A DNA stretch of 42,418 bases, from positions 1 through 42,418 of IMG/VR virus record IMGVR_UViG_3300035698_009238; one strand, written 5' to 3'. The stretch comes from a virus. Below, piece after piece: positions 1 to 42,418 of this stretch (its first letter is position 1; every line of letters begins with the position of its first letter). A program made the translations under genes and the position numbers. A model generated the notes under the pieces. The model ran no database searches. It saw nothing but the letters and a program-made list of their open reading frames with translations, and was not told the origin of the DNA.

Positions 1-129
1 CGCAAAAGGAAAATAAAAGAAGCCGGATTTCGCTGTCAGCTATGCAACAATAAGGAATCAGCGCTCCATGTCCATCACCGAACCTATGAGAATGTTGGCA
101 ATGAGAAGTTGTCCGATTTGATTGTTTAA
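1..129 (+). pseudogene. HNH endonuclease fragment (relic)
   Basis: Frame 1 reads from the window edge to a stop at 127-129. It contains the first zinc knuckle of an HNH nuclease (CQLC), then HVHHRTYENVGNEKLSDLIV, the classic histidine core. Family members continue with a second CxxCH knuckle right after LIV; here a stop codon follows and no such knuckle is seen in the other two frames. The N-terminal part is outside the window. If the window is circular, the frame runs back to a stop at 42386-42388 with no ATG, GTG or TTG in between. It is therefore probably a non-functional internal piece of a homing-type nuclease gene. Confidence 0.65.
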
Positions 130-158
130 GGGTACGGAAGCCCGTGATCAAGCATGTA

Positions 159-288
159 GAACTTTCAGGTTGAAAGTTCAGGTCTAAGCGAATCTCAGTG
201 ACCAACCGAGATTCAAAAAGATTGGCGCATCCGGCGATCATGCCGGTTGCTGCCGATGTTTGACAATTGCCACTGTTGCCTTTGGCAA
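159..288. other. Four consecutive inverted repeats (possible structured RNA)
   Basis: Non-coding stretch with four hairpins in about 130 bases: 159-166/172-179 (8 bp, perfect), 190-196/208-214 (7 bp, perfect), 231-235/242-246 (5 bp, extended by 227-229/248-250 after a mismatch) and 276-280/284-288 (5 bp, loop TTT). A consensus promoter at 309-337 points leftward into it, so a minus-strand structured RNA is possible. It could instead be the flank of a degraded HNH-bearing intron or mobile element. I could not match it to a known RNA family. Confidence 0.4.
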
Positions 289-308
289 GTACAAGAGTGA
301 CAGTATAT

Positions 309-337
309 ATTATATCAAAATTGCAAGCCTATGTCAA
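309..337 (-). promoter_or_regulatory. Leftward consensus promoter into the hairpin region
   Basis: On the minus strand TTGACA (337-332), 17-bp spacer, TATAAT (314-309): a perfect sigma-70/sigma-A type promoter. It lies after the end of the leftward HTH gene and has no convincing protein gene downstream before the window edge. Confidence 0.6.
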
Positions 338-353
338 GTCAAAGAAGGGCTTT

Positions 354-743
354 TCACGCATTTTTTTTATAAAAAAGCCTTTTTATCCACGATCTTTTAT
401 CTTCCAGAGCAGTGAATTGATCTATCTGCTTTGTCAACTGCAGGATGATGGTATCCTGACGACCCCTTGACTGGCTTAGTTCTTCTTGCAGGAGATCCAC
501 CTGCTGTTGCAGCCTTTCCTTGTCGGACTCCAGAGATTCAATCAGTTTTGCCTTGTCTGTCAGCGATTCTTTCAATCCTGTCATTTCGTCTGTCACTTCC
601 GTCAAATCTGACAGGCAGACCAAACGCCGACCACCACTGGACTTAGATTGAATTTCTCCTGCTGCAATCCGTCGCCTGATTGTGCTTTCTGACAGGTTGA
701 GTCTGTCACGTGCTTCAGCTAATGTAACCCAGACTTCATTCAT
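354..743 (-). CDS. HTH DNA-binding protein with long coiled coil
   Basis: 129 residues. The first 50 form an excisionase/MerR-like helix-turn-helix (LNLSESTIRRRIAAGEI, then GRRLV), which binds DNA in such families. Residues of about 55-110 are a heptad-rich coiled coil likely to mediate oligomerisation. The basic C-terminus (WIKRLF) resembles the tails of small plasmid or phage HTH/coiled-coil proteins. It has its own promoter (764-792) and a GGGAG ribosome site, and is transcribed away from the rightward genes, as expected for a regulator or partition-like factor. The target is unknown; the palindromes in the neighbouring intergenic region are candidates. Confidence 0.75.
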   Translation of the reverse strand: MNEVWVTLAEARDRLNLSESTIRRRIAAGEIQSKSSGGRRLVCLSDLTEVTDEMTGLKESLTDKAKLIESLESDKERLQQQVDLLQEELSQSRGRQDTIILQLTKQIDQFTALEDKRSWIKRLFYKKNA

Positions 744-763
744 TATTTGTCTCCCTTGTCTAC

Positions 764-792
764 ACTATACTATAATAAGGATGATTTGTCAA
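764..792 (-). promoter_or_regulatory. Promoter of the leftward HTH gene
   Basis: Minus-strand TTGACA (792-787), 17-bp spacer, TATAGT (769-764), about 20 bases upstream of the start codon at 743. Divergent to the promoter at 852-880. Confidence 0.75.
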
Positions 793-809
793 TGAATGAT
801 GGATGGTAG

Positions 810-819
810 AGTCATGACT
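810..819. promoter_or_regulatory. 10-bp palindrome, candidate operator
   Basis: AGTCATGACT is a perfect palindrome midway between two divergent promoters. The position suits a regulator binding site; there is no direct proof. Confidence 0.3.
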
Positions 820-851
820 GACTTTTTTTGACAGAAGCCTGTTTTTTTACC

Positions 852-888
852 TTGACATATATAAAATCTTAGTGTATAATATATTATA
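852..888 (+). promoter_or_regulatory. Early promoter P1 with palindromic -10 operator
   Basis: TTGACA (852-857), 17-bp spacer, TATAAT (875-880). The -10 is part of a perfect 14-bp palindrome TATAATATATTATA (875-888). The upstream text TTTTTACC and the palindrome recur at 2211-2247 and, on the minus strand, at 37622-37658. An odd palindrome AGTAAGTTACT (894-904) lies in the leader. Confidence 0.85.
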
Positions 889-928
889 GATTCAGTAAGT
901 TACTAATCATCATTGAAGGAGAGAAAAA

Positions 929-1525
929 ATGGCGGACATCAAGATATATGAAGTTGAAACAGCGGAAGAATATAAGGCAGTCCGGGCACTTGTCAATGCA
1001 GGGCACACGAAACTGAATGTTATCATTAAAGGGGATGTTGTCAAGTGGTGGTATTTCCAAGACCTCGAAAGCAAGGGGATCGTAAAAGCCCTGAAAGAAG
1101 GGACGGGGATCAGCCCTCTGGCAGATACCGAGCCAGATCAGCAGGAAGAAGCTGAAGAATCCAGAAAGGCAAGTCTCAACATTCCCGATTCATTCCCTAT
1201 CTATGACACTCAGGACTTCCCAACAAACCTTGATTTCATCGGCTTTCTGGAAGATGAGCTTATGCAGGCTTGTAGACAGATCGAAAGGCTGAAGCAGGAA
1301 AATGATGCATTGAAGATGTCGGCATCCCACCAGAAAGCGGATGATACTGATCCCGCAATGAATACAGCAAGGCAGGTCGAAGATTATAAACAGCAGTCGA
1401 AGGCTGCATTGGATCAGTGCAGATTTGCCAAAGCGGTGATTCTAAGCAATCGGGCGTGGGATGGACAGCAGCAGTTGAATACATGGCAGCAGGGAAGAGA
1501 CCCGGAAGCGGCGGCAATCTACTAG
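929..1525 (+). CDS. Hypothetical early protein, 198 aa
   Basis: First gene after promoter P1, with a GAAGGAG ribosome site. I do not recognise the family. The N-terminal 65 residues look folded (mixed alpha/beta, with VVKWWYF). Residues of about 65-85 are an acidic linker. Residues of about 100-130 are a predicted helix (ELMQACRQIERLKQENDAL) of coiled-coil type. The C-terminus is rich in Gln and Ala. No membrane segment or enzyme motif is visible. Its position suggests an early-expressed protein. Confidence 0.7.
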   Translation: MADIKIYEVETAEEYKAVRALVNAGHTKLNVIIKGDVVKWWYFQDLESKGIVKALKEGTGISPLADTEPDQQEEAEESRKASLNIPDSFPIYDTQDFPTNLDFIGFLEDELMQACRQIERLKQENDALKMSASHQKADDTDPAMNTARQVEDYKQQSKAALDQCRFAKAVILSNRAWDGQQQLNTWQQGRDPEAAAIY

Positions 1526-1582
1526 CGAGCAAGGCGGCGGGGCTTGATGCCCTGCTGCCTTCTCTTTATCAAGGGGAAGCAA

Positions 1583-1762
1583 ATGCCTCGAATGAATGAA
1601 ATCTTTGCTCTTATGCGGCTTGGATATGATTTTGAAACAGCAACCAAATTCATCGACGGATTTCATACTTGCGAATTATTTATGCAGGAAGACAGGTATG
1701 GGATCCATTTTGTTTCGGCGGAGGCAATATGCAGCCCCGTTTTTGCTATTGCCAGATGCTAG
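1583..1762 (+). CDS. Small hypothetical protein, 59 aa
   Basis: The start at 1583 was chosen because AAGGGGAAG lies just upstream at 1571-1579; the in-frame ATG at 1544 has no such site. The protein begins MPRMNEIFALMRLGYDFETA and has two late cysteines. It follows the 198-residue gene after about 57 bases, probably in the same transcript. No family recognised. Confidence 0.5.
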   Translation: MPRMNEIFALMRLGYDFETATKFIDGFHTCELFMQEDRYGIHFVSAEAICSPVFAIARC

Positions 1763-1777
1763 TTTATGTCATATAAT
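1749..1777 (+). promoter_or_regulatory. Promoter of the XRE-type regulator
   Basis: TTGCCA (1749-1754), 17-bp spacer, TATAAT (1772-1777), 38 bases before the start codon at 1815. The -35 lies within the end of the preceding small gene. Confidence 0.6.
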
Positions 1778-1814
1778 GCGATAGAGGTAATAATGCGGCA
1801 AGGAAGGAGTTATT

Positions 1815-2135
1815 ATGCAAGAGATTCTGCGAAGGACAGGTCATATGATCGTTGAAGCGCGGTCGGTTATAAAAATGACCCAAGCGGAACTTGCCGAAGC
1901 TGCTGATCTTGATCCTGCTACAATCTGTAGGTATGAATCAGGGAAACTGGCTCTATCAATCGGTAGCAGTCAGAAGCTTGCATCTATACTGGAAATGGAT
2001 ATGAAGGAAATGATTATGCTTCAGTTTCTATCTAAGGAGGTAAATGAGTTAAAGCATAAGTATTCTGCCTATCCTGTGATTATCGAATATCTTGATTCAG
2101 CACAAAAACTAATTAAGCAGGAGGATTCGCAGTAA
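1815..2135 (+). CDS. XRE-family HTH transcriptional regulator
   Basis: 106 residues. Residues of about 10-65 are a Cro/C1-type helix-turn-helix: MTQAELAEAADLDPATICRY is the two-helix core, followed by ESGKLALS and a fifth helix. The C-terminal 40 residues are helical and may dimerise. Ribosome site GGAAGGAG. It has its own promoter and is closed by the terminator at 2156-2207, so it is a single-gene unit. It may act on the shared palindromic promoters, but that is inference. Confidence 0.85.
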   Translation: MQEILRRTGHMIVEARSVIKMTQAELAEAADLDPATICRYESGKLALSIGSSQKLASILEMDMKEMIMLQFLSKEVNELKHKYSAYPVIIEYLDSAQKLIKQEDSQ

Positions 2136-2155
2136 ATTTAGTCATAAAGTCAACA

Positions 2156-2207
2156 GGGCTTCAGGTAGAGAAAATTTCAAAAAAAACTTGCCTGAAGCCC
2201 CTTTTTT
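2156..2207 (+). terminator. Intrinsic terminator after the XRE gene
   Basis: Perfect 10-bp stem GGGCTTCAGG (2156-2165) with CCTGAAGCCC (2191-2200), a 25-base A-rich loop, then CTTTTTT. The T run merges into the TTTTTTACCTTGACA start of promoter P2. Confidence 0.85.
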
Positions 2208-2210
2208 ACC

Positions 2211-2247
2211 TTGACATATATAGTATATTATAATATAATACATTATA
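2211..2247 (+). promoter_or_regulatory. Early promoter P2 with palindromic -10 operator
   Basis: TTGACA (2211-2216), 17-bp spacer, TATAAT (2234-2239) inside TATAATACATTATA (2234-2247), the P1 palindrome with one change. The leader repeats GTTACTAATC and GAAGGAGAGAAA from P1. Confidence 0.85.
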
Positions 2248-2288
2248 GAGTTAAGAAGTTACTAATCAGAACGAAGGAGAGAAAGACA

Positions 2289-2759
2289 ATGACTATCAAA
2301 GAAAGACAGGGAATCATCAGCAAGAGAGTTACAGGAGATACGGAAGAAGTTGAGATGTCATTGATCGGTAGGGTGACAAGGCAACAGGAGATCAATGCTA
2401 ATTTGAAAAGAGACATTTCAAACGTACACTGCAGGCGTCAGCATCTTTCAGCATCAATCCTCTGGAAACAAATCGGCGGTGATACCGAATCTGAGGAGCC
2501 ACCTGAGTCAAGAATACCGATTCATAAATTGCAGGACTGGCAGAAGCCGCAGCGAGACAGGGCAAGTGAATTGCTGCAAGAATTGGATCAGTTTTCAATT
2601 CACCCCTTCCCGCGTATTGGCTATCTGGTAGATAAGATTATAACGCTGCAGATGGAAAAGGTTAGCCTGGATAAAGACCTGTGGTATGCTGAAAGCCGCC
2701 TTTCGAATGATGCACAGATGAGGCAGAATCGGCGGCTGTATCTTTCAGCTAGTAGATAA
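2289..2759 (+). CDS. Hypothetical helical protein, 156 aa
   Basis: The start at 2289 is set by the GAAGGAGAG ribosome site; a longer frame upstream would run through promoter P2. The protein is charged and mostly helical (RQGIISKRVTGDTEEVEMSL, then RVTRQQEINANLKRDIS), with a second helical half after a Pro-rich linker (ESEEPPESRIPIH). This suggests a coiled-coil hairpin. It is the only gene under P2, followed by a hairpin. No family recognised. Confidence 0.65.
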   Translation: MTIKERQGIISKRVTGDTEEVEMSLIGRVTRQQEINANLKRDISNVHCRRQHLSASILWKQIGGDTESEEPPESRIPIHKLQDWQKPQRDRASELLQELDQFSIHPFPRIGYLVDKIITLQMEKVSLDKDLWYAESRLSNDAQMRQNRRLYLSASR

Positions 2760-2773
2760 GATGCAAGCGTTGG

Positions 2774-2799
2774 CGACCGGATCGCTCCGGTCGTCTTTA
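2774..2799 (+). terminator. Terminator-like hairpin
   Basis: Stem CGACCGGA (2774-2781) with TCCGGTCG (2786-2793), tetraloop TCGC, then TCTTTAT. A compact GC-rich stem with a short T tract, 14 bases after the stop of the preceding gene. Confidence 0.65.
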
Positions 2800-2837
2800 T
2801 ATAGCTGAGTAAAACATCATTGAGAAAGGAGAAAATC

Positions 2838-3005
2838 ATGACTGATGCAAAAAACACAAAACCCCTGAGGTTTGACACGTATATCCCCGCTAAGGTTGAT
2901 CCTGCAATTCTGGCAGCCAGAAAGCGGCTTGAGTCCAGAAAAGGGCGGCGGGATCGCAGGCTTCACGATAAAAAAAGAAATGTATATATCACCGTTTGGA
3001 CGTGA
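2838..3005 (+). CDS. Small basic hypothetical protein, 55 aa
   Basis: ATG at 2838 with AAAGGAG upstream. The sequence is strongly basic in its second half (ARKRLESRKGRRDRRLHDKK), which suggests nucleic acid binding. The frame passes a run of seven A (2970-2976) and then ends in text (NVYITVWT) that looks less protein-like than the neighbouring frame. See the overlapping frame at 2980-3111: loss of one A would join them into an 89-residue protein. Confidence 0.5.
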   Translation: MTDAKNTKPLRFDTYIPAKVDPAILAARKRLESRKGRRDRRLHDKKRNVYITVWT

Positions 3006-3111
3006 GTCAGACAAACTATCAGAAGCCATATCCGGCGATTCTGCGGGTGATCAAACTTCTGATGGCTTATTCCCCATGAACAAACCAGAAGCCCCTCAAA
3101 TGGCAAAATAG
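2980..3111 (+). CDS. Overlapping small frame, possible continuation of the previous gene
   Basis: 43 residues from ATG 2980, starting MYISPFGRESDKLSEAISGD. There is no good ribosome site of its own. It lies in the frame reached if one A of the seven-A run at 2970-2976 is skipped, and its composition (polar, acidic) looks coded. It may therefore be the C-terminus of the 2838 gene, joined by polymerase slippage or split by a homopolymer indel. It may also be an independent small gene. Confidence 0.35.
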   Translation: MYISPFGRESDKLSEAISGDSAGDQTSDGLFPMNKPEAPQMAK

Positions 3112-3135
3112 AAACAGATCAGAAAGAAGGCAATT

Positions 3136-3504
3136 ATGCTAATGAGAAATGCAATGATGGAAAAGACAAATATATTTAACAATGATCAGGAAGCGATCTG
3201 CGCGTATACATGCAAGCAGGCTGAAGAAGACGGCGTCCTGATGTTTATCGCAAAGGAGATCCCCGTTTCACCTGTCAATTATGCTTCATTGAAACTGTTG
3301 AGAAAGGGATATTTGAAACCGGATGGATCGTATGCTCAGGGAGGCGTTCTGGAGTTGGTACTAAACTGTATGAAGCTGACGGCATTGAAGATGGCAGATA
3401 CCTATTCTGGAATGATTCAGTTGCCGAACGGGAGGATTCAGGAGGTCATTCTCTGTCGAAATGATACTGGCAAGCATACCGTCATGCTTCCTGAAGAATA
3501 CTAA
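3136..3504 (+). CDS. Hypothetical protein, 122 aa (DUF6573-like?)
   Basis: AGAAAGAAGG precedes the ATG. The stretch YTCKQAEEDGVLMFIAKEIP recalls the start of DUF6573-type plasmid and phage proteins (YSRAQAIADGVL), a family of unknown function; the match is from memory and short. The middle is helical; the end (RIQEVILCRNDTGKHTVMLP) looks like beta strands. Last gene of the rightward transcript that carries the 114-bp repeat in its 3' region. Confidence 0.6.
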   Translation: MLMRNAMMEKTNIFNNDQEAICAYTCKQAEEDGVLMFIAKEIPVSPVNYASLKLLRKGYLKPDGSYAQGGVLELVLNCMKLTALKMADTYSGMIQLPNGRIQEVILCRNDTGKHTVMLPEEY

Positions 3505-3507
3505 GCC

Positions 3508-3545
3508 GCCCGATCCCTGAAGGAGAGACCCCTTGAAGATCGGGC
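3508..3545 (+). other. Hairpin after the 122-aa gene
   Basis: Stem GCCCGATC (3508-3515) with GATCGGGC (3538-3545), 22-base loop, no T run after it. Possibly an mRNA 3' stabiliser or weak terminator; the real stop seems to be at 3700-3726. Confidence 0.4.
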
Positions 3546-3632
3546 AACTTAGGTTGATGTTACCAATCATCAGGTTACATGATAAGGGATGATAACGAGC
3601 TTTGTCAAGCATAAACAGCCTTGCATAACAAT

Positions 3633-3746
3633 CTGCTCGCATAAAGCGGACCATGCTGCTTCCGGTGCTTTGGAAATTTCATAAAGTGTCTCGACCGGTA
3701 AACTGACCCGAATCGGGTCAGTTTTTATGACTTGGTAAGCATCAAA
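3633..3746. repeat. 114-bp exact copy of part of the methyltransferase gene
   Basis: Every base matches 41782-41895 in the same orientation. In the gene this is codons 160-197, exactly 38 codons and in frame. Here it lies in an intergenic region on the non-coding sense, so rightward transcription yields RNA antisense to the methyltransferase mRNA. It contains the intrinsic terminator at 3700-3726. The next base after the copy begins the promoter region of the downstream regulator. Confidence 0.95.
3700..3726 (+). terminator. Intrinsic terminator supplied by the gene copy
   Basis: AAACTGACCCGA (3700-3711) and TCGGGTCAGTTT (3713-3724) are a 12-bp inverted repeat with one central base, giving an 11-bp stem and AAT loop, followed by TTTTT. 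It insulates the rightward small-gene unit from the next regulator. The same sequence inside the intact gene is at 41849-41875. Confidence 0.8.
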
Positions 3747-3754
3747 GCAATTTA

Positions 3755-3763
3755 TGGTATAAT
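3755..3763 (+). promoter_or_regulatory. Extended -10 promoter of the second XRE regulator
   Basis: TGGTATAAT is a consensus extended -10 element, which needs little -35; TTGGTA at 3732-3737 is too far (20 bp) to be ideal. The start codon at 3813 is 50 bases downstream. Confidence 0.55.
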
Positions 3764-3812
3764 AACTTATAGGGAAGGGGTCGAGATATTGGCGTTGACG
3801 AAGGAGAGCATT

Positions 3813-4049
3813 ATGGCGGATAGATATAATATTGATAAGTTCAGAAAGAAACGCGGGATGACTAATGCCGAGCTTGCGAATAAAGCAAAGATTAGCCACG
3901 ACATGCTATATAAGATAAAGGCAGGCAGAAATATCCCAAGCATTACAATATGGTCTCGCTTGGCAGAAGCACTCAATGTTTCTATGGATAACCTGTATGC
4001 CAAGAAAGATTATCCCGTCAAACCATCCTTAGTCTGCTTTGAAAAGTAA
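3813..4049 (+). CDS. XRE/Cro-like HTH regulator, 78 aa
   Basis: The start at 3813 has GAAGGAGAG in front; the longer frame from 3732 would begin inside the promoter. Residues 5-62 are a Cro/C1 helix-turn-helix: MTNAELANKAKISHDMLYKI followed by KAGRNIPSI and LAEALNVSMDNLY. It is almost only the DNA-binding domain, as in Cro or small repressors. Own promoter and own terminator (4072-4099). It could pair with the XRE protein at 1815 as two opposed regulators, but this is inference. Confidence 0.85.
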   Translation: MADRYNIDKFRKKRGMTNAELANKAKISHDMLYKIKAGRNIPSITIWSRLAEALNVSMDNLYAKKDYPVKPSLVCFEK

Positions 4050-4071
4050 TGGGGATTTGATTACCGTTTCA

Positions 4072-4099
4072 GCCCGGAGTTATGTCTTCGGGCTTTTTC
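4072..4099 (+). terminator. Intrinsic terminator between converging units
   Basis: AGCCCG (4072-4077) with CGGGCT (4090-4095), extended by GU/AT pairs, then TTTTT. It stops the rightward regulator transcript before the 3' end of the leftward late operon. Confidence 0.8.
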
Positions 4100-4376
4100 A
4101 TTTCATGATTGCACATATTGCCACGATCAGACTGCCCCCCGCAATGATTGCCGATATGATCGCAATGCTTCTTGCCTGTCTTTTCTGGTTCTTTCCTTCC
4201 TCTTCGATATGATCCTCGAATGCCTGCTGTAATTTCAGCACTATAGGGTTGACGTGCTGCTTGATGATCTTGACATCTTCATGAATACCATTAAGTTTAG
4301 CATTGAATGTACCCGTTCTGGCAACACATACCTGTTCTGTCACTGGTTGATTTGGTTTTACTTCGCCATCTTTCAT
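4098..4376 (-). CDS. Small membrane protein, holin candidate
   Basis: 92 residues. The first 70 are hydrophilic and helical (KLNGIHEDVKIIKQHVNPIV, then EDHIEEEGKNQKRQARS). One membrane helix follows at the C-terminus (IAIISAIIAGGSLIVAICAI) with a two-residue tail. This layout, a soluble helical part plus a C-terminal anchor, resembles XhlA-type lysis proteins. It is the last gene of the late operon, where lysis genes often lie. No endolysin stands next to it, so the role is a guess. Confidence 0.55.
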   Translation of the reverse strand: MKDGEVKPNQPVTEQVCVARTGTFNAKLNGIHEDVKIIKQHVNPIVLKLQQAFEDHIEEEGKNQKRQARSIAIISAIIAGGSLIVAICAIMK

Positions 4377-4391
4377 GGATTGGTAACATCC

Positions 4392-6965
4392 TTAATCTGC
4401 CATTGTAGCAATGTGAAGCGTTATTTGAACAGCGCCGGTTCCGGCTTTCCCGCCCGCCGTTCCAACCGTAATTACATCCCCAGCCGCAATAACTTTTTGC
4501 GTACATTCGGATTCAGTGATCCTTGTTGTGTATCCAAGATTTTTCGATACTTCCGATGTCGTAGTATCGAAATAATCGCCATCCAAAGCAACGCCATCCT
4601 GATACCTTCCGATCTGAACAGCAACACCCGCATCTGCTGAACTGGCTTCGGTGTATGTGATGTCGTATCCTACCAGAGCGCAGGCACAGGGAGCGACAAA
4701 CACAAGCACGTCAGACGCCCCGCCGGACAGGTCTAGCTCGGATGATATAGAAGCAATATCCGATACAAATGCCAACTCCGTTGCCGAAGCGTTCTGAGTG
4801 TAATACACGGGCGTTGTCGTGTTGGTGATGATATTGCCTTTCAATACAACGCCTTCGGTGTAATCCTCGATCGCGATCCCGGTAGTCGCGCCATTTATAA
4901 TATTGTTGCCAATTATAACGTTATTGTTCTTTCCTGCCCCTGCATTCTCGTCATGAACACGGATGCCGTAGCTGTGGCTCCCGTATATGATATTTCCCTT
5001 TATAATATTGTCGTCATTATCATAGCCCTGAGCATGGAGACAGATGCCGTATAGCTCCGACCCGCCATCGGCATCAATGATATTGTCGATTAGTTGCAGT
5101 GCTTTTGATGCCGCTGTCGCCGAAGTGTGTTTGATATGCGCTCCCGCGCGGAAACCAACGAATTGGTTTCCCTTGATCTGGCAGTTATCGTGTCCAAGTA
5201 TCGCATAAATCCCAATATTATTTAGTATTTCTCCAACGTTCAAAAAGACATTATTCGCAATCATATCATCAGTCATCATGCCGGAAGCGTAAACGCCGTA
5301 TTTTGCATTCACATAGATGTGATTATCGGTAATTGTTACCTTGCTATGGGAATTCGCCAAGTGTATTGCCTGTCCTGTACTTGCGTTTCCTGTTTGACAG
5401 ACATTACCCTTGATAATAGTGTCCTTGCTTGATATTGATGCGAGAGCATCTCCGTTGACTGCGTTATCTGCAATTATAACATGCTCTGCTGTTGCGTGTG
5501 TGTTGATCTGCCCAACAGCCGTCCCAGGATAGCCCTCAAAATGATTACCTATTATGGCAATATTCCTGTTGACGCCATAAGTCTCATTCCCGCCATGTGT
5601 GACGCCATGCCGATTGCATCTGAAGGCGCAGCCCTCAATAGTGATGTCATTGCTCGCATTTCCAACCATAATGCCGTATCCTGTCGAAGCCACTAGCCCC
5701 TCCGAAATATGGCATTCACTGATCACGCTCTCCAAAACGTCATACAGTTGCAAATTTGTATAATAGAATCCGGTAATGATGCAATTCTCAATCCTGATAT
5801 TCCTTGCCTGCTGAAACCTGATCCCAATTTGCTGATCTGCTGCTGCGCCCTGTATTTTCAGATCCCTGATCCCCATGTTTTCTTTCATGGTAACGGTGTC
5901 TATCGTTGCCGTATCAACGGTCAGGTAGGTATCAGCTAATCGCGTCTTAAGCGTCAGCGTATTTGATGCAATACTGGCTATCTGGACGATTTCACCCTGC
6001 TTAGTATAGCCGGATGCTGCATCAATGAATTTCGCTTCAGTGCGTACCCTGATCCAGTCGTCTGCGCTCAATCCGCTTGCATCGGCGACAACGACCTGAT
6101 AATGCCCCCGATTTGCACCAACCGCCCGGACATCATCAATCCGAAGATCGAAAGCGCCTTTATCAACGACCATCTGCACGCCGACTGATATGATTGCGGC
6201 GTCCTTATTCGGATTGGCAAGCGAGATCGTTACTTCCGTCCATGTGTCTGCTGAAACAGCAGGGACGTTCAAGGTTTCCTTCGGGCTCGCACATTGTGCC
6301 GTATTATCCAAGAGTATCGCCAAATCGCCCGCATCAAGCGCAACAGATGATTTGATATGCAGCTTGATCTCCGCATGTTTGGATATGTCAGTTGATGATA
6401 TAGTTTCGGTAGCGATTATATCCCCCGCGCCGCATCCCGCTGCTACCTCGAACTTTGCTGATGCCGATCCTTCTTCCTTATCCCCTGCGTCTGCTGATTC
6501 TGTTACGTCGCCATCGACAAACTCATCCCATGCGTCCTCGCAATCTTCGATCTGCACGCCGCTGACGGTTGTTGTGTTTACGGAGATCGATCCACACGCA
6601 TCAATAGGATAATTGCCGGATGGATGGTCAATGATGGATGCCTGACCAATGCCCTGTAAGACGATATTTGAATACAGCGTCAGCGCGGTGTCCGTCCGGT
6701 AGGTGCCCGACGGAAAGAAGACCATGCCCCCGCCATCCGTATGAGCCGCATCAATAGCCGCCTGAATAGCCGCTGTATCGTCTGTGCTGCCATCACATAC
6801 AGCGCCATAGTCAGGATGCATGACATTATATACATGACCGCCTTTGGTGAAATAGTCTTTCAGTGTCTCAGTTGGCGTCTTTGTCCACGCATTTAGATTG
6901 GTATCATCTATATCGTCGCCATCTACAATCGTTGTCATATCTGTCGGAAATGCCGGTCGCGCCAT
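4392..6965 (-). CDS. Tail spike with pectate-lyase-type beta helix
   Basis: 857 residues. Residues of about 45-110 match the start of the pectate-lyase-3/tail-spike fold: YGAVCDGSTDDTAAIQAAID, then GGGMVFFPSGTY and LYSNIVLQGIG. Residues of about 125-290 look like an inserted jelly-roll (WTEVTISL, LRIDDVRAV) of carbohydrate-binding type. The right-handed beta helix then resumes with many short N/G/I-rich coils (NIRIENCIITGFYYTN, NDITIEGCAFRCNRHG) to about 735. The last 120 residues form a beta-rich knob. Tail spikes bind and often cleave surface polysaccharide; the catalytic residues cannot be assigned here. Ends the tail gene series. Confidence 0.8.
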   Translation of the reverse strand: MARPAFPTDMTTIVDGDDIDDTNLNAWTKTPTETLKDYFTKGGHVYNVMHPDYGAVCDGSTDDTAAIQAAIDAAHTDGGGMVFFPSGTYRTDTALTLYSNIVLQGIGQASIIDHPSGNYPIDACGSISVNTTTVSGVQIEDCEDAWDEFVDGDVTESADAGDKEEGSASAKFEVAAGCGAGDIIATETISSTDISKHAEIKLHIKSSVALDAGDLAILLDNTAQCASPKETLNVPAVSADTWTEVTISLANPNKDAAIISVGVQMVVDKGAFDLRIDDVRAVGANRGHYQVVVADASGLSADDWIRVRTEAKFIDAASGYTKQGEIVQIASIASNTLTLKTRLADTYLTVDTATIDTVTMKENMGIRDLKIQGAAADQQIGIRFQQARNIRIENCIITGFYYTNLQLYDVLESVISECHISEGLVASTGYGIMVGNASNDITIEGCAFRCNRHGVTHGGNETYGVNRNIAIIGNHFEGYPGTAVGQINTHATAEHVIIADNAVNGDALASISSKDTIIKGNVCQTGNASTGQAIHLANSHSKVTITDNHIYVNAKYGVYASGMMTDDMIANNVFLNVGEILNNIGIYAILGHDNCQIKGNQFVGFRAGAHIKHTSATAASKALQLIDNIIDADGGSELYGICLHAQGYDNDDNIIKGNIIYGSHSYGIRVHDENAGAGKNNNVIIGNNIINGATTGIAIEDYTEGVVLKGNIITNTTTPVYYTQNASATELAFVSDIASISSELDLSGGASDVLVFVAPCACALVGYDITYTEASSADAGVAVQIGRYQDGVALDGDYFDTTTSEVSKNLGYTTRITESECTQKVIAAGDVITVGTAGGKAGTGAVQITLHIATMAD

Positions 6966-6982
6966 GCTATCACCATCCCGTT

Positions 6983-7882
6983 CTATGCAAGAACCCCGCG
7001 CTGCTGTAAGTCATAAATCAAGGTTCCAAGTACATCAGCCAATTCCGCATCTGCCGCTGTATTACAATCCATCGCTCTATCAGCTGTTATGTTTGTGATT
7101 GTGTATGTATTGGGCGATGAAAAATATAACCGATCTGTATAGATATATTTCCCTGTTGCCATTGTTATATCTTCATTTACCGTAATTGTTGCCGCCCCGG
7201 AGTCCTCTATAGTATCCACTTTGAGCGTGGGCGTGTTAACATATGTTGACACGCGGATAAAGTCTACATTCTCGATATAGTGCTCATTCATATCAATAAA
7301 TGCCTGCATTGTTATGCCTGTGCCGCCTACGTCCGCTATGTGGTCAGCATAGAGTGCCCCTCCAGCCGCCAGATGAATTGACCCCGCATAACCTCCCATG
7401 TAGATTGTATCGTTGATCGTGATTTTCCCCGTTACCGAATCCTCTATAATGTCGACCATGAGAGAGGGCGTCTTAATATATTTCCCAGCCGCCATCACAA
7501 TATCTTCATTAACCGTAATGTATGCCGCACCGGAGTCGTCTATAGTGTCAACAGATAAAGTCCCCGCAACGTCAAAATTTGATGGAGCGGCGATTGCTCC
7601 TGTAAAACTCAACGTGCCCGTCACAGCCAGATTCCCTGTAACAGAAACATCATCATCAAGAATAAGGCTGCCACCTGAAACATATATTGTCAGCGTATCC
7701 GCCCATTGTATGCCCTTATCCGCCGCAATGTCGATATTGCCGTCCGCCGTATTGTTGACTAAATCACCAAGACATGCCCCGATCGCATTGATATTATCAA
7801 TCAGAGCATTCAGGAAATCAACATCAACGCCTGTTGTATCTACTACCGCTGCCAAAGCTGGATTAGTCGGAAATGTTGCCAT
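6983..7882 (-). CDS. Repeat-bearing tail fibre protein
   Basis: 299 residues. A helical N-terminus (DVDFLNALIDNINAIGACLG) is followed by a beta-repeat shaft with recurring units VDTIDDSGAAYITVNEDI, VDIIEDSVTGKITINDTI and VDTIEDSGAATITVNEDI, each followed by a GKYIxT-like turn. The C-terminus (LADVLGTLIYDLQQRGVLA) is helical. The composition is that of trimeric phage fibres. Its start codon overlaps the stop of the upstream tail hub gene by one base, so they are coupled. Confidence 0.65.
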   Translation of the reverse strand: MATFPTNPALAAVVDTTGVDVDFLNALIDNINAIGACLGDLVNNTADGNIDIAADKGIQWADTLTIYVSGGSLILDDDVSVTGNLAVTGTLSFTGAIAAPSNFDVAGTLSVDTIDDSGAAYITVNEDIVMAAGKYIKTPSLMVDIIEDSVTGKITINDTIYMGGYAGSIHLAAGGALYADHIADVGGTGITMQAFIDMNEHYIENVDFIRVSTYVNTPTLKVDTIEDSGAATITVNEDITMATGKYIYTDRLYFSSPNTYTITNITADRAMDCNTAADAELADVLGTLIYDLQQRGVLA

Positions 7883-9054
7883 CAGTATCGCTCCCCCGCC
7901 GACAGGATCGTGAAGACTCCTGTGTAAACGTTACTTGTTATGTATTCATAGGTTTTTTCAATAGTGAAATAGCCCTTGATGTTCTCTGACTTGCTGTTGA
8001 CGAAAATCCTGTCGTCAATTTGCAGTTGCGGGATCGCCTGACACTTCAGCTTATATAAATCACGGGGGTAAGCATACCAATCAAGGGATTGATCGATCAC
8101 CATTCCCGCATTTGCCCAGTTCCCGATCAGTTCGTCCGTCTCAGCATTAGCAAATTCTCCATGCTTATGCTTAGAGAGCGAATCCGTCCGGTTTCTTGTG
8201 TGCTGTCCTGCAACAATTCCATCACCTGCTGTGAATTCAGGACGGATGCAGTTGAAGAAGTCCACGATCTTCTTGTTGATCAATGTTGCCTGTCTGTCAT
8301 GCTTGATGTACTCGATGATACTATCATCAAAGGTGTATGCGGTTTCCTCAAAGGTTGACCTTCTCGTCAGTTGCAGTCTCCCCTTTTCGGAGAAATACTG
8401 CTTGTATCCCATGAGCAAAGCTGAACCATGCACCAGCTTCCAGAAGTTCCGGAGACTGAAATATGTCGTCCCGAAGGTCAGCGTTGACGGTGGACCCGAT
8501 TCATTCTCATAGTCAATAGCACCGATCCCCGTTTGGGATACAAGATAATCGACTAATGCTTTTGGCGTCGTATAGGCTGAATGATCGCCGCTTGTTTTAT
8601 TCTGCTCAAGCACATATCCCGAATTGGCAATATCAAGGCTGATCGTCTTGCTATTCGACTCAAGCGCAACCTCCCTGATAATACCCGCAAATCTTGGGAT
8701 CATATCATCATTGAATCCGGCGTCAACATAGACTTTCTGGTTCTTCCTGAAAGTCGTTCTGCCATTCTCGATATAGTCACCATCTTCATCAACAATGGTA
8801 ATATTCCCCGTTCCATAGCGCGGTTCAGCAAGCGAATCCTCTGATTGGTTTGTGTATGATACCGATTCAATCTTATCCGGATCGATTTCTCCATGCAACT
8901 CTACAAAGACGGCATAAGAAGGTTTCCGCTTCTTTGCCAGAGATCTGCGCTCAAAGGTCTGCCAGTTGCCGATCTGTTGCCCAACAGTGATGCCGGATGC
9001 TGCCTTATAGCCATCACCGACTTGGACACATCTTTTCAGGTTTCCAAAGTCCAT
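7882..9054 (-). CDS. Tail hub / baseplate-like protein
   Basis: 390 residues. The central part (RFAGIIREVALESNSKTISL, then a segment with YVLEQNKTSG and LVDYLVSQTG) and the length resemble gp27/Tal-like tail hub proteins, in which two similar beta-barrel domains form the tail tip ring. The C-terminal part (IDDRIFVNSKSENIKGYFTI) fits the second hub domain. No peptidase or lysozyme motif is seen. It lies between a lectin-bearing tail protein and the fibres, as expected for a tip protein. The match is by fold-like features and position only. Confidence 0.55.
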   Translation of the reverse strand: MDFGNLKRCVQVGDGYKAASGITVGQQIGNWQTFERRSLAKKRKPSYAVFVELHGEIDPDKIESVSYTNQSEDSLAEPRYGTGNITIVDEDGDYIENGRTTFRKNQKVYVDAGFNDDMIPRFAGIIREVALESNSKTISLDIANSGYVLEQNKTSGDHSAYTTPKALVDYLVSQTGIGAIDYENESGPPSTLTFGTTYFSLRNFWKLVHGSALLMGYKQYFSEKGRLQLTRRSTFEETAYTFDDSIIEYIKHDRQATLINKKIVDFFNCIRPEFTAGDGIVAGQHTRNRTDSLSKHKHGEFANAETDELIGNWANAGMVIDQSLDWYAYPRDLYKLKCQAIPQLQIDDRIFVNSKSENIKGYFTIEKTYEYITSNVYTGVFTILSAGERY

Positions 9055-9076
9055 TGATTCTCAACTCAGCCCCTCA

Positions 9077-9116
9077 GCGAAGCAAGAAGCTCCCCGATGA
9101 ATCGGGGAGTAGCTCA
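9077..9116 (+). other. Hairpin resembling an IS200/IS605 right end
   Basis: Between two tail genes. Plus strand GCAAGAAGCTCCCCGAT then a stem partner ATCGGGGAG and TAGCTCAC. The stem is 9090-9098/9101-9109 (9 bp, perfect, 2-base centre). The layout AAGCTCCC...GGGAGTAG(T/C)TCAC recalls the right ends of IS200/IS605 family elements and the 3' end of TnpB guide RNAs. The upstream gene's stop codon (9114-9116) lies inside it. No transposase or TnpB gene is nearby, so this is at most a remnant; a plain intercistronic hairpin is the alternative. Confidence 0.35.
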
Positions 9117-11369
9117 CTGGAGTCCTATCAATGCCACCAGGTCAAGTGATGCTTCACGCGGTGGCGCCGAAATTGTCTGTCCTGTCTGATGCGTTTCCTG
9201 CAAAGTCGCGCTCTTGATCCTGTAGTGCTGTTCATATGTAACCTCTACGGTATCCCCCGAATCAATCGCCGTATCCCGGACATGCGTTCCAAAATTGGTA
9301 GTCGTTCCGCCAACGGCGTCCAGAGAATTGCCTGTACCCGATCCATCGGTAATCATTCCATCCGCATCAGCATTAGCAGCAGAGGCAGCATCATCAAATG
9401 ACCAATAGGAATGTGTGCCGCCAACCGTCCATGCTAAGCTCTTGTAGTCTCTTGGATAGGCTGCTTGATATGCAATCTGCGTTGCTGTTGGCTGCGTTCC
9501 CCCGAATTGGATTTTTACATCAGCGATACTGCCAATGAACTTATTGTCGCCATCTGATTCAGCGCCGACACAGAAATTCTCTGCATTTGCCAGCGATTCC
9601 GCAGCAGCAGCCAAAGCGACAGCGCCATCGTTGTTGTATGTATCATCAGCACCATCCCGATATATTTTGCAGTTATCGGCATTATTCCTATCCACAGTAA
9701 CGGCAACATGATGCCAGTCGCCGTCATTGACCTCAGTATTGCCACGAATAACAAAAGCATCGGAATCCGTATCGACCATGCGAAAATACATCTTGCCGGA
9801 TGTAATGAAAAACACATATCCGGTCACTCCGGATAGCGCCGTCGCCTTGCACACGACGCCCTTTGTGGCTGTGTCTGTAGTCCTGATCCATAACGATATG
9901 AAAATATCCGATACGGTGGTATTAAGCACATTACCGCCTGAAAAATATTCCGAACCTGTCAAGGTAGCAAATGCGCCATCAGCGATCACCGATTCCCGAT
10001 CATCCTCTATGCTGTAATCAATGCCCTTTTGCAATATCAGTCGCTGCGTCTTATTCTTGACCTGCACAACATCATCATCGCTGTCCAGAACGGCTTTATT
10101 TGTCAGGTCAACGGTATCATCCTGATCCCTGTTGATGATCGCCTGAATCCAGTACGATTGCAGTGATAATGCCGTACCCGATCCCTTGCTGTTTTGCGTC
10201 TGGACTAATGCTCGGACGTAGCCAGTCGAAGTATCAACGAATTTCTGTGCAGTGCTGGCTTTTGTCGTGGAGAATGACAGCGTTTCCTTGCTGCTGCTTC
10301 TGCTCTGGTCTACCTTCGCCCAGTGCCCGGAATCTACATTCCAGAGATATAAAACAACGCCATCCTGATCGGAAGAACTGGCATCATTCGCCGATCCCTT
10401 ATATTCGATTGAAAGCGTTCTGATCTGGTCTGCTGCTGTGTATTCGCCAGAAATATCTATCTTAAATTTGTGATAGAGATAATGCCCCGTTGATGATGCG
10501 GTATCTTCTGCATAGGTAGCATCATCCCCATCAACAGCCTGATAATCCGCTGTTGCAAATTCCGTTGTCTCGAAGTCTCCGACCGCTGACGGCTCCGAAG
10601 AGCTTGCATCGTTATAGGCGTAATCAGTGGATGATGGATTGGTTATTCCAGAATAATTGTATGTCGTCTCGGTATACAGCTTTTCTTCATTCTTCCCCTG
10701 TCGGACGGCACAATCATCAAGCCACGTTTCAGTATTGCTTAGATGGAGGTCAAGCAGCTTTTCAAATTCAGCATGACTCAGGCGATTGAAAAACATTGAC
10801 AGATTGACCGAGACGGAGGTTTTATCCTCAACTATATTCCCGTTGAGCGTTTTGCGTTTATTCTCATTTGCCGGATAGCTCTTCCTGTAACTTTCAGGAT
10901 TAGCATCAAGCACGTTGCCCTGACACGATATATCATCTATATAGAATTTATTCGTTGAATCCGTACCCGCCCTGAGAAAAACCCTGATCGTTGCGCAGCC
11001 TGCAGGAGTGGTGAATTTATTCCTATAATTTGTCCATGTTTCTGCTGTCAGCGTATCAGTTTCGATATTCGCGCCATTGGTCTGATCGTAGATCACAACG
11101 TCAATTTCCTGAGCAGATGCGTTTAGATAGGCAAACTCAAACACGTAATCAGTCGAAGCGTCAGCGTCAGTGAAATCCCTGTATACGCCCTTGCCGTCCT
11201 GAGAAGCATCCGGATCAACATACAGGCATGAGGGATGATCGGTATCGCCAACATAATTCCCCGTCGTACCCGCAAAGGCAGATTCTTCAAGCCATTCAAG
11301 ACATTCCCATTCTTCGTCAAAGTGAGAAATATAGCCCTCTGGATTTGGTAAGAAATAATCAGCACTCAT
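9114..11369 (-). CDS. Tail protein with two lectin-type insertions
   Basis: 751 residues. The N-terminal 30 and residues of about 155-215 (RKTLNGNIVEDKTSVSVNLS, then HAEFEKLLDLHL) plus the last 45 (YRIKSATLQETHQTGQTISA) look like parts of one tail scaffold, perhaps distal-tail-like. Inserted are a jelly-roll at about 35-150 (WTNYRNKFTTPAGCATIRVF, FYIDDISCQG) and a LamG/concanavalin-like domain at about 470-640 (ISLWIRTTD, DGDWHHVAVTVDR, IYRDG, FIGSIADVKI). Such lectin folds bind cell-surface sugars. It follows the tape measure gene with an ATGA overlap. Confidence 0.7.
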   Translation of the reverse strand: MSADYFLPNPEGYISHFDEEWECLEWLEESAFAGTTGNYVGDTDHPSCLYVDPDASQDGKGVYRDFTDADASTDYVFEFAYLNASAQEIDVVIYDQTNGANIETDTLTAETWTNYRNKFTTPAGCATIRVFLRAGTDSTNKFYIDDISCQGNVLDANPESYRKSYPANENKRKTLNGNIVEDKTSVSVNLSMFFNRLSHAEFEKLLDLHLSNTETWLDDCAVRQGKNEEKLYTETTYNYSGITNPSSTDYAYNDASSSEPSAVGDFETTEFATADYQAVDGDDATYAEDTASSTGHYLYHKFKIDISGEYTAADQIRTLSIEYKGSANDASSSDQDGVVLYLWNVDSGHWAKVDQSRSSSKETLSFSTTKASTAQKFVDTSTGYVRALVQTQNSKGSGTALSLQSYWIQAIINRDQDDTVDLTNKAVLDSDDDVVQVKNKTQRLILQKGIDYSIEDDRESVIADGAFATLTGSEYFSGGNVLNTTVSDIFISLWIRTTDTATKGVVCKATALSGVTGYVFFITSGKMYFRMVDTDSDAFVIRGNTEVNDGDWHHVAVTVDRNNADNCKIYRDGADDTYNNDGAVALAAAAESLANAENFCVGAESDGDNKFIGSIADVKIQFGGTQPTATQIAYQAAYPRDYKSLAWTVGGTHSYWSFDDAASAANADADGMITDGSGTGNSLDAVGGTTTNFGTHVRDTAIDSGDTVEVTYEQHYRIKSATLQETHQTGQTISAPPREASLDLVALIGLQ

Positions 11370-14300
11370 GATATTTGATTGATCGCCCCCGCCTTTTGCA
11401 TTTCAACTGCTATCATTTCTGTGAATTCCCTGAGAGAAGCCCGATCAACTAACGACGCCCCTGCATTGATCGTGATGCTGAAACTGTTATTTGTTCCTTG
11501 TTTGCCAAACTGAATATCTGTTGGCATGTCTGAAGAGGTGTATCGCTGAATATCGCGCTCATATTGTTTAGTAAGGTTTCCTATCATGGTTGCCTTTACG
11601 TCATCAGGGTTGTCGCTCTCTGATATGCTCTGTAGCGCAGTTCTATAATTGTCAGCATCGGAATCTGATCCCCTCGTGACGTAATTCTGCAATCTCTGCA
11701 TCTTCATATATTCGGGCGACATCTCATTCAATTCGGCTTGATACTGCAACTGTGCTGCCTTTGATTGCTTCTGGTATTCATTTTGCAATTCAAGCATCTT
11801 CTGATATGCGGCAGATTGACTCACAATTTTCCCTGCTGCATAATCAAGATAAACTTGGCTTATGTCGTCAGTATACTGTTTTTCTATGGTATACAATGCC
11901 GATGATTGGTCTGCGGATGCGGATGTCAGCCCCGTCAGATCCGCGATATTCTGAGCAACCGCAGCGCTAAAGACAGATGATGATTCCGCTGCAGCTTCCA
12001 GAGACGTGGTCAGCGAGTGTCCTGCGAGTTCGTCAGACAGGTCAAAGGTCGATTTCGTCATTATGTCGGCGGCTTTGGCTACGATGTCTAATGATTGCAC
12101 CATCCCTGCGCCCCTTATAGCAACAGCGCGCATATCGTCAGGCAATGACCCAAAGGGATCAGGGGGAATCATATCGTATAATATTGACTGCATGTCTTTC
12201 ATCTGACCATAGACAACAGACATGCCTTCAGGGATGTCCGATGATAGCAAACCCGATAACTGCTCCTGCATTGATGTTATTGTCGTATCTGATATGCCAA
12301 AAGCTTGCATTTCCTCAGGACTTTGTTGCGGTATCATCGCGTCAAACATGGTTCTTATTTTAAGCATTTCCTTGTATGCAGCAACAGCCTGTTCCGCCTT
12401 GTCTTCGTGTGCTTCTTTATATGCTAATTGGTCTTCGCCCGTTGCTTCTTTGCGTAAGGCATCGAGTTCTCTGAGTTCATTGTTTAAGTCATTGACTTCT
12501 GATTGAGCAGCCCAAACTTGAGCGCGTATGTTTTCATAGTGCATCCGTCGCAGTTCATCGGTCTTATATTCAGCATACTGCTCAACTAATCCCTGAAGCT
12601 CGCCATACAGTTCATGTGCTTGGCTTTTCCATGCAGTAGCTTCCCGCTGCTTTTCCGCAAGGGCGGCTGCACTTGCTCTCTGTCTTTCTTCGAGTGCTGC
12701 TGCATCTGCTTGTGTTTTGGGCTGATCTTGTATATATGATCCTAACCCGCTGATCCTGCTAGATGCGCCATATGCTCCAGAAGCTTCCTGAAGGACAGCC
12801 GCTTCTTCCTGGTAATTCCTCTGCATCTGTAACAGCTTGGCATATGTAGATTCCAACGACATTGCGCCATCATTCCCGTATTTCATGATAGCTTCTGCCA
12901 TCTTCTTCCAGTGTGCCTCTTTCAGTGCTTCAGTCTCGGCTTCAAACTTCTGCGATTCATCTGTCATTCGGATCATGTCTGTAACATACTGAAAAGCCCC
13001 GCCGCCAAAATCTGCCAACGAACCAACAACAGCCTCAAGAGATGTCGTCAGCGAGTGCCCTGCAAGTTCGTCAGATAATTCATAAGCAGCGACCTGCATG
13101 ATGTCTGTCTGTTTAGACGTTCTCCCCAAAGCAGTTTCAGTGATCCCCGCTTCTTTGGCGACTTCCGCAAAGCTCTTTCCAAGCTTGCTTATATCCCGCA
13201 ATGCGCGCTTGGTGTTTCCTTGAGCATCCACCGCTGTTTCTTCATCTGAAGAATAATCAATATTGGGATTGTGTGTGTAATAGAGATCATCCGATCCCCC
13301 TACTCCCTGATTTAGTAGGTAGCTTTGATTTCCCCCATACAACCCCGCCTGAACGTCTCGATAGGTCTCCAAAAGCTTCATGTAACTGGCATTAGAATTC
13401 AGGTTGATCTCCTGATAATCTTTATTCAGCTTGTTTTCGGTATCTAATCGCCATTTTTCCAACTCAACGAGGTCATAGCCATGCTTTGTATAAAGCAGTT
13501 TCATCTTCTGATAGTATGCGTTCAGGGATTCAAGCCGCGCATCGTATGAATTGATCTCCTGTATCCTGAATTGACTGAGCATCCTCAATTCGCCCGCCTG
13601 CTTCTTTTCAGATGCCTCAGACAGTTCGCCTATCGTTTGATGTCGCCATTCTTCCAGAGCGATCGTATCAAGCCCGAATTTCTGGTATTGAGCGATCATT
13701 GAATCAAAGAAATCGTTGGCAGATTCCCGCTTAGATTCGTTGGATTCGCTGCCTACAAGCTTTTCAGCAAGCATACCTTTCATCAGTGTTTCATACTTAA
13801 CCTGATCAAAGGTTTCGATGGCTTGGATTTCCTGATTCCGCCATTCCTGCTGTTGCTGATAGTCCCTCTCATTCATTTCGTTGAAAGCAATGATGCGATC
13901 CTTCTCTGCCTTCATTCCTGCCTCAAGCTGCTTCTCCCTATTTGCCCTTTCGGTCTTTTCGGATGTGAAGATATCGTCAAGCGTAGCCCACATCTGGCTG
14001 CCATATTTCATGACAGCGGCTGCATGTGCCCCTGCCAGTATCGTATCCTTATCAAGCACGTCCCAGCGATCCCTGTGCAGCTTCATATTCGCTCTGAGGT
14101 CTGCATTTTCTTTTGTATAGAATTCGAGGGCAGAGGTCGGTCGGTCGGGCTGTTCCAAGAAAGACGCGGCTTTCTTGGATGACTCATAAAGCTCTTCACG
14201 CATCTTCACAAGCTTTTCCTGTGAAGTAACGTAATCGTCCCAATCGCTTTTATATTCCCGGACTACACCACCAAGAGATTTGAATGGATTGACCAAAGCA

Positions 14301-16021
14301 GAAACGATCCCTTCGGCTTTTTCAGAGCTTTCGTTCTGCTTTCCCATCCCTTCGGTGAAATCGTATAGGTCGCCCTTTGTGTGTCGGAGTTCGCCCTGTA
14401 AGTCAGCGATCTTGTCTTGCAGGTTCTTGATGTGTGCAGGGATCGGCTTGACTCCCGATCCGAGACTCTTGATCCCGACGCCCCAGAGTGAAACCTGATC
14501 ATAGCCCTGAGCCATATACTTTTCAAGTTCCTTGATAGCTCTGGCATAATCATCAATCGCGGTCTGCACGCCTTTGGCGTTATTGGCGAAAGTTTCCATT
14601 TCCTTGTCGATAAAGACATCTTTTCTAGCGTCTTTATACAGCATCAAGCCGCTTGCAATAGCGGTGATCCCACCAGCGACAACGCCTAAGCCAACCGTTA
14701 TTGGTGATGCTACGATAGCCAGAAGCGCGCCGCCCAGCAGCGCAAACCCCGAAGCCATTGCGGGCAGTCTCGGAACCAGAAGCAGTAGTGGACCACCTAT
14801 CAGTCCCAATGCCCCTGCGATAGCCGTTCCCCACGCAGCCATCTTCTTGGACGAATCCGGAAGGGCATTGAATTTCCCGACTAATTCCGCTGTCTTTTCG
14901 ATCATATCTCTGATCACAGGGGCAAGCTGTTCGCCCATACTAATAGCCGCGCCCTCAACAGCGGACTTCAGCAGCTTCAAGTCGCCTGACAGCGAATTAA
15001 GTTGTTCAGCCGCCATTTCAGCCGCCCGATCCGTTCCGGTGATATTTGCCTGCATACCTCGAAGGGCATCCGCACCGGCGGAAACAAGCAGCGTCATGCC
15101 TTCAGAGCGGCGTCCGAATATCTGAGCAGCAGACGCAGCATCAAGCCCCGCTTCTTCAAACTTCCCGACTATATCGACAAGGGAATTCGTTGAGGGGTTG
15201 ACATCATCAATAGTAAGCCCAAGAGCAGCCAAACCTTTGTTGACCTGTGCGGTCGGCTTCAGGAGCGTAGTAATCGCCCCGCCAAGCCTCGTACCCGCCA
15301 TGCTTGCCTCAAGTCCCGAATCGTACAGGATGCCCAAAGCGGCGGACGTTTCCTCTACCGTATAGCCAAGACTGTTGAAGGTCGCACCAACGTAGGGCAT
15401 TGATACAGCGAGTTTTTCAAGCGTGGCTTGTGATGATGATATTGTGGCGGCAAAGACATTTGTGATCCGTCCGGCTTCAGCGGCGGGTATGTGGTAAGCG
15501 TTCATGGAAGCAACCGTCAGCTTGGTCGCTTCAGCAAGTCCAGACTGCGTTGCAGCAGCTAGATCAAGAATGACATTCGTGCTTGACATCTGCTCTTTGA
15601 CGCTCATGCCTGCAGATGCCAGATAGTACATTGCCTGTCCTGCTTCCCTTGCGGAAAAAACGGTTGTTTCGCCCATCTCTTTCGCAAAGCCTGACAGTTG
15701 TTTGTATTCCTGTTCTGTTGCCTGACTGACGGATGCGACATCCTTCATCGTCTGCTCGAAGGATGCAAAGGTGGCTATGGAGCCAACGGCAATGCTTGTA
15801 GCCGCAACGCCTATGCCTGTTAAAGCTGCACCAATGGCATTGATAGCAGGCGTCATAGGCTTCAGGGCTTTGTCTGCTTTACTTGCCCATGATTGCAGAC
15901 TGCCTTCCGCTTTCTTCAGGTTCTTATCTAGCGTAGCAGAATTAGCATCGAGGTTGACCCTTAGAGTCCCAAGATTCGTTCCGCCACCCATCGATCCCAT
16001 TGCCTGAGCTATTGTATCCAT
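11366..16021 (-). CDS. Tail tape measure protein (TP901 type)
   Basis: 1551 residues. The N-terminal 350 residues are typical of TP901-like tape measure proteins: FEQTMKDVASVSQATEQEYK, FAKEMGETTVFSAREAGQAM, and the region with YVGATFNSLGYTVEETSAAL. Hydrophobic Gly/Ala/Leu stretches at about 400-465 are putative membrane-inserting segments. Long helical, Gln/Glu-rich parts follow. A segment DELAGHSLTTSLEA occurs twice, near residues 985 and 1330, showing an internal duplication. No peptidase or lysozyme domain is seen. If the usual rule of about 1.5 angstrom per residue holds, the tail is near 230 nm. It sets tail length and is ejected with DNA. Confidence 0.95.
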   Translation of the reverse strand: MDTIAQAMGSMGGGTNLGTLRVNLDANSATLDKNLKKAEGSLQSWASKADKALKPMTPAINAIGAALTGIGVAATSIAVGSIATFASFEQTMKDVASVSQATEQEYKQLSGFAKEMGETTVFSAREAGQAMYYLASAGMSVKEQMSSTNVILDLAAATQSGLAEATKLTVASMNAYHIPAAEAGRITNVFAATISSSQATLEKLAVSMPYVGATFNSLGYTVEETSAALGILYDSGLEASMAGTRLGGAITTLLKPTAQVNKGLAALGLTIDDVNPSTNSLVDIVGKFEEAGLDAASAAQIFGRRSEGMTLLVSAGADALRGMQANITGTDRAAEMAAEQLNSLSGDLKLLKSAVEGAAISMGEQLAPVIRDMIEKTAELVGKFNALPDSSKKMAAWGTAIAGALGLIGGPLLLLVPRLPAMASGFALLGGALLAIVASPITVGLGVVAGGITAIASGLMLYKDARKDVFIDKEMETFANNAKGVQTAIDDYARAIKELEKYMAQGYDQVSLWGVGIKSLGSGVKPIPAHIKNLQDKIADLQGELRHTKGDLYDFTEGMGKQNESSEKAEGIVSALVNPFKSLGGVVREYKSDWDDYVTSQEKLVKMREELYESSKKAASFLEQPDRPTSALEFYTKENADLRANMKLHRDRWDVLDKDTILAGAHAAAVMKYGSQMWATLDDIFTSEKTERANREKQLEAGMKAEKDRIIAFNEMNERDYQQQQEWRNQEIQAIETFDQVKYETLMKGMLAEKLVGSESNESKRESANDFFDSMIAQYQKFGLDTIALEEWRHQTIGELSEASEKKQAGELRMLSQFRIQEINSYDARLESLNAYYQKMKLLYTKHGYDLVELEKWRLDTENKLNKDYQEINLNSNASYMKLLETYRDVQAGLYGGNQSYLLNQGVGGSDDLYYTHNPNIDYSSDEETAVDAQGNTKRALRDISKLGKSFAEVAKEAGITETALGRTSKQTDIMQVAAYELSDELAGHSLTTSLEAVVGSLADFGGGAFQYVTDMIRMTDESQKFEAETEALKEAHWKKMAEAIMKYGNDGAMSLESTYAKLLQMQRNYQEEAAVLQEASGAYGASSRISGLGSYIQDQPKTQADAAALEERQRASAAALAEKQREATAWKSQAHELYGELQGLVEQYAEYKTDELRRMHYENIRAQVWAAQSEVNDLNNELRELDALRKEATGEDQLAYKEAHEDKAEQAVAAYKEMLKIRTMFDAMIPQQSPEEMQAFGISDTTITSMQEQLSGLLSSDIPEGMSVVYGQMKDMQSILYDMIPPDPFGSLPDDMRAVAIRGAGMVQSLDIVAKAADIMTKSTFDLSDELAGHSLTTSLEAAAESSSVFSAAVAQNIADLTGLTSASADQSSALYTIEKQYTDDISQVYLDYAAGKIVSQSAAYQKMLELQNEYQKQSKAAQLQYQAELNEMSPEYMKMQRLQNYVTRGSDSDADNYRTALQSISESDNPDDVKATMIGNLTKQYERDIQRYTSSDMPTDIQFGKQGTNNSFSITINAGASLVDRASLREFTEMIAVEMQKAGAINQIS

Positions 16022-16371
16022 CTACCGCATTTTACCCCGCTTAATGCCCATTTGTGCCGCCATCAATGGGTTGTCTAGTAAATCTTTCAGGTTTGTTTTG
16101 CTATGGACTATCGTGATTCCCTTGCTTGTCTTTTCAGTCCATGATCCCGTCTTATAAATATCGGAATCAGCAGATCCCTTTCCCTGTCTCTGCTGTATGG
16201 ATTTAATGGCTTCTGAAGCGGCTTTCTTCCGGTCGGCAATAGCACCCCATATGCCCGTTAGCAGGTCAATTCTCCAGTGCGCAACGGATGCTATTGATTC
16301 GCTGCCATTCGTATGCTCAACCACATCAAGGATCATGCCCTCAAGGGCTTTAACCTGATCCTCTATTGTGT
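16022..16371 (-). CDS. Tail assembly chaperone, -1 frame extension (gpT-like)
   Basis: Read by a -1 shift at 16372-16378 from the upstream gene; the fused product would have about 274 residues. After the shift the text is YTIEDQVKALEGMILDVVEH and continues to KRGKMR. The ATG at 16336 lies inside this frame but has no well-spaced ribosome site, and the frame upstream of it is open only back to the slip zone, both as expected for a frameshift extension. In lambda-like phages the long form bridges tape measure and tube during assembly. It lies directly before the tape measure gene. Confidence 0.7.
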
Positions 16372-16845
16372 AGGGTTTACCACTTCAGTATTTGCAACAG
16401 TAGGCGTTTTTTCCTGCTTTAGCGAGTTGTTGCATCTTGGACAGTATTGCCATTCCGGATCAAGATGCATACCACACGAATCACAAACAGGCAACTTACC
16501 ATCAATGACATCATATATGCGCTGCCATCGTTCTTTGACCAATTCCTGTTCCAGAGTGTCCCCGTAAAAATACACTAACTCATAGGCAAAATCTCGGATG
16601 TTATACAGCCCGACAGATGCCTTTGCTTTCTCGATTGTGAAAGTTTCATCTTCACGCTTTGCCCTGACGTAGATCATTGCAGCGATAGCGTTCCAATTCC
16701 AACTCATATCGGGATTCAGGATGCAACCCGGAATGGCATTGCTTCCTTCAGGAAGCCGTTCTGCAACCTCGTCAAGTTCAATAGACGAAGCCTTGTTATC
16801 TTTCTGCGATTGTGATGCATTCAGCCTTGCCAAGAATTGTGACAT
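16363..16845 (-). CDS. Tail assembly chaperone, short form (gpG-like)
   Basis: 160 residues, located between tail tube and tape measure genes, the fixed place of the tail assembly chaperone. Residues of about 125-145 carry a zinc-ribbon signature, CDSCGMHLDPEWQYCPRCNN, unusual for this role. The rest is helical (MSWNWNAIAAMIYVRAKRED). Its start overlaps the stop of the gp10-like gene. The slippery heptamer A-AAC-CCT is five codons before the end of the frame. Confidence 0.65.
   Translation of the reverse strand: MSQFLARLNASQSQKDNKASSIELDEVAERLPEGSNAIPGCILNPDMSWNWNAIAAMIYVRAKREDETFTIEKAKASVGLYNIRDFAYELVYFYGDTLEQELVKERWQRIYDVIDGKLPVCDSCGMHLDPEWQYCPRCNNSLKQEKTPTVANTEVVNPTQ
16372..16378 (-). promoter_or_regulatory. 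Slippery heptamer A AAC CCT for -1 frameshift
   Basis: On the minus strand 16378-16372, in the zero frame A|AAC|CCT: both tRNAs can re-pair one base back on AAA and CCC. The -1 frame has a stop (TGA) just upstream of this site and the zero frame has TAG at 16365-16363, so the slip must occur in this short window. Confidence 0.65.
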
Positions 16846-17234
16846 TATGCAATCCCCTTTCTTTTCAATACATTGTTAATAATACTTAATATGTCCTGCT
16901 TCTTATCCCATACGCCGGGAAGCAGGAAGGCATATTTGCCGCCTGAGATAAATTCAACATGCTCTGCGTACGGCGCATAGGCTTCACCCGCATGGATAAT
17001 GCCAACCCACCGATCATTCTGCTTAACGACGGAATATGTAATTGACCGGCGAAGATTGCCGGTTCGTGTTTCAAAACCTTTCCCCTTCGCCGGTCGGTCT
17101 GTGTATTCAGATTTGATATGGTTGACAACGGCAATGCAGGCTTCTTCTATAGCGTCATGAACAGCGGGATCAATAGACTTCCTGATACGCTGAAGATTTC
17201 TGATTACCTCATTAAGCCCGTCAACCGTTGCCAT
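16845..17234 (-). CDS. HK97 gp10-like tail completion/neck protein
   Basis: 129 residues. Features of the HK97-gp10 family: an N-terminal helix (LNEVIRNLQRIRKSIDPAVH), then KSEYTDRPAKGKGFETRTGN with the R-TGNLRRSI core, then VGIIHAGEAYAPYAEHVEF and a C-terminal helix. Family members act at the head-tail joint. The order (after the tail tube gene) is slightly unusual, as gp10-like genes usually precede it. Confidence 0.8.
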   Translation of the reverse strand: MATVDGLNEVIRNLQRIRKSIDPAVHDAIEEACIAVVNHIKSEYTDRPAKGKGFETRTGNLRRSITYSVVKQNDRWVGIIHAGEAYAPYAEHVEFISGGKYAFLLPGVWDKKQDILSIINNVLKRKGIA

Positions 17235-17236
17235 TT

Positions 17237-17758
17237 TTACAACTCTTCCGCAAGTTCCCAGTAACTATCGTCTGTATCGCGATAGAGCGGGATCGTAACG
17301 TCCATAACGGCTCTGCTTCCTGCTGAAAGAATCAGTCCGGGCAGCCCCGGCATTCCACCTGCAGCAATCCAAAACTGTATCTTTTTCCCGTTATCCGCTC
17401 GCGTACCTTCCAGAAGGTATTCGCGCGCAAGGTCAACGTCAACGGCGGTGGCAGTCATTGCCCACTTGTTGGCATCTTCTTTAGCCGTCGATCTCAGTGA
17501 TGCACTCGCAGCAGACAAACCAAGCAAAGCCATGTATGTATCCGGATCGAATGACATCTCCCCGATAGTCACAGATGATGTCATTTTCATAACCTGCGGA
17601 TCGCCTTCAACTATCTTCTGGCTGAAGCGAGTGGATATTTCCATAGAAGAATTCAAGACAAAATTGCCCTCGAATTCTCCCAATTCAGTCGATGCAGTAG
17701 TAACATCAGCAGCAGCGGAGTAAATCGTTCCGCCCTTGATATAAAATGAATCAGCCAT
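17237..17758 (-). CDS. Major tail tube protein
   Basis: 173 residues, rich in beta strands (FEGNFVLNSSMEISTRFSQK, MKMTSSVTIGEMSFDPDTYM, SRAVMDVTIPLYRDTDDSYW), right size and place for the major tail protein, between the tail terminator-like gene and the chaperone genes. It forms the stacked rings of the tail tube. No added Ig-like domain is seen. Confidence 0.75.
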   Translation of the reverse strand: MADSFYIKGGTIYSAAADVTTASTELGEFEGNFVLNSSMEISTRFSQKIVEGDPQVMKMTSSVTIGEMSFDPDTYMALLGLSAASASLRSTAKEDANKWAMTATAVDVDLAREYLLEGTRADNGKKIQFWIAAGGMPGLPGLILSAGSRAVMDVTIPLYRDTDDSYWELAEEL

Positions 17759-17771
17759 TTGTACTCATCTC

Positions 17772-18191
17772 CTATTTTGCTTGAGCAGCAAAAACATAAA
17801 AAGCAGTCAATGACCATGTGTCTTTTGGGGCTTCCGGCTCGTTGATCCAGCTTGAAGCAGATATTTCCCAAAGCAAATCTATCGCAATATCATCATTAGA
17901 TATGCTCGTCTCCTTCTTGTGTAGCAGATCAAAAATGCGGCTGTGTATAGTATCCAGCGTCTCTGCGTATGCCTGATTCCTCGTATATATCCTGATAGAT
18001 ATTCTGCCTTCGAGAGTATCAGCAAGTCCGTTTTCCTTGCTTATAATACCAAGCATAATGCAGGGATAGACGGCGGGCAGATTGCCTTCGCCCGTCCTGA
18101 TCTTTGCTACCGGCACATATCCTATCAGTGTTGAATCAGCCACAAGCCGATCCCTGATCGCTTTGAATACCAATGCTCGCATATTTGCCAC
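17772..18191 (-). CDS. Tail terminator-like protein
   Basis: 139 residues with an N-terminal helix (MRALVFKAIRDRLVADSTLI), a VYPCIMLGIISKENG strand region and a segment on periodic helices (DTIHSRIFDLLHKKE). This matches DUF3168/gpU-like tail completion proteins, which cap the tail tube. Its position right before the tube gene supports it. Confidence 0.65.
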   Translation of the reverse strand: MANMRALVFKAIRDRLVADSTLIGYVPVAKIRTGEGNLPAVYPCIMLGIISKENGLADTLEGRISIRIYTRNQAYAETLDTIHSRIFDLLHKKETSISNDDIAIDLLWEISASSWINEPEAPKDTWSLTAFYVFAAQAK

Positions 18192-18202
18192 GAAGCACCC
18201 CT

Positions 18203-18577
18203 TTACAGCTTCTTAGCCATTCCCAAAACCTGCGTATCCCAATCATAGACCGCCGTCAATGAGTACGCCTCATCTCCATCATCATCAGCTTCAACCGTAT
18301 CGCCAACCAAAACAGCAGTATCTTTCAGGAAAAAGATCACGTACTTCGCCTCTTCTTCTAAGCCTTGTATCAATTCCTTCAGCGAACCGCGCTGAATTGA
18401 TGCAGGTTGAATATCGCATTTGATATTCTGTAAGGCTTCTGGGGCTGACCATGTGATGTCCGGATGTCCGTAATCATCCTGATCGCCCTGTGCCTTTCTC
18501 TTGACGTTGACATACTGAAACCCAACATCAAGCCACATTTGTGGCAACTGGTCTTTGTCTGAATCTGATAATGACAT
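18203..18577 (-). CDS. Head-tail joining protein
   Basis: 124 residues from ATG 18577; a longer frame begins at 18628 but overlaps a micro-gene, and the text before MSLSDSDKDQ is not protein-like. The middle (IKCDIQPASIQRGSLKELIQ) and end (VLVGDTVEADDDGDEAYSLT) resemble the small beta-barrel of phage head-closure/stopper proteins. It stands in the right place between connector and tail terminator genes. Ribosome site weak. Confidence 0.6.
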   Translation of the reverse strand: MSLSDSDKDQLPQMWLDVGFQYVNVKRKAQGDQDDYGHPDITWSAPEALQNIKCDIQPASIQRGSLKELIQGLEEEAKYVIFFLKDTAVLVGDTVEADDDGDEAYSLTAVYDWDTQVLGMAKKL

Positions 18578-18578
18578 T

Positions 18579-18647
18579 TTAATTTCCCATAGGAAAGAGC
18601 TGCACCATCTGGTCGAATGATGCAGCATTGGTCAAATCGTCAAACAT
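18579..18647 (-). CDS. Micro-gene, 22 aa
   Basis: MFDDLTNAASFDQMVQLFPM plus two residues. GGAGG (18660-18656) lies 8 bases upstream of ATG 18647; another ATG at 18653 is too close. The stop is one base before the start of the joining gene, so translation could be coupled. It may be a leader peptide for the gene downstream. Unproven. Confidence 0.3.
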   Translation of the reverse strand: MFDDLTNAASFDQMVQLFPMGN

Positions 18648-18679
18648 CAGCATAACCTCCATCGTTAGAACCTTACGGG

Positions 18680-21514
18680 CTATTTTCCCTTTTTATACAG
18701 TACCAATCCCGCCAAATCATGCGGGTCAACGGAATCTACCATTATAGGACATGGCAGCCTTTCGCCCATCGTCCACTTGCTCTCTGTGAAAACTTGCCAG
18801 TACATCTGCTCAAGCAATTCCGCTTTGTGAATAACAAGCCATTTGTTGACATCTTCCCTGTTAAAGATTGTGCAGGGGTAATAATTTTTCGATCCATAAC
18901 CCGCATCTGGATCAGCGTAAACGTTATCCACATGCTCTGATTCGTTATATGGGAACGTGAGCATCAGCAACCCTCCGGGCTTCAGCAGCCTGAACATCCC
19001 CGCAATGGCAGCATCAGCATCGGTGATATGCTCAAGCACGCTGATACAGGTAATCGCATCAAAGGATTCTGTCTCAAGATCATCAGGCTTTTGAATATCA
19101 ATATCCAATACTGCCCAATGCCGGTTGAAAACAGGCTTTTTCCAATAGTCTTTGACGTTATCTATTGCCGTAACATGATACCCGCACGTTTTCAGGATCG
19201 CAGGGAAAGCGGTCAGCCCCGTTCCGACATCAAGAATCCGCTCAACGTTTGGCATACTCGCAAGGGCTTCAAGCGTAAATGCATATTCAACCGATCTCTC
19301 ATTCCGCTTGATCTTCTGCTTTGTGAATTCTCTTGCGTTGATCTTCTGAATTCCATCTTGAACGGGATCCATGTTCTTCGCCTGCTTTCTCTGTTCAATC
19401 AGCATCCGGTACAACCCCACCAACGCGGGGATTTCGTCTTCAATATAGAATTCCTTCATCGTATTGTCTATGTTCCGAAGTTCCTCCAACCTTTCTGGAA
19501 CTTCCGAAATATCATCATAGACAATGCCCAACTCATAGCGAGTGATAACGTGCGCCAATGCCGCTGTATTCGCCGATATGACAGGGAGATCGGCTGCAAC
19601 GTAATCCCATAGTTTGTTGGCAATAGCCAAATCCAGAAATCCCTTTTCCGAGTTCTGAATATTCCACGTTATCAGCCCCGCATCATACTGTGAGATTTCC
19701 GGTATCAGGTCGGCAGCAGGAACCGGATTGTAATACCTGATCCCTGTAGTCTTTGCTGCCAATGCTCTGTATTCCGGCTCATCTCTGGACGGCTGAATAT
19801 GTACCACAACGCCCTTGCTTGCCAGATATTCAAAGATGCCTTTCATCTCCCTGTGCAGGAGACCGAAAGCGCCGACATAGACGGCATGGAATTTGCCATC
19901 ATCTTCAGACAGCTTCGGAAGCCGCTTTTCAGACACATTCGCTCTGCTAATATAGTTCGGGATGATAACTGACGCTGTGGCGTCGATCCTATATCCTCTC
20001 GATGCGACAAGCATCTGTTCTGGCGTAACATACACTCTGCCATCACATCGGCGATTAGCAATAACAGCATTCGCACCCTTGTCTGGATTGTTGGGATGCC
20101 GGAGTTCAACTGGATCATGGAAATCGGCAACCACTATCGCATCAGGGCAGAATTCCTTGATCATGACCGCGTGGGCATCAGGCTCATTGCTGCAATGGAT
20201 GATGTCATACAGCGGGCAAAGGCGATATAGCTGCTCATTAGATTTAACTCGTATCTGTTTCCTGAAACACGACATATCCATGTAGGGGTAATCTGAATCA
20301 GATGCCTTCGTCCACCAAGCGAGGTCGACATGATGTCCCAGATCGGACAACGCCTTCGCTGTTTTCCACGTCCTATGGCAAATATTTGGCTGAACCATCA
20401 ATACCCGCAGCGGCTTGCCCTCGAAGCCATACGCGGCAAGGGCACTCTGGTAGCGTCTCATATACTGTATATCTGCATCAATTCTCAACGCTCTCTGTAA
20501 TGCAGCAACAGCTTTTTGCGGCTCATTCATCTCGATCAGATGCGTTCCTGCTGCATAATATGCCCGACCTGCTGACCCCCACGAATCAATAGTTATCCCT
20601 ACTGGCTGCCCTGTCTCCTGCATTTGCTGAAGCAGTACCAGAAATCTGTTGTAATGTTTAACCGCTTTCTCATGCTGCCTGTCTATGCCATATGCAAGAG
20701 CAAGATTATATATGCCATCAAGATTTTCGGGGTAGTACTTCAGGAATTCCACGCCCTCGTCAATAGCCGCCCGATAATCCCCGATTTGCGTCAATGCGTT
20801 GATCTTGTCAACGATGATCCTCTGATATGAATTTGCCGTATAGGTCGCAGCATGTACCTGCACCAAAGCATCAAATTCATTAGCCTCAGCAATAGCCGAT
20901 CCATATCCTTTCTGGACTAACAGATTTCGCACCAGATTGGCGACATAAAAAGACCGCTTGCCCTCTTCGGCGATTTGTTTCCTAAGTAGCCGTTCGGTTC
21001 GTTCGTATTTAGCCGCCAATTTTTCAGGGGAAAGGTTGTATCCAAAATGCTGAATCCGGACAGGGAAGAAAGCTTCCTTGCCCTCGAATATAGGCTGATT
21101 GTGGACGATGCCCTCGTAATGAATCGCATCTTTCCGGAAAAGTCTGTGTCCCGTTCCCATGCTGATACCATTCGGCGTTTCATTCAAAACGCCAAAACCA
21201 ACAGCAACCGCATCAGATTCAACCGCTTCTTTGAATACTGAGTGATCGTCGGGATGTAACCTTTCGTCAGCGTCAATAATAAATACTTTATCCGAAGTCG
21301 CCTGAGCGATTGATATGTTTCTCGCTTTGGAGAAATCATCACGCCATGCCCAATGATGAATAATTGCGCCCTTTTCCTTTGCGATCCGGACTGTCCGATC
21401 CTTTGACCCCGTATCGAGAAGGATGATTTCGTCTACAACGTCCTTGATGCTGTCTATGCAACCGCCTATTAGTTCTTTTTCGTCTTTTGCTATGATACAT
21501 GCTGAAACAGTCAA
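18680..21514 (-). CDS. Glycosyltransferase GT2 - TPR - GT-B - methyltransferase fusion
   Basis: 944 residues, start TTG at 21514 with AGGAG seven bases upstream. Residues 1-110 are a family-2 glycosyltransferase (ACIIAKDEKELIGGCIDSIK, LLDTGSKDRT, FIIDADERL with the DxD metal motif), similar to the SunS type. About 200-360 are TPR-like helices (YNLALAYGIDRQHEKAVKHY). About 365-690 look like a GT-B enzyme (LRVLMVQPNICHRTWKTAKA, LAIANKLWDYVAADLPVISA). About 755-944 are a SAM methyltransferase (RILDVGTG, FDAITCISVLEHI, LLKPGGLLMLTFP). It is placed among virion genes, so capsid or tail decoration is likely; the substrate is unknown. All three enzyme cores look intact. Confidence 0.85.
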   Translation of the reverse strand: MTVSACIIAKDEKELIGGCIDSIKDVVDEIILLDTGSKDRTVRIAKEKGAIIHHWAWRDDFSKARNISIAQATSDKVFIIDADERLHPDDHSVFKEAVESDAVAVGFGVLNETPNGISMGTGHRLFRKDAIHYEGIVHNQPIFEGKEAFFPVRIQHFGYNLSPEKLAAKYERTERLLRKQIAEEGKRSFYVANLVRNLLVQKGYGSAIAEANEFDALVQVHAATYTANSYQRIIVDKINALTQIGDYRAAIDEGVEFLKYYPENLDGIYNLALAYGIDRQHEKAVKHYNRFLVLLQQMQETGQPVGITIDSWGSAGRAYYAAGTHLIEMNEPQKAVAALQRALRIDADIQYMRRYQSALAAYGFEGKPLRVLMVQPNICHRTWKTAKALSDLGHHVDLAWWTKASDSDYPYMDMSCFRKQIRVKSNEQLYRLCPLYDIIHCSNEPDAHAVMIKEFCPDAIVVADFHDPVELRHPNNPDKGANAVIANRRCDGRVYVTPEQMLVASRGYRIDATASVIIPNYISRANVSEKRLPKLSEDDGKFHAVYVGAFGLLHREMKGIFEYLASKGVVVHIQPSRDEPEYRALAAKTTGIRYYNPVPAADLIPEISQYDAGLITWNIQNSEKGFLDLAIANKLWDYVAADLPVISANTAALAHVITRYELGIVYDDISEVPERLEELRNIDNTMKEFYIEDEIPALVGLYRMLIEQRKQAKNMDPVQDGIQKINAREFTKQKIKRNERSVEYAFTLEALASMPNVERILDVGTGLTAFPAILKTCGYHVTAIDNVKDYWKKPVFNRHWAVLDIDIQKPDDLETESFDAITCISVLEHITDADAAIAGMFRLLKPGGLLMLTFPYNESEHVDNVYADPDAGYGSKNYYPCTIFNREDVNKWLVIHKAELLEQMYWQVFTESKWTMGERLPCPIMVDSVDPHDLAGLVLYKKGK

Positions 21515-21558
21515 TGCAGGTCTCCTTTCTGCTTTATCCTATCCGCCGATATGATCTT

Positions 21559-21810
21559 TTACCCCTCAAAGTATTTCGGGCTTTCATCTTTTCCCTCTGG
21601 CTGCAGGTCTGCTATCTTATCACGCAGTTTGATGTTTTCTCTCTGCAACTTTACTAATTCAGCCGATACTTTTGTATATTCATCAGTTATTTTTTCTATT
21701 CCTCGTCTCAAGGCGAGAGTTTCAATCCTCAGTCTTGACATTACCTGTTGCACTTCCATGTATTGCTCTTCTGTAACAGGATCGGCTTTTGTCCATTTTT
21801 CTTCTAGCAT
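21559..21810 (-). CDS. Small coiled-coil protein, 83 aa
   Basis: Nearly the whole length is helical with heptads (TLALRRGIEKITDEYTKVSA, ELVKLQRENIKLRDKIADLQ). AAAGGAG precedes the ATG. It stands directly upstream of the large glycosyltransferase gene and after the connector gene. It could be an oligomerising partner of either; no family recognised. Confidence 0.65.
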   Translation of the reverse strand: MLEEKWTKADPVTEEQYMEVQQVMSRLRIETLALRRGIEKITDEYTKVSAELVKLQRENIKLRDKIADLQPEGKDESPKYFEG

Positions 21811-21822
21811 AATATTCTCCTT

Positions 21823-22386
21823 TTATATTACTAATCTGCCCGAAACAGCACCGGATCGCTTATCATGATCCTTCGCCATCTCGGTATAATCGTAATGAGT
21901 GTAACTGACCCCGCCTCTGTCCCACCGTTTAGCTTTGTGCGGGTCTTTGGCAAGCTGTCTCATGCAGTCTGCCAAAACAGCATGAATATCATAAGAATAA
22001 GCATCGAGGTAATATACATCTCCCTCTTGATCTGCATCCCACCGGAAGACGCCCTGCATCAGATTGAAATTGTCAGGAGTTACAGCAGAAGCCCCATCAT
22101 CAGCACCATCCCATATGTTGATGCATTCGTTAGCATCCCCCGCGCCTGTCCATTCTGTTGTTCCAGAACTGACAGCGGATGATGTCGTTGCTCCTTCCAT
22201 GAATCTATACTGCGACCGGAAGACTCTCTCAGTCGGGTCTTTTGACAGCTTCTCTCTGGAAACATACCGGCAATGGAGATCAAGTATCCTCTGTAATTTA
22301 TCATCAGCCCAAACTTCTGAGTCTTCATCATGTGCTTCCATCCGAAGATGGATCAGTATCCATGCCATTGTCGATCTCGCTGCCAT
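21823..22386 (-). CDS. Head-tail connector (adaptor) protein
   Basis: 187 residues from ATG 22386, chosen for the ribosome site AGGAGG; the frame extends further up through a terminator-like hairpin (translated Gly/Pro runs) and is not coding there. The C-terminal part (DIHAVLADCMRQLAKDPHKA, RWDRGGVSYTHYDYTEMAKD) looks like helical gp6-type adaptor proteins. The middle is Asp/Gly-rich. The position after the capsid genes supports a connector role. Confidence 0.55.
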   Translation of the reverse strand: MAARSTMAWILIHLRMEAHDEDSEVWADDKLQRILDLHCRYVSREKLSKDPTERVFRSQYRFMEGATTSSAVSSGTTEWTGAGDANECINIWDGADDGASAVTPDNFNLMQGVFRWDADQEGDVYYLDAYSYDIHAVLADCMRQLAKDPHKAKRWDRGGVSYTHYDYTEMAKDHDKRSGAVSGRLVI

Positions 22387-22404
22387 GTCCTGCCTCCTGA
22401 CAAA

Positions 22405-22450
22405 ATGAAAAGAGGGTGGAGGTGGAAAGGAGAACCAAACACCTCCACCC
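22405..22450 (-). terminator. Intrinsic terminator or attenuator inside the late operon
   Basis: Minus-strand stem GGGTGGAGGTG (22450-22440) with CACCTCCACCC (22424-22414), 15-base loop, then TCTTTTCATTTT. It lies between the 140-residue gene and the connector gene, so it would reduce expression of everything downstream unless bypassed. Confidence 0.65.
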
Positions 22451-22457
22451 CCTCCCC

Positions 22458-22481
22458 GATGCACGCGGCGGTTCGTGCATC
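22458..22481 (-). other. Perfect hairpin three bases after a stop codon
   Basis: GATGCACG (22458-22465) pairs with CGTGCATC (22474-22481) around an 8-base loop. It lies directly before the terminator at 22405-22450 and may protect the 3' end of the upstream mRNA. Confidence 0.45.
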
Positions 22482-22483
22482 AG

Positions 22484-22906
22484 CTATTCAGCCTCAATCA
22501 ATTCGTCCAATACTACCATTTCGTTTGGCGTGATCCCTATCGTTTCGCCAAGCAGATCAAGCTTGATCGGGAAAGACTCAACATCAACTTCCATTTGAAG
22601 CAGTTCGCTCCACTCGTTTCTAAAAGCATCTTCGTCGGATAGCTTGACCTGCTCCAGAGTCTTGCCGTCGATCTCTACTGGTTCGGTGATGGGCTTGCCC
22701 TGTTCGTCTTTTTCGGAATACTTATCGAGTAAGACTTTGCGCTGTTCTTCAATCGTGGTGGCGGCATCCCTAAACAGCTTCACGTTCCGCCCAATCCAAT
22801 ACGAACCCTTCGATGGAAGGGAAGGAAGCCTTGCCGCCTTATTCAAAACTTGAGTAATTGCCAATATTTCGCCATTTGTTGCCGTTGCCTGTTTCTTCTG
22901 AGCCAT
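22484..22906 (-). CDS. DUF1617-like phage protein, 140 aa
   Basis: NGEILAITQVLNKAARLPSL followed by LFRDAATTIEEQRKVLLDKY and KDEQGKPI matches the pattern of DUF1617-type phage proteins (a helical protein with a kY..kDE.Gkp motif) of unknown function. Those usually lie near the tail genes; here the gene follows the fibre-like protein. The C-terminus is acidic. Ribosome site GAAAGGAG. Confidence 0.55.
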   Translation of the reverse strand: MAQKKQATATNGEILAITQVLNKAARLPSLPSKGSYWIGRNVKLFRDAATTIEEQRKVLLDKYSEKDEQGKPITEPVEIDGKTLEQVKLSDEDAFRNEWSELLQMEVDVESFPIKLDLLGETIGITPNEMVVLDELIEAE

Positions 22907-22941
22907 GAGAAATCTCCTTTCAAGAGGAAAAGTTAAGAGGT

Positions 22942-22964
22942 GGTCGCCGCCCGTTTCGGCGACC
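22942..22964 (-). other. Hairpin after the fibre gene
   Basis: GGTCGCCG (22942-22949) pairs with CGGCGACC (22957-22964), 7-base loop. On the minus strand it is followed by ACCTCTTAACTTTT, a poor T tract. Weak terminator or RNA-stability element. Confidence 0.45.
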
Positions 22965-23010
22965 GATTAGCAAATTAGCTAAGACGGGAAGGTTCTTGTT
23001 AGCTTACTTT

Positions 23011-25272
23011 CTAAGTGTTTGCGCCAACCATGCCAAACCAAGTCACACCGTCGCAGAATACCATTGCACTTTCGTTCTGCCCTATCGTGACGACAGTTGC
23101 AGGTGCGTCGTCCTGAACGGTAATGTCTTCAGCACCACCAGCAGCGTTCGCGATAATAAAGACCAGTCCTGCAGAACTGGCTTCAGCCGGAAGCGTGATC
23201 GTTCGCGCGCCGTCCGGATCAATGAACTGAAGCATGTAATCAGTGATCAGAAGCGTCCTGTTTCCGCTAAGCGTCTCCGTGTTGGCATCATGGAACCAAA
23301 CACGCCCGGAAAGCTTTATCGCACCGTCACTGACAAGACTCAGACTGGCATCAGCGTCTGACTGGATGTAGATAGCCGTATCCCTGAACTGAAGCTTGCT
23401 AATAGTTTGCATTTCGATGGTTGCAGTAACGTCCAACTCGTCATTCGTCTGATCCCACTTAATCATCTTGCCGGTAGACGCACCGTACAAACGGAGATCA
23501 ATACCATGATCGTCTTGACCGAGATCAAAGGTATTGCCGGACACGTCAAAGTAGATGTAATCATCAGCCGTAGCACCAAACCACTGAAGGTCAATGCTCT
23601 CTGTCCCATCACCAACGGTCATCAGCTCGTCATCAGCAGCAGCGGTGATCGCAAAGTCCGCCCCGTCGAACTGGATAACAATATCCTGCGCGTCTCCGAA
23701 ACTAAGGTTGTCGGCATCCAGCAGGTAAACGTCGATCCCGTTGGCGGTCAGAGTGTTTCCAGAAGCGTCGATGGCAATAGAATCGCTGGCAGTGTTTCCG
23801 TACCATATCAGGTCAAAGCTGTTAGTGCCGTTTCCGACCTTAATCACCAAGTCGTCCTTTACACCAGTAATGGTGAAATCCGTTGCGTCGAACTGGACAA
23901 CTACATCCTGACCATCACCAAAGGAGATATTGTCAGCATCTTCCATGTAAACATCTACACCGTCGAAGGACAGCGTTTTCGCGGAAGCATCAAAGATGAT
24001 ATTATCAGCAGCCGTTTCGCCATAAATCCAGATGTCGAATGACTGCGTACCATTACCAAATTTAAGAATGGTATCATCAGCAGCGGGAAGGATGTCGAAG
24101 TCAGTGACGTCCCACCTCATGTAGACGTCGCCGCCAGCCGTCCCGCCAAACTCCAGAACATCGTCATCACCCATGTGCAGATCAATATCTTCAAAGTCAA
24201 CCTGATCGTTGGTAACGTCGAAATACACATACTTGGCAGCGGCGTCTGCGTACCAGTACATATTCCATGATACCACACCATCACCAAACTTCAGAGCGAG
24301 CTCGTCAGTCCCCGGCACGATAACGAAATCAGTGCTGTCAAACGCTATCTCAACATCTGACCCATCGCCGAGATAGATGTAGTCGCTGTCACCCATAAAG
24401 AGATCGACAGCGTCAAACGTCACCTTATCGGAACTGGCATCAAACTCAACGGTATTGGCGACTGTTTCGCCATACCAAATCACGTCGAAATCATTCGTGC
24501 CATTACCGATGTAGATTACCAGATCATCAGATGCGCCAAGAATATTGAAATCAGCAGCATCGAATATCAGCGTTATGTCGCCGGAATCGCCAAACTCTAT
24601 CTCATCGTTATCGCCGAATCTGGCATCAGTATCCTCGAAGTATACCTTTGCGTCACCAGCGTCAAATTTGACATAGTTTGTTGCAGCAGTACCATACCAC
24701 CAGAGGTCAAACGACAGCGTACCGTTGCCAAACTTAAGAATGGTATCATCAGCAACGGGAAGGATGTCAAAGTCCGTCGCATCCCAACGCATCTGAATAT
24801 CTTTCGCGTCGCCAAAGTAGAGAATGTCGGCATCCTTCAACCAGAAATCTACGCCATCAAGCGTCAAAAGATTGCCCGAAGCGTCAAAGGCGATCAGGTC
24901 ATTCGCTGTGTTGCCATATACGTTCAGATCAAAAGATTTCGTTCCATTGCCGACATTGATAACCAGATCATCAGTACCGGCATTTATATGAAAGTCAGTT
25001 GCATCGAATATGAAACCGACATCGGAGCCGGTTCCAAAATATTGGGCAACGTTATCATCTCTGTTTTCAGAGATAGTACTGGGGATTACCAGCGACGTTC
25101 CGGAAATGTATATGTCGTGGTACGCCCCACCGGAATCCTCAAGTTTAAGTTTATTGCCATATCCGATCTTGATGTCATTATCAAAACCGTCTTCAAAGCC
25201 CTCTTTTATCAGTCTTATATTGCCCTTCGATATCAAAGGATCGAGGACATCTGTCATATCTCTTGCAGACAT
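23011..25272 (-). CDS. Seven-repeat beta protein, candidate head fibre or decoration
   Basis: 753 residues. About 75-600 hold seven repeats of roughly 74 residues, each of the form FGD..D....FDATDF.I....DD....GNGT.SFD..WYG.TA.....FDAS, rich in Asp, Asn, Gly and aromatic residues. The C-terminal 120 (RVWFHDANTETLSGNRTLLI, ITLPAEASSAGLVFIIANAA, SAMVFCDGVTWFG) form a different domain of the kind that ends phage fibres. The gene lies between the major capsid gene and the connectors, far from the tail fibres. That suggests a capsid-borne fibre or decoration; a tail fibre is the alternative. Confidence 0.7.
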   Translation of the reverse strand: MSARDMTDVLDPLISKGNIRLIKEGFEDGFDNDIKIGYGNKLKLEDSGGAYHDIYISGTSLVIPSTISENRDDNVAQYFGTGSDVGFIFDATDFHINAGTDDLVINVGNGTKSFDLNVYGNTANDLIAFDASGNLLTLDGVDFWLKDADILYFGDAKDIQMRWDATDFDILPVADDTILKFGNGTLSFDLWWYGTAATNYVKFDAGDAKVYFEDTDARFGDNDEIEFGDSGDITLIFDAADFNILGASDDLVIYIGNGTNDFDVIWYGETVANTVEFDASSDKVTFDAVDLFMGDSDYIYLGDGSDVEIAFDSTDFVIVPGTDELALKFGDGVVSWNMYWYADAAAKYVYFDVTNDQVDFEDIDLHMGDDDVLEFGGTAGGDVYMRWDVTDFDILPAADDTILKFGNGTQSFDIWIYGETAADNIIFDASAKTLSFDGVDVYMEDADNISFGDGQDVVVQFDATDFTITGVKDDLVIKVGNGTNSFDLIWYGNTASDSIAIDASGNTLTANGIDVYLLDADNLSFGDAQDIVIQFDGADFAITAAADDELMTVGDGTESIDLQWFGATADDYIYFDVSGNTFDLGQDDHGIDLRLYGASTGKMIKWDQTNDELDVTATIEMQTISKLQFRDTAIYIQSDADASLSLVSDGAIKLSGRVWFHDANTETLSGNRTLLITDYMLQFIDPDGARTITLPAEASSAGLVFIIANAAGGAEDITVQDDAPATVVTIGQNESAMVFCDGVTWFGMVGANT

Positions 25273-25548
25273 TTATTCTTGCACCTCTTTCAGCAGATCG
25301 ATCAATTCAGCTTTGGTTGTTGTGTTCTTGAAGGCAATGGATCGCTGCTTCGCCGTTTTCCGCAATCGCCCGATTTTCTGATCATCATAAGTCGGCGGCG
25401 TCATAATCTCCACAAAGGGATGCCTTGCTAAAGCTTCCGCAATAGCAGCATCCTCGAAGAATGACAGTTGGTGCCCGGGCAATTCAATCATCATCCCGTC
25501 GCCAACAGAAAGCTTCCGTCCATTACCGTAATTCATTACATGCACCAT
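25273..25548 (-). CDS. Small protein with SAP/LEM-like C-terminus
   Basis: 91 residues. The N-terminal half is beta-like (GRKLSVGDGMMIELPGHQLS). The last 35 (GRLRKTAKQRSIAFKNTTTK then AELIDLLKE) fit a HeH/LEM or SAP-type helix-turn-helix often found in small head-region proteins of phages. It stands right after the major capsid gene. It may be a head completion or DNA-associated protein; the role is not known. Confidence 0.55.
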   Translation of the reverse strand: MVHVMNYGNGRKLSVGDGMMIELPGHQLSFFEDAAIAEALARHPFVEIMTPPTYDDQKIGRLRKTAKQRSIAFKNTTTKAELIDLLKEVQE

Positions 25549-25561
25549 TGCTAAATTCCTT

Positions 25562-26620
25562 TTATCCCATTGTGAGCTTCTGAATCAGCACGCAGGCATT
25601 GATATTCTCTATTGCTACATCAGCGCGCAGCGAATAGAAGAAATAGGTTGCCTCATCGGCGGCTTCCCTGCTTCCTTCGATCTTTATATCCCGCTGTATG
25701 CCAACGATCAGATTGCCCTTCGGAGTCAACAAACTATCGGTGTAGCTGGCTCCGCCATGTATGCCACTCCCATCCAGCGTTGTAGACATCAGCGGGACAT
25801 CCGTTATCGGAACTCTGCCGAACTGCAAGGCTCCCCCACCGATAATGGCATTATCACCAAGCACGGTGGATCGTGCAGCCAGAGCGTCAACGTAGTCCTG
25901 CGATACCTGATCGCTTTGCAGGAACCTGAGATTTGCCATTCCTACCTGTTTATACTTGGCATCCAGATTTCTGAGAGCATCAGAATACTTGAATTCCCAG
26001 TTGTAGGGAATGGATGAATTCTGTGCAGCAATCGCACCTGCAATATCAAAATCAGATGTAGCGTCCAGAAGGACAGCAGATCCAGAAACGTCATTCTCAT
26101 AGGTTTCGCCACTGGCGGAATGTGTGATCCGGTATCGCCAGCCGTCAAACAGCGATCTGATGTCCGTACTGGCAAAACTGCTCAGGGAGTGCGTATCGCC
26201 AATCCAGAAGGCTTCTTCCAACTCATTGGCGATCTGCTTAGTGACCATGCGCATCACATGGTCTGCAAAGGCATCGCCTTCAATATTGTCCTCAAGGTCA
26301 TCATCATAAATGACAACAGCCCCGCGTACCTTCTTGGATGTTAGCTCTATTTTGTTATCAGCCAGTGTCTTTTTGTAGTCGGATGCGCTGAAGGTAGAAC
26401 CCGGATGCAGGAAGGCTGTAGAACCAAGCCCAAGCGCGCGGATGTTCTTAGTCGGCTTCGCCATACGAACGATTCGTGCAGCATCTTTCAATCGAGATAC
26501 ATCCACTATGTAATCAATGAACCTGTCAGCCTCTTCCGCTGAAAGAGTAGTACTGGGCAGCGCCACCATTTTGGTGAACTGCTCTTTAGACTTGAACAGG
26601 AGGTGCTTATTGGTAAGCAT
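25562..26620 (-). CDS. Major capsid protein
   Basis: 352 residues from ATG 26620, preferred for AAGGGGTGAA upstream; ATG 26650 has no such site. Features of HK97-fold capsid proteins: an N-terminal arm, LTSKKVRGAVVIYDDDLEDN (E-loop/P-domain like), HVMRMVTKQIANELEEAFWI (spine helix) and RVPITDVPLMSTT near the end. It follows protease and scaffold genes, the standard order. It builds the icosahedral shell. No inserted domain is seen. Confidence 0.85.
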   Translation of the reverse strand: MLTNKHLLFKSKEQFTKMVALPSTTLSAEEADRFIDYIVDVSRLKDAARIVRMAKPTKNIRALGLGSTAFLHPGSTFSASDYKKTLADNKIELTSKKVRGAVVIYDDDLEDNIEGDAFADHVMRMVTKQIANELEEAFWIGDTHSLSSFASTDIRSLFDGWRYRITHSASGETYENDVSGSAVLLDATSDFDIAGAIAAQNSSIPYNWEFKYSDALRNLDAKYKQVGMANLRFLQSDQVSQDYVDALAARSTVLGDNAIIGGGALQFGRVPITDVPLMSTTLDGSGIHGGASYTDSLLTPKGNLIVGIQRDIKIEGSREAADEATYFFYSLRADVAIENINACVLIQKLTMG

Positions 26621-26695
26621 GAAATGTTCACCCCTTTTTGCCAAAGGCATTTATTGTCAATCGTCAACTATCAGCCATGATGGTCAGTCAGGCTG

Positions 26696-27535
26696 CTATT
26701 CCGTCTCTGTTTTCTCGACTAAGCTGTTCCACCTGATACCCTTGCTTTTCTTCAGCTTTCTCCCCGTATCATTGGGATCATCGGCATCAGTATCGGCATC
26801 TTTGTCATTATCGCCTTTATCCTCTTCCGGTTCTTTGCCATCATCATCAACAGATTTCTTGACGCCGGAAGTCTTCTCAACCACAGCAAGCCGGTCGGTT
26901 ATGTCTTTCAAGCCAGTCAGGATTTTCGCAAAGGGATCATCTTTGTCATCCTCTTTGTCCTTCTCCTTCTTGACCTTTTCTTTCGGCTTGCCAATGGCTT
27001 CAACCGCCTTTAGCAGCTTCTGGATGTCAGACTCTTCTTCCAGTTCCGGCAACCGCTGATCCTCAGGAAGCATCTTGTTGAGTGTTTTCAGCAATGCAGT
27101 TATAGTACCCTTCAGGACTTCAACCTGCTCATTAGGGATACCATCATCCTGATCGGCGTCTTCCTCTTTGTCTTTGTCCTTGTCTTCTTTCTTGGCAACA
27201 GCAACATTTGCCATGCCAAAAGTCAGGACATCACGCATTGCGCCCAACAGGTCATCAGGCATTGCTTCCTGATACTGCTTCAAAACATCAAATGCTTTGG
27301 TAAGGAGTTTTCCTTGATCTTCGGGCAGCCCTGCAAGTTTTTCGTCTATCTTGTCAACTTCAGTATCGCCCATAAGTGATTTGAAAAGTGTAACTATCTT
27401 ATCCATTTTAACCTCCGCTTTCTGCAGCTTATTGTCCTTGCTGTCATCTGCTTTGTGAAACAAAAATCGGCGCTTATTCGCAGGTGCATCAACAAGCGAC
27501 ACCTCTGTAATTTTCATATCAGTTAATTGTGGCAT
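26696..27535 (-). CDS. Scaffold protein with protease-tail N-terminus
   Basis: 279 residues. The first 25, with MKITEVSLVDAPANKRRFLF, are the sequence that normally ends the XkdF/S78-type prohead protease domain (EVSLVD.PAN). The rest is helical, very rich in Lys, Asp and Glu, with low-complexity stretches (KKEDKDKDKEEDADQDDG), as in scaffolds that fill the prohead and are removed. It stands between protease and capsid genes. Strong ribosome site AGGAGG, so the split from the protease looks functional. Confidence 0.75.
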   Translation of the reverse strand: MPQLTDMKITEVSLVDAPANKRRFLFHKADDSKDNKLQKAEVKMDKIVTLFKSLMGDTEVDKIDEKLAGLPEDQGKLLTKAFDVLKQYQEAMPDDLLGAMRDVLTFGMANVAVAKKEDKDKDKEEDADQDDGIPNEQVEVLKGTITALLKTLNKMLPEDQRLPELEEESDIQKLLKAVEAIGKPKEKVKKEKDKEDDKDDPFAKILTGLKDITDRLAVVEKTSGVKKSVDDDGKEPEEDKGDNDKDADTDADDPNDTGRKLKKSKGIRWNSLVEKTETE

Positions 27536-27584
27536 TACTATGCCTCCTGCATGTTTCTTCTACCGCCGAAAGCGAAGCAAACAT

Positions 27585-28235
27585 TTATACCATGACAGCC
27601 GTTCCTGCCATAGAATAGCCAATCAGTTCACCAGACTTGATCTGCTGCCAAACTGAATCATTTACTATGCGAGAGATAAGCACCCATGACCCTTTAGGAA
27701 TTTTCTGTGCCTGCAATTCAAAATCAACAGGGGCAAGATATGTCTCCAAAACATGAGCATTGACTTCCCCGCCAACGTGATTGACCTTGAAAAGCTGCAA
27801 GTCTTCCATAAAGGAGTAGGCGGCTTCCCTGATGTCTTCCTCTGTTGCGAAGTCTCCATGCGCATCAGTTTCAGCAGGCGCATAAACGACTCCGGCAACA
27901 ATCCTTTCGTCTTCGGTCTTCGATATATTGATGATCTTTGCCGTCCGCTCAAAAGCATATTCAGGCTTCTGGCTTTGCTGTATCTGCTCAAAAGCAGTTT
28001 TTGCTTTGCTAATCCGGACAGCATCATCAATATTCCTATCAATAGCAGTTTTCTTGAAACTCAAATTGCGCGCTTCCATTACTTCCCTGATCATGGCATA
28101 TTGCTTCAGGATGGTCTCTCCCTGACCCTTCTGCCATATCTGGACACAGCGCATCCTCAGACCATGCAACTCATGATCTGCCTGTCCTTTGATGATGTCT
28201 GCTGACAAGCCCTCTATCTTGACTTTCATAATCAT
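27585..28235 (-). CDS. XkdF-like prohead protease
   Basis: 216 residues. Residues of about 90-215 match the XkdF/Peptidase_S78_2 domain: ERIVAGVVYAPAETDAHGDF, LFKVNHVGG (likely catalytic His), LAPVDFELQAQKIPKGSWVL and SGELIGYSMAGTA (likely catalytic Ser). It would cleave the scaffold and perhaps capsid arms in head maturation. The usual end of the domain is missing and is found at the start of the next gene. The N-terminal 85 residues are helical. The start overlaps the previous gene (ATGA). Confidence 0.8.
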   Translation of the reverse strand: MIMKVKIEGLSADIIKGQADHELHGLRMRCVQIWQKGQGETILKQYAMIREVMEARNLSFKKTAIDRNIDDAVRISKAKTAFEQIQQSQKPEYAFERTAKIINISKTEDERIVAGVVYAPAETDAHGDFATEEDIREAAYSFMEDLQLFKVNHVGGEVNAHVLETYLAPVDFELQAQKIPKGSWVLISRIVNDSVWQQIKSGELIGYSMAGTAVMV

Positions 28236-28453
28236 CCCCGAATATCTGCAACAAGCTTCTTGATTTCGTAAGCATCATATCTGCATCCCAGAGAGGACAG
28301 CATATTCAATGCCTCTTCAACAGCGGCATTATCTTTATCCTCAAGGCATGTATCTGCTCGCTCAATGGTTTCCAATAAATGCCCCGTTACGTCAAAAAGC
28401 TTCTGCACGTTAATCACCGTTGATCTCGTATATGCAACTTTCTTCTCCGCCAT
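28232..28453 (-). CDS. Small head-region protein, 73 aa
   Basis: Helical throughout (NVQKLFDVTGHLLETIERAD, then DNAAVEEALNMLSSLGCRYD). Good ribosome site GAAAGGGG. It overlaps the protease gene by four bases, so translation is coupled. No family recognised; a small protein between the gp7-like gene and the protease is common in such operons. Confidence 0.65.
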   Translation of the reverse strand: MAEKKVAYTRSTVINVQKLFDVTGHLLETIERADTCLEDKDNAAVEEALNMLSSLGCRYDAYEIKKLVADIRG

Positions 28454-28467
28454 TCTCGATCCCCTTT

Positions 28468-29322
28468 CTATTTCCTCCCCGCCATCCAGTCACAGCGACA
28501 ACGGGGATGAACTGGCTGAACGCCATGAGCATGATCGATTGTGTATTCATCTCCATTCATTCCGGTACATATATTGCAAGCATCCGATGACGCCAAAAAG
28601 ATTACCGTAGACCGACCCGCCTGCTCATAGCCCTGCAATTCACCCTCTGACAACGCCCTTGCTGATTCCGTCCGGGCAATCGTCTCTGTCCTATAGCGCA
28701 GCGTCTTCTTCTCATATGTCGCAACCCTCCTCTGGATCTGCTTTGCGGATAATTCCGGTCGGTCGATCAGAAGCCGCTCTTCAAAGTTTGCGACCCATCC
28801 CATCTGCTTCTCTGTAAGTCCAACCCTGTTTCGCAGTTCCATTCCTATCGAATGAGCCGTCTGATTATCCCGCGCAGCATCAACAAGCAATGTCCTGATG
28901 CCCGCTTTGGTCTCCTCAGTAACCTCAACGACCAAATGAGCGCATTGCTCTTCAGCCGCCTTGATAGTCCTTGCTGTCAATGTATCGAATCTGCCCGATT
29001 CGCCCGCAATCTTCAAGGCTGCATTGCCGCCTTTACCAATGATAGCTAAAATAGCAGGCTTCAGGGCGGCGACTCCTTCGGCTTCCACTAATGCCCAATC
29101 CACAAGCCGTTCGGTCAGCTCTGCAGGAAGTTTCTGCTTGAATATTTCGCTGATGCCGCTCCCTACTGTCCTGCGAGTATATGCAAACCACTTATTGACT
29201 AAAGGATGCAGCAGCCTTGTTGACTGCGATTCCAGTTGAGCGAATCGGCGCATTGCCGTCTCTCTGGAATCCACTTTTGCAAAAGCTGTGTCATATGATA
29301 TGGTTTCAAGCGCAGATGTCAT
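28468..29322 (-). CDS. Head morphogenesis protein (SPP1 gp7 / Mu F-like)
   Basis: 284 residues. The C-terminal third carries the family hallmarks: TIARTESARALSEGELQGYE, FLASSDACNICTGMNGDEYT, VHPRCRCDW, with a likely zinc site from the Cys and His residues. The N-terminal part is helical. Such proteins bind the portal and enter the head in few copies. Placed directly after the portal gene with a short overlap. Confidence 0.85.
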   Translation of the reverse strand: MTSALETISYDTAFAKVDSRETAMRRFAQLESQSTRLLHPLVNKWFAYTRRTVGSGISEIFKQKLPAELTERLVDWALVEAEGVAALKPAILAIIGKGGNAALKIAGESGRFDTLTARTIKAAEEQCAHLVVEVTEETKAGIRTLLVDAARDNQTAHSIGMELRNRVGLTEKQMGWVANFEERLLIDRPELSAKQIQRRVATYEKKTLRYRTETIARTESARALSEGELQGYEQAGRSTVIFLASSDACNICTGMNGDEYTIDHAHGVQPVHPRCRCDWMAGRK

Positions 29323-30707
29323 TCCGCCCCTTCGTCTTCACCAACAGGAATCAGGTTTTGCTTCACATAATATGAATCTCCACCTGGATACGGCTCAAGC
29401 CCTCGATCCCGCCTGACTTGATTCGGCGTCTTTACGCCCGTCTCGATCCAGCCCTGATCTCTGGTAGCTTCGGCATCCTCATCCCTTGTATCCATGTTCT
29501 TGAATTTGAATATGTATGATTGCGAGTTCAAACCCTGCTGCAAAATTTTTCGGTTGACAATATTCTCAAGGTCTTCCTGAAATGGCTCTACAGCCGCCTG
29601 ATTGTATATGATCGTTGATTCTTTGATATTCGTGCCGCCCAGACTGCCAACGATATTGATCCCGATCCGGTATGGCGGCATGGAATAGCAGGACAGGACT
29701 TCATCACGCATCAACTGCGTCAATACCTTGAAGCTGCCCTCGTGAACGTCAACAGAAAGTTTCTGGAAGTTTGCCTGCGATCCTTCTTTAGATGATTCAA
29801 GCACCATTGTGCTGTGTGCCTTATCGCTCGACCTGACGCCGGTATTCAGGTATTTGCCGATATTGTCTGCTGCTTTTTCGTCCCATTCACCCGTAAGCGT
29901 TACGAAATATGCAGGGACACCGTAGTTATCAAAGAAATTCAGGTTGTAGTCCCGAATACCGATTAAGGACGCAACCGAACCAATGGCGGGCAGAATGTTT
30001 GGTGCACCATAATACCCGTTTCTGGGATAATAATTCGTGTGCCAGATCAGCTCATTCGCCGCTTCCTTCAGGCTGAACCCGCCATCCTTGCCGTCCTTTG
30101 GGGAGATACCGCCCTCTTCATCAAATTTCTTGAACCACACCTCCGAGTCCTTCAGCTTTTGGCAGAACTTCTTTTTGCTTTTGTGGATAAAGAGAGTATA
30201 GGCAGCGACATGATGCAACTCGGATATTTCGCCCATGAGGTTCCGGATCACTTCCATGCCCATGTATCCCATCGCACCTTCATCAATCACGAGGGCTTCA
30301 CAGAGTCGCCTGAATGACATATCGGGATTGGGCTGCTCAAGCAGGGCTTCTATCTTGTCACGTTCAGCGGCGTTTTCCTTCGCCCCTTCTTTCAGGATCA
30401 AATCATAGCCAACGCCTGCGACATCAACGGCAAGCTGCGTCACAGTCCTATTGAAAGTCGGGTTGTGTTCCCAATAGATCAAAAAAGAATCGGGCGGATA
30501 AGGATGCGTAATCAAGTCCCGCTGCTTTGCCCATTCGGTGCTGTAAGATTCCACCCGCTCAGGAATGACATTGGTTGTATCTCCCTGAGAAGTGTATTTC
30601 TGAAAGACCGATAAAGGGACGACCTTGTTTTTGTCCGTCACGATATATGCGTTTGACTTATGAGCCGCTTCTGTCTGCTTTGGCGCGGATCGGCGGAATA
30701 ATTTCAT
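29319..30707 (-). CDS. Portal protein (PBSX/HK97-like)
   Basis: 462 residues. Portal family signs: SFLIYWEHNPTFNRTVTQLA (N-terminal helix), YLGMEV-like text at YMGMEVIRNLMGEISELHHV, GYYGAPNILPAIGSVASLIG, FFDNYGVPAYFVTLTG, and the C-terminal TPNQVRRDRGLEPYPGGD. It forms the dodecameric DNA channel at one vertex. It overlaps terL and the gp7-like gene by four bases each, a tight unit. Confidence 0.9.
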   Translation of the reverse strand: MKLFRRSAPKQTEAAHKSNAYIVTDKNKVVPLSVFQKYTSQGDTTNVIPERVESYSTEWAKQRDLITHPYPPDSFLIYWEHNPTFNRTVTQLAVDVAGVGYDLILKEGAKENAAERDKIEALLEQPNPDMSFRRLCEALVIDEGAMGYMGMEVIRNLMGEISELHHVAAYTLFIHKSKKKFCQKLKDSEVWFKKFDEEGGISPKDGKDGGFSLKEAANELIWHTNYYPRNGYYGAPNILPAIGSVASLIGIRDYNLNFFDNYGVPAYFVTLTGEWDEKAADNIGKYLNTGVRSSDKAHSTMVLESSKEGSQANFQKLSVDVHEGSFKVLTQLMRDEVLSCYSMPPYRIGINIVGSLGGTNIKESTIIYNQAAVEPFQEDLENIVNRKILQQGLNSQSYIFKFKNMDTRDEDAEATRDQGWIETGVKTPNQVRRDRGLEPYPGGDSYYVKQNLIPVGEDEGAE

Positions 30708-31954
30708 ACTATATGCACCCTACCCTTTTGACCGGATGATTTCAGGCTTGTGTGAAGCGCATATCTCATAGCATCCATCCCATCATCTTTTTCCTTGATC
30801 ATGTCTTCCTTCTGCTTGGTACGCCAGATATAAGAGGGAAATTCATCAACTGTTCTCTGGGGCTTATTTTCCATCACCAGTCGTTGATCAAGCTCAATCA
30901 ATGCATCTTCAAAAAAGAAGACCTGATCCGCTTCAAATTTATCATAAACCGTTTGTTGCCCGGCAAGTCTGTCTTTCTCCGCTGCAACCGTCCGGAAACC
31001 GTTTTCCTTCAGCGTTGCCCTGTCTTCTGCGTCATGATCGCATATCAGCTTAGTTCCAGAGTATATGCGATCATATATCTCATGCATCTGCTTGGAATGC
31101 GTCTTGACCGTCCTGTGTGTGTAGTATATTTCCCTGTCCAAATACCAGACGTCAGACGGAGAAATCGCCCAAAACTGAGCAACATATGGATGATCAAAAC
31201 CAAAATCAACCGAAACTGCCCTACGATAATCTGCAGGGATAGGAAATCGCTTGATAATATGCTTGCTGGGATCGAAAGGATAGACAAGCCCTTCAAATGC
31301 CGTCCATTTCCCCAAAGCATATCTTTCACGAAAGACGCCCCGAAGCTGCCCGATCCTTTCCAAATAGGATGTTGGCAGATCAGAGAGAATCGTGCCTTCG
31401 ATCTTCTTGTAGCCTTTTCGCTTTTCAACATAGAATCTCTGATATAAATAATGTGCAGGACTTGCCGGATTGGTCATTAGCAAGACCTGATGGAATGGGA
31501 CAGTCGGCAATCGCAAACATCGGAGAATCTTAACGTCAAAATCTTCTTCAGTCGTCTCGGAAGCTTCTTCCACCACTATGAAGCCATATTCTCTGGATGC
31601 TAATTTATTTACATCCCCAACAGAATCAAGCCCAACGCCGAAGATTTCAGATCCATTGGTCAGTTTTCGATATAGCTCGGTATCATTCTTTGATACGACA
31701 TAGCTTTCAGGGAGTATCTCATCAACGAGTTTCTTCCACAAGGTCGCCTTGAGATCGACACGCTTCTTCCTGACAAGCGCAACACAGTTCCCCGCATACA
31801 GGGCTGCCATGCAATAGGCTTTCAGTGCCCCAACGTGCGTCTTACCACTTCCCCATGGACCACCAAACAGGACTGATTGCTCTGTGCACGTTAGCGCGTC
31901 ATATTGTGCCCTCGATTTTGCTTTGAATGTTGTGATTTTGTTCGGTATAATCAT
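30704..31954 (-). CDS. terL: Terminase large subunit
   Basis: 416 residues from ATG 31954 (a TTG at 31972 would add six residues; neither has a clear ribosome site). ATPase: Walker A GGPWGSGKTHVG at about 31-42, Walker B YGFIVVEEASE at about 128-138. Nuclease: VSVDFGFDHP and KLICDHDAEDR supply acidic residues, and KEKDDGMDAMRY at the end is the third motif. It packages DNA into the prohead. It follows a strong terminator (32003-32040) separated by only about 50 bases, so its transcription needs readthrough or a very close promoter. Confidence 0.92.
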   Translation of the reverse strand: MIIPNKITTFKAKSRAQYDALTCTEQSVLFGGPWGSGKTHVGALKAYCMAALYAGNCVALVRKKRVDLKATLWKKLVDEILPESYVVSKNDTELYRKLTNGSEIFGVGLDSVGDVNKLASREYGFIVVEEASETTEEDFDVKILRCLRLPTVPFHQVLLMTNPASPAHYLYQRFYVEKRKGYKKIEGTILSDLPTSYLERIGQLRGVFRERYALGKWTAFEGLVYPFDPSKHIIKRFPIPADYRRAVSVDFGFDHPYVAQFWAISPSDVWYLDREIYYTHRTVKTHSKQMHEIYDRIYSGTKLICDHDAEDRATLKENGFRTVAAEKDRLAGQQTVYDKFEADQVFFFEDALIELDQRLVMENKPQRTVDEFPSYIWRTKQKEDMIKEKDDGMDAMRYALHTSLKSSGQKGRVHIV

Positions 31955-32002
31955 CGTCACTATATAAGACAAGATAAGGCAGGCAAAATGTGATAGATAT
32001 GC

Positions 32003-32040
32003 AAAAAAAAAAGCAGCAGATGATTGGTTTCACCTACTGC
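32003..32040 (-). terminator. Strong intrinsic terminator in front of terL
   Basis: Minus strand: 10-bp stem between 32040-32031 and 32022-32013 with two GU pairs, 8-base loop, then ten T (32012-32003). It ends the operon that starts at 37658 and separates the small from the large terminase gene. Confidence 0.85.
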
Positions 32041-32066
32041 CCGCTCTGGAATTATAGAGCCACATT

Positions 32067-32174
32067 CTACCGACAGGCATATTTCTTTCGCCATTGCTGA
32101 ATACGCCACCTGATCAACAAGACCAATCCAGTCAATCCGCCCAATGCCGCTAAAGTACCCAATATTATTTTCAT
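32067..32174 (-). CDS. Micro-protein C, one membrane helix, 35 aa
   Basis: Sequence begins MKIILGTLAALGGLTGLVLL and ends in a basic tail (IRWRIQQWRKKYACR). GGGGAAAAAG precedes the ATG. The start overlaps the stop of micro-protein B (ATGA). A short N-terminal membrane helix with a basic cytoplasmic tail fits tiny holin-like or inhibitor proteins. Third of three overlapping micro-genes. Confidence 0.65.
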   Translation of the reverse strand: MKIILGTLAALGGLTGLVLLIRWRIQQWRKKYACR

Positions 32175-32248
32175 TCTTTTTCCCCATCCCTGATTGCCTG
32201 TACTATATCAAAGAATTTGCCGCGCTGCTCAAGATAGTCTGTTACCAT
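32171..32248 (-). CDS. Micro-protein B, soluble, 25 aa
   Basis: MVTDYLEQRGKFFDIVQAIR followed by DGEKE. GGAGGG lies just before the start. It overlaps gene A at its start (ATGGTAA) and gene C at its end (ATGA), which strongly suggests coupled translation. Amphipathic and charged; no family recognised. Confidence 0.6.
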   Translation of the reverse strand: MVTDYLEQRGKFFDIVQAIRDGEKE

Positions 32249-32337
32249 ATCCCTCCAAGCAAAATGATTGCCAAAGTGACGACTATACGGCAACCGCTTA
32301 TAACATCAAATTTATCATCTATATTTGTTTCAAGCAT
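32242..32337 (-). CDS. Micro-protein A, one membrane helix, 31 aa
   Basis: MLETNIDDKFDVISGCRIVV then TLAIILLGGIW: an acidic N-terminus and a C-terminal membrane helix. GGGGGAAGAG precedes the ATG. The start overlaps the last eight bases of the small terminase gene. Opposite membrane layout to micro-protein C. Confidence 0.6.
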   Translation of the reverse strand: MLETNIDDKFDVISGCRIVVTLAIILLGGIW

Positions 32338-32941
32338 TTTTCTCTTCCCCCTTTACTACCTCAAAATCAGCATCAATGAAGCTTTGCATGTCTACACCAT
32401 CCGGCGGCTTCGGGATCGGGATACTTGGCTTTGGAAACTGCGAGAAATCAAATCCTATGAGCTGCACCAATGGCTGATCAGACTTTTCGATATCTTCTCC
32501 CCGTAATAGCAGGGCAAGCTTTATCAATCGCTCATAAGCTTTTGTTGCGTAGTCCAAGTCCTGTGCCGTCCTGATTTTCAGCACGCCCGATTTCAGTTCA
32601 CCAACACCCATCCCTATTGCCGCCTTGACAATCTCAATTAGCTTTTCCACATCAACAAGCGTTTCAGTTTTGGCGACGGCAATGTCCTTCACCGTCATTT
32701 TGGCGACGCCCTCGGAGATTTCCCTGTCGCGTTCTTTGATGCGATCCCGCCATTTGAATCTGGCAGACCAATTCCGGATCGTCTTGAAAGCATAAGATTG
32801 ACCCTCGTGCGTCCATGCTTTATGGACCTTCTCAAGACTCCTATCATCTCCAAGTAGATAGTAAAATTCAAAGGCGTCGCTATGTTTTGCGCTTTCTTCC
32901 TGTGCCATCATTCTCTTTGCCCGTATGTCTCTCAAAAACAC
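32330..32941 (-). CDS. terS: Terminase small subunit
   Basis: 203 residues from GTG 32941; ATG 32911 or 32908 is also possible, none has a clear ribosome site. Residues of about 25-75 are the small-terminase HTH (HSDAFEFYYLLGDDRSLEKV, SYAFKTIRNWSARFKWRDRI), followed by a helical oligomerisation region. It recognises phage DNA for packaging. It is separated from terL by three micro-genes and a terminator, an unusual arrangement, as terS and terL are usually adjacent. Confidence 0.8.
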   Translation of the reverse strand: MFLRDIRAKRMMAQEESAKHSDAFEFYYLLGDDRSLEKVHKAWTHEGQSYAFKTIRNWSARFKWRDRIKERDREISEGVAKMTVKDIAVAKTETLVDVEKLIEIVKAAIGMGVGELKSGVLKIRTAQDLDYATKAYERLIKLALLLRGEDIEKSDQPLVQLIGFDFSQFPKPSIPIPKPPDGVDMQSFIDADFEVVKGEEKNA

Positions 32942-32967
32942 CCAAAAGGTACTTTTGTCCCTCGCGT

Positions 32968-33228
32968 CTATTCGGTACCATCTTCCACTGCTTTGTACGA
33001 ATCCGGATTCAGCCCAACAAACTTATCTCCGCGTTTTAGATCTACAGCAAACTCCGTATGATCTTCTGATGATATACGCGGGTCTTGCCAACGCGAGCGC
33101 ATCATCAATTGTAAATAATATTTCTTGTTGAATTCATCTATTTGCGCAATAATACTTTCAATATCTTTGCACATTTCTTCTGAACCAACAACCTTGACTT
33201 CGACACTCCCAATATTGACCTTTTCCAT
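32968..33228 (-). CDS. Hypothetical protein, 86 aa
   Basis: N-terminal beta-like stretch (VNIGSVEVKVVGSEEMCKDI), then a helix (IESIIAQIDEFNKKYYLQLM) and a polar end (KRGDKFVGLNPDSYKAVEDG). GAAAGGATT precedes the ATG. Upstream of the small terminase gene by 26 bases, same operon. No family recognised. Confidence 0.6.
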   Translation of the reverse strand: MEKVNIGSVEVKVVGSEEMCKDIESIIAQIDEFNKKYYLQLMMRSRWQDPRISSEDHTEFAVDLKRGDKFVGLNPDSYKAVEDGTE

Positions 33229-33355
33229 GACATAATCCTTTCTAGTTTTTTATTCACAGGCATAAAGTATAGTTTACTGCACTTCCGTTTCCCGTAATTT
33301 CGCCATCCTTGCGCTGATCGCGGCAGCTCCTTCAATCGCCTGAAGTTTCTTCTAG
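33229..33355 (-). other. Intergenic stretch with a start-less coding remnant
   Basis: One minus-strand frame reads KKLQAIEGAAAISARMAKLR then ETEVQ and a stop, which looks like the end of a protein, but it is preceded by a stop and lacks a start with a ribosome site (only ATG for a 10-residue end). Probably a gene remnant. Confidence 0.25.
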
Positions 33356-34321
33356 CTATTGGAGTATCGCATCATGAAGAATATTCGCCGCTACCTCAAA
33401 CCTCACAAGCTGACCAAATTCTCCACAATCTTTACTGTTGTATAAAAGCGTTTCCATCCAACCCGCCATGTCTGCACAGTCCCATGCCACCCGCTTTCGC
33501 GCCAGTAATTCTTTTATATGCTGCTCTGCACGCTTGACGTTTTCTGAATCATCCTCATCGCCCTTCTTCAAGCCTCCCTTCCGCTTTCGCAATGGCGCGA
33601 AACCAATCGCTTCCGCTGCTGGCAGCAAATACCCTCCGCAGCCATACCGAACAGCTACCCTTTTGCCGATTATTTCAGATATTATTTCATCATTATATGC
33701 TTCAGACAAATTCGTCTGAACAAAAGGCAATCCAGTAGCCGTGCAAAATTCTTTCCAGCAACTCGGCTGCGTATCGGGCGCAAAGATCGCAATGCGACAG
33801 CTCTCTGATTCGCCATTATCCATTTCAAGAACAACATGCGCAATAAGTTCATCTGCTGTATCCGCCCATTCACACTTAATATTCTTGATAGTACCATCCA
33901 TGATTACGGATAACACGGACACAGCATCAGCCCGCTCCAAAATTATCTCCAAAGCCGCTTCTTTTTCCCTGTATGCCACCGCAAGTCTTTTGTTTAGCTC
34001 TTCAAGTGTCATGTCTTCCTTTCTGTCGCCTTCCTTCAAATCTTCCTTCCGCTTTCGCATCTCGATACCGAAATCTTTCAGCATTGCAATAGCGGTCTCG
34101 CGCTCAGCGTTCCAAGGTATACCATCATCACACAAACACTCGATCTCGTATGCACCATAAGAATACGATAATACCAAATAGCTATCTAGCTCATCAAGCT
34201 TCGTATCAATGATAACGCCCCCATTTGTCCAATCTTTTATTTCCGCATCTTCCGGCAACAGTTCCAACAGCACCGCCGCCGCCTTTTGTAACTTCTCGTC
34301 TTTGATGTCTTTTAGCTCCAT
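33356..34321 (-). CDS. Hypothetical composite protein, 321 aa
   Basis: Three parts. Residues 1-92 are an alpha/beta domain (YLVLSYSYGAYEIECLCDDG). About 93-103 is a linker of the form RKRKEDLKEGD. About 104-255 is a second domain starting MTLEELNKRLAVAYREKEAA. A similar linker RKRKGGLKKGD precedes a helical C-terminal part (ENVKRAEQHIKELLARKRVA). GGAAGAC stands before the internal ATG 34012, so the second part may also be made alone. The repeated linkers look like former intergenic leaders, suggesting gene fusion. No known family. Confidence 0.6.
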   Translation of the reverse strand: MELKDIKDEKLQKAAAVLLELLPEDAEIKDWTNGGVIIDTKLDELDSYLVLSYSYGAYEIECLCDDGIPWNAERETAIAMLKDFGIEMRKRKEDLKEGDRKEDMTLEELNKRLAVAYREKEAALEIILERADAVSVLSVIMDGTIKNIKCEWADTADELIAHVVLEMDNGESESCRIAIFAPDTQPSCWKEFCTATGLPFVQTNLSEAYNDEIISEIIGKRVAVRYGCGGYLLPAAEAIGFAPLRKRKGGLKKGDEDDSENVKRAEQHIKELLARKRVAWDCADMAGWMETLLYNSKDCGEFGQLVRFEVAANILHDAILQ

Positions 34322-34334
34322 CTCAATTCTCCTT

Positions 34335-34517
34335 TCAGATATTGTCGTTTACCATATTCATAATCTCATGGAGCGTGTCGCTTCTTGTCGCCAAAATAAT
34401 CCACTCAAGCGAACCGCACTTTCCGGCACGCGACAAGTCCATCATTCGCTTTGAGTTTTTGGCATGTAGCTGCTTTATCGTGTCATAGATTTTTTGCACC
34501 TTTTCTGGTTCTTTCAT
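34335..34517 (-). CDS. Small hypothetical protein, 60 aa
   Basis: Starts MKEPEKVQKIYDTIKQLHAK; ends SLEWIILATRSDTLHEIMNM plus VNDNI. Helical. AAGGAGAATTGAG precedes the ATG. In series with its neighbours (14 bases to the next gene, one base after the previous). No family recognised. Confidence 0.6.
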   Translation of the reverse strand: MKEPEKVQKIYDTIKQLHAKNSKRMMDLSRAGKCGSLEWIILATRSDTLHEIMNMVNDNI

Positions 34518-34518
34518 C

Positions 34519-34863
34519 TCAATTCTCCTTCATATATTCAATTACCTCGCCCCGAAGCCTCTCAAATTCCACTTGCCAGTAGTCGTCCAAAGGCAAGCTG
34601 ATCAGGAGAAGACAGCCGTCTTTGCTCGTTGTAACCCACACACTATCAAACCCCACGTCAAAATCTATGCCCTCGATAGCAAAGCCATCAATATTGACAT
34701 CGACCGGCTTTTGTTGGCTTTCGGCTTCTGCTTCTGTTGGTTCTGGTAAATCACGGAAAAGAAGCCACCCAAGTATAGACATAAGAACAACACCAGCACA
34801 TATACCCAATAGAAATAGATCGGTTTTGGTCAATTCGCCCTGCTGTAATATTCGTATTTTCAT
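34519..34863 (-). CDS. Single-pass membrane protein, 114 aa
   Basis: N-terminal membrane helix (LFLLGICAGVVLMSILGWLL, about residues 16-36), then an acidic linker (PEPTEAEAESQQKPVDV) and a folded beta/alpha domain (FDSVWVTTSKDGCLLLISLP) with a helical end. Basic residues before the helix suggest a cytoplasmic N-terminus with the rest outside. AAGGGGGAAA precedes the ATG. Perhaps a superinfection or spanin-like role, but nothing specific is visible. Confidence 0.65.
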   Translation of the reverse strand: MKIRILQQGELTKTDLFLLGICAGVVLMSILGWLLFRDLPEPTEAEAESQQKPVDVNIDGFAIEGIDFDVGFDSVWVTTSKDGCLLLISLPLDDYWQVEFERLRGEVIEYMKEN

Positions 34864-34878
34864 TCCCGATTTCCCCCT

Positions 34879-35169
34879 TCACTTCGGCATCCGGTGCAGT
34901 TCTTCGTCCCGCAAAACCGCCTTGATCGCCCTGCTCAACGTACCTGTTATTTTCTTCTCCAGTGATTCCTTGATCGCATCGACAGCCAGCCTGACAACTT
35001 CGCTTGTGTCGTCCTTTCCCCAGAGGTCGCGCTGATCCGGGACAGGAACAACAACCAGATACACCTCTTGCCCCTTGTATTGGTTGAGCAAATCCGATAC
35101 TTCTTGATAATGCCCGCCCTGAATCTTTCGCCGAAAAACTTTAGGTTTCATTTTTGTTTTATCACTCAC
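34879..35169 (-). CDS. Hypothetical protein, 96 aa
   Basis: GTG start at 35169 overlapping the stop of the phosphoesterase gene (GTGA), with GGAG eight bases upstream. Basic N-terminus (MSDKTKMKPKVFRRKIQGGH), a strand region (GQEVYLVVVPVPDQRDLWGK) and a long C-terminal helix (VVRLAVDAIKESLEKKITGT). Coupled to the phosphoesterase. No family recognised. Confidence 0.6.
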   Translation of the reverse strand: MSDKTKMKPKVFRRKIQGGHYQEVSDLLNQYKGQEVYLVVVPVPDQRDLWGKDDTSEVVRLAVDAIKESLEKKITGTLSRAIKAVLRDEELHRMPK

Positions 35170-35834
35170 GAAAAGTACTCCACCTTCACCGCGTCCGGCG
35201 TCAATCGCACATAAGGGAACCCACTCGGTCGCCTTCGCGTCCAGTCACCGCAATTTGCTACCATGACTCTGCCTATGCAAATAACGCCCTCAGAGTGCGT
35301 ATGCCCGTATACGACACGATCACAACCATACTTCTCCGCCATCTCCGCCGCTTGCTGATCGAAGCTTTCTCTCTGAGAGCAAATCCATTGCCAGAGATTC
35401 ATCAACTTACGATCCGCCTGTCCATGAAAATGTCTTTCGATGTATCCCATTGCGCGAGCGACATACTGCCCAACCCGCTTTCTGTCTCCGCTATTCAGCC
35501 AGTCAAATTGATGCCCGTGCAGAATCAGCGTTCTGTGTCCTGCGATATTGGCAACGATTCTGGGGGCGAATTCATGCGGAAAATATTTCACCAGGTCGGG
35601 ATCGTGGTTCCCTCCCAGAAGCGTCGCCTTATCCAGAATCCGCTTTATTAAGTCAGGATATGCAAGCAGGATGTCAACCACGTCACATTCCATGAGTTCA
35701 AATGTATCACCCGCAAGAATCACCGTCTCGCGCCGAAACTTCCGCAAAAAGCGAGTGAGTTCCTTCTCTCCCCGGAAGTCGTCGGCGGCGTCCTTCTGCC
35801 CGATATGTAGGTCTGAAAGTATTATTCCGTCCAT
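35166..35834 (-). CDS. Calcineurin-like metallophosphoesterase
   Basis: 222 residues with all metal-binding motifs in order: SDLHIG (D8, H10), LAGDTFE, LGGNHD, LHGHQFD and YGHTHSEG. The layout resembles LpxH/YbbF-like phosphoesterases of the UDP-diacylglucosamine hydrolase group, but the substrate cannot be told; phage members may act on nucleotides, RNA ends or 2',3' phosphates. It starts with AAAGGAATTGG upstream. The motifs are intact, so an active enzyme is expected in the cytoplasm. Confidence 0.85.
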   Translation of the reverse strand: MDGIILSDLHIGQKDAADDFRGEKELTRFLRKFRRETVILAGDTFELMECDVVDILLAYPDLIKRILDKATLLGGNHDPDLVKYFPHEFAPRIVANIAGHRTLILHGHQFDWLNSGDRKRVGQYVARAMGYIERHFHGQADRKLMNLWQWICSQRESFDQQAAEMAEKYGCDRVVYGHTHSEGVICIGRVMVANCGDWTRRRPSGFPYVRLTPDAVKVEYFS

Positions 35835-35907
35835 GCTATTCCAATTCCTTTATTGCCGCTTTCAGTTCACATTAGCAACTGCCCAAAAAATATAACATCC
35901 GTAATAC

Positions 35908-36021
35908 TCAAAAAATTATAGCAGAGAAGGAGTCGGCAATCAGCTTGCTGATAATCATCAAGAGAATTAGTGCGATTGCGACAATCCCCACGCTGCCCAA
36001 TACTGCTTTTAATATCGTCAT
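35908..36021 (-). CDS. Micro membrane protein, 37 aa
   Basis: MTILKAVLGSVGIVAIALIL then LMIISKLIADSFSAIIF: almost entirely one or two short membrane helices. CAGGGAG precedes the ATG. It fills the gap between the phosphoesterase and the 155-residue gene. Holin-like size, but no other evidence. Confidence 0.6.
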   Translation of the reverse strand: MTILKAVLGSVGIVAIALILLMIISKLIADSFSAIIF

Positions 36022-36064
36022 GCCGATCTCCCTGTTTTGTTCAGATTTGAACCCCTAATGTGAA

Positions 36065-36532
36065 TCAGTCGCATAAAAAAAACTCGCGTCCGGGCAAATC
36101 GTTATCCGTCAAAGTCGCCGGATCAAAGACATGAATATCCGGCTCGTCCTTGCCGTTAAAAACAATCACGCGATATAGTTTGGTTTCCGGCTGCGAGTAG
36201 GCACAATACAAATCTATCTCGTTTGCTTCGAGCACTTTCATTCTTGTCTCGGAAACGGGCAGATATAGCCACGTCTGGCTAGTAAAAGCTTCTTCCTCCG
36301 CCCAAAACAAAACCAGATAAATCTGCTCCGCTTTATCCTTGCAGGAATAAATAAGCGGTTGATCATAATAGACATACGTTTTTAGTATTTCTAACTCAGC
36401 CAAGTTTGGCAAATTGCTATGCACGCCAGACATCTCCTCTTTTTCCAATTTGTCCTGCTCTCTTTCCAACAAGTGATGATAAATATCGCGGCTTTCCTTG
36501 CCTTTCTCATGCGTCCATTTTGGTTTCATCAT
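36065..36532 (-). CDS. Hypothetical protein, 155 aa (DUF6575-like?)
   Basis: YDQPLIYSCKDKAEQIYLVL, then WLYLPVSETRMKVLEANEID and LYRVIVFNG give a strand-rich domain resembling DUF6575-type proteins of unknown function, from memory. The N-terminus is charged and helical. GGAGGG precedes two adjacent ATGs (36532, 36529); either may be used. Confidence 0.55.
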   Translation of the reverse strand: MMKPKWTHEKGKESRDIYHHLLEREQDKLEKEEMSGVHSNLPNLAELEILKTYVYYDQPLIYSCKDKAEQIYLVLFWAEEEAFTSQTWLYLPVSETRMKVLEANEIDLYCAYSQPETKLYRVIVFNGKDEPDIHVFDPATLTDNDLPGREFFLCD

Positions 36533-36539
36533 CGCCCTC

Positions 36540-36896
36540 CTATTGCGTCATAATCAATACCGCCGGGAAATCCTCTTTCCAATCAATCTCAATCTGCCGA
36601 GTCCGACCGCATTTGCAAACCAAGACAGCCGTTATTTCATCTCCCCAATCTACCGAAAAGGCAAGATAATTACCATTTGAATCCATATAGTCTATACTTG
36701 CATCATGGTAAATGATCGTTAATCGCATGTGTTCAACAGAACATCCGCACTGACAGTGGATGTCATGAAGCTCGTCTTTCGCCTTCGCCCCTTCAACTAT
36801 CCATTTCCCAAGCGGGTTCACTGATGCTTTCATAATATTTCTCTCCTGTATAGCTTCCTTCTCGATACCGCGCTGCTTCCATTCCTTCTCAGTCAT
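36540..36896 (-). CDS. Zinc-ribbon-like hypothetical protein, 118 aa
   Basis: Two Cys pairs (CQCGCS and CKCGRTRQIEIDW) about 40 residues apart frame a beta region (RLTIIYHDASIDYMDSNGNY), suggesting a four-Cys zinc site. GGAGGG stands before ATG 36896; a second ATG 66 bases in also has GGAGAG. The leader contains CTAACTAAATG. Function not recognised. Confidence 0.6.
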   Translation of the reverse strand: MTEKEWKQRGIEKEAIQERNIMKASVNPLGKWIVEGAKAKDELHDIHCQCGCSVEHMRLTIIYHDASIDYMDSNGNYLAFSVDWGDEITAVLVCKCGRTRQIEIDWKEDFPAVLIMTQ

Positions 36897-36961
36897 TTTC
36901 TCCCTCCAATTTTCTTCTCATTTAGTTAGCAAAAAGCATTATGCAGAGCTATCCAGAAACA

Positions 36962-37264
36962 TCACGAAGGATAATCAGGATACAATTTCCCGCGAGATTC
37001 TAAATCCCCGCGAGAATATATAAACTTATCACTAACCTTCAAGTATGATGTTTGATTTGGTCGATTTCTTTCATCTACAATATCTGATACTATGCCATCA
37101 TAAAAACTGTCCATCATTTTCCTTTTGCACGCGATTACAGATGAATAGTTTTTATATTGACGATGTTCTACCCAACCACCAGACACCAAACATTGAATAC
37201 TAAACACAATTCCGTCGATAAGGATCGAATCGCTGGGACTGAATTTGAATTCCGGTAAATCCAT
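36962..37264 (-). CDS. Hypothetical protein, 100 aa
   Basis: ATG 37264 chosen for GGAGGG upstream. Beta-rich text (LPEFKFSPSDSILIDGIVFS, VSGGWVEHRQYKN), then helical and polar. Leader GCTAACTAAATG as in the neighbouring gene. No family recognised. Confidence 0.55.
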   Translation of the reverse strand: MDLPEFKFSPSDSILIDGIVFSIQCLVSGGWVEHRQYKNYSSVIACKRKMMDSFYDGIVSDIVDERNRPNQTSYLKVSDKFIYSRGDLESRGKLYPDYPS

Positions 37265-37309
37265 TTTAACCCTCCAAACTTTCCACATTTAGTTAGCTAA
37301 TGCGAATAC

Positions 37310-37552
37310 CTACTCCGTATCTGCCAGAGCCTCAAACCGCTCGATGTCTGATTTTTCTGCCCTTGCGCTGACATAACATAAGAAAACGGCATCGTGTCCA
37401 TTTGGATATTTACGAGTTTCATCGTGGATCGTCTGAAATATTCCCAAACTATCAAGGCGTGATCGCCAGTAATCCGCATCATCTCTAGCCACATAGATAT
37501 AATAGGCATTTTCCCCATAGCCGTAAAAATGTTCAATATGTATTCTTTTCAT
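37310..37552 (-). CDS. Hypothetical protein, 80 aa
   Basis: MKRIHIEHFYGYGENAYYIY then VARDDADYWRSRLDSLGIFQ: an alpha/beta pattern. GGGAGGAATAAGCAATG is a strong start; another long minus frame here (37297-37536) has none. First gene after promoter P3 at 37630-37658. Confidence 0.6.
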   Translation of the reverse strand: MKRIHIEHFYGYGENAYYIYVARDDADYWRSRLDSLGIFQTIHDETRKYPNGHDAVFLCYVSARAEKSDIERFEALADTE

Positions 37553-37621
37553 TGCTTATTCCTCCCTGCTTTTCTTCGCATTAGTCACGCTAATAAGAAC
37601 ACAACTCCAAGTCTTACTCTA

Positions 37622-37658
37622 TATAATATATTATACTATAAAAAACTATATACGTCAA
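37622..37658 (-). promoter_or_regulatory. Promoter P3 with palindromic -10 operator
   Basis: Minus strand TTGACG (37658-37653), 17-bp spacer, TATAAT (37635-37630) inside the perfect palindrome TATAATATATTATA (37635-37622). TTTTTACC precedes the -35 as in P1 and P2. It drives the operon from 37552 down to the terminator at 32003. Confidence 0.85.
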
Positions 37659-37684
37659 GGTAAAAATGACTCGATATAAGCAAC

Positions 37685-38320
37685 TTAGCTTTTACTGCTG
37701 TCCATCAGATAGGGAGGAAACTGGGAGTCTGGATTGACAGTATATTCTCCATATCTGCCATCAGCCTTGACAATAGCCCCCGTTTCCCGCGCTTTATCGA
37801 CCCATCCCCGCGCCATGCTGTATGATATTCCGAAAACTTCGCTGATTTTCCATATCAGTTCCTTGTATCGCAGGTGTTGATATTCCCTGAGAACGGCAAC
37901 AGCCATCCCGGGCAACAGGGGATTCTTCTGCTTATCCAGTTTGGGTGTAGCAATGTATTTGCCTCGCTTGACCCTCACGATCTTCCCTTCTTCCCTTGCC
38001 TTCCGAATCAGCCCTTTTGCCTTTTCTTCAGAAGGGCAATCAAACCAATGTTTCAATGCCCATACCATGAAGTAATGCGAAATGGCGTAACCATCAGCAT
38101 AAAGATCACACAACGGCTCTACTATGCCAGTATTTGCTCGAACCGGTACCGCTTCAGTATCTACAGCAGGAACCATATCACCGACAACGCATGGCTCTAA
38201 TTTCTCTTCCACCATTGGCTCAAGTCCCGCTTCCCGCCTAATCTCATTCGGCGTTTTCCATATTGCCTGCATCTTTCTCAGGTGTCTGTCCTTTAGCCAC
38301 GTCTTGATCCTTTTGAACAT
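37685..38320 (-). CDS. Hypothetical protein with winged-helix-like C-terminus
   Basis: 211 residues. The N-terminus contains TPNEIRREAGLEPM, similar to the portal C-terminal signature TPNQVRRDRGLEPY of this phage. The middle (AISHYFMVWALKHWFDCPSE, GLIRKAREEGKIVRVKRGKY) and the end (ELIWKISEVFGISYSMARGW, ARETGAIVKADGRYGEYTV) look like two winged helix-turn-helix units. It may bind DNA. Ribosome site AAAGGGGAAAGG. Last gene of the right operon, just upstream of P3, so it could regulate P3. Confidence 0.6.
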   Translation of the reverse strand: MFKRIKTWLKDRHLRKMQAIWKTPNEIRREAGLEPMVEEKLEPCVVGDMVPAVDTEAVPVRANTGIVEPLCDLYADGYAISHYFMVWALKHWFDCPSEEKAKGLIRKAREEGKIVRVKRGKYIATPKLDKQKNPLLPGMAVAVLREYQHLRYKELIWKISEVFGISYSMARGWVDKARETGAIVKADGRYGEYTVNPDSQFPPYLMDSSKS

Positions 38321-38546
38321 TCCTTTCCCCTTTCCTTAGCTTGGCAAAAACATCCTTGCCCGCCTTCAGCCATTCCTCTGCTTCCTGCATCTTCGCAAAA
38401 AGCAGAGCCGCTGCAAATTCCGAATCCATATCATAATGTATATCGGCTTGATAGATATGCACAGCGCCGTTGCTGTGCGTCAACGTTGCGTTATCTATCA
38501 CGCCATAATGGTTCAGGACTGCAGCGACATTGTTTTGTTTCGACAT
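38244..38546 (-). CDS. Hypothetical protein, 100 aa
   Basis: Starts MSKQNNVAAVLNHYGVIDNA; the middle is helical (EFAAALLFAKMQEAEEWLKA) and the end is Lys/Glu-rich. It overlaps the next gene by 77 bases and the sigma-like gene upstream by 56 bases, in other frames; such long overlaps suggest compact coupled translation. No family recognised. Confidence 0.5.
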   Translation of the reverse strand: MSKQNNVAAVLNHYGVIDNATLTHSNGAVHIYQADIHYDMDSEFAAALLFAKMQEAEEWLKAGKDVFAKLRKGERNVQKDQDVAKGQTPEKDAGNMENAE

Positions 38547-38865
38547 CAATATACATCCTTTCTGCTTCTTTGAGTCTCATGGGTTCATACTTCCCGCCGT
38601 AAGAATAATAATTCTTCTTGCTCTTGAGATAATCAATCGCCCGACCTTTAGCATGATATTGAATCTGCCCTTTAGTCATTCCCGCAGGGGCTGTCAGGAT
38701 AGCAAGCCTGATCTCCTGACATACATCATCATAGATTGATGCCAATGGATGAATGTGCAGAAAATATGTGATAGTCTTGATCATAGAATCGTTGAGCGCC
38801 AATTCCTGCTTGAATAGCAAATCATCTTCAATATTTCTTTCAGCTTTCTTGGTTTCTGTGTCCAT
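38491..38865 (-). CDS. Sigma factor region-2-like protein
   Basis: 124 residues. ASIYDDVCQEIRLAILTAPA and GQIQYHAKGRAIDYLKSKKN follow the pattern of sigma-70 region 2 (D..QE..LA.. and ..RA.DY.R...), where region 2 binds core RNA polymerase and the -10 element. Region 4 is absent here but is encoded by the gene directly upstream. The start overlaps that gene by 26 bases, with GGAAG inside it, so the two are co-translated. The layout recalls the Bacillus subtilis SigO/RsoA pair. Confidence 0.6.
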   Translation of the reverse strand: MDTETKKAERNIEDDLLFKQELALNDSMIKTITYFLHIHPLASIYDDVCQEIRLAILTAPAGMTKGQIQYHAKGRAIDYLKSKKNYYSYGGKYEPMRLKEAERMYIDVETKQCRCSPEPLWRDR

Positions 38866-39133
38866 ATTTATACAGCTTCCTTATTGCCTGATGATGCATG
38901 TGGCTTATCTCCCAGCGGTTCAACCCCAGTTGCCGTGCTATTTCATCTTGACTTTCACCCGCCAGAGTGAAGAAAAAGACGATATACTGTTTACCTGTCA
39001 GCTCCTTTAGAGCGGCATCCATGTCGGCGAAGATTTCAGCCATCGTCTGATCATCCATCAGCCCGGACTCTATTTCGTGCCTGATAGCTGTTGCTTTTTC
39101 ATGTAGTGGTTTCAGATCATATATAGGCTTCAT
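38840..39133 (-). CDS. Sigma factor region-4-like protein
   Basis: 97 residues. LTGKQYIVFFFTLAGESQDE and IARQLGLNRWEISHMHHQAI then RKLYKYG match sigma-70 region 4 (L...r.v........s..EIA..LG.s...v......A...L), which contacts the -35 element. The N-terminal 40 residues are helical and may bind the region-2 partner. It overlaps the DUF3310-like gene by ATGA. Confidence 0.7.
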   Translation of the reverse strand: MKPIYDLKPLHEKATAIRHEIESGLMDDQTMAEIFADMDAALKELTGKQYIVFFFTLAGESQDEIARQLGLNRWEISHMHHQAIRKLYKYGHRNQES

Positions 39134-39531
39134 GATTCCTGTTCTGGCACGGGTCGCATTGCTCTTTGGGGTACATTGACGGTATCTTCCCTGCTATGAC
39201 TTGGCATCCTGATTGATACGACTGTGTTTGCCTCGACCAGTCTGCTGATAGCCTTTTCAGCATTATGCTTGCCGAAAGCTTCGGGATCTTCAAGTCTTTG
39301 AATCTTCCTGTCAAGATATACCCTTGCTTTTTTCAGGTCTTCCAGTTCGCTGTCCTTGTGTTTTGCCCTGAAGATGTAGATCATTGTGTCCCAAAGATAA
39401 GCATCCCGATCCAGCCCGAAGGCTTCAAGCACATCAAAGACCTCATAGCCGTTCTGGACGTAATACGAAGGATGCTCAACCGGATTTTGCGAATTATCAA
39501 GATCAATATCCCCAACTTTCCCTCTTGCCAT
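39130..39531 (-). CDS. DUF3310-family phage protein
   Basis: 133 residues from ATG 39531 (AAAGGAGG upstream). VEHPSYYVQNGYEVFDVLEA, then GLDRDAYLWDTMIYIFRAKH and EDLKKARVYLDRKI match DUF3310 (hP.yY..g.E.idv..., ..KY..R...K....DL.KA..Yl). The family is common in phages, with no proven function (nucleotide-metabolism association is often proposed). The C-terminus beyond 100 is an extra tail. Confidence 0.75.
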   Translation of the reverse strand: MARGKVGDIDLDNSQNPVEHPSYYVQNGYEVFDVLEAFGLDRDAYLWDTMIYIFRAKHKDSELEDLKKARVYLDRKIQRLEDPEAFGKHNAEKAISRLVEANTVVSIRMPSHSREDTVNVPQRAMRPVPEQES

Positions 39532-39618
39532 AATTTCCTCCTTTCTACAGATCATCATCAATTTGCTTTTTCAAGTCCTCTGCTTTTGTCAGTACATGCA
39601 AGCACCAACAGCAAACTT

Positions 39619-40062
39619 TTAATCGAACCACCGTGAAATTGAAACGATAGCCTTCTGGAAATCCCTTTCGATAATCTCACCCGTATACCTTTTCAGCCAC
39701 GTGAAAACTAATGTTGCGTTATACCCCGTCAGGGAGAATTTGAGCGTTAAGCTACCATCTGGCAAATTTTCCACATCATCTGAGAATAGCTGGATTTCAC
39801 CGCTACCCCATTCTTTACCCAAATCAGGAGGAAAATCTATAGTAAGCGTCGGCGATTCAGTACATGAAACCAAATGAGGGCAATGCTCCTGCCACGCGAC
39901 GAATACCTTTATCGCTTGGGATTGACATAAATCCTTCTTGATATACTGCTCTCCAGCAATAATTTTGAATGTAACATATTCACCATTTCGATAGATACAA
40001 AACCTTTTTGGCTTGATCCCTCGCGCCCCATCATCTACAGATATAATTTCTTCAATAACCAT
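39619..40062 (-). CDS. Hypothetical beta-rich protein, 147 aa
   Basis: ATG 40062 with AAAGGGG upstream. Strand-rich text (RFCIYRNGEYVTFKIIAGEQ, SPTLTIDFPPDLGKEW, DGSLTLKFSLTGYNATLVFT) suggests a beta sandwich; the last 20 residues are helical. No family recognised. The 87 bases to the next gene down hold nothing obvious. Confidence 0.55.
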   Translation of the reverse strand: MVIEEIISVDDGARGIKPKRFCIYRNGEYVTFKIIAGEQYIKKDLCQSQAIKVFVAWQEHCPHLVSCTESPTLTIDFPPDLGKEWGSGEIQLFSDDVENLPDGSLTLKFSLTGYNATLVFTWLKRYTGEIIERDFQKAIVSISRWFD

Positions 40063-40097
40063 GATCACAATCCCCTTTCTGGTATCCCCAGAGAATA

Positions 40098-40658
40098 TTA
40101 GATTCTAGCCATTTGGAATTCTTTTTGCTTTTCCTCGTTGCACATTAAAGGAGGCAGTTTATATTCTATCCCCATCCCCGCCACATCTTTTAGTGGCACG
40201 AGGCTGATAAGTGTAAGGTATCCCTCGTTTTTAACTGACTTCGGAATCAATTCCTTGTAGTTCTCAAGACACCATCTGACGTATTGATCGGAGTGGAAAA
40301 TATACGCTACATCCCATTTTGGCACGATAAAAGCTATTCGATCGGCATGATCTAGCGTCAACCCCCAACCAACCTTTCCCGCTTTGTCGGTATATGCCTG
40401 CGATACCGTTTCAAAGGTAATGTTGCCTGTCCTATTCGTATTGAAATCAGTCTTAACCTGCATTGCTATTGGTTGCGTTCCGTTTGTTGGATATATCCAG
40501 AGATCAATTCCTTTGTTTTTGTCATCGTCATAACTAGCTCTTTCCACTCTTTCCACTTCAGGCATTGATTCCAATAACCCCATCAATCGGTCTTCATAGG
40601 GCTTGCTTGCCTGCATCCTCTCGTGGAAATCGTAAACAGGCTTGTCTGCAAAACTCAT
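40098..40658 (-). CDS. PD-(D/E)XK-type nuclease
   Basis: 186 residues. GIDLWIYPTNGTQPIAMQVK holds D52 and Q67-x-K69, the D...(E/Q)xK catalytic pattern of restriction-type nucleases; the preceding helix (YEDRLMGLLESMPEVERVER) is also typical. The start has GGAGG and lies inside the end of the methyltransferase gene (65-base overlap), so the two are translated together. The pair suggests a restriction-modification-like unit or anti-host nuclease; the target is unknown. Confidence 0.65.
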   Translation of the reverse strand: MSFADKPVYDFHERMQASKPYEDRLMGLLESMPEVERVERASYDDDKNKGIDLWIYPTNGTQPIAMQVKTDFNTNRTGNITFETVSQAYTDKAGKVGWGLTLDHADRIAFIVPKWDVAYIFHSDQYVRWCLENYKELIPKSVKNEGYLTLISLVPLKDVAGMGIEYKLPPLMCNEEKQKEFQMARI

Positions 40659-42372
40659 TATCTACCTCCATTAGTAAGAATTCTCTATTTAGATTGTGTG
40701 CGGCAACTCCCGTAGATCCCACACCAGCAAACGGATCAACCACAAAGTCCCCAACATTGCTTGATATATTGACAAGCCATTCCATCAAAGCCACTGGCTT
40801 CTGTGTTGGATGCTCAAGCCGCTCATCGCCCTGACAGATAGGCATCTCGATAAAGTTGTGCGTCTCGTTTTGCCCCTGCCAGTTGAATGTATACTCATCG
40901 CTTACACTGGCAAAGAGTATATACTCGCACGAATGGCAGAAGCACCGCTGCCTGACCGATGGCGCTGGATTGGTCTTGTGCCATGTTATCAAGTTGCGAA
41001 CAATAAAGCCCTGCGCTTCCAGTTCTGCCCACAAGTTACCTATCTCTGAATCCGGCACAAAGATATAGAGCGAAGCTGTCTCTTTCAGCACGCGCCGGAA
41101 GTGCTGCAGCCACTGCTTATAATTCGTCTCGTGGTCCCATTCGCCCTTCGGCACGGACATATCCTCTCTATGGTCAAACTGGATGTCGGCTGTCTCGCCT
41201 AGACCATACGGCGGATCGGCGAGTATCAAGTCAACAGAATGTTTTGGTACTTCAAGCATTATGTCATTCATATCGCCGCACCTGATATGTCTATCAAGGA
41301 ATGACTTGTGTTGAACTTGAAGTGCCAGTCTCGTGCGGTTCTCAACCTCTTCGGCTGTAAGCTCCGGCAGCCACCTCTCGCCGCCATCCTGATTCGCTTT
41401 GATATGTTCTGCGGTCTCCTGCCCGTATTCCTCTATAGTCTTTGCTACCAACGGATGGTCTTTCTTGACTTTCTCGATAAACCTATCTCTGGCGCGGTAT
41501 TCAAATTCTACAGCCATATGCTTCCTGTAGACTTGATGGTCTTCTTCTTTTATTTCATCAGTGCGCTCAAAGTTATATAATACAGCGGTCTCCGGCAACG
41601 CTTCCACCCACTCGTCTATGGCGTTGAATAGAGATTGATAATTACCAGCCTTCTTCCCTTTGTTTTTGCACGCTTCCGTATAGATGGAAGCCATGTCATA
41701 GCCGTAAGTCTCGCGGTCAAGTGCTTTTACCTTACCGGTTGCCGTCTTGGCATTGGCGACTGTCCAATTCTCAACTTCAGCCTGCTCGCATAAAGCGGAC
41801 CATGCTGCTTCCGGTGCTTTGGAAATTTCATAAAGTGTCTCGACCGGTAAACTGACCCGAATCGGGTCAGTTTTTATGACTTGGTAAGCATCAAAATACC
41901 TCTGAATTGTAGAAAGATTATAGTTATGCCTGCGCGCATATTCTCGCAAACCGCTCTCATTCCCGCGCCCATCTTCGCCCTTACCATACCTCTCGATATG
42001 GTCATACGCATGTTTGCCCTTCTCCAGTGCGGACAACTCTGCTTGGTCATTCTCTAGCAGCAGAAGGCTGTGCGCTTCCTCATCCGACATATCAGCCGCT
42101 ATCCATGCGTATGGCGATACGCCCGCTTTTTTGCACGCTTCCACGCGGTGATGTCCTGATACTATCTCATAATGCCCGCTTACCGGACGCACAAGGATAG
42201 CGTGCTCAGGCTTGTAGCCGTATTCCCCTATCTGCACCGCTATCCTCTCCACCACTTCTTCATTTACGGCAAATCTCGGATTCAGAGGATGTGGCTCGCA
42301 TTCGCCTGCTGGTATCCTTGCCAATACAGCTTTTTCATATTCCTTGTGATTAAACAAATCTAGTTGATTCAC
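40594..42372 (-). CDS. ParB-like domain fused to DNA methyltransferase
   Basis: 592 residues, GTG start at 42372 with AAAGGAGA. N-terminal 110 residues are a ParB/Srx-like domain (AVNEEVVERIAVQIGEYGYK, IVSGHHRVEACKKAGV). A HTH-like part follows (LREYARRHNYNLSTIQRYFD). The C-terminal 230 hold a beta-class N4/N6 methyltransferase: DLILADPPYG (motif IV, about 380) before DPFAGVGSTGVAA (motif I, about 543), the order of that class. It probably marks phage DNA. Codons 160-197 are copied at 3633-3746. Confidence 0.9.
   Translation of the reverse strand: MNQLDLFNHKEYEKAVLARIPAGECEPHPLNPRFAVNEEVVERIAVQIGEYGYKPEHAILVRPVSGHYEIVSGHHRVEACKKAGVSPYAWIAADMSDEEAHSLLLLENDQAELSALEKGKHAYDHIERYGKGEDGRGNESGLREYARRHNYNLSTIQRYFDAYQVIKTDPIRVSLPVETLYEISKAPEAAWSALCEQAEVENWTVANAKTATGKVKALDRETYGYDMASIYTEACKNKGKKAGNYQSLFNAIDEWVEALPETAVLYNFERTDEIKEEDHQVYRKHMAVEFEYRARDRFIEKVKKDHPLVAKTIEEYGQETAEHIKANQDGGERWLPELTAEEVENRTRLALQVQHKSFLDRHIRCGDMNDIMLEVPKHSVDLILADPPYGLGETADIQFDHREDMSVPKGEWDHETNYKQWLQHFRRVLKETASLYIFVPDSEIGNLWAELEAQGFIVRNLITWHKTNPAPSVRQRCFCHSCEYILFASVSDEYTFNWQGQNETHNFIEMPICQGDERLEHPTQKPVALMEWLVNISSNVGDFVVDPFAGVGSTGVAAHNLNREFLLMEVDNEFCRQACLRFPREDAGKQAL
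41782..41895. repeat. 114-bp direct repeat, copy inside the methyltransferase gene
   Basis: Codons 160-197 of the ParB-methyltransferase gene, identical in all bases to 3633-3746. It contains the inverted repeat at 41849-41873. If the molecule is circular the two copies are only about 4.2 kb apart, and recombination could remove the left control region. Confidence 0.95.
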
Positions 42373-42418
42373 TTGTTCTCTCCTTTAATCTTCCGCTGAT
42401 ATATACGATTCCCGTAAA

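Follow-up and report, generated by a model that had tools for sequence, protein, structure and literature searches.

The present study describes an intact gene for a soluble, long single-chain enzyme that joins two sugar-adding modules and one methyl-adding module, located among the connector genes of a virus record of 42,418 bases (GC 46.5%), referred to here in its entirety as the window. Most probably the enzyme is expressed late and O-glycosylates a virion protein, after which the glycan is extended and capped by methylation. Support for this comes from sequence and gene position, i.e. the modules and their motifs, a colinear relative in another phage, and glycan genes that recur in the same slot; from these we infer substrate, linkage, sugar identity, order of steps and late expression.

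Results

The open reading frame, complement(18680..21514), is open over 944 codons and begins with TTG at 21514-21512 on the minus strand, 7 nt downstream of AAGGAG at 21527-21522 (Table 1). Its GC content (47.2%) and GC3 (50.2%) are like those of neighboring genes, and no membrane anchor was detected in the 944-aa chain, in which the highest 19-residue hydropathy was 1.41. The first-pass annotation had described a 944-residue frame with three enzymatic modules, and this was borne out, with donor and cofactor motifs intact. Its placement of the gene in the virion operon also stood but required refinement, as the gene is on the minus strand in the gap of the connector between adaptor and head closure protein Hc1 rather than simply between capsid and tail genes, and an 83-aa frame at 21559-21810 intervenes between adaptor and enzyme, which corrects the gene order given earlier.

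Table 1. Features of the enzyme gene, its neighborhood and related loci (window coordinates unless a locus is named)
Feature	Position	Strand	Evidence
GT2-TPR-GT-B-methyltransferase, whole ORF, 944 aa	18680..21514	-	ORF call, Pfam, start/SD sequence
Shine-Dalgarno AAGGAG, 7 nt 5' of TTG start	21522..21527	-	sequence
GT-A / GT2 module, residues 1-162; D34-T-G-S37-x-D39, D81-A-D83 (DxD), H138, H156	21029..21514	-	Pfam, PDB matches, invariant columns
TPR module, residues 163-345	20480..21028	-	Pfam TPR_1/TPR_2, helical model, homology to flagellin-linked GT2-TPR
GT-B module, residues about 366-712; donor-side motif NKLWDYVAADLPV at 633-645	19379..20419	-	weak family matches, model, L116 homologue
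Class I SAM methyltransferase, residues 745-944; LDVGTG 761-766, D785	18683..19282	-	Pfam, motif positions
83-aa small ORF, own SD, between adaptor and enzyme	21559..21810	-	sequence
Head-tail adaptor, 187 aa from internal ATG	21823..22386	-	46% to L116:6402-6956; 2e-3 to Mae-JY09 gene
Head closure Hc1, from likely internal ATG (18577)	18203..18577	-	phrog_501 7e-4 (weak); aligns with L116:9759-10121
Probable major tail tube protein, possible substrate	17237..17758	-	position; 32% identity to L116:10728-11252
Major capsid protein (MCP)	25562..26650	-	phrog_1623 1e-58
Asp-rich repeat protein	23011..25272	-	repeats in sequence; relative in L018; absent from L116
Long protease precursors	L009:4388-8656, L022:5541-8873, L034:5561-9052, L036:4417-8109, L049:4333-8145, L025:5734-9033		

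The N-terminal part has the two features of the GmaR/SunS type, a GT2 domain with nucleotide-binding Asp and DxD and, right after it, TPR/helical repeats. The Pfam Glycos_transf_2 match (4e-17) covers residues 4-108; among solved structures GmaR was closest by sequence (3e-21), followed by SunS (2e-14), and by fold the model matched ThuS (7msk) and SunS (7msn) best (E 4e-20). The score for the SunS family itself (NCBIfam TIGR04195) was 65.9 bits, far under the curated cut-off of 350. The TPR_1/TPR_2 matches (1e-5 to 4e-5) are under the Pfam cut-offs; the region is predicted as all-helical repeats with pLDDT about 90, and is homologous to the TPR of flagellin-linked cellular GT2-TPR proteins. 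In a set of 199 Planctomycetota genomes, the top matches span residues 2-366 with 31-37% identity (E as low as 3e-59), and D34, D39, D81, D83, H138 and H156 show no variation across the phage enzyme and the flagellin-linked proteins. Three of the five best Planctomycetota genomes carry tandem GT2-TPR genes immediately before flagellin, fliD-like and fliS-like genes, names that were read by eye from sequence. In L104, L107 and L108 (Planctomycetota) flagellin is immediately preceded by a tandem run of two or three GT2-TPR genes, an arrangement that suggests stepwise flagellin glycosylation.

Pfam gave nothing for residues 366-712, but low-scoring similarity to structures of Gtf3 (2e-4) and to PRK09814 (2e-7), an AlphaFold model (pLDDT 68, pTM 0.67) of GT-B fold, Foldseek PDB matches that were, among those listed, all GT-B glycosyltransferases except for one GT-B-fold epimerase (best E 8e-10), and direct matches of the homologous L116 domain to Glyco_trans_1_2 and Glyco_trans_1_4 together identify a GT-B domain resembling GT4-like enzymes and Gtf3/GtfC. 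It scores about 30 bits for the Gtf3 / PRK09814 family, under the curated cut-off of 420 (PRK09814.2-3), and the Foldseek list is headed by PimA, so that the likeness to Gtf3 does not fix family or specificity. Fold matches to O-GlcNAc transferase and SPY are not taken as homology, since TM-scores were low and the matches reflect the order of TPR followed by GT-B. The C-terminal module (residues 745-870, or 745-944 when counted to the end of the chain) matches Methyltransf_23 (7e-15) and Methyltransf_11 (2e-13) in Pfam and was poorly modelled in structure prediction.

Direct whole-protein search found no full-length relative in phage records, plasmids or short-peptide scans of viral and genome contigs; the GT-B module alone had no match in phages, and a tail-tube scan gave none. 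Two phage relatives from IMG/VR, L116 and L126, were detected only by a profile scan with the GT2-TPR part. In L116 the gene order is scaffold, MCP, adaptor, GT2-TPR-GT-B, methyltransferase, Hc1 and tail genes, with a GT2-TPR-GT-B protein of 744 aa (35% identity over 725 aa, E 4e-133) and a separate methyltransferase of 201 aa as the next gene. Downstream of its Hc1 are homologues of window genes 17772, 17237, 16845 and 16363 and of the tape measure, in the same order. The L116 capsid protein (phrog_1328) is unlike that of the window, so the enzyme travels with the adaptor-to-tail module rather than with the capsid. L126 has GT2-TPR-GT-B-GT-B-methyltransferase on one chain of 1192 residues, beside or behind genes called as head genes from sequence and order, without family match, and followed by further methyltransferase and GT2 genes. 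A search for the same domain order in other phages, proposed in the first-pass annotation, was thus answered by L126 on one chain and by L116 with the methyltransferase as the adjoining gene. Similarity among the methyltransferases of these two loci and the window is only weak (E about 2e-5), so this module may have been recruited independently. Of the 80 loci found by profile, 12 carry a homologue of the window tape measure on the same strand, less than 7 kb downstream of the GT2 gene. At L139, L140, L143, L144, L146 and L175, GT2 genes of 394-409 aa directly precede the tape-measure gene with a gap of 3-32 nt.

Among the neighboring genes, the adaptor resembles a gene of Microcystis phage Mae-JY09 (2e-3) that directly precedes the annotated head-tail adaptor of that phage. 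No family match was found for the product of 17237..17758. An 11-bp hairpin with a weak T-run lies at 18599-18626 on the minus strand, in the interval from the enzyme stop codon to the probable start of Hc1 at 18577 (-19.7 kcal/mol over a 66-nt stretch, z -3.4); it could possibly be an attenuator or processing site, and because of it co-transcription of the enzyme and tail genes is not certain. The Asp-rich repeat protein behind the MCP is common to the window and L018 (L018:5341-6117) and is probably a head fibre or decoration protein. Elsewhere in the window, at 40594-42372 on the minus strand, a ParB_N domain is fused to an N4/N6 DNA methyltransferase.

The MCP family of the window is shared by 72 loci. 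In one clade of these MCP relatives (support 100/99), a glycan cassette occupies the interval between adaptor and Hc1, containing MptE-like/sialyltransferase-like, cupin, GT2, Glyco_trans_1_2, methyltransferase and sulfotransferase genes, with an epimerase and a PIG-L deacetylase in addition in L042. Within 30 records, 11 of 12 GT2 places were within 9 kb after the MCP (binomial 2e-7, descriptive only, the places being non-independent within one clade). Single-chain proteins also occur in the place of the cassette, i.e. MptE-GT9 chains of 880-895 aa at L027:13099-15741 and L037:5514-8201. The window and its nearest MCP relatives fall outside the cassette clade, and in these relatives the gap is free of glycan genes, so that the window most likely gained its enzyme independently. 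In Mae-JY09, which has another MCP, a GT-B gene and a sugar epimerase gene stand between MCP and adaptor. The window's adaptor and Hc1 were not matched by the corresponding profiles from the cassette phages, and equivalence of the slots therefore rests on PHROG matches, L116 and Mae-JY09.

MCP-related phages also carry a protease precursor of 1080-1420 aa in which a class I methyltransferase and an ATP-dependent DNA ligase precede a C-terminal XkdF-like capsid protease; judged by eye, a stretch close to the N-terminus is nucleotidyltransferase-like. L009 adds a D12 DNA methyltransferase, and in L025 a beta-lactamase fold replaces the methyltransferase, while the window protease (27585-28235) retains the N- and C-terminal parts only. 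The enzymes inside these precursors could be cut free and packaged.

Discussion

The proposed mechanism begins with an enzyme that would be made late, together with the virion proteins, a timing suggested by gene position. The TPR solenoid would hold the substrate protein, and GT2, with its GmaR/SunS-like active site, would attach a first sugar, probably through an O-link to Ser/Thr; the GT-B module, of GT4/Gtf3-like fold, would add a further sugar, and the methyltransferase would cap the glycan by O-methylation. We infer this order, i.e. GT2 first, GT-B second and methylation last. With all three modules on one chain, the intermediate would stay close at hand, much as on a small assembly line. 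The first-pass annotation had suggested that a protein is glycosylated and its glycan extended and capped by a methyl group, and this idea is supported, as are the modules, their intact motifs and the placement in the virion operon. The same annotation had named the Asp/Asn-rich repeat protein (23011-25272) as candidate substrate, which finds no support because that protein is missing from the L116 stretch of enzyme, adaptor, Hc1 and tail genes and its Ser+Thr content of 13% is ordinary; no substrate stands out by Ser/Thr content across the window virion proteins. Adaptor, Hc1, tail tube and tape measure are common to the window and L116. The tail tube would be a better guess than the repeat protein, being shared with L116 and a known target in cluster O mycobacteriophages. 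Further candidates among the virion proteins are the MCP and a lectin-like protein at 9114. S-linkage is unlikely on MCP, repeat protein or tail tube, with one, one and zero Cys, respectively.

Several known systems are comparable in part. GmaR of Listeria is a GT2-TPR protein that adds GlcNAc to flagellin (PMC9638930), and like the window enzyme it has an N-terminal GT2 followed by TPR with conserved DTGSxD, DxD and His residues (PDB 22ao), but it continues with linker and antirepressor domains whereas the window enzyme continues with GT-B and methyltransferase. The peptide S-glycosyltransferases SunS and ThuS share GT2 plus a helical domain and are the best fold matches; however, the window enzyme is far under the SunS cut-off and no bacteriocin precursor was seen. 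Gtf3 carries out the second step in building a protein glycan, the addition of glucose to GlcNAc already bound to protein (PMC5207161), and Gtf3/GtfC of serine-rich-repeat adhesin glycosylation (3qkw, 9htx) have the GT-B fold and donor-side motif, with weak sequence similarity to the window module. L116 has the same modules in the same gap but with the methyltransferase split off and another capsid protein, and L126 is likewise a single chain beside head genes but contains one more GT-B and is accompanied by additional methyltransferase and GT2 genes.

In mycobacteriophages, virion glycosylation has been described for Che8, cluster F1 and cluster O (Freeman et al. 2023, as cited through PMC11600133, PMC11256854 and PMC12619734), and in cluster O an O-methyltransferase and glycosyltransferases modify capsid and tail tube (PMC11600133, citing Freeman 2023). 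The likeness is in the phage-encoded glycosyltransferases and O-methyltransferase, which in the mycobacteriophages decorate virion proteins (capsid, tail tube). Mycobacteriophages have separate genes (in cluster O, three tandem glycosyltransferases and a methyltransferase), in contrast with one chain in the connector operon of the window, and a cluster F1 phage has its glycosylation genes near the 3' end of the genome. No mycobacteriophage was among the matches listed by tblastn of the phage collection. The window thus has the phage-encoded glycosyltransferases and associated methyltransferase of this class, fused here and adjacent in L116, and a location with virion genes, between adaptor and Hc1 in both, which is a supporting and not a required trait.

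The enzyme could instead modify flagellin, S-layer or wall glycan of the host during infection, for example to block superinfection. Its nearest cellular relatives are linked to flagellin, alteration of host surfaces by phage glycosyltransferases is well established, and a soluble cytosolic GT2-TPR protein could reach flagellin before export. This is unlikely, however, given that the gene lies within the connector operon, that several phages whose capsids differ also have glycan genes there, that neither a membrane anchor nor a Gtr-type partner is present, and that late expression, as suggested by position, would leave little time for surface remodelling. Glycosylation of phage DNA in evasion of restriction has precedent in phage glycosyltransferases that hypermodify DNA (cited in PMC12619734), but it is very improbable for the window and was dropped because no hydroxymethylase or base-modification gene was present in the scanned window frames apart from one ordinary DNA methylase; in addition, the nearest structures are peptide or protein glycosyltransferases and the gene sits in the virion operon, away from replication genes. 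The modules, the slot and the relatives together favor a virion protein over host surface or DNA.

The gene could also be cargo at a tolerated insertion point, with no role in the virion and a position due to chance or a hotspot. That the slot is mosaic, with no glycan gene there in the MCP-related clade A phages, and that a hairpin with T-run follows the gene would both be consistent with cargo. We nevertheless consider it improbable, as the GC and GC3 match those of neighbors, the same enzyme at 35% identity is kept in the same gap of L116, GT2 motifs are intact, and recurring content of the slot is specifically glycan enzymes, including unrelated ones. Because several unrelated phages keep sugar-modifying genes at the same place, decoration of the particle is the probable outcome, and the earlier remark that structural operons rarely hold such enzymes was too strong, since they recur there in related and unrelated phages alike.

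An O-methyltransferase is already a known part of phage virion glycosylation. As far as could be searched, what is new is the single-chain GT2-TPR-GT-B-methyltransferase, the colinear relative in which the methyltransferase is split off, and the repeated presence of glycan genes in the connector gap; no account of a glycan slot between adaptor and Hc1 was found in the literature searched, with subscription literature mostly outside the search. A broader proposal, put forward tentatively and at somewhat short of even confidence, is that in many uncultivated tailed phages the gap between adaptor and head closure serves as a dedicated "glycan island", filled independently by single-chain enzymes or by cassettes of glycosyltransferases, MptE/sialyltransferase-like proteins, sulfotransferase, methyltransferase, sugar epimerase and deacetylase, which would glycosylate virion proteins. 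Phage virion glycosylation affects antibody recognition, and to our knowledge it has been demonstrated in few phages. A single chain able to initiate, elongate and cap a protein glycan, if that is what the enzyme does, would be a useful soluble tool for glycoengineering. A fixed, recognizable gene slot would allow virion glycosylation to be predicted from sequence in uncultivated phages, and if the glycan-island proposal is true, virion glycosylation would be common and variable in tailed phages rather than an oddity of mycobacteriophages.
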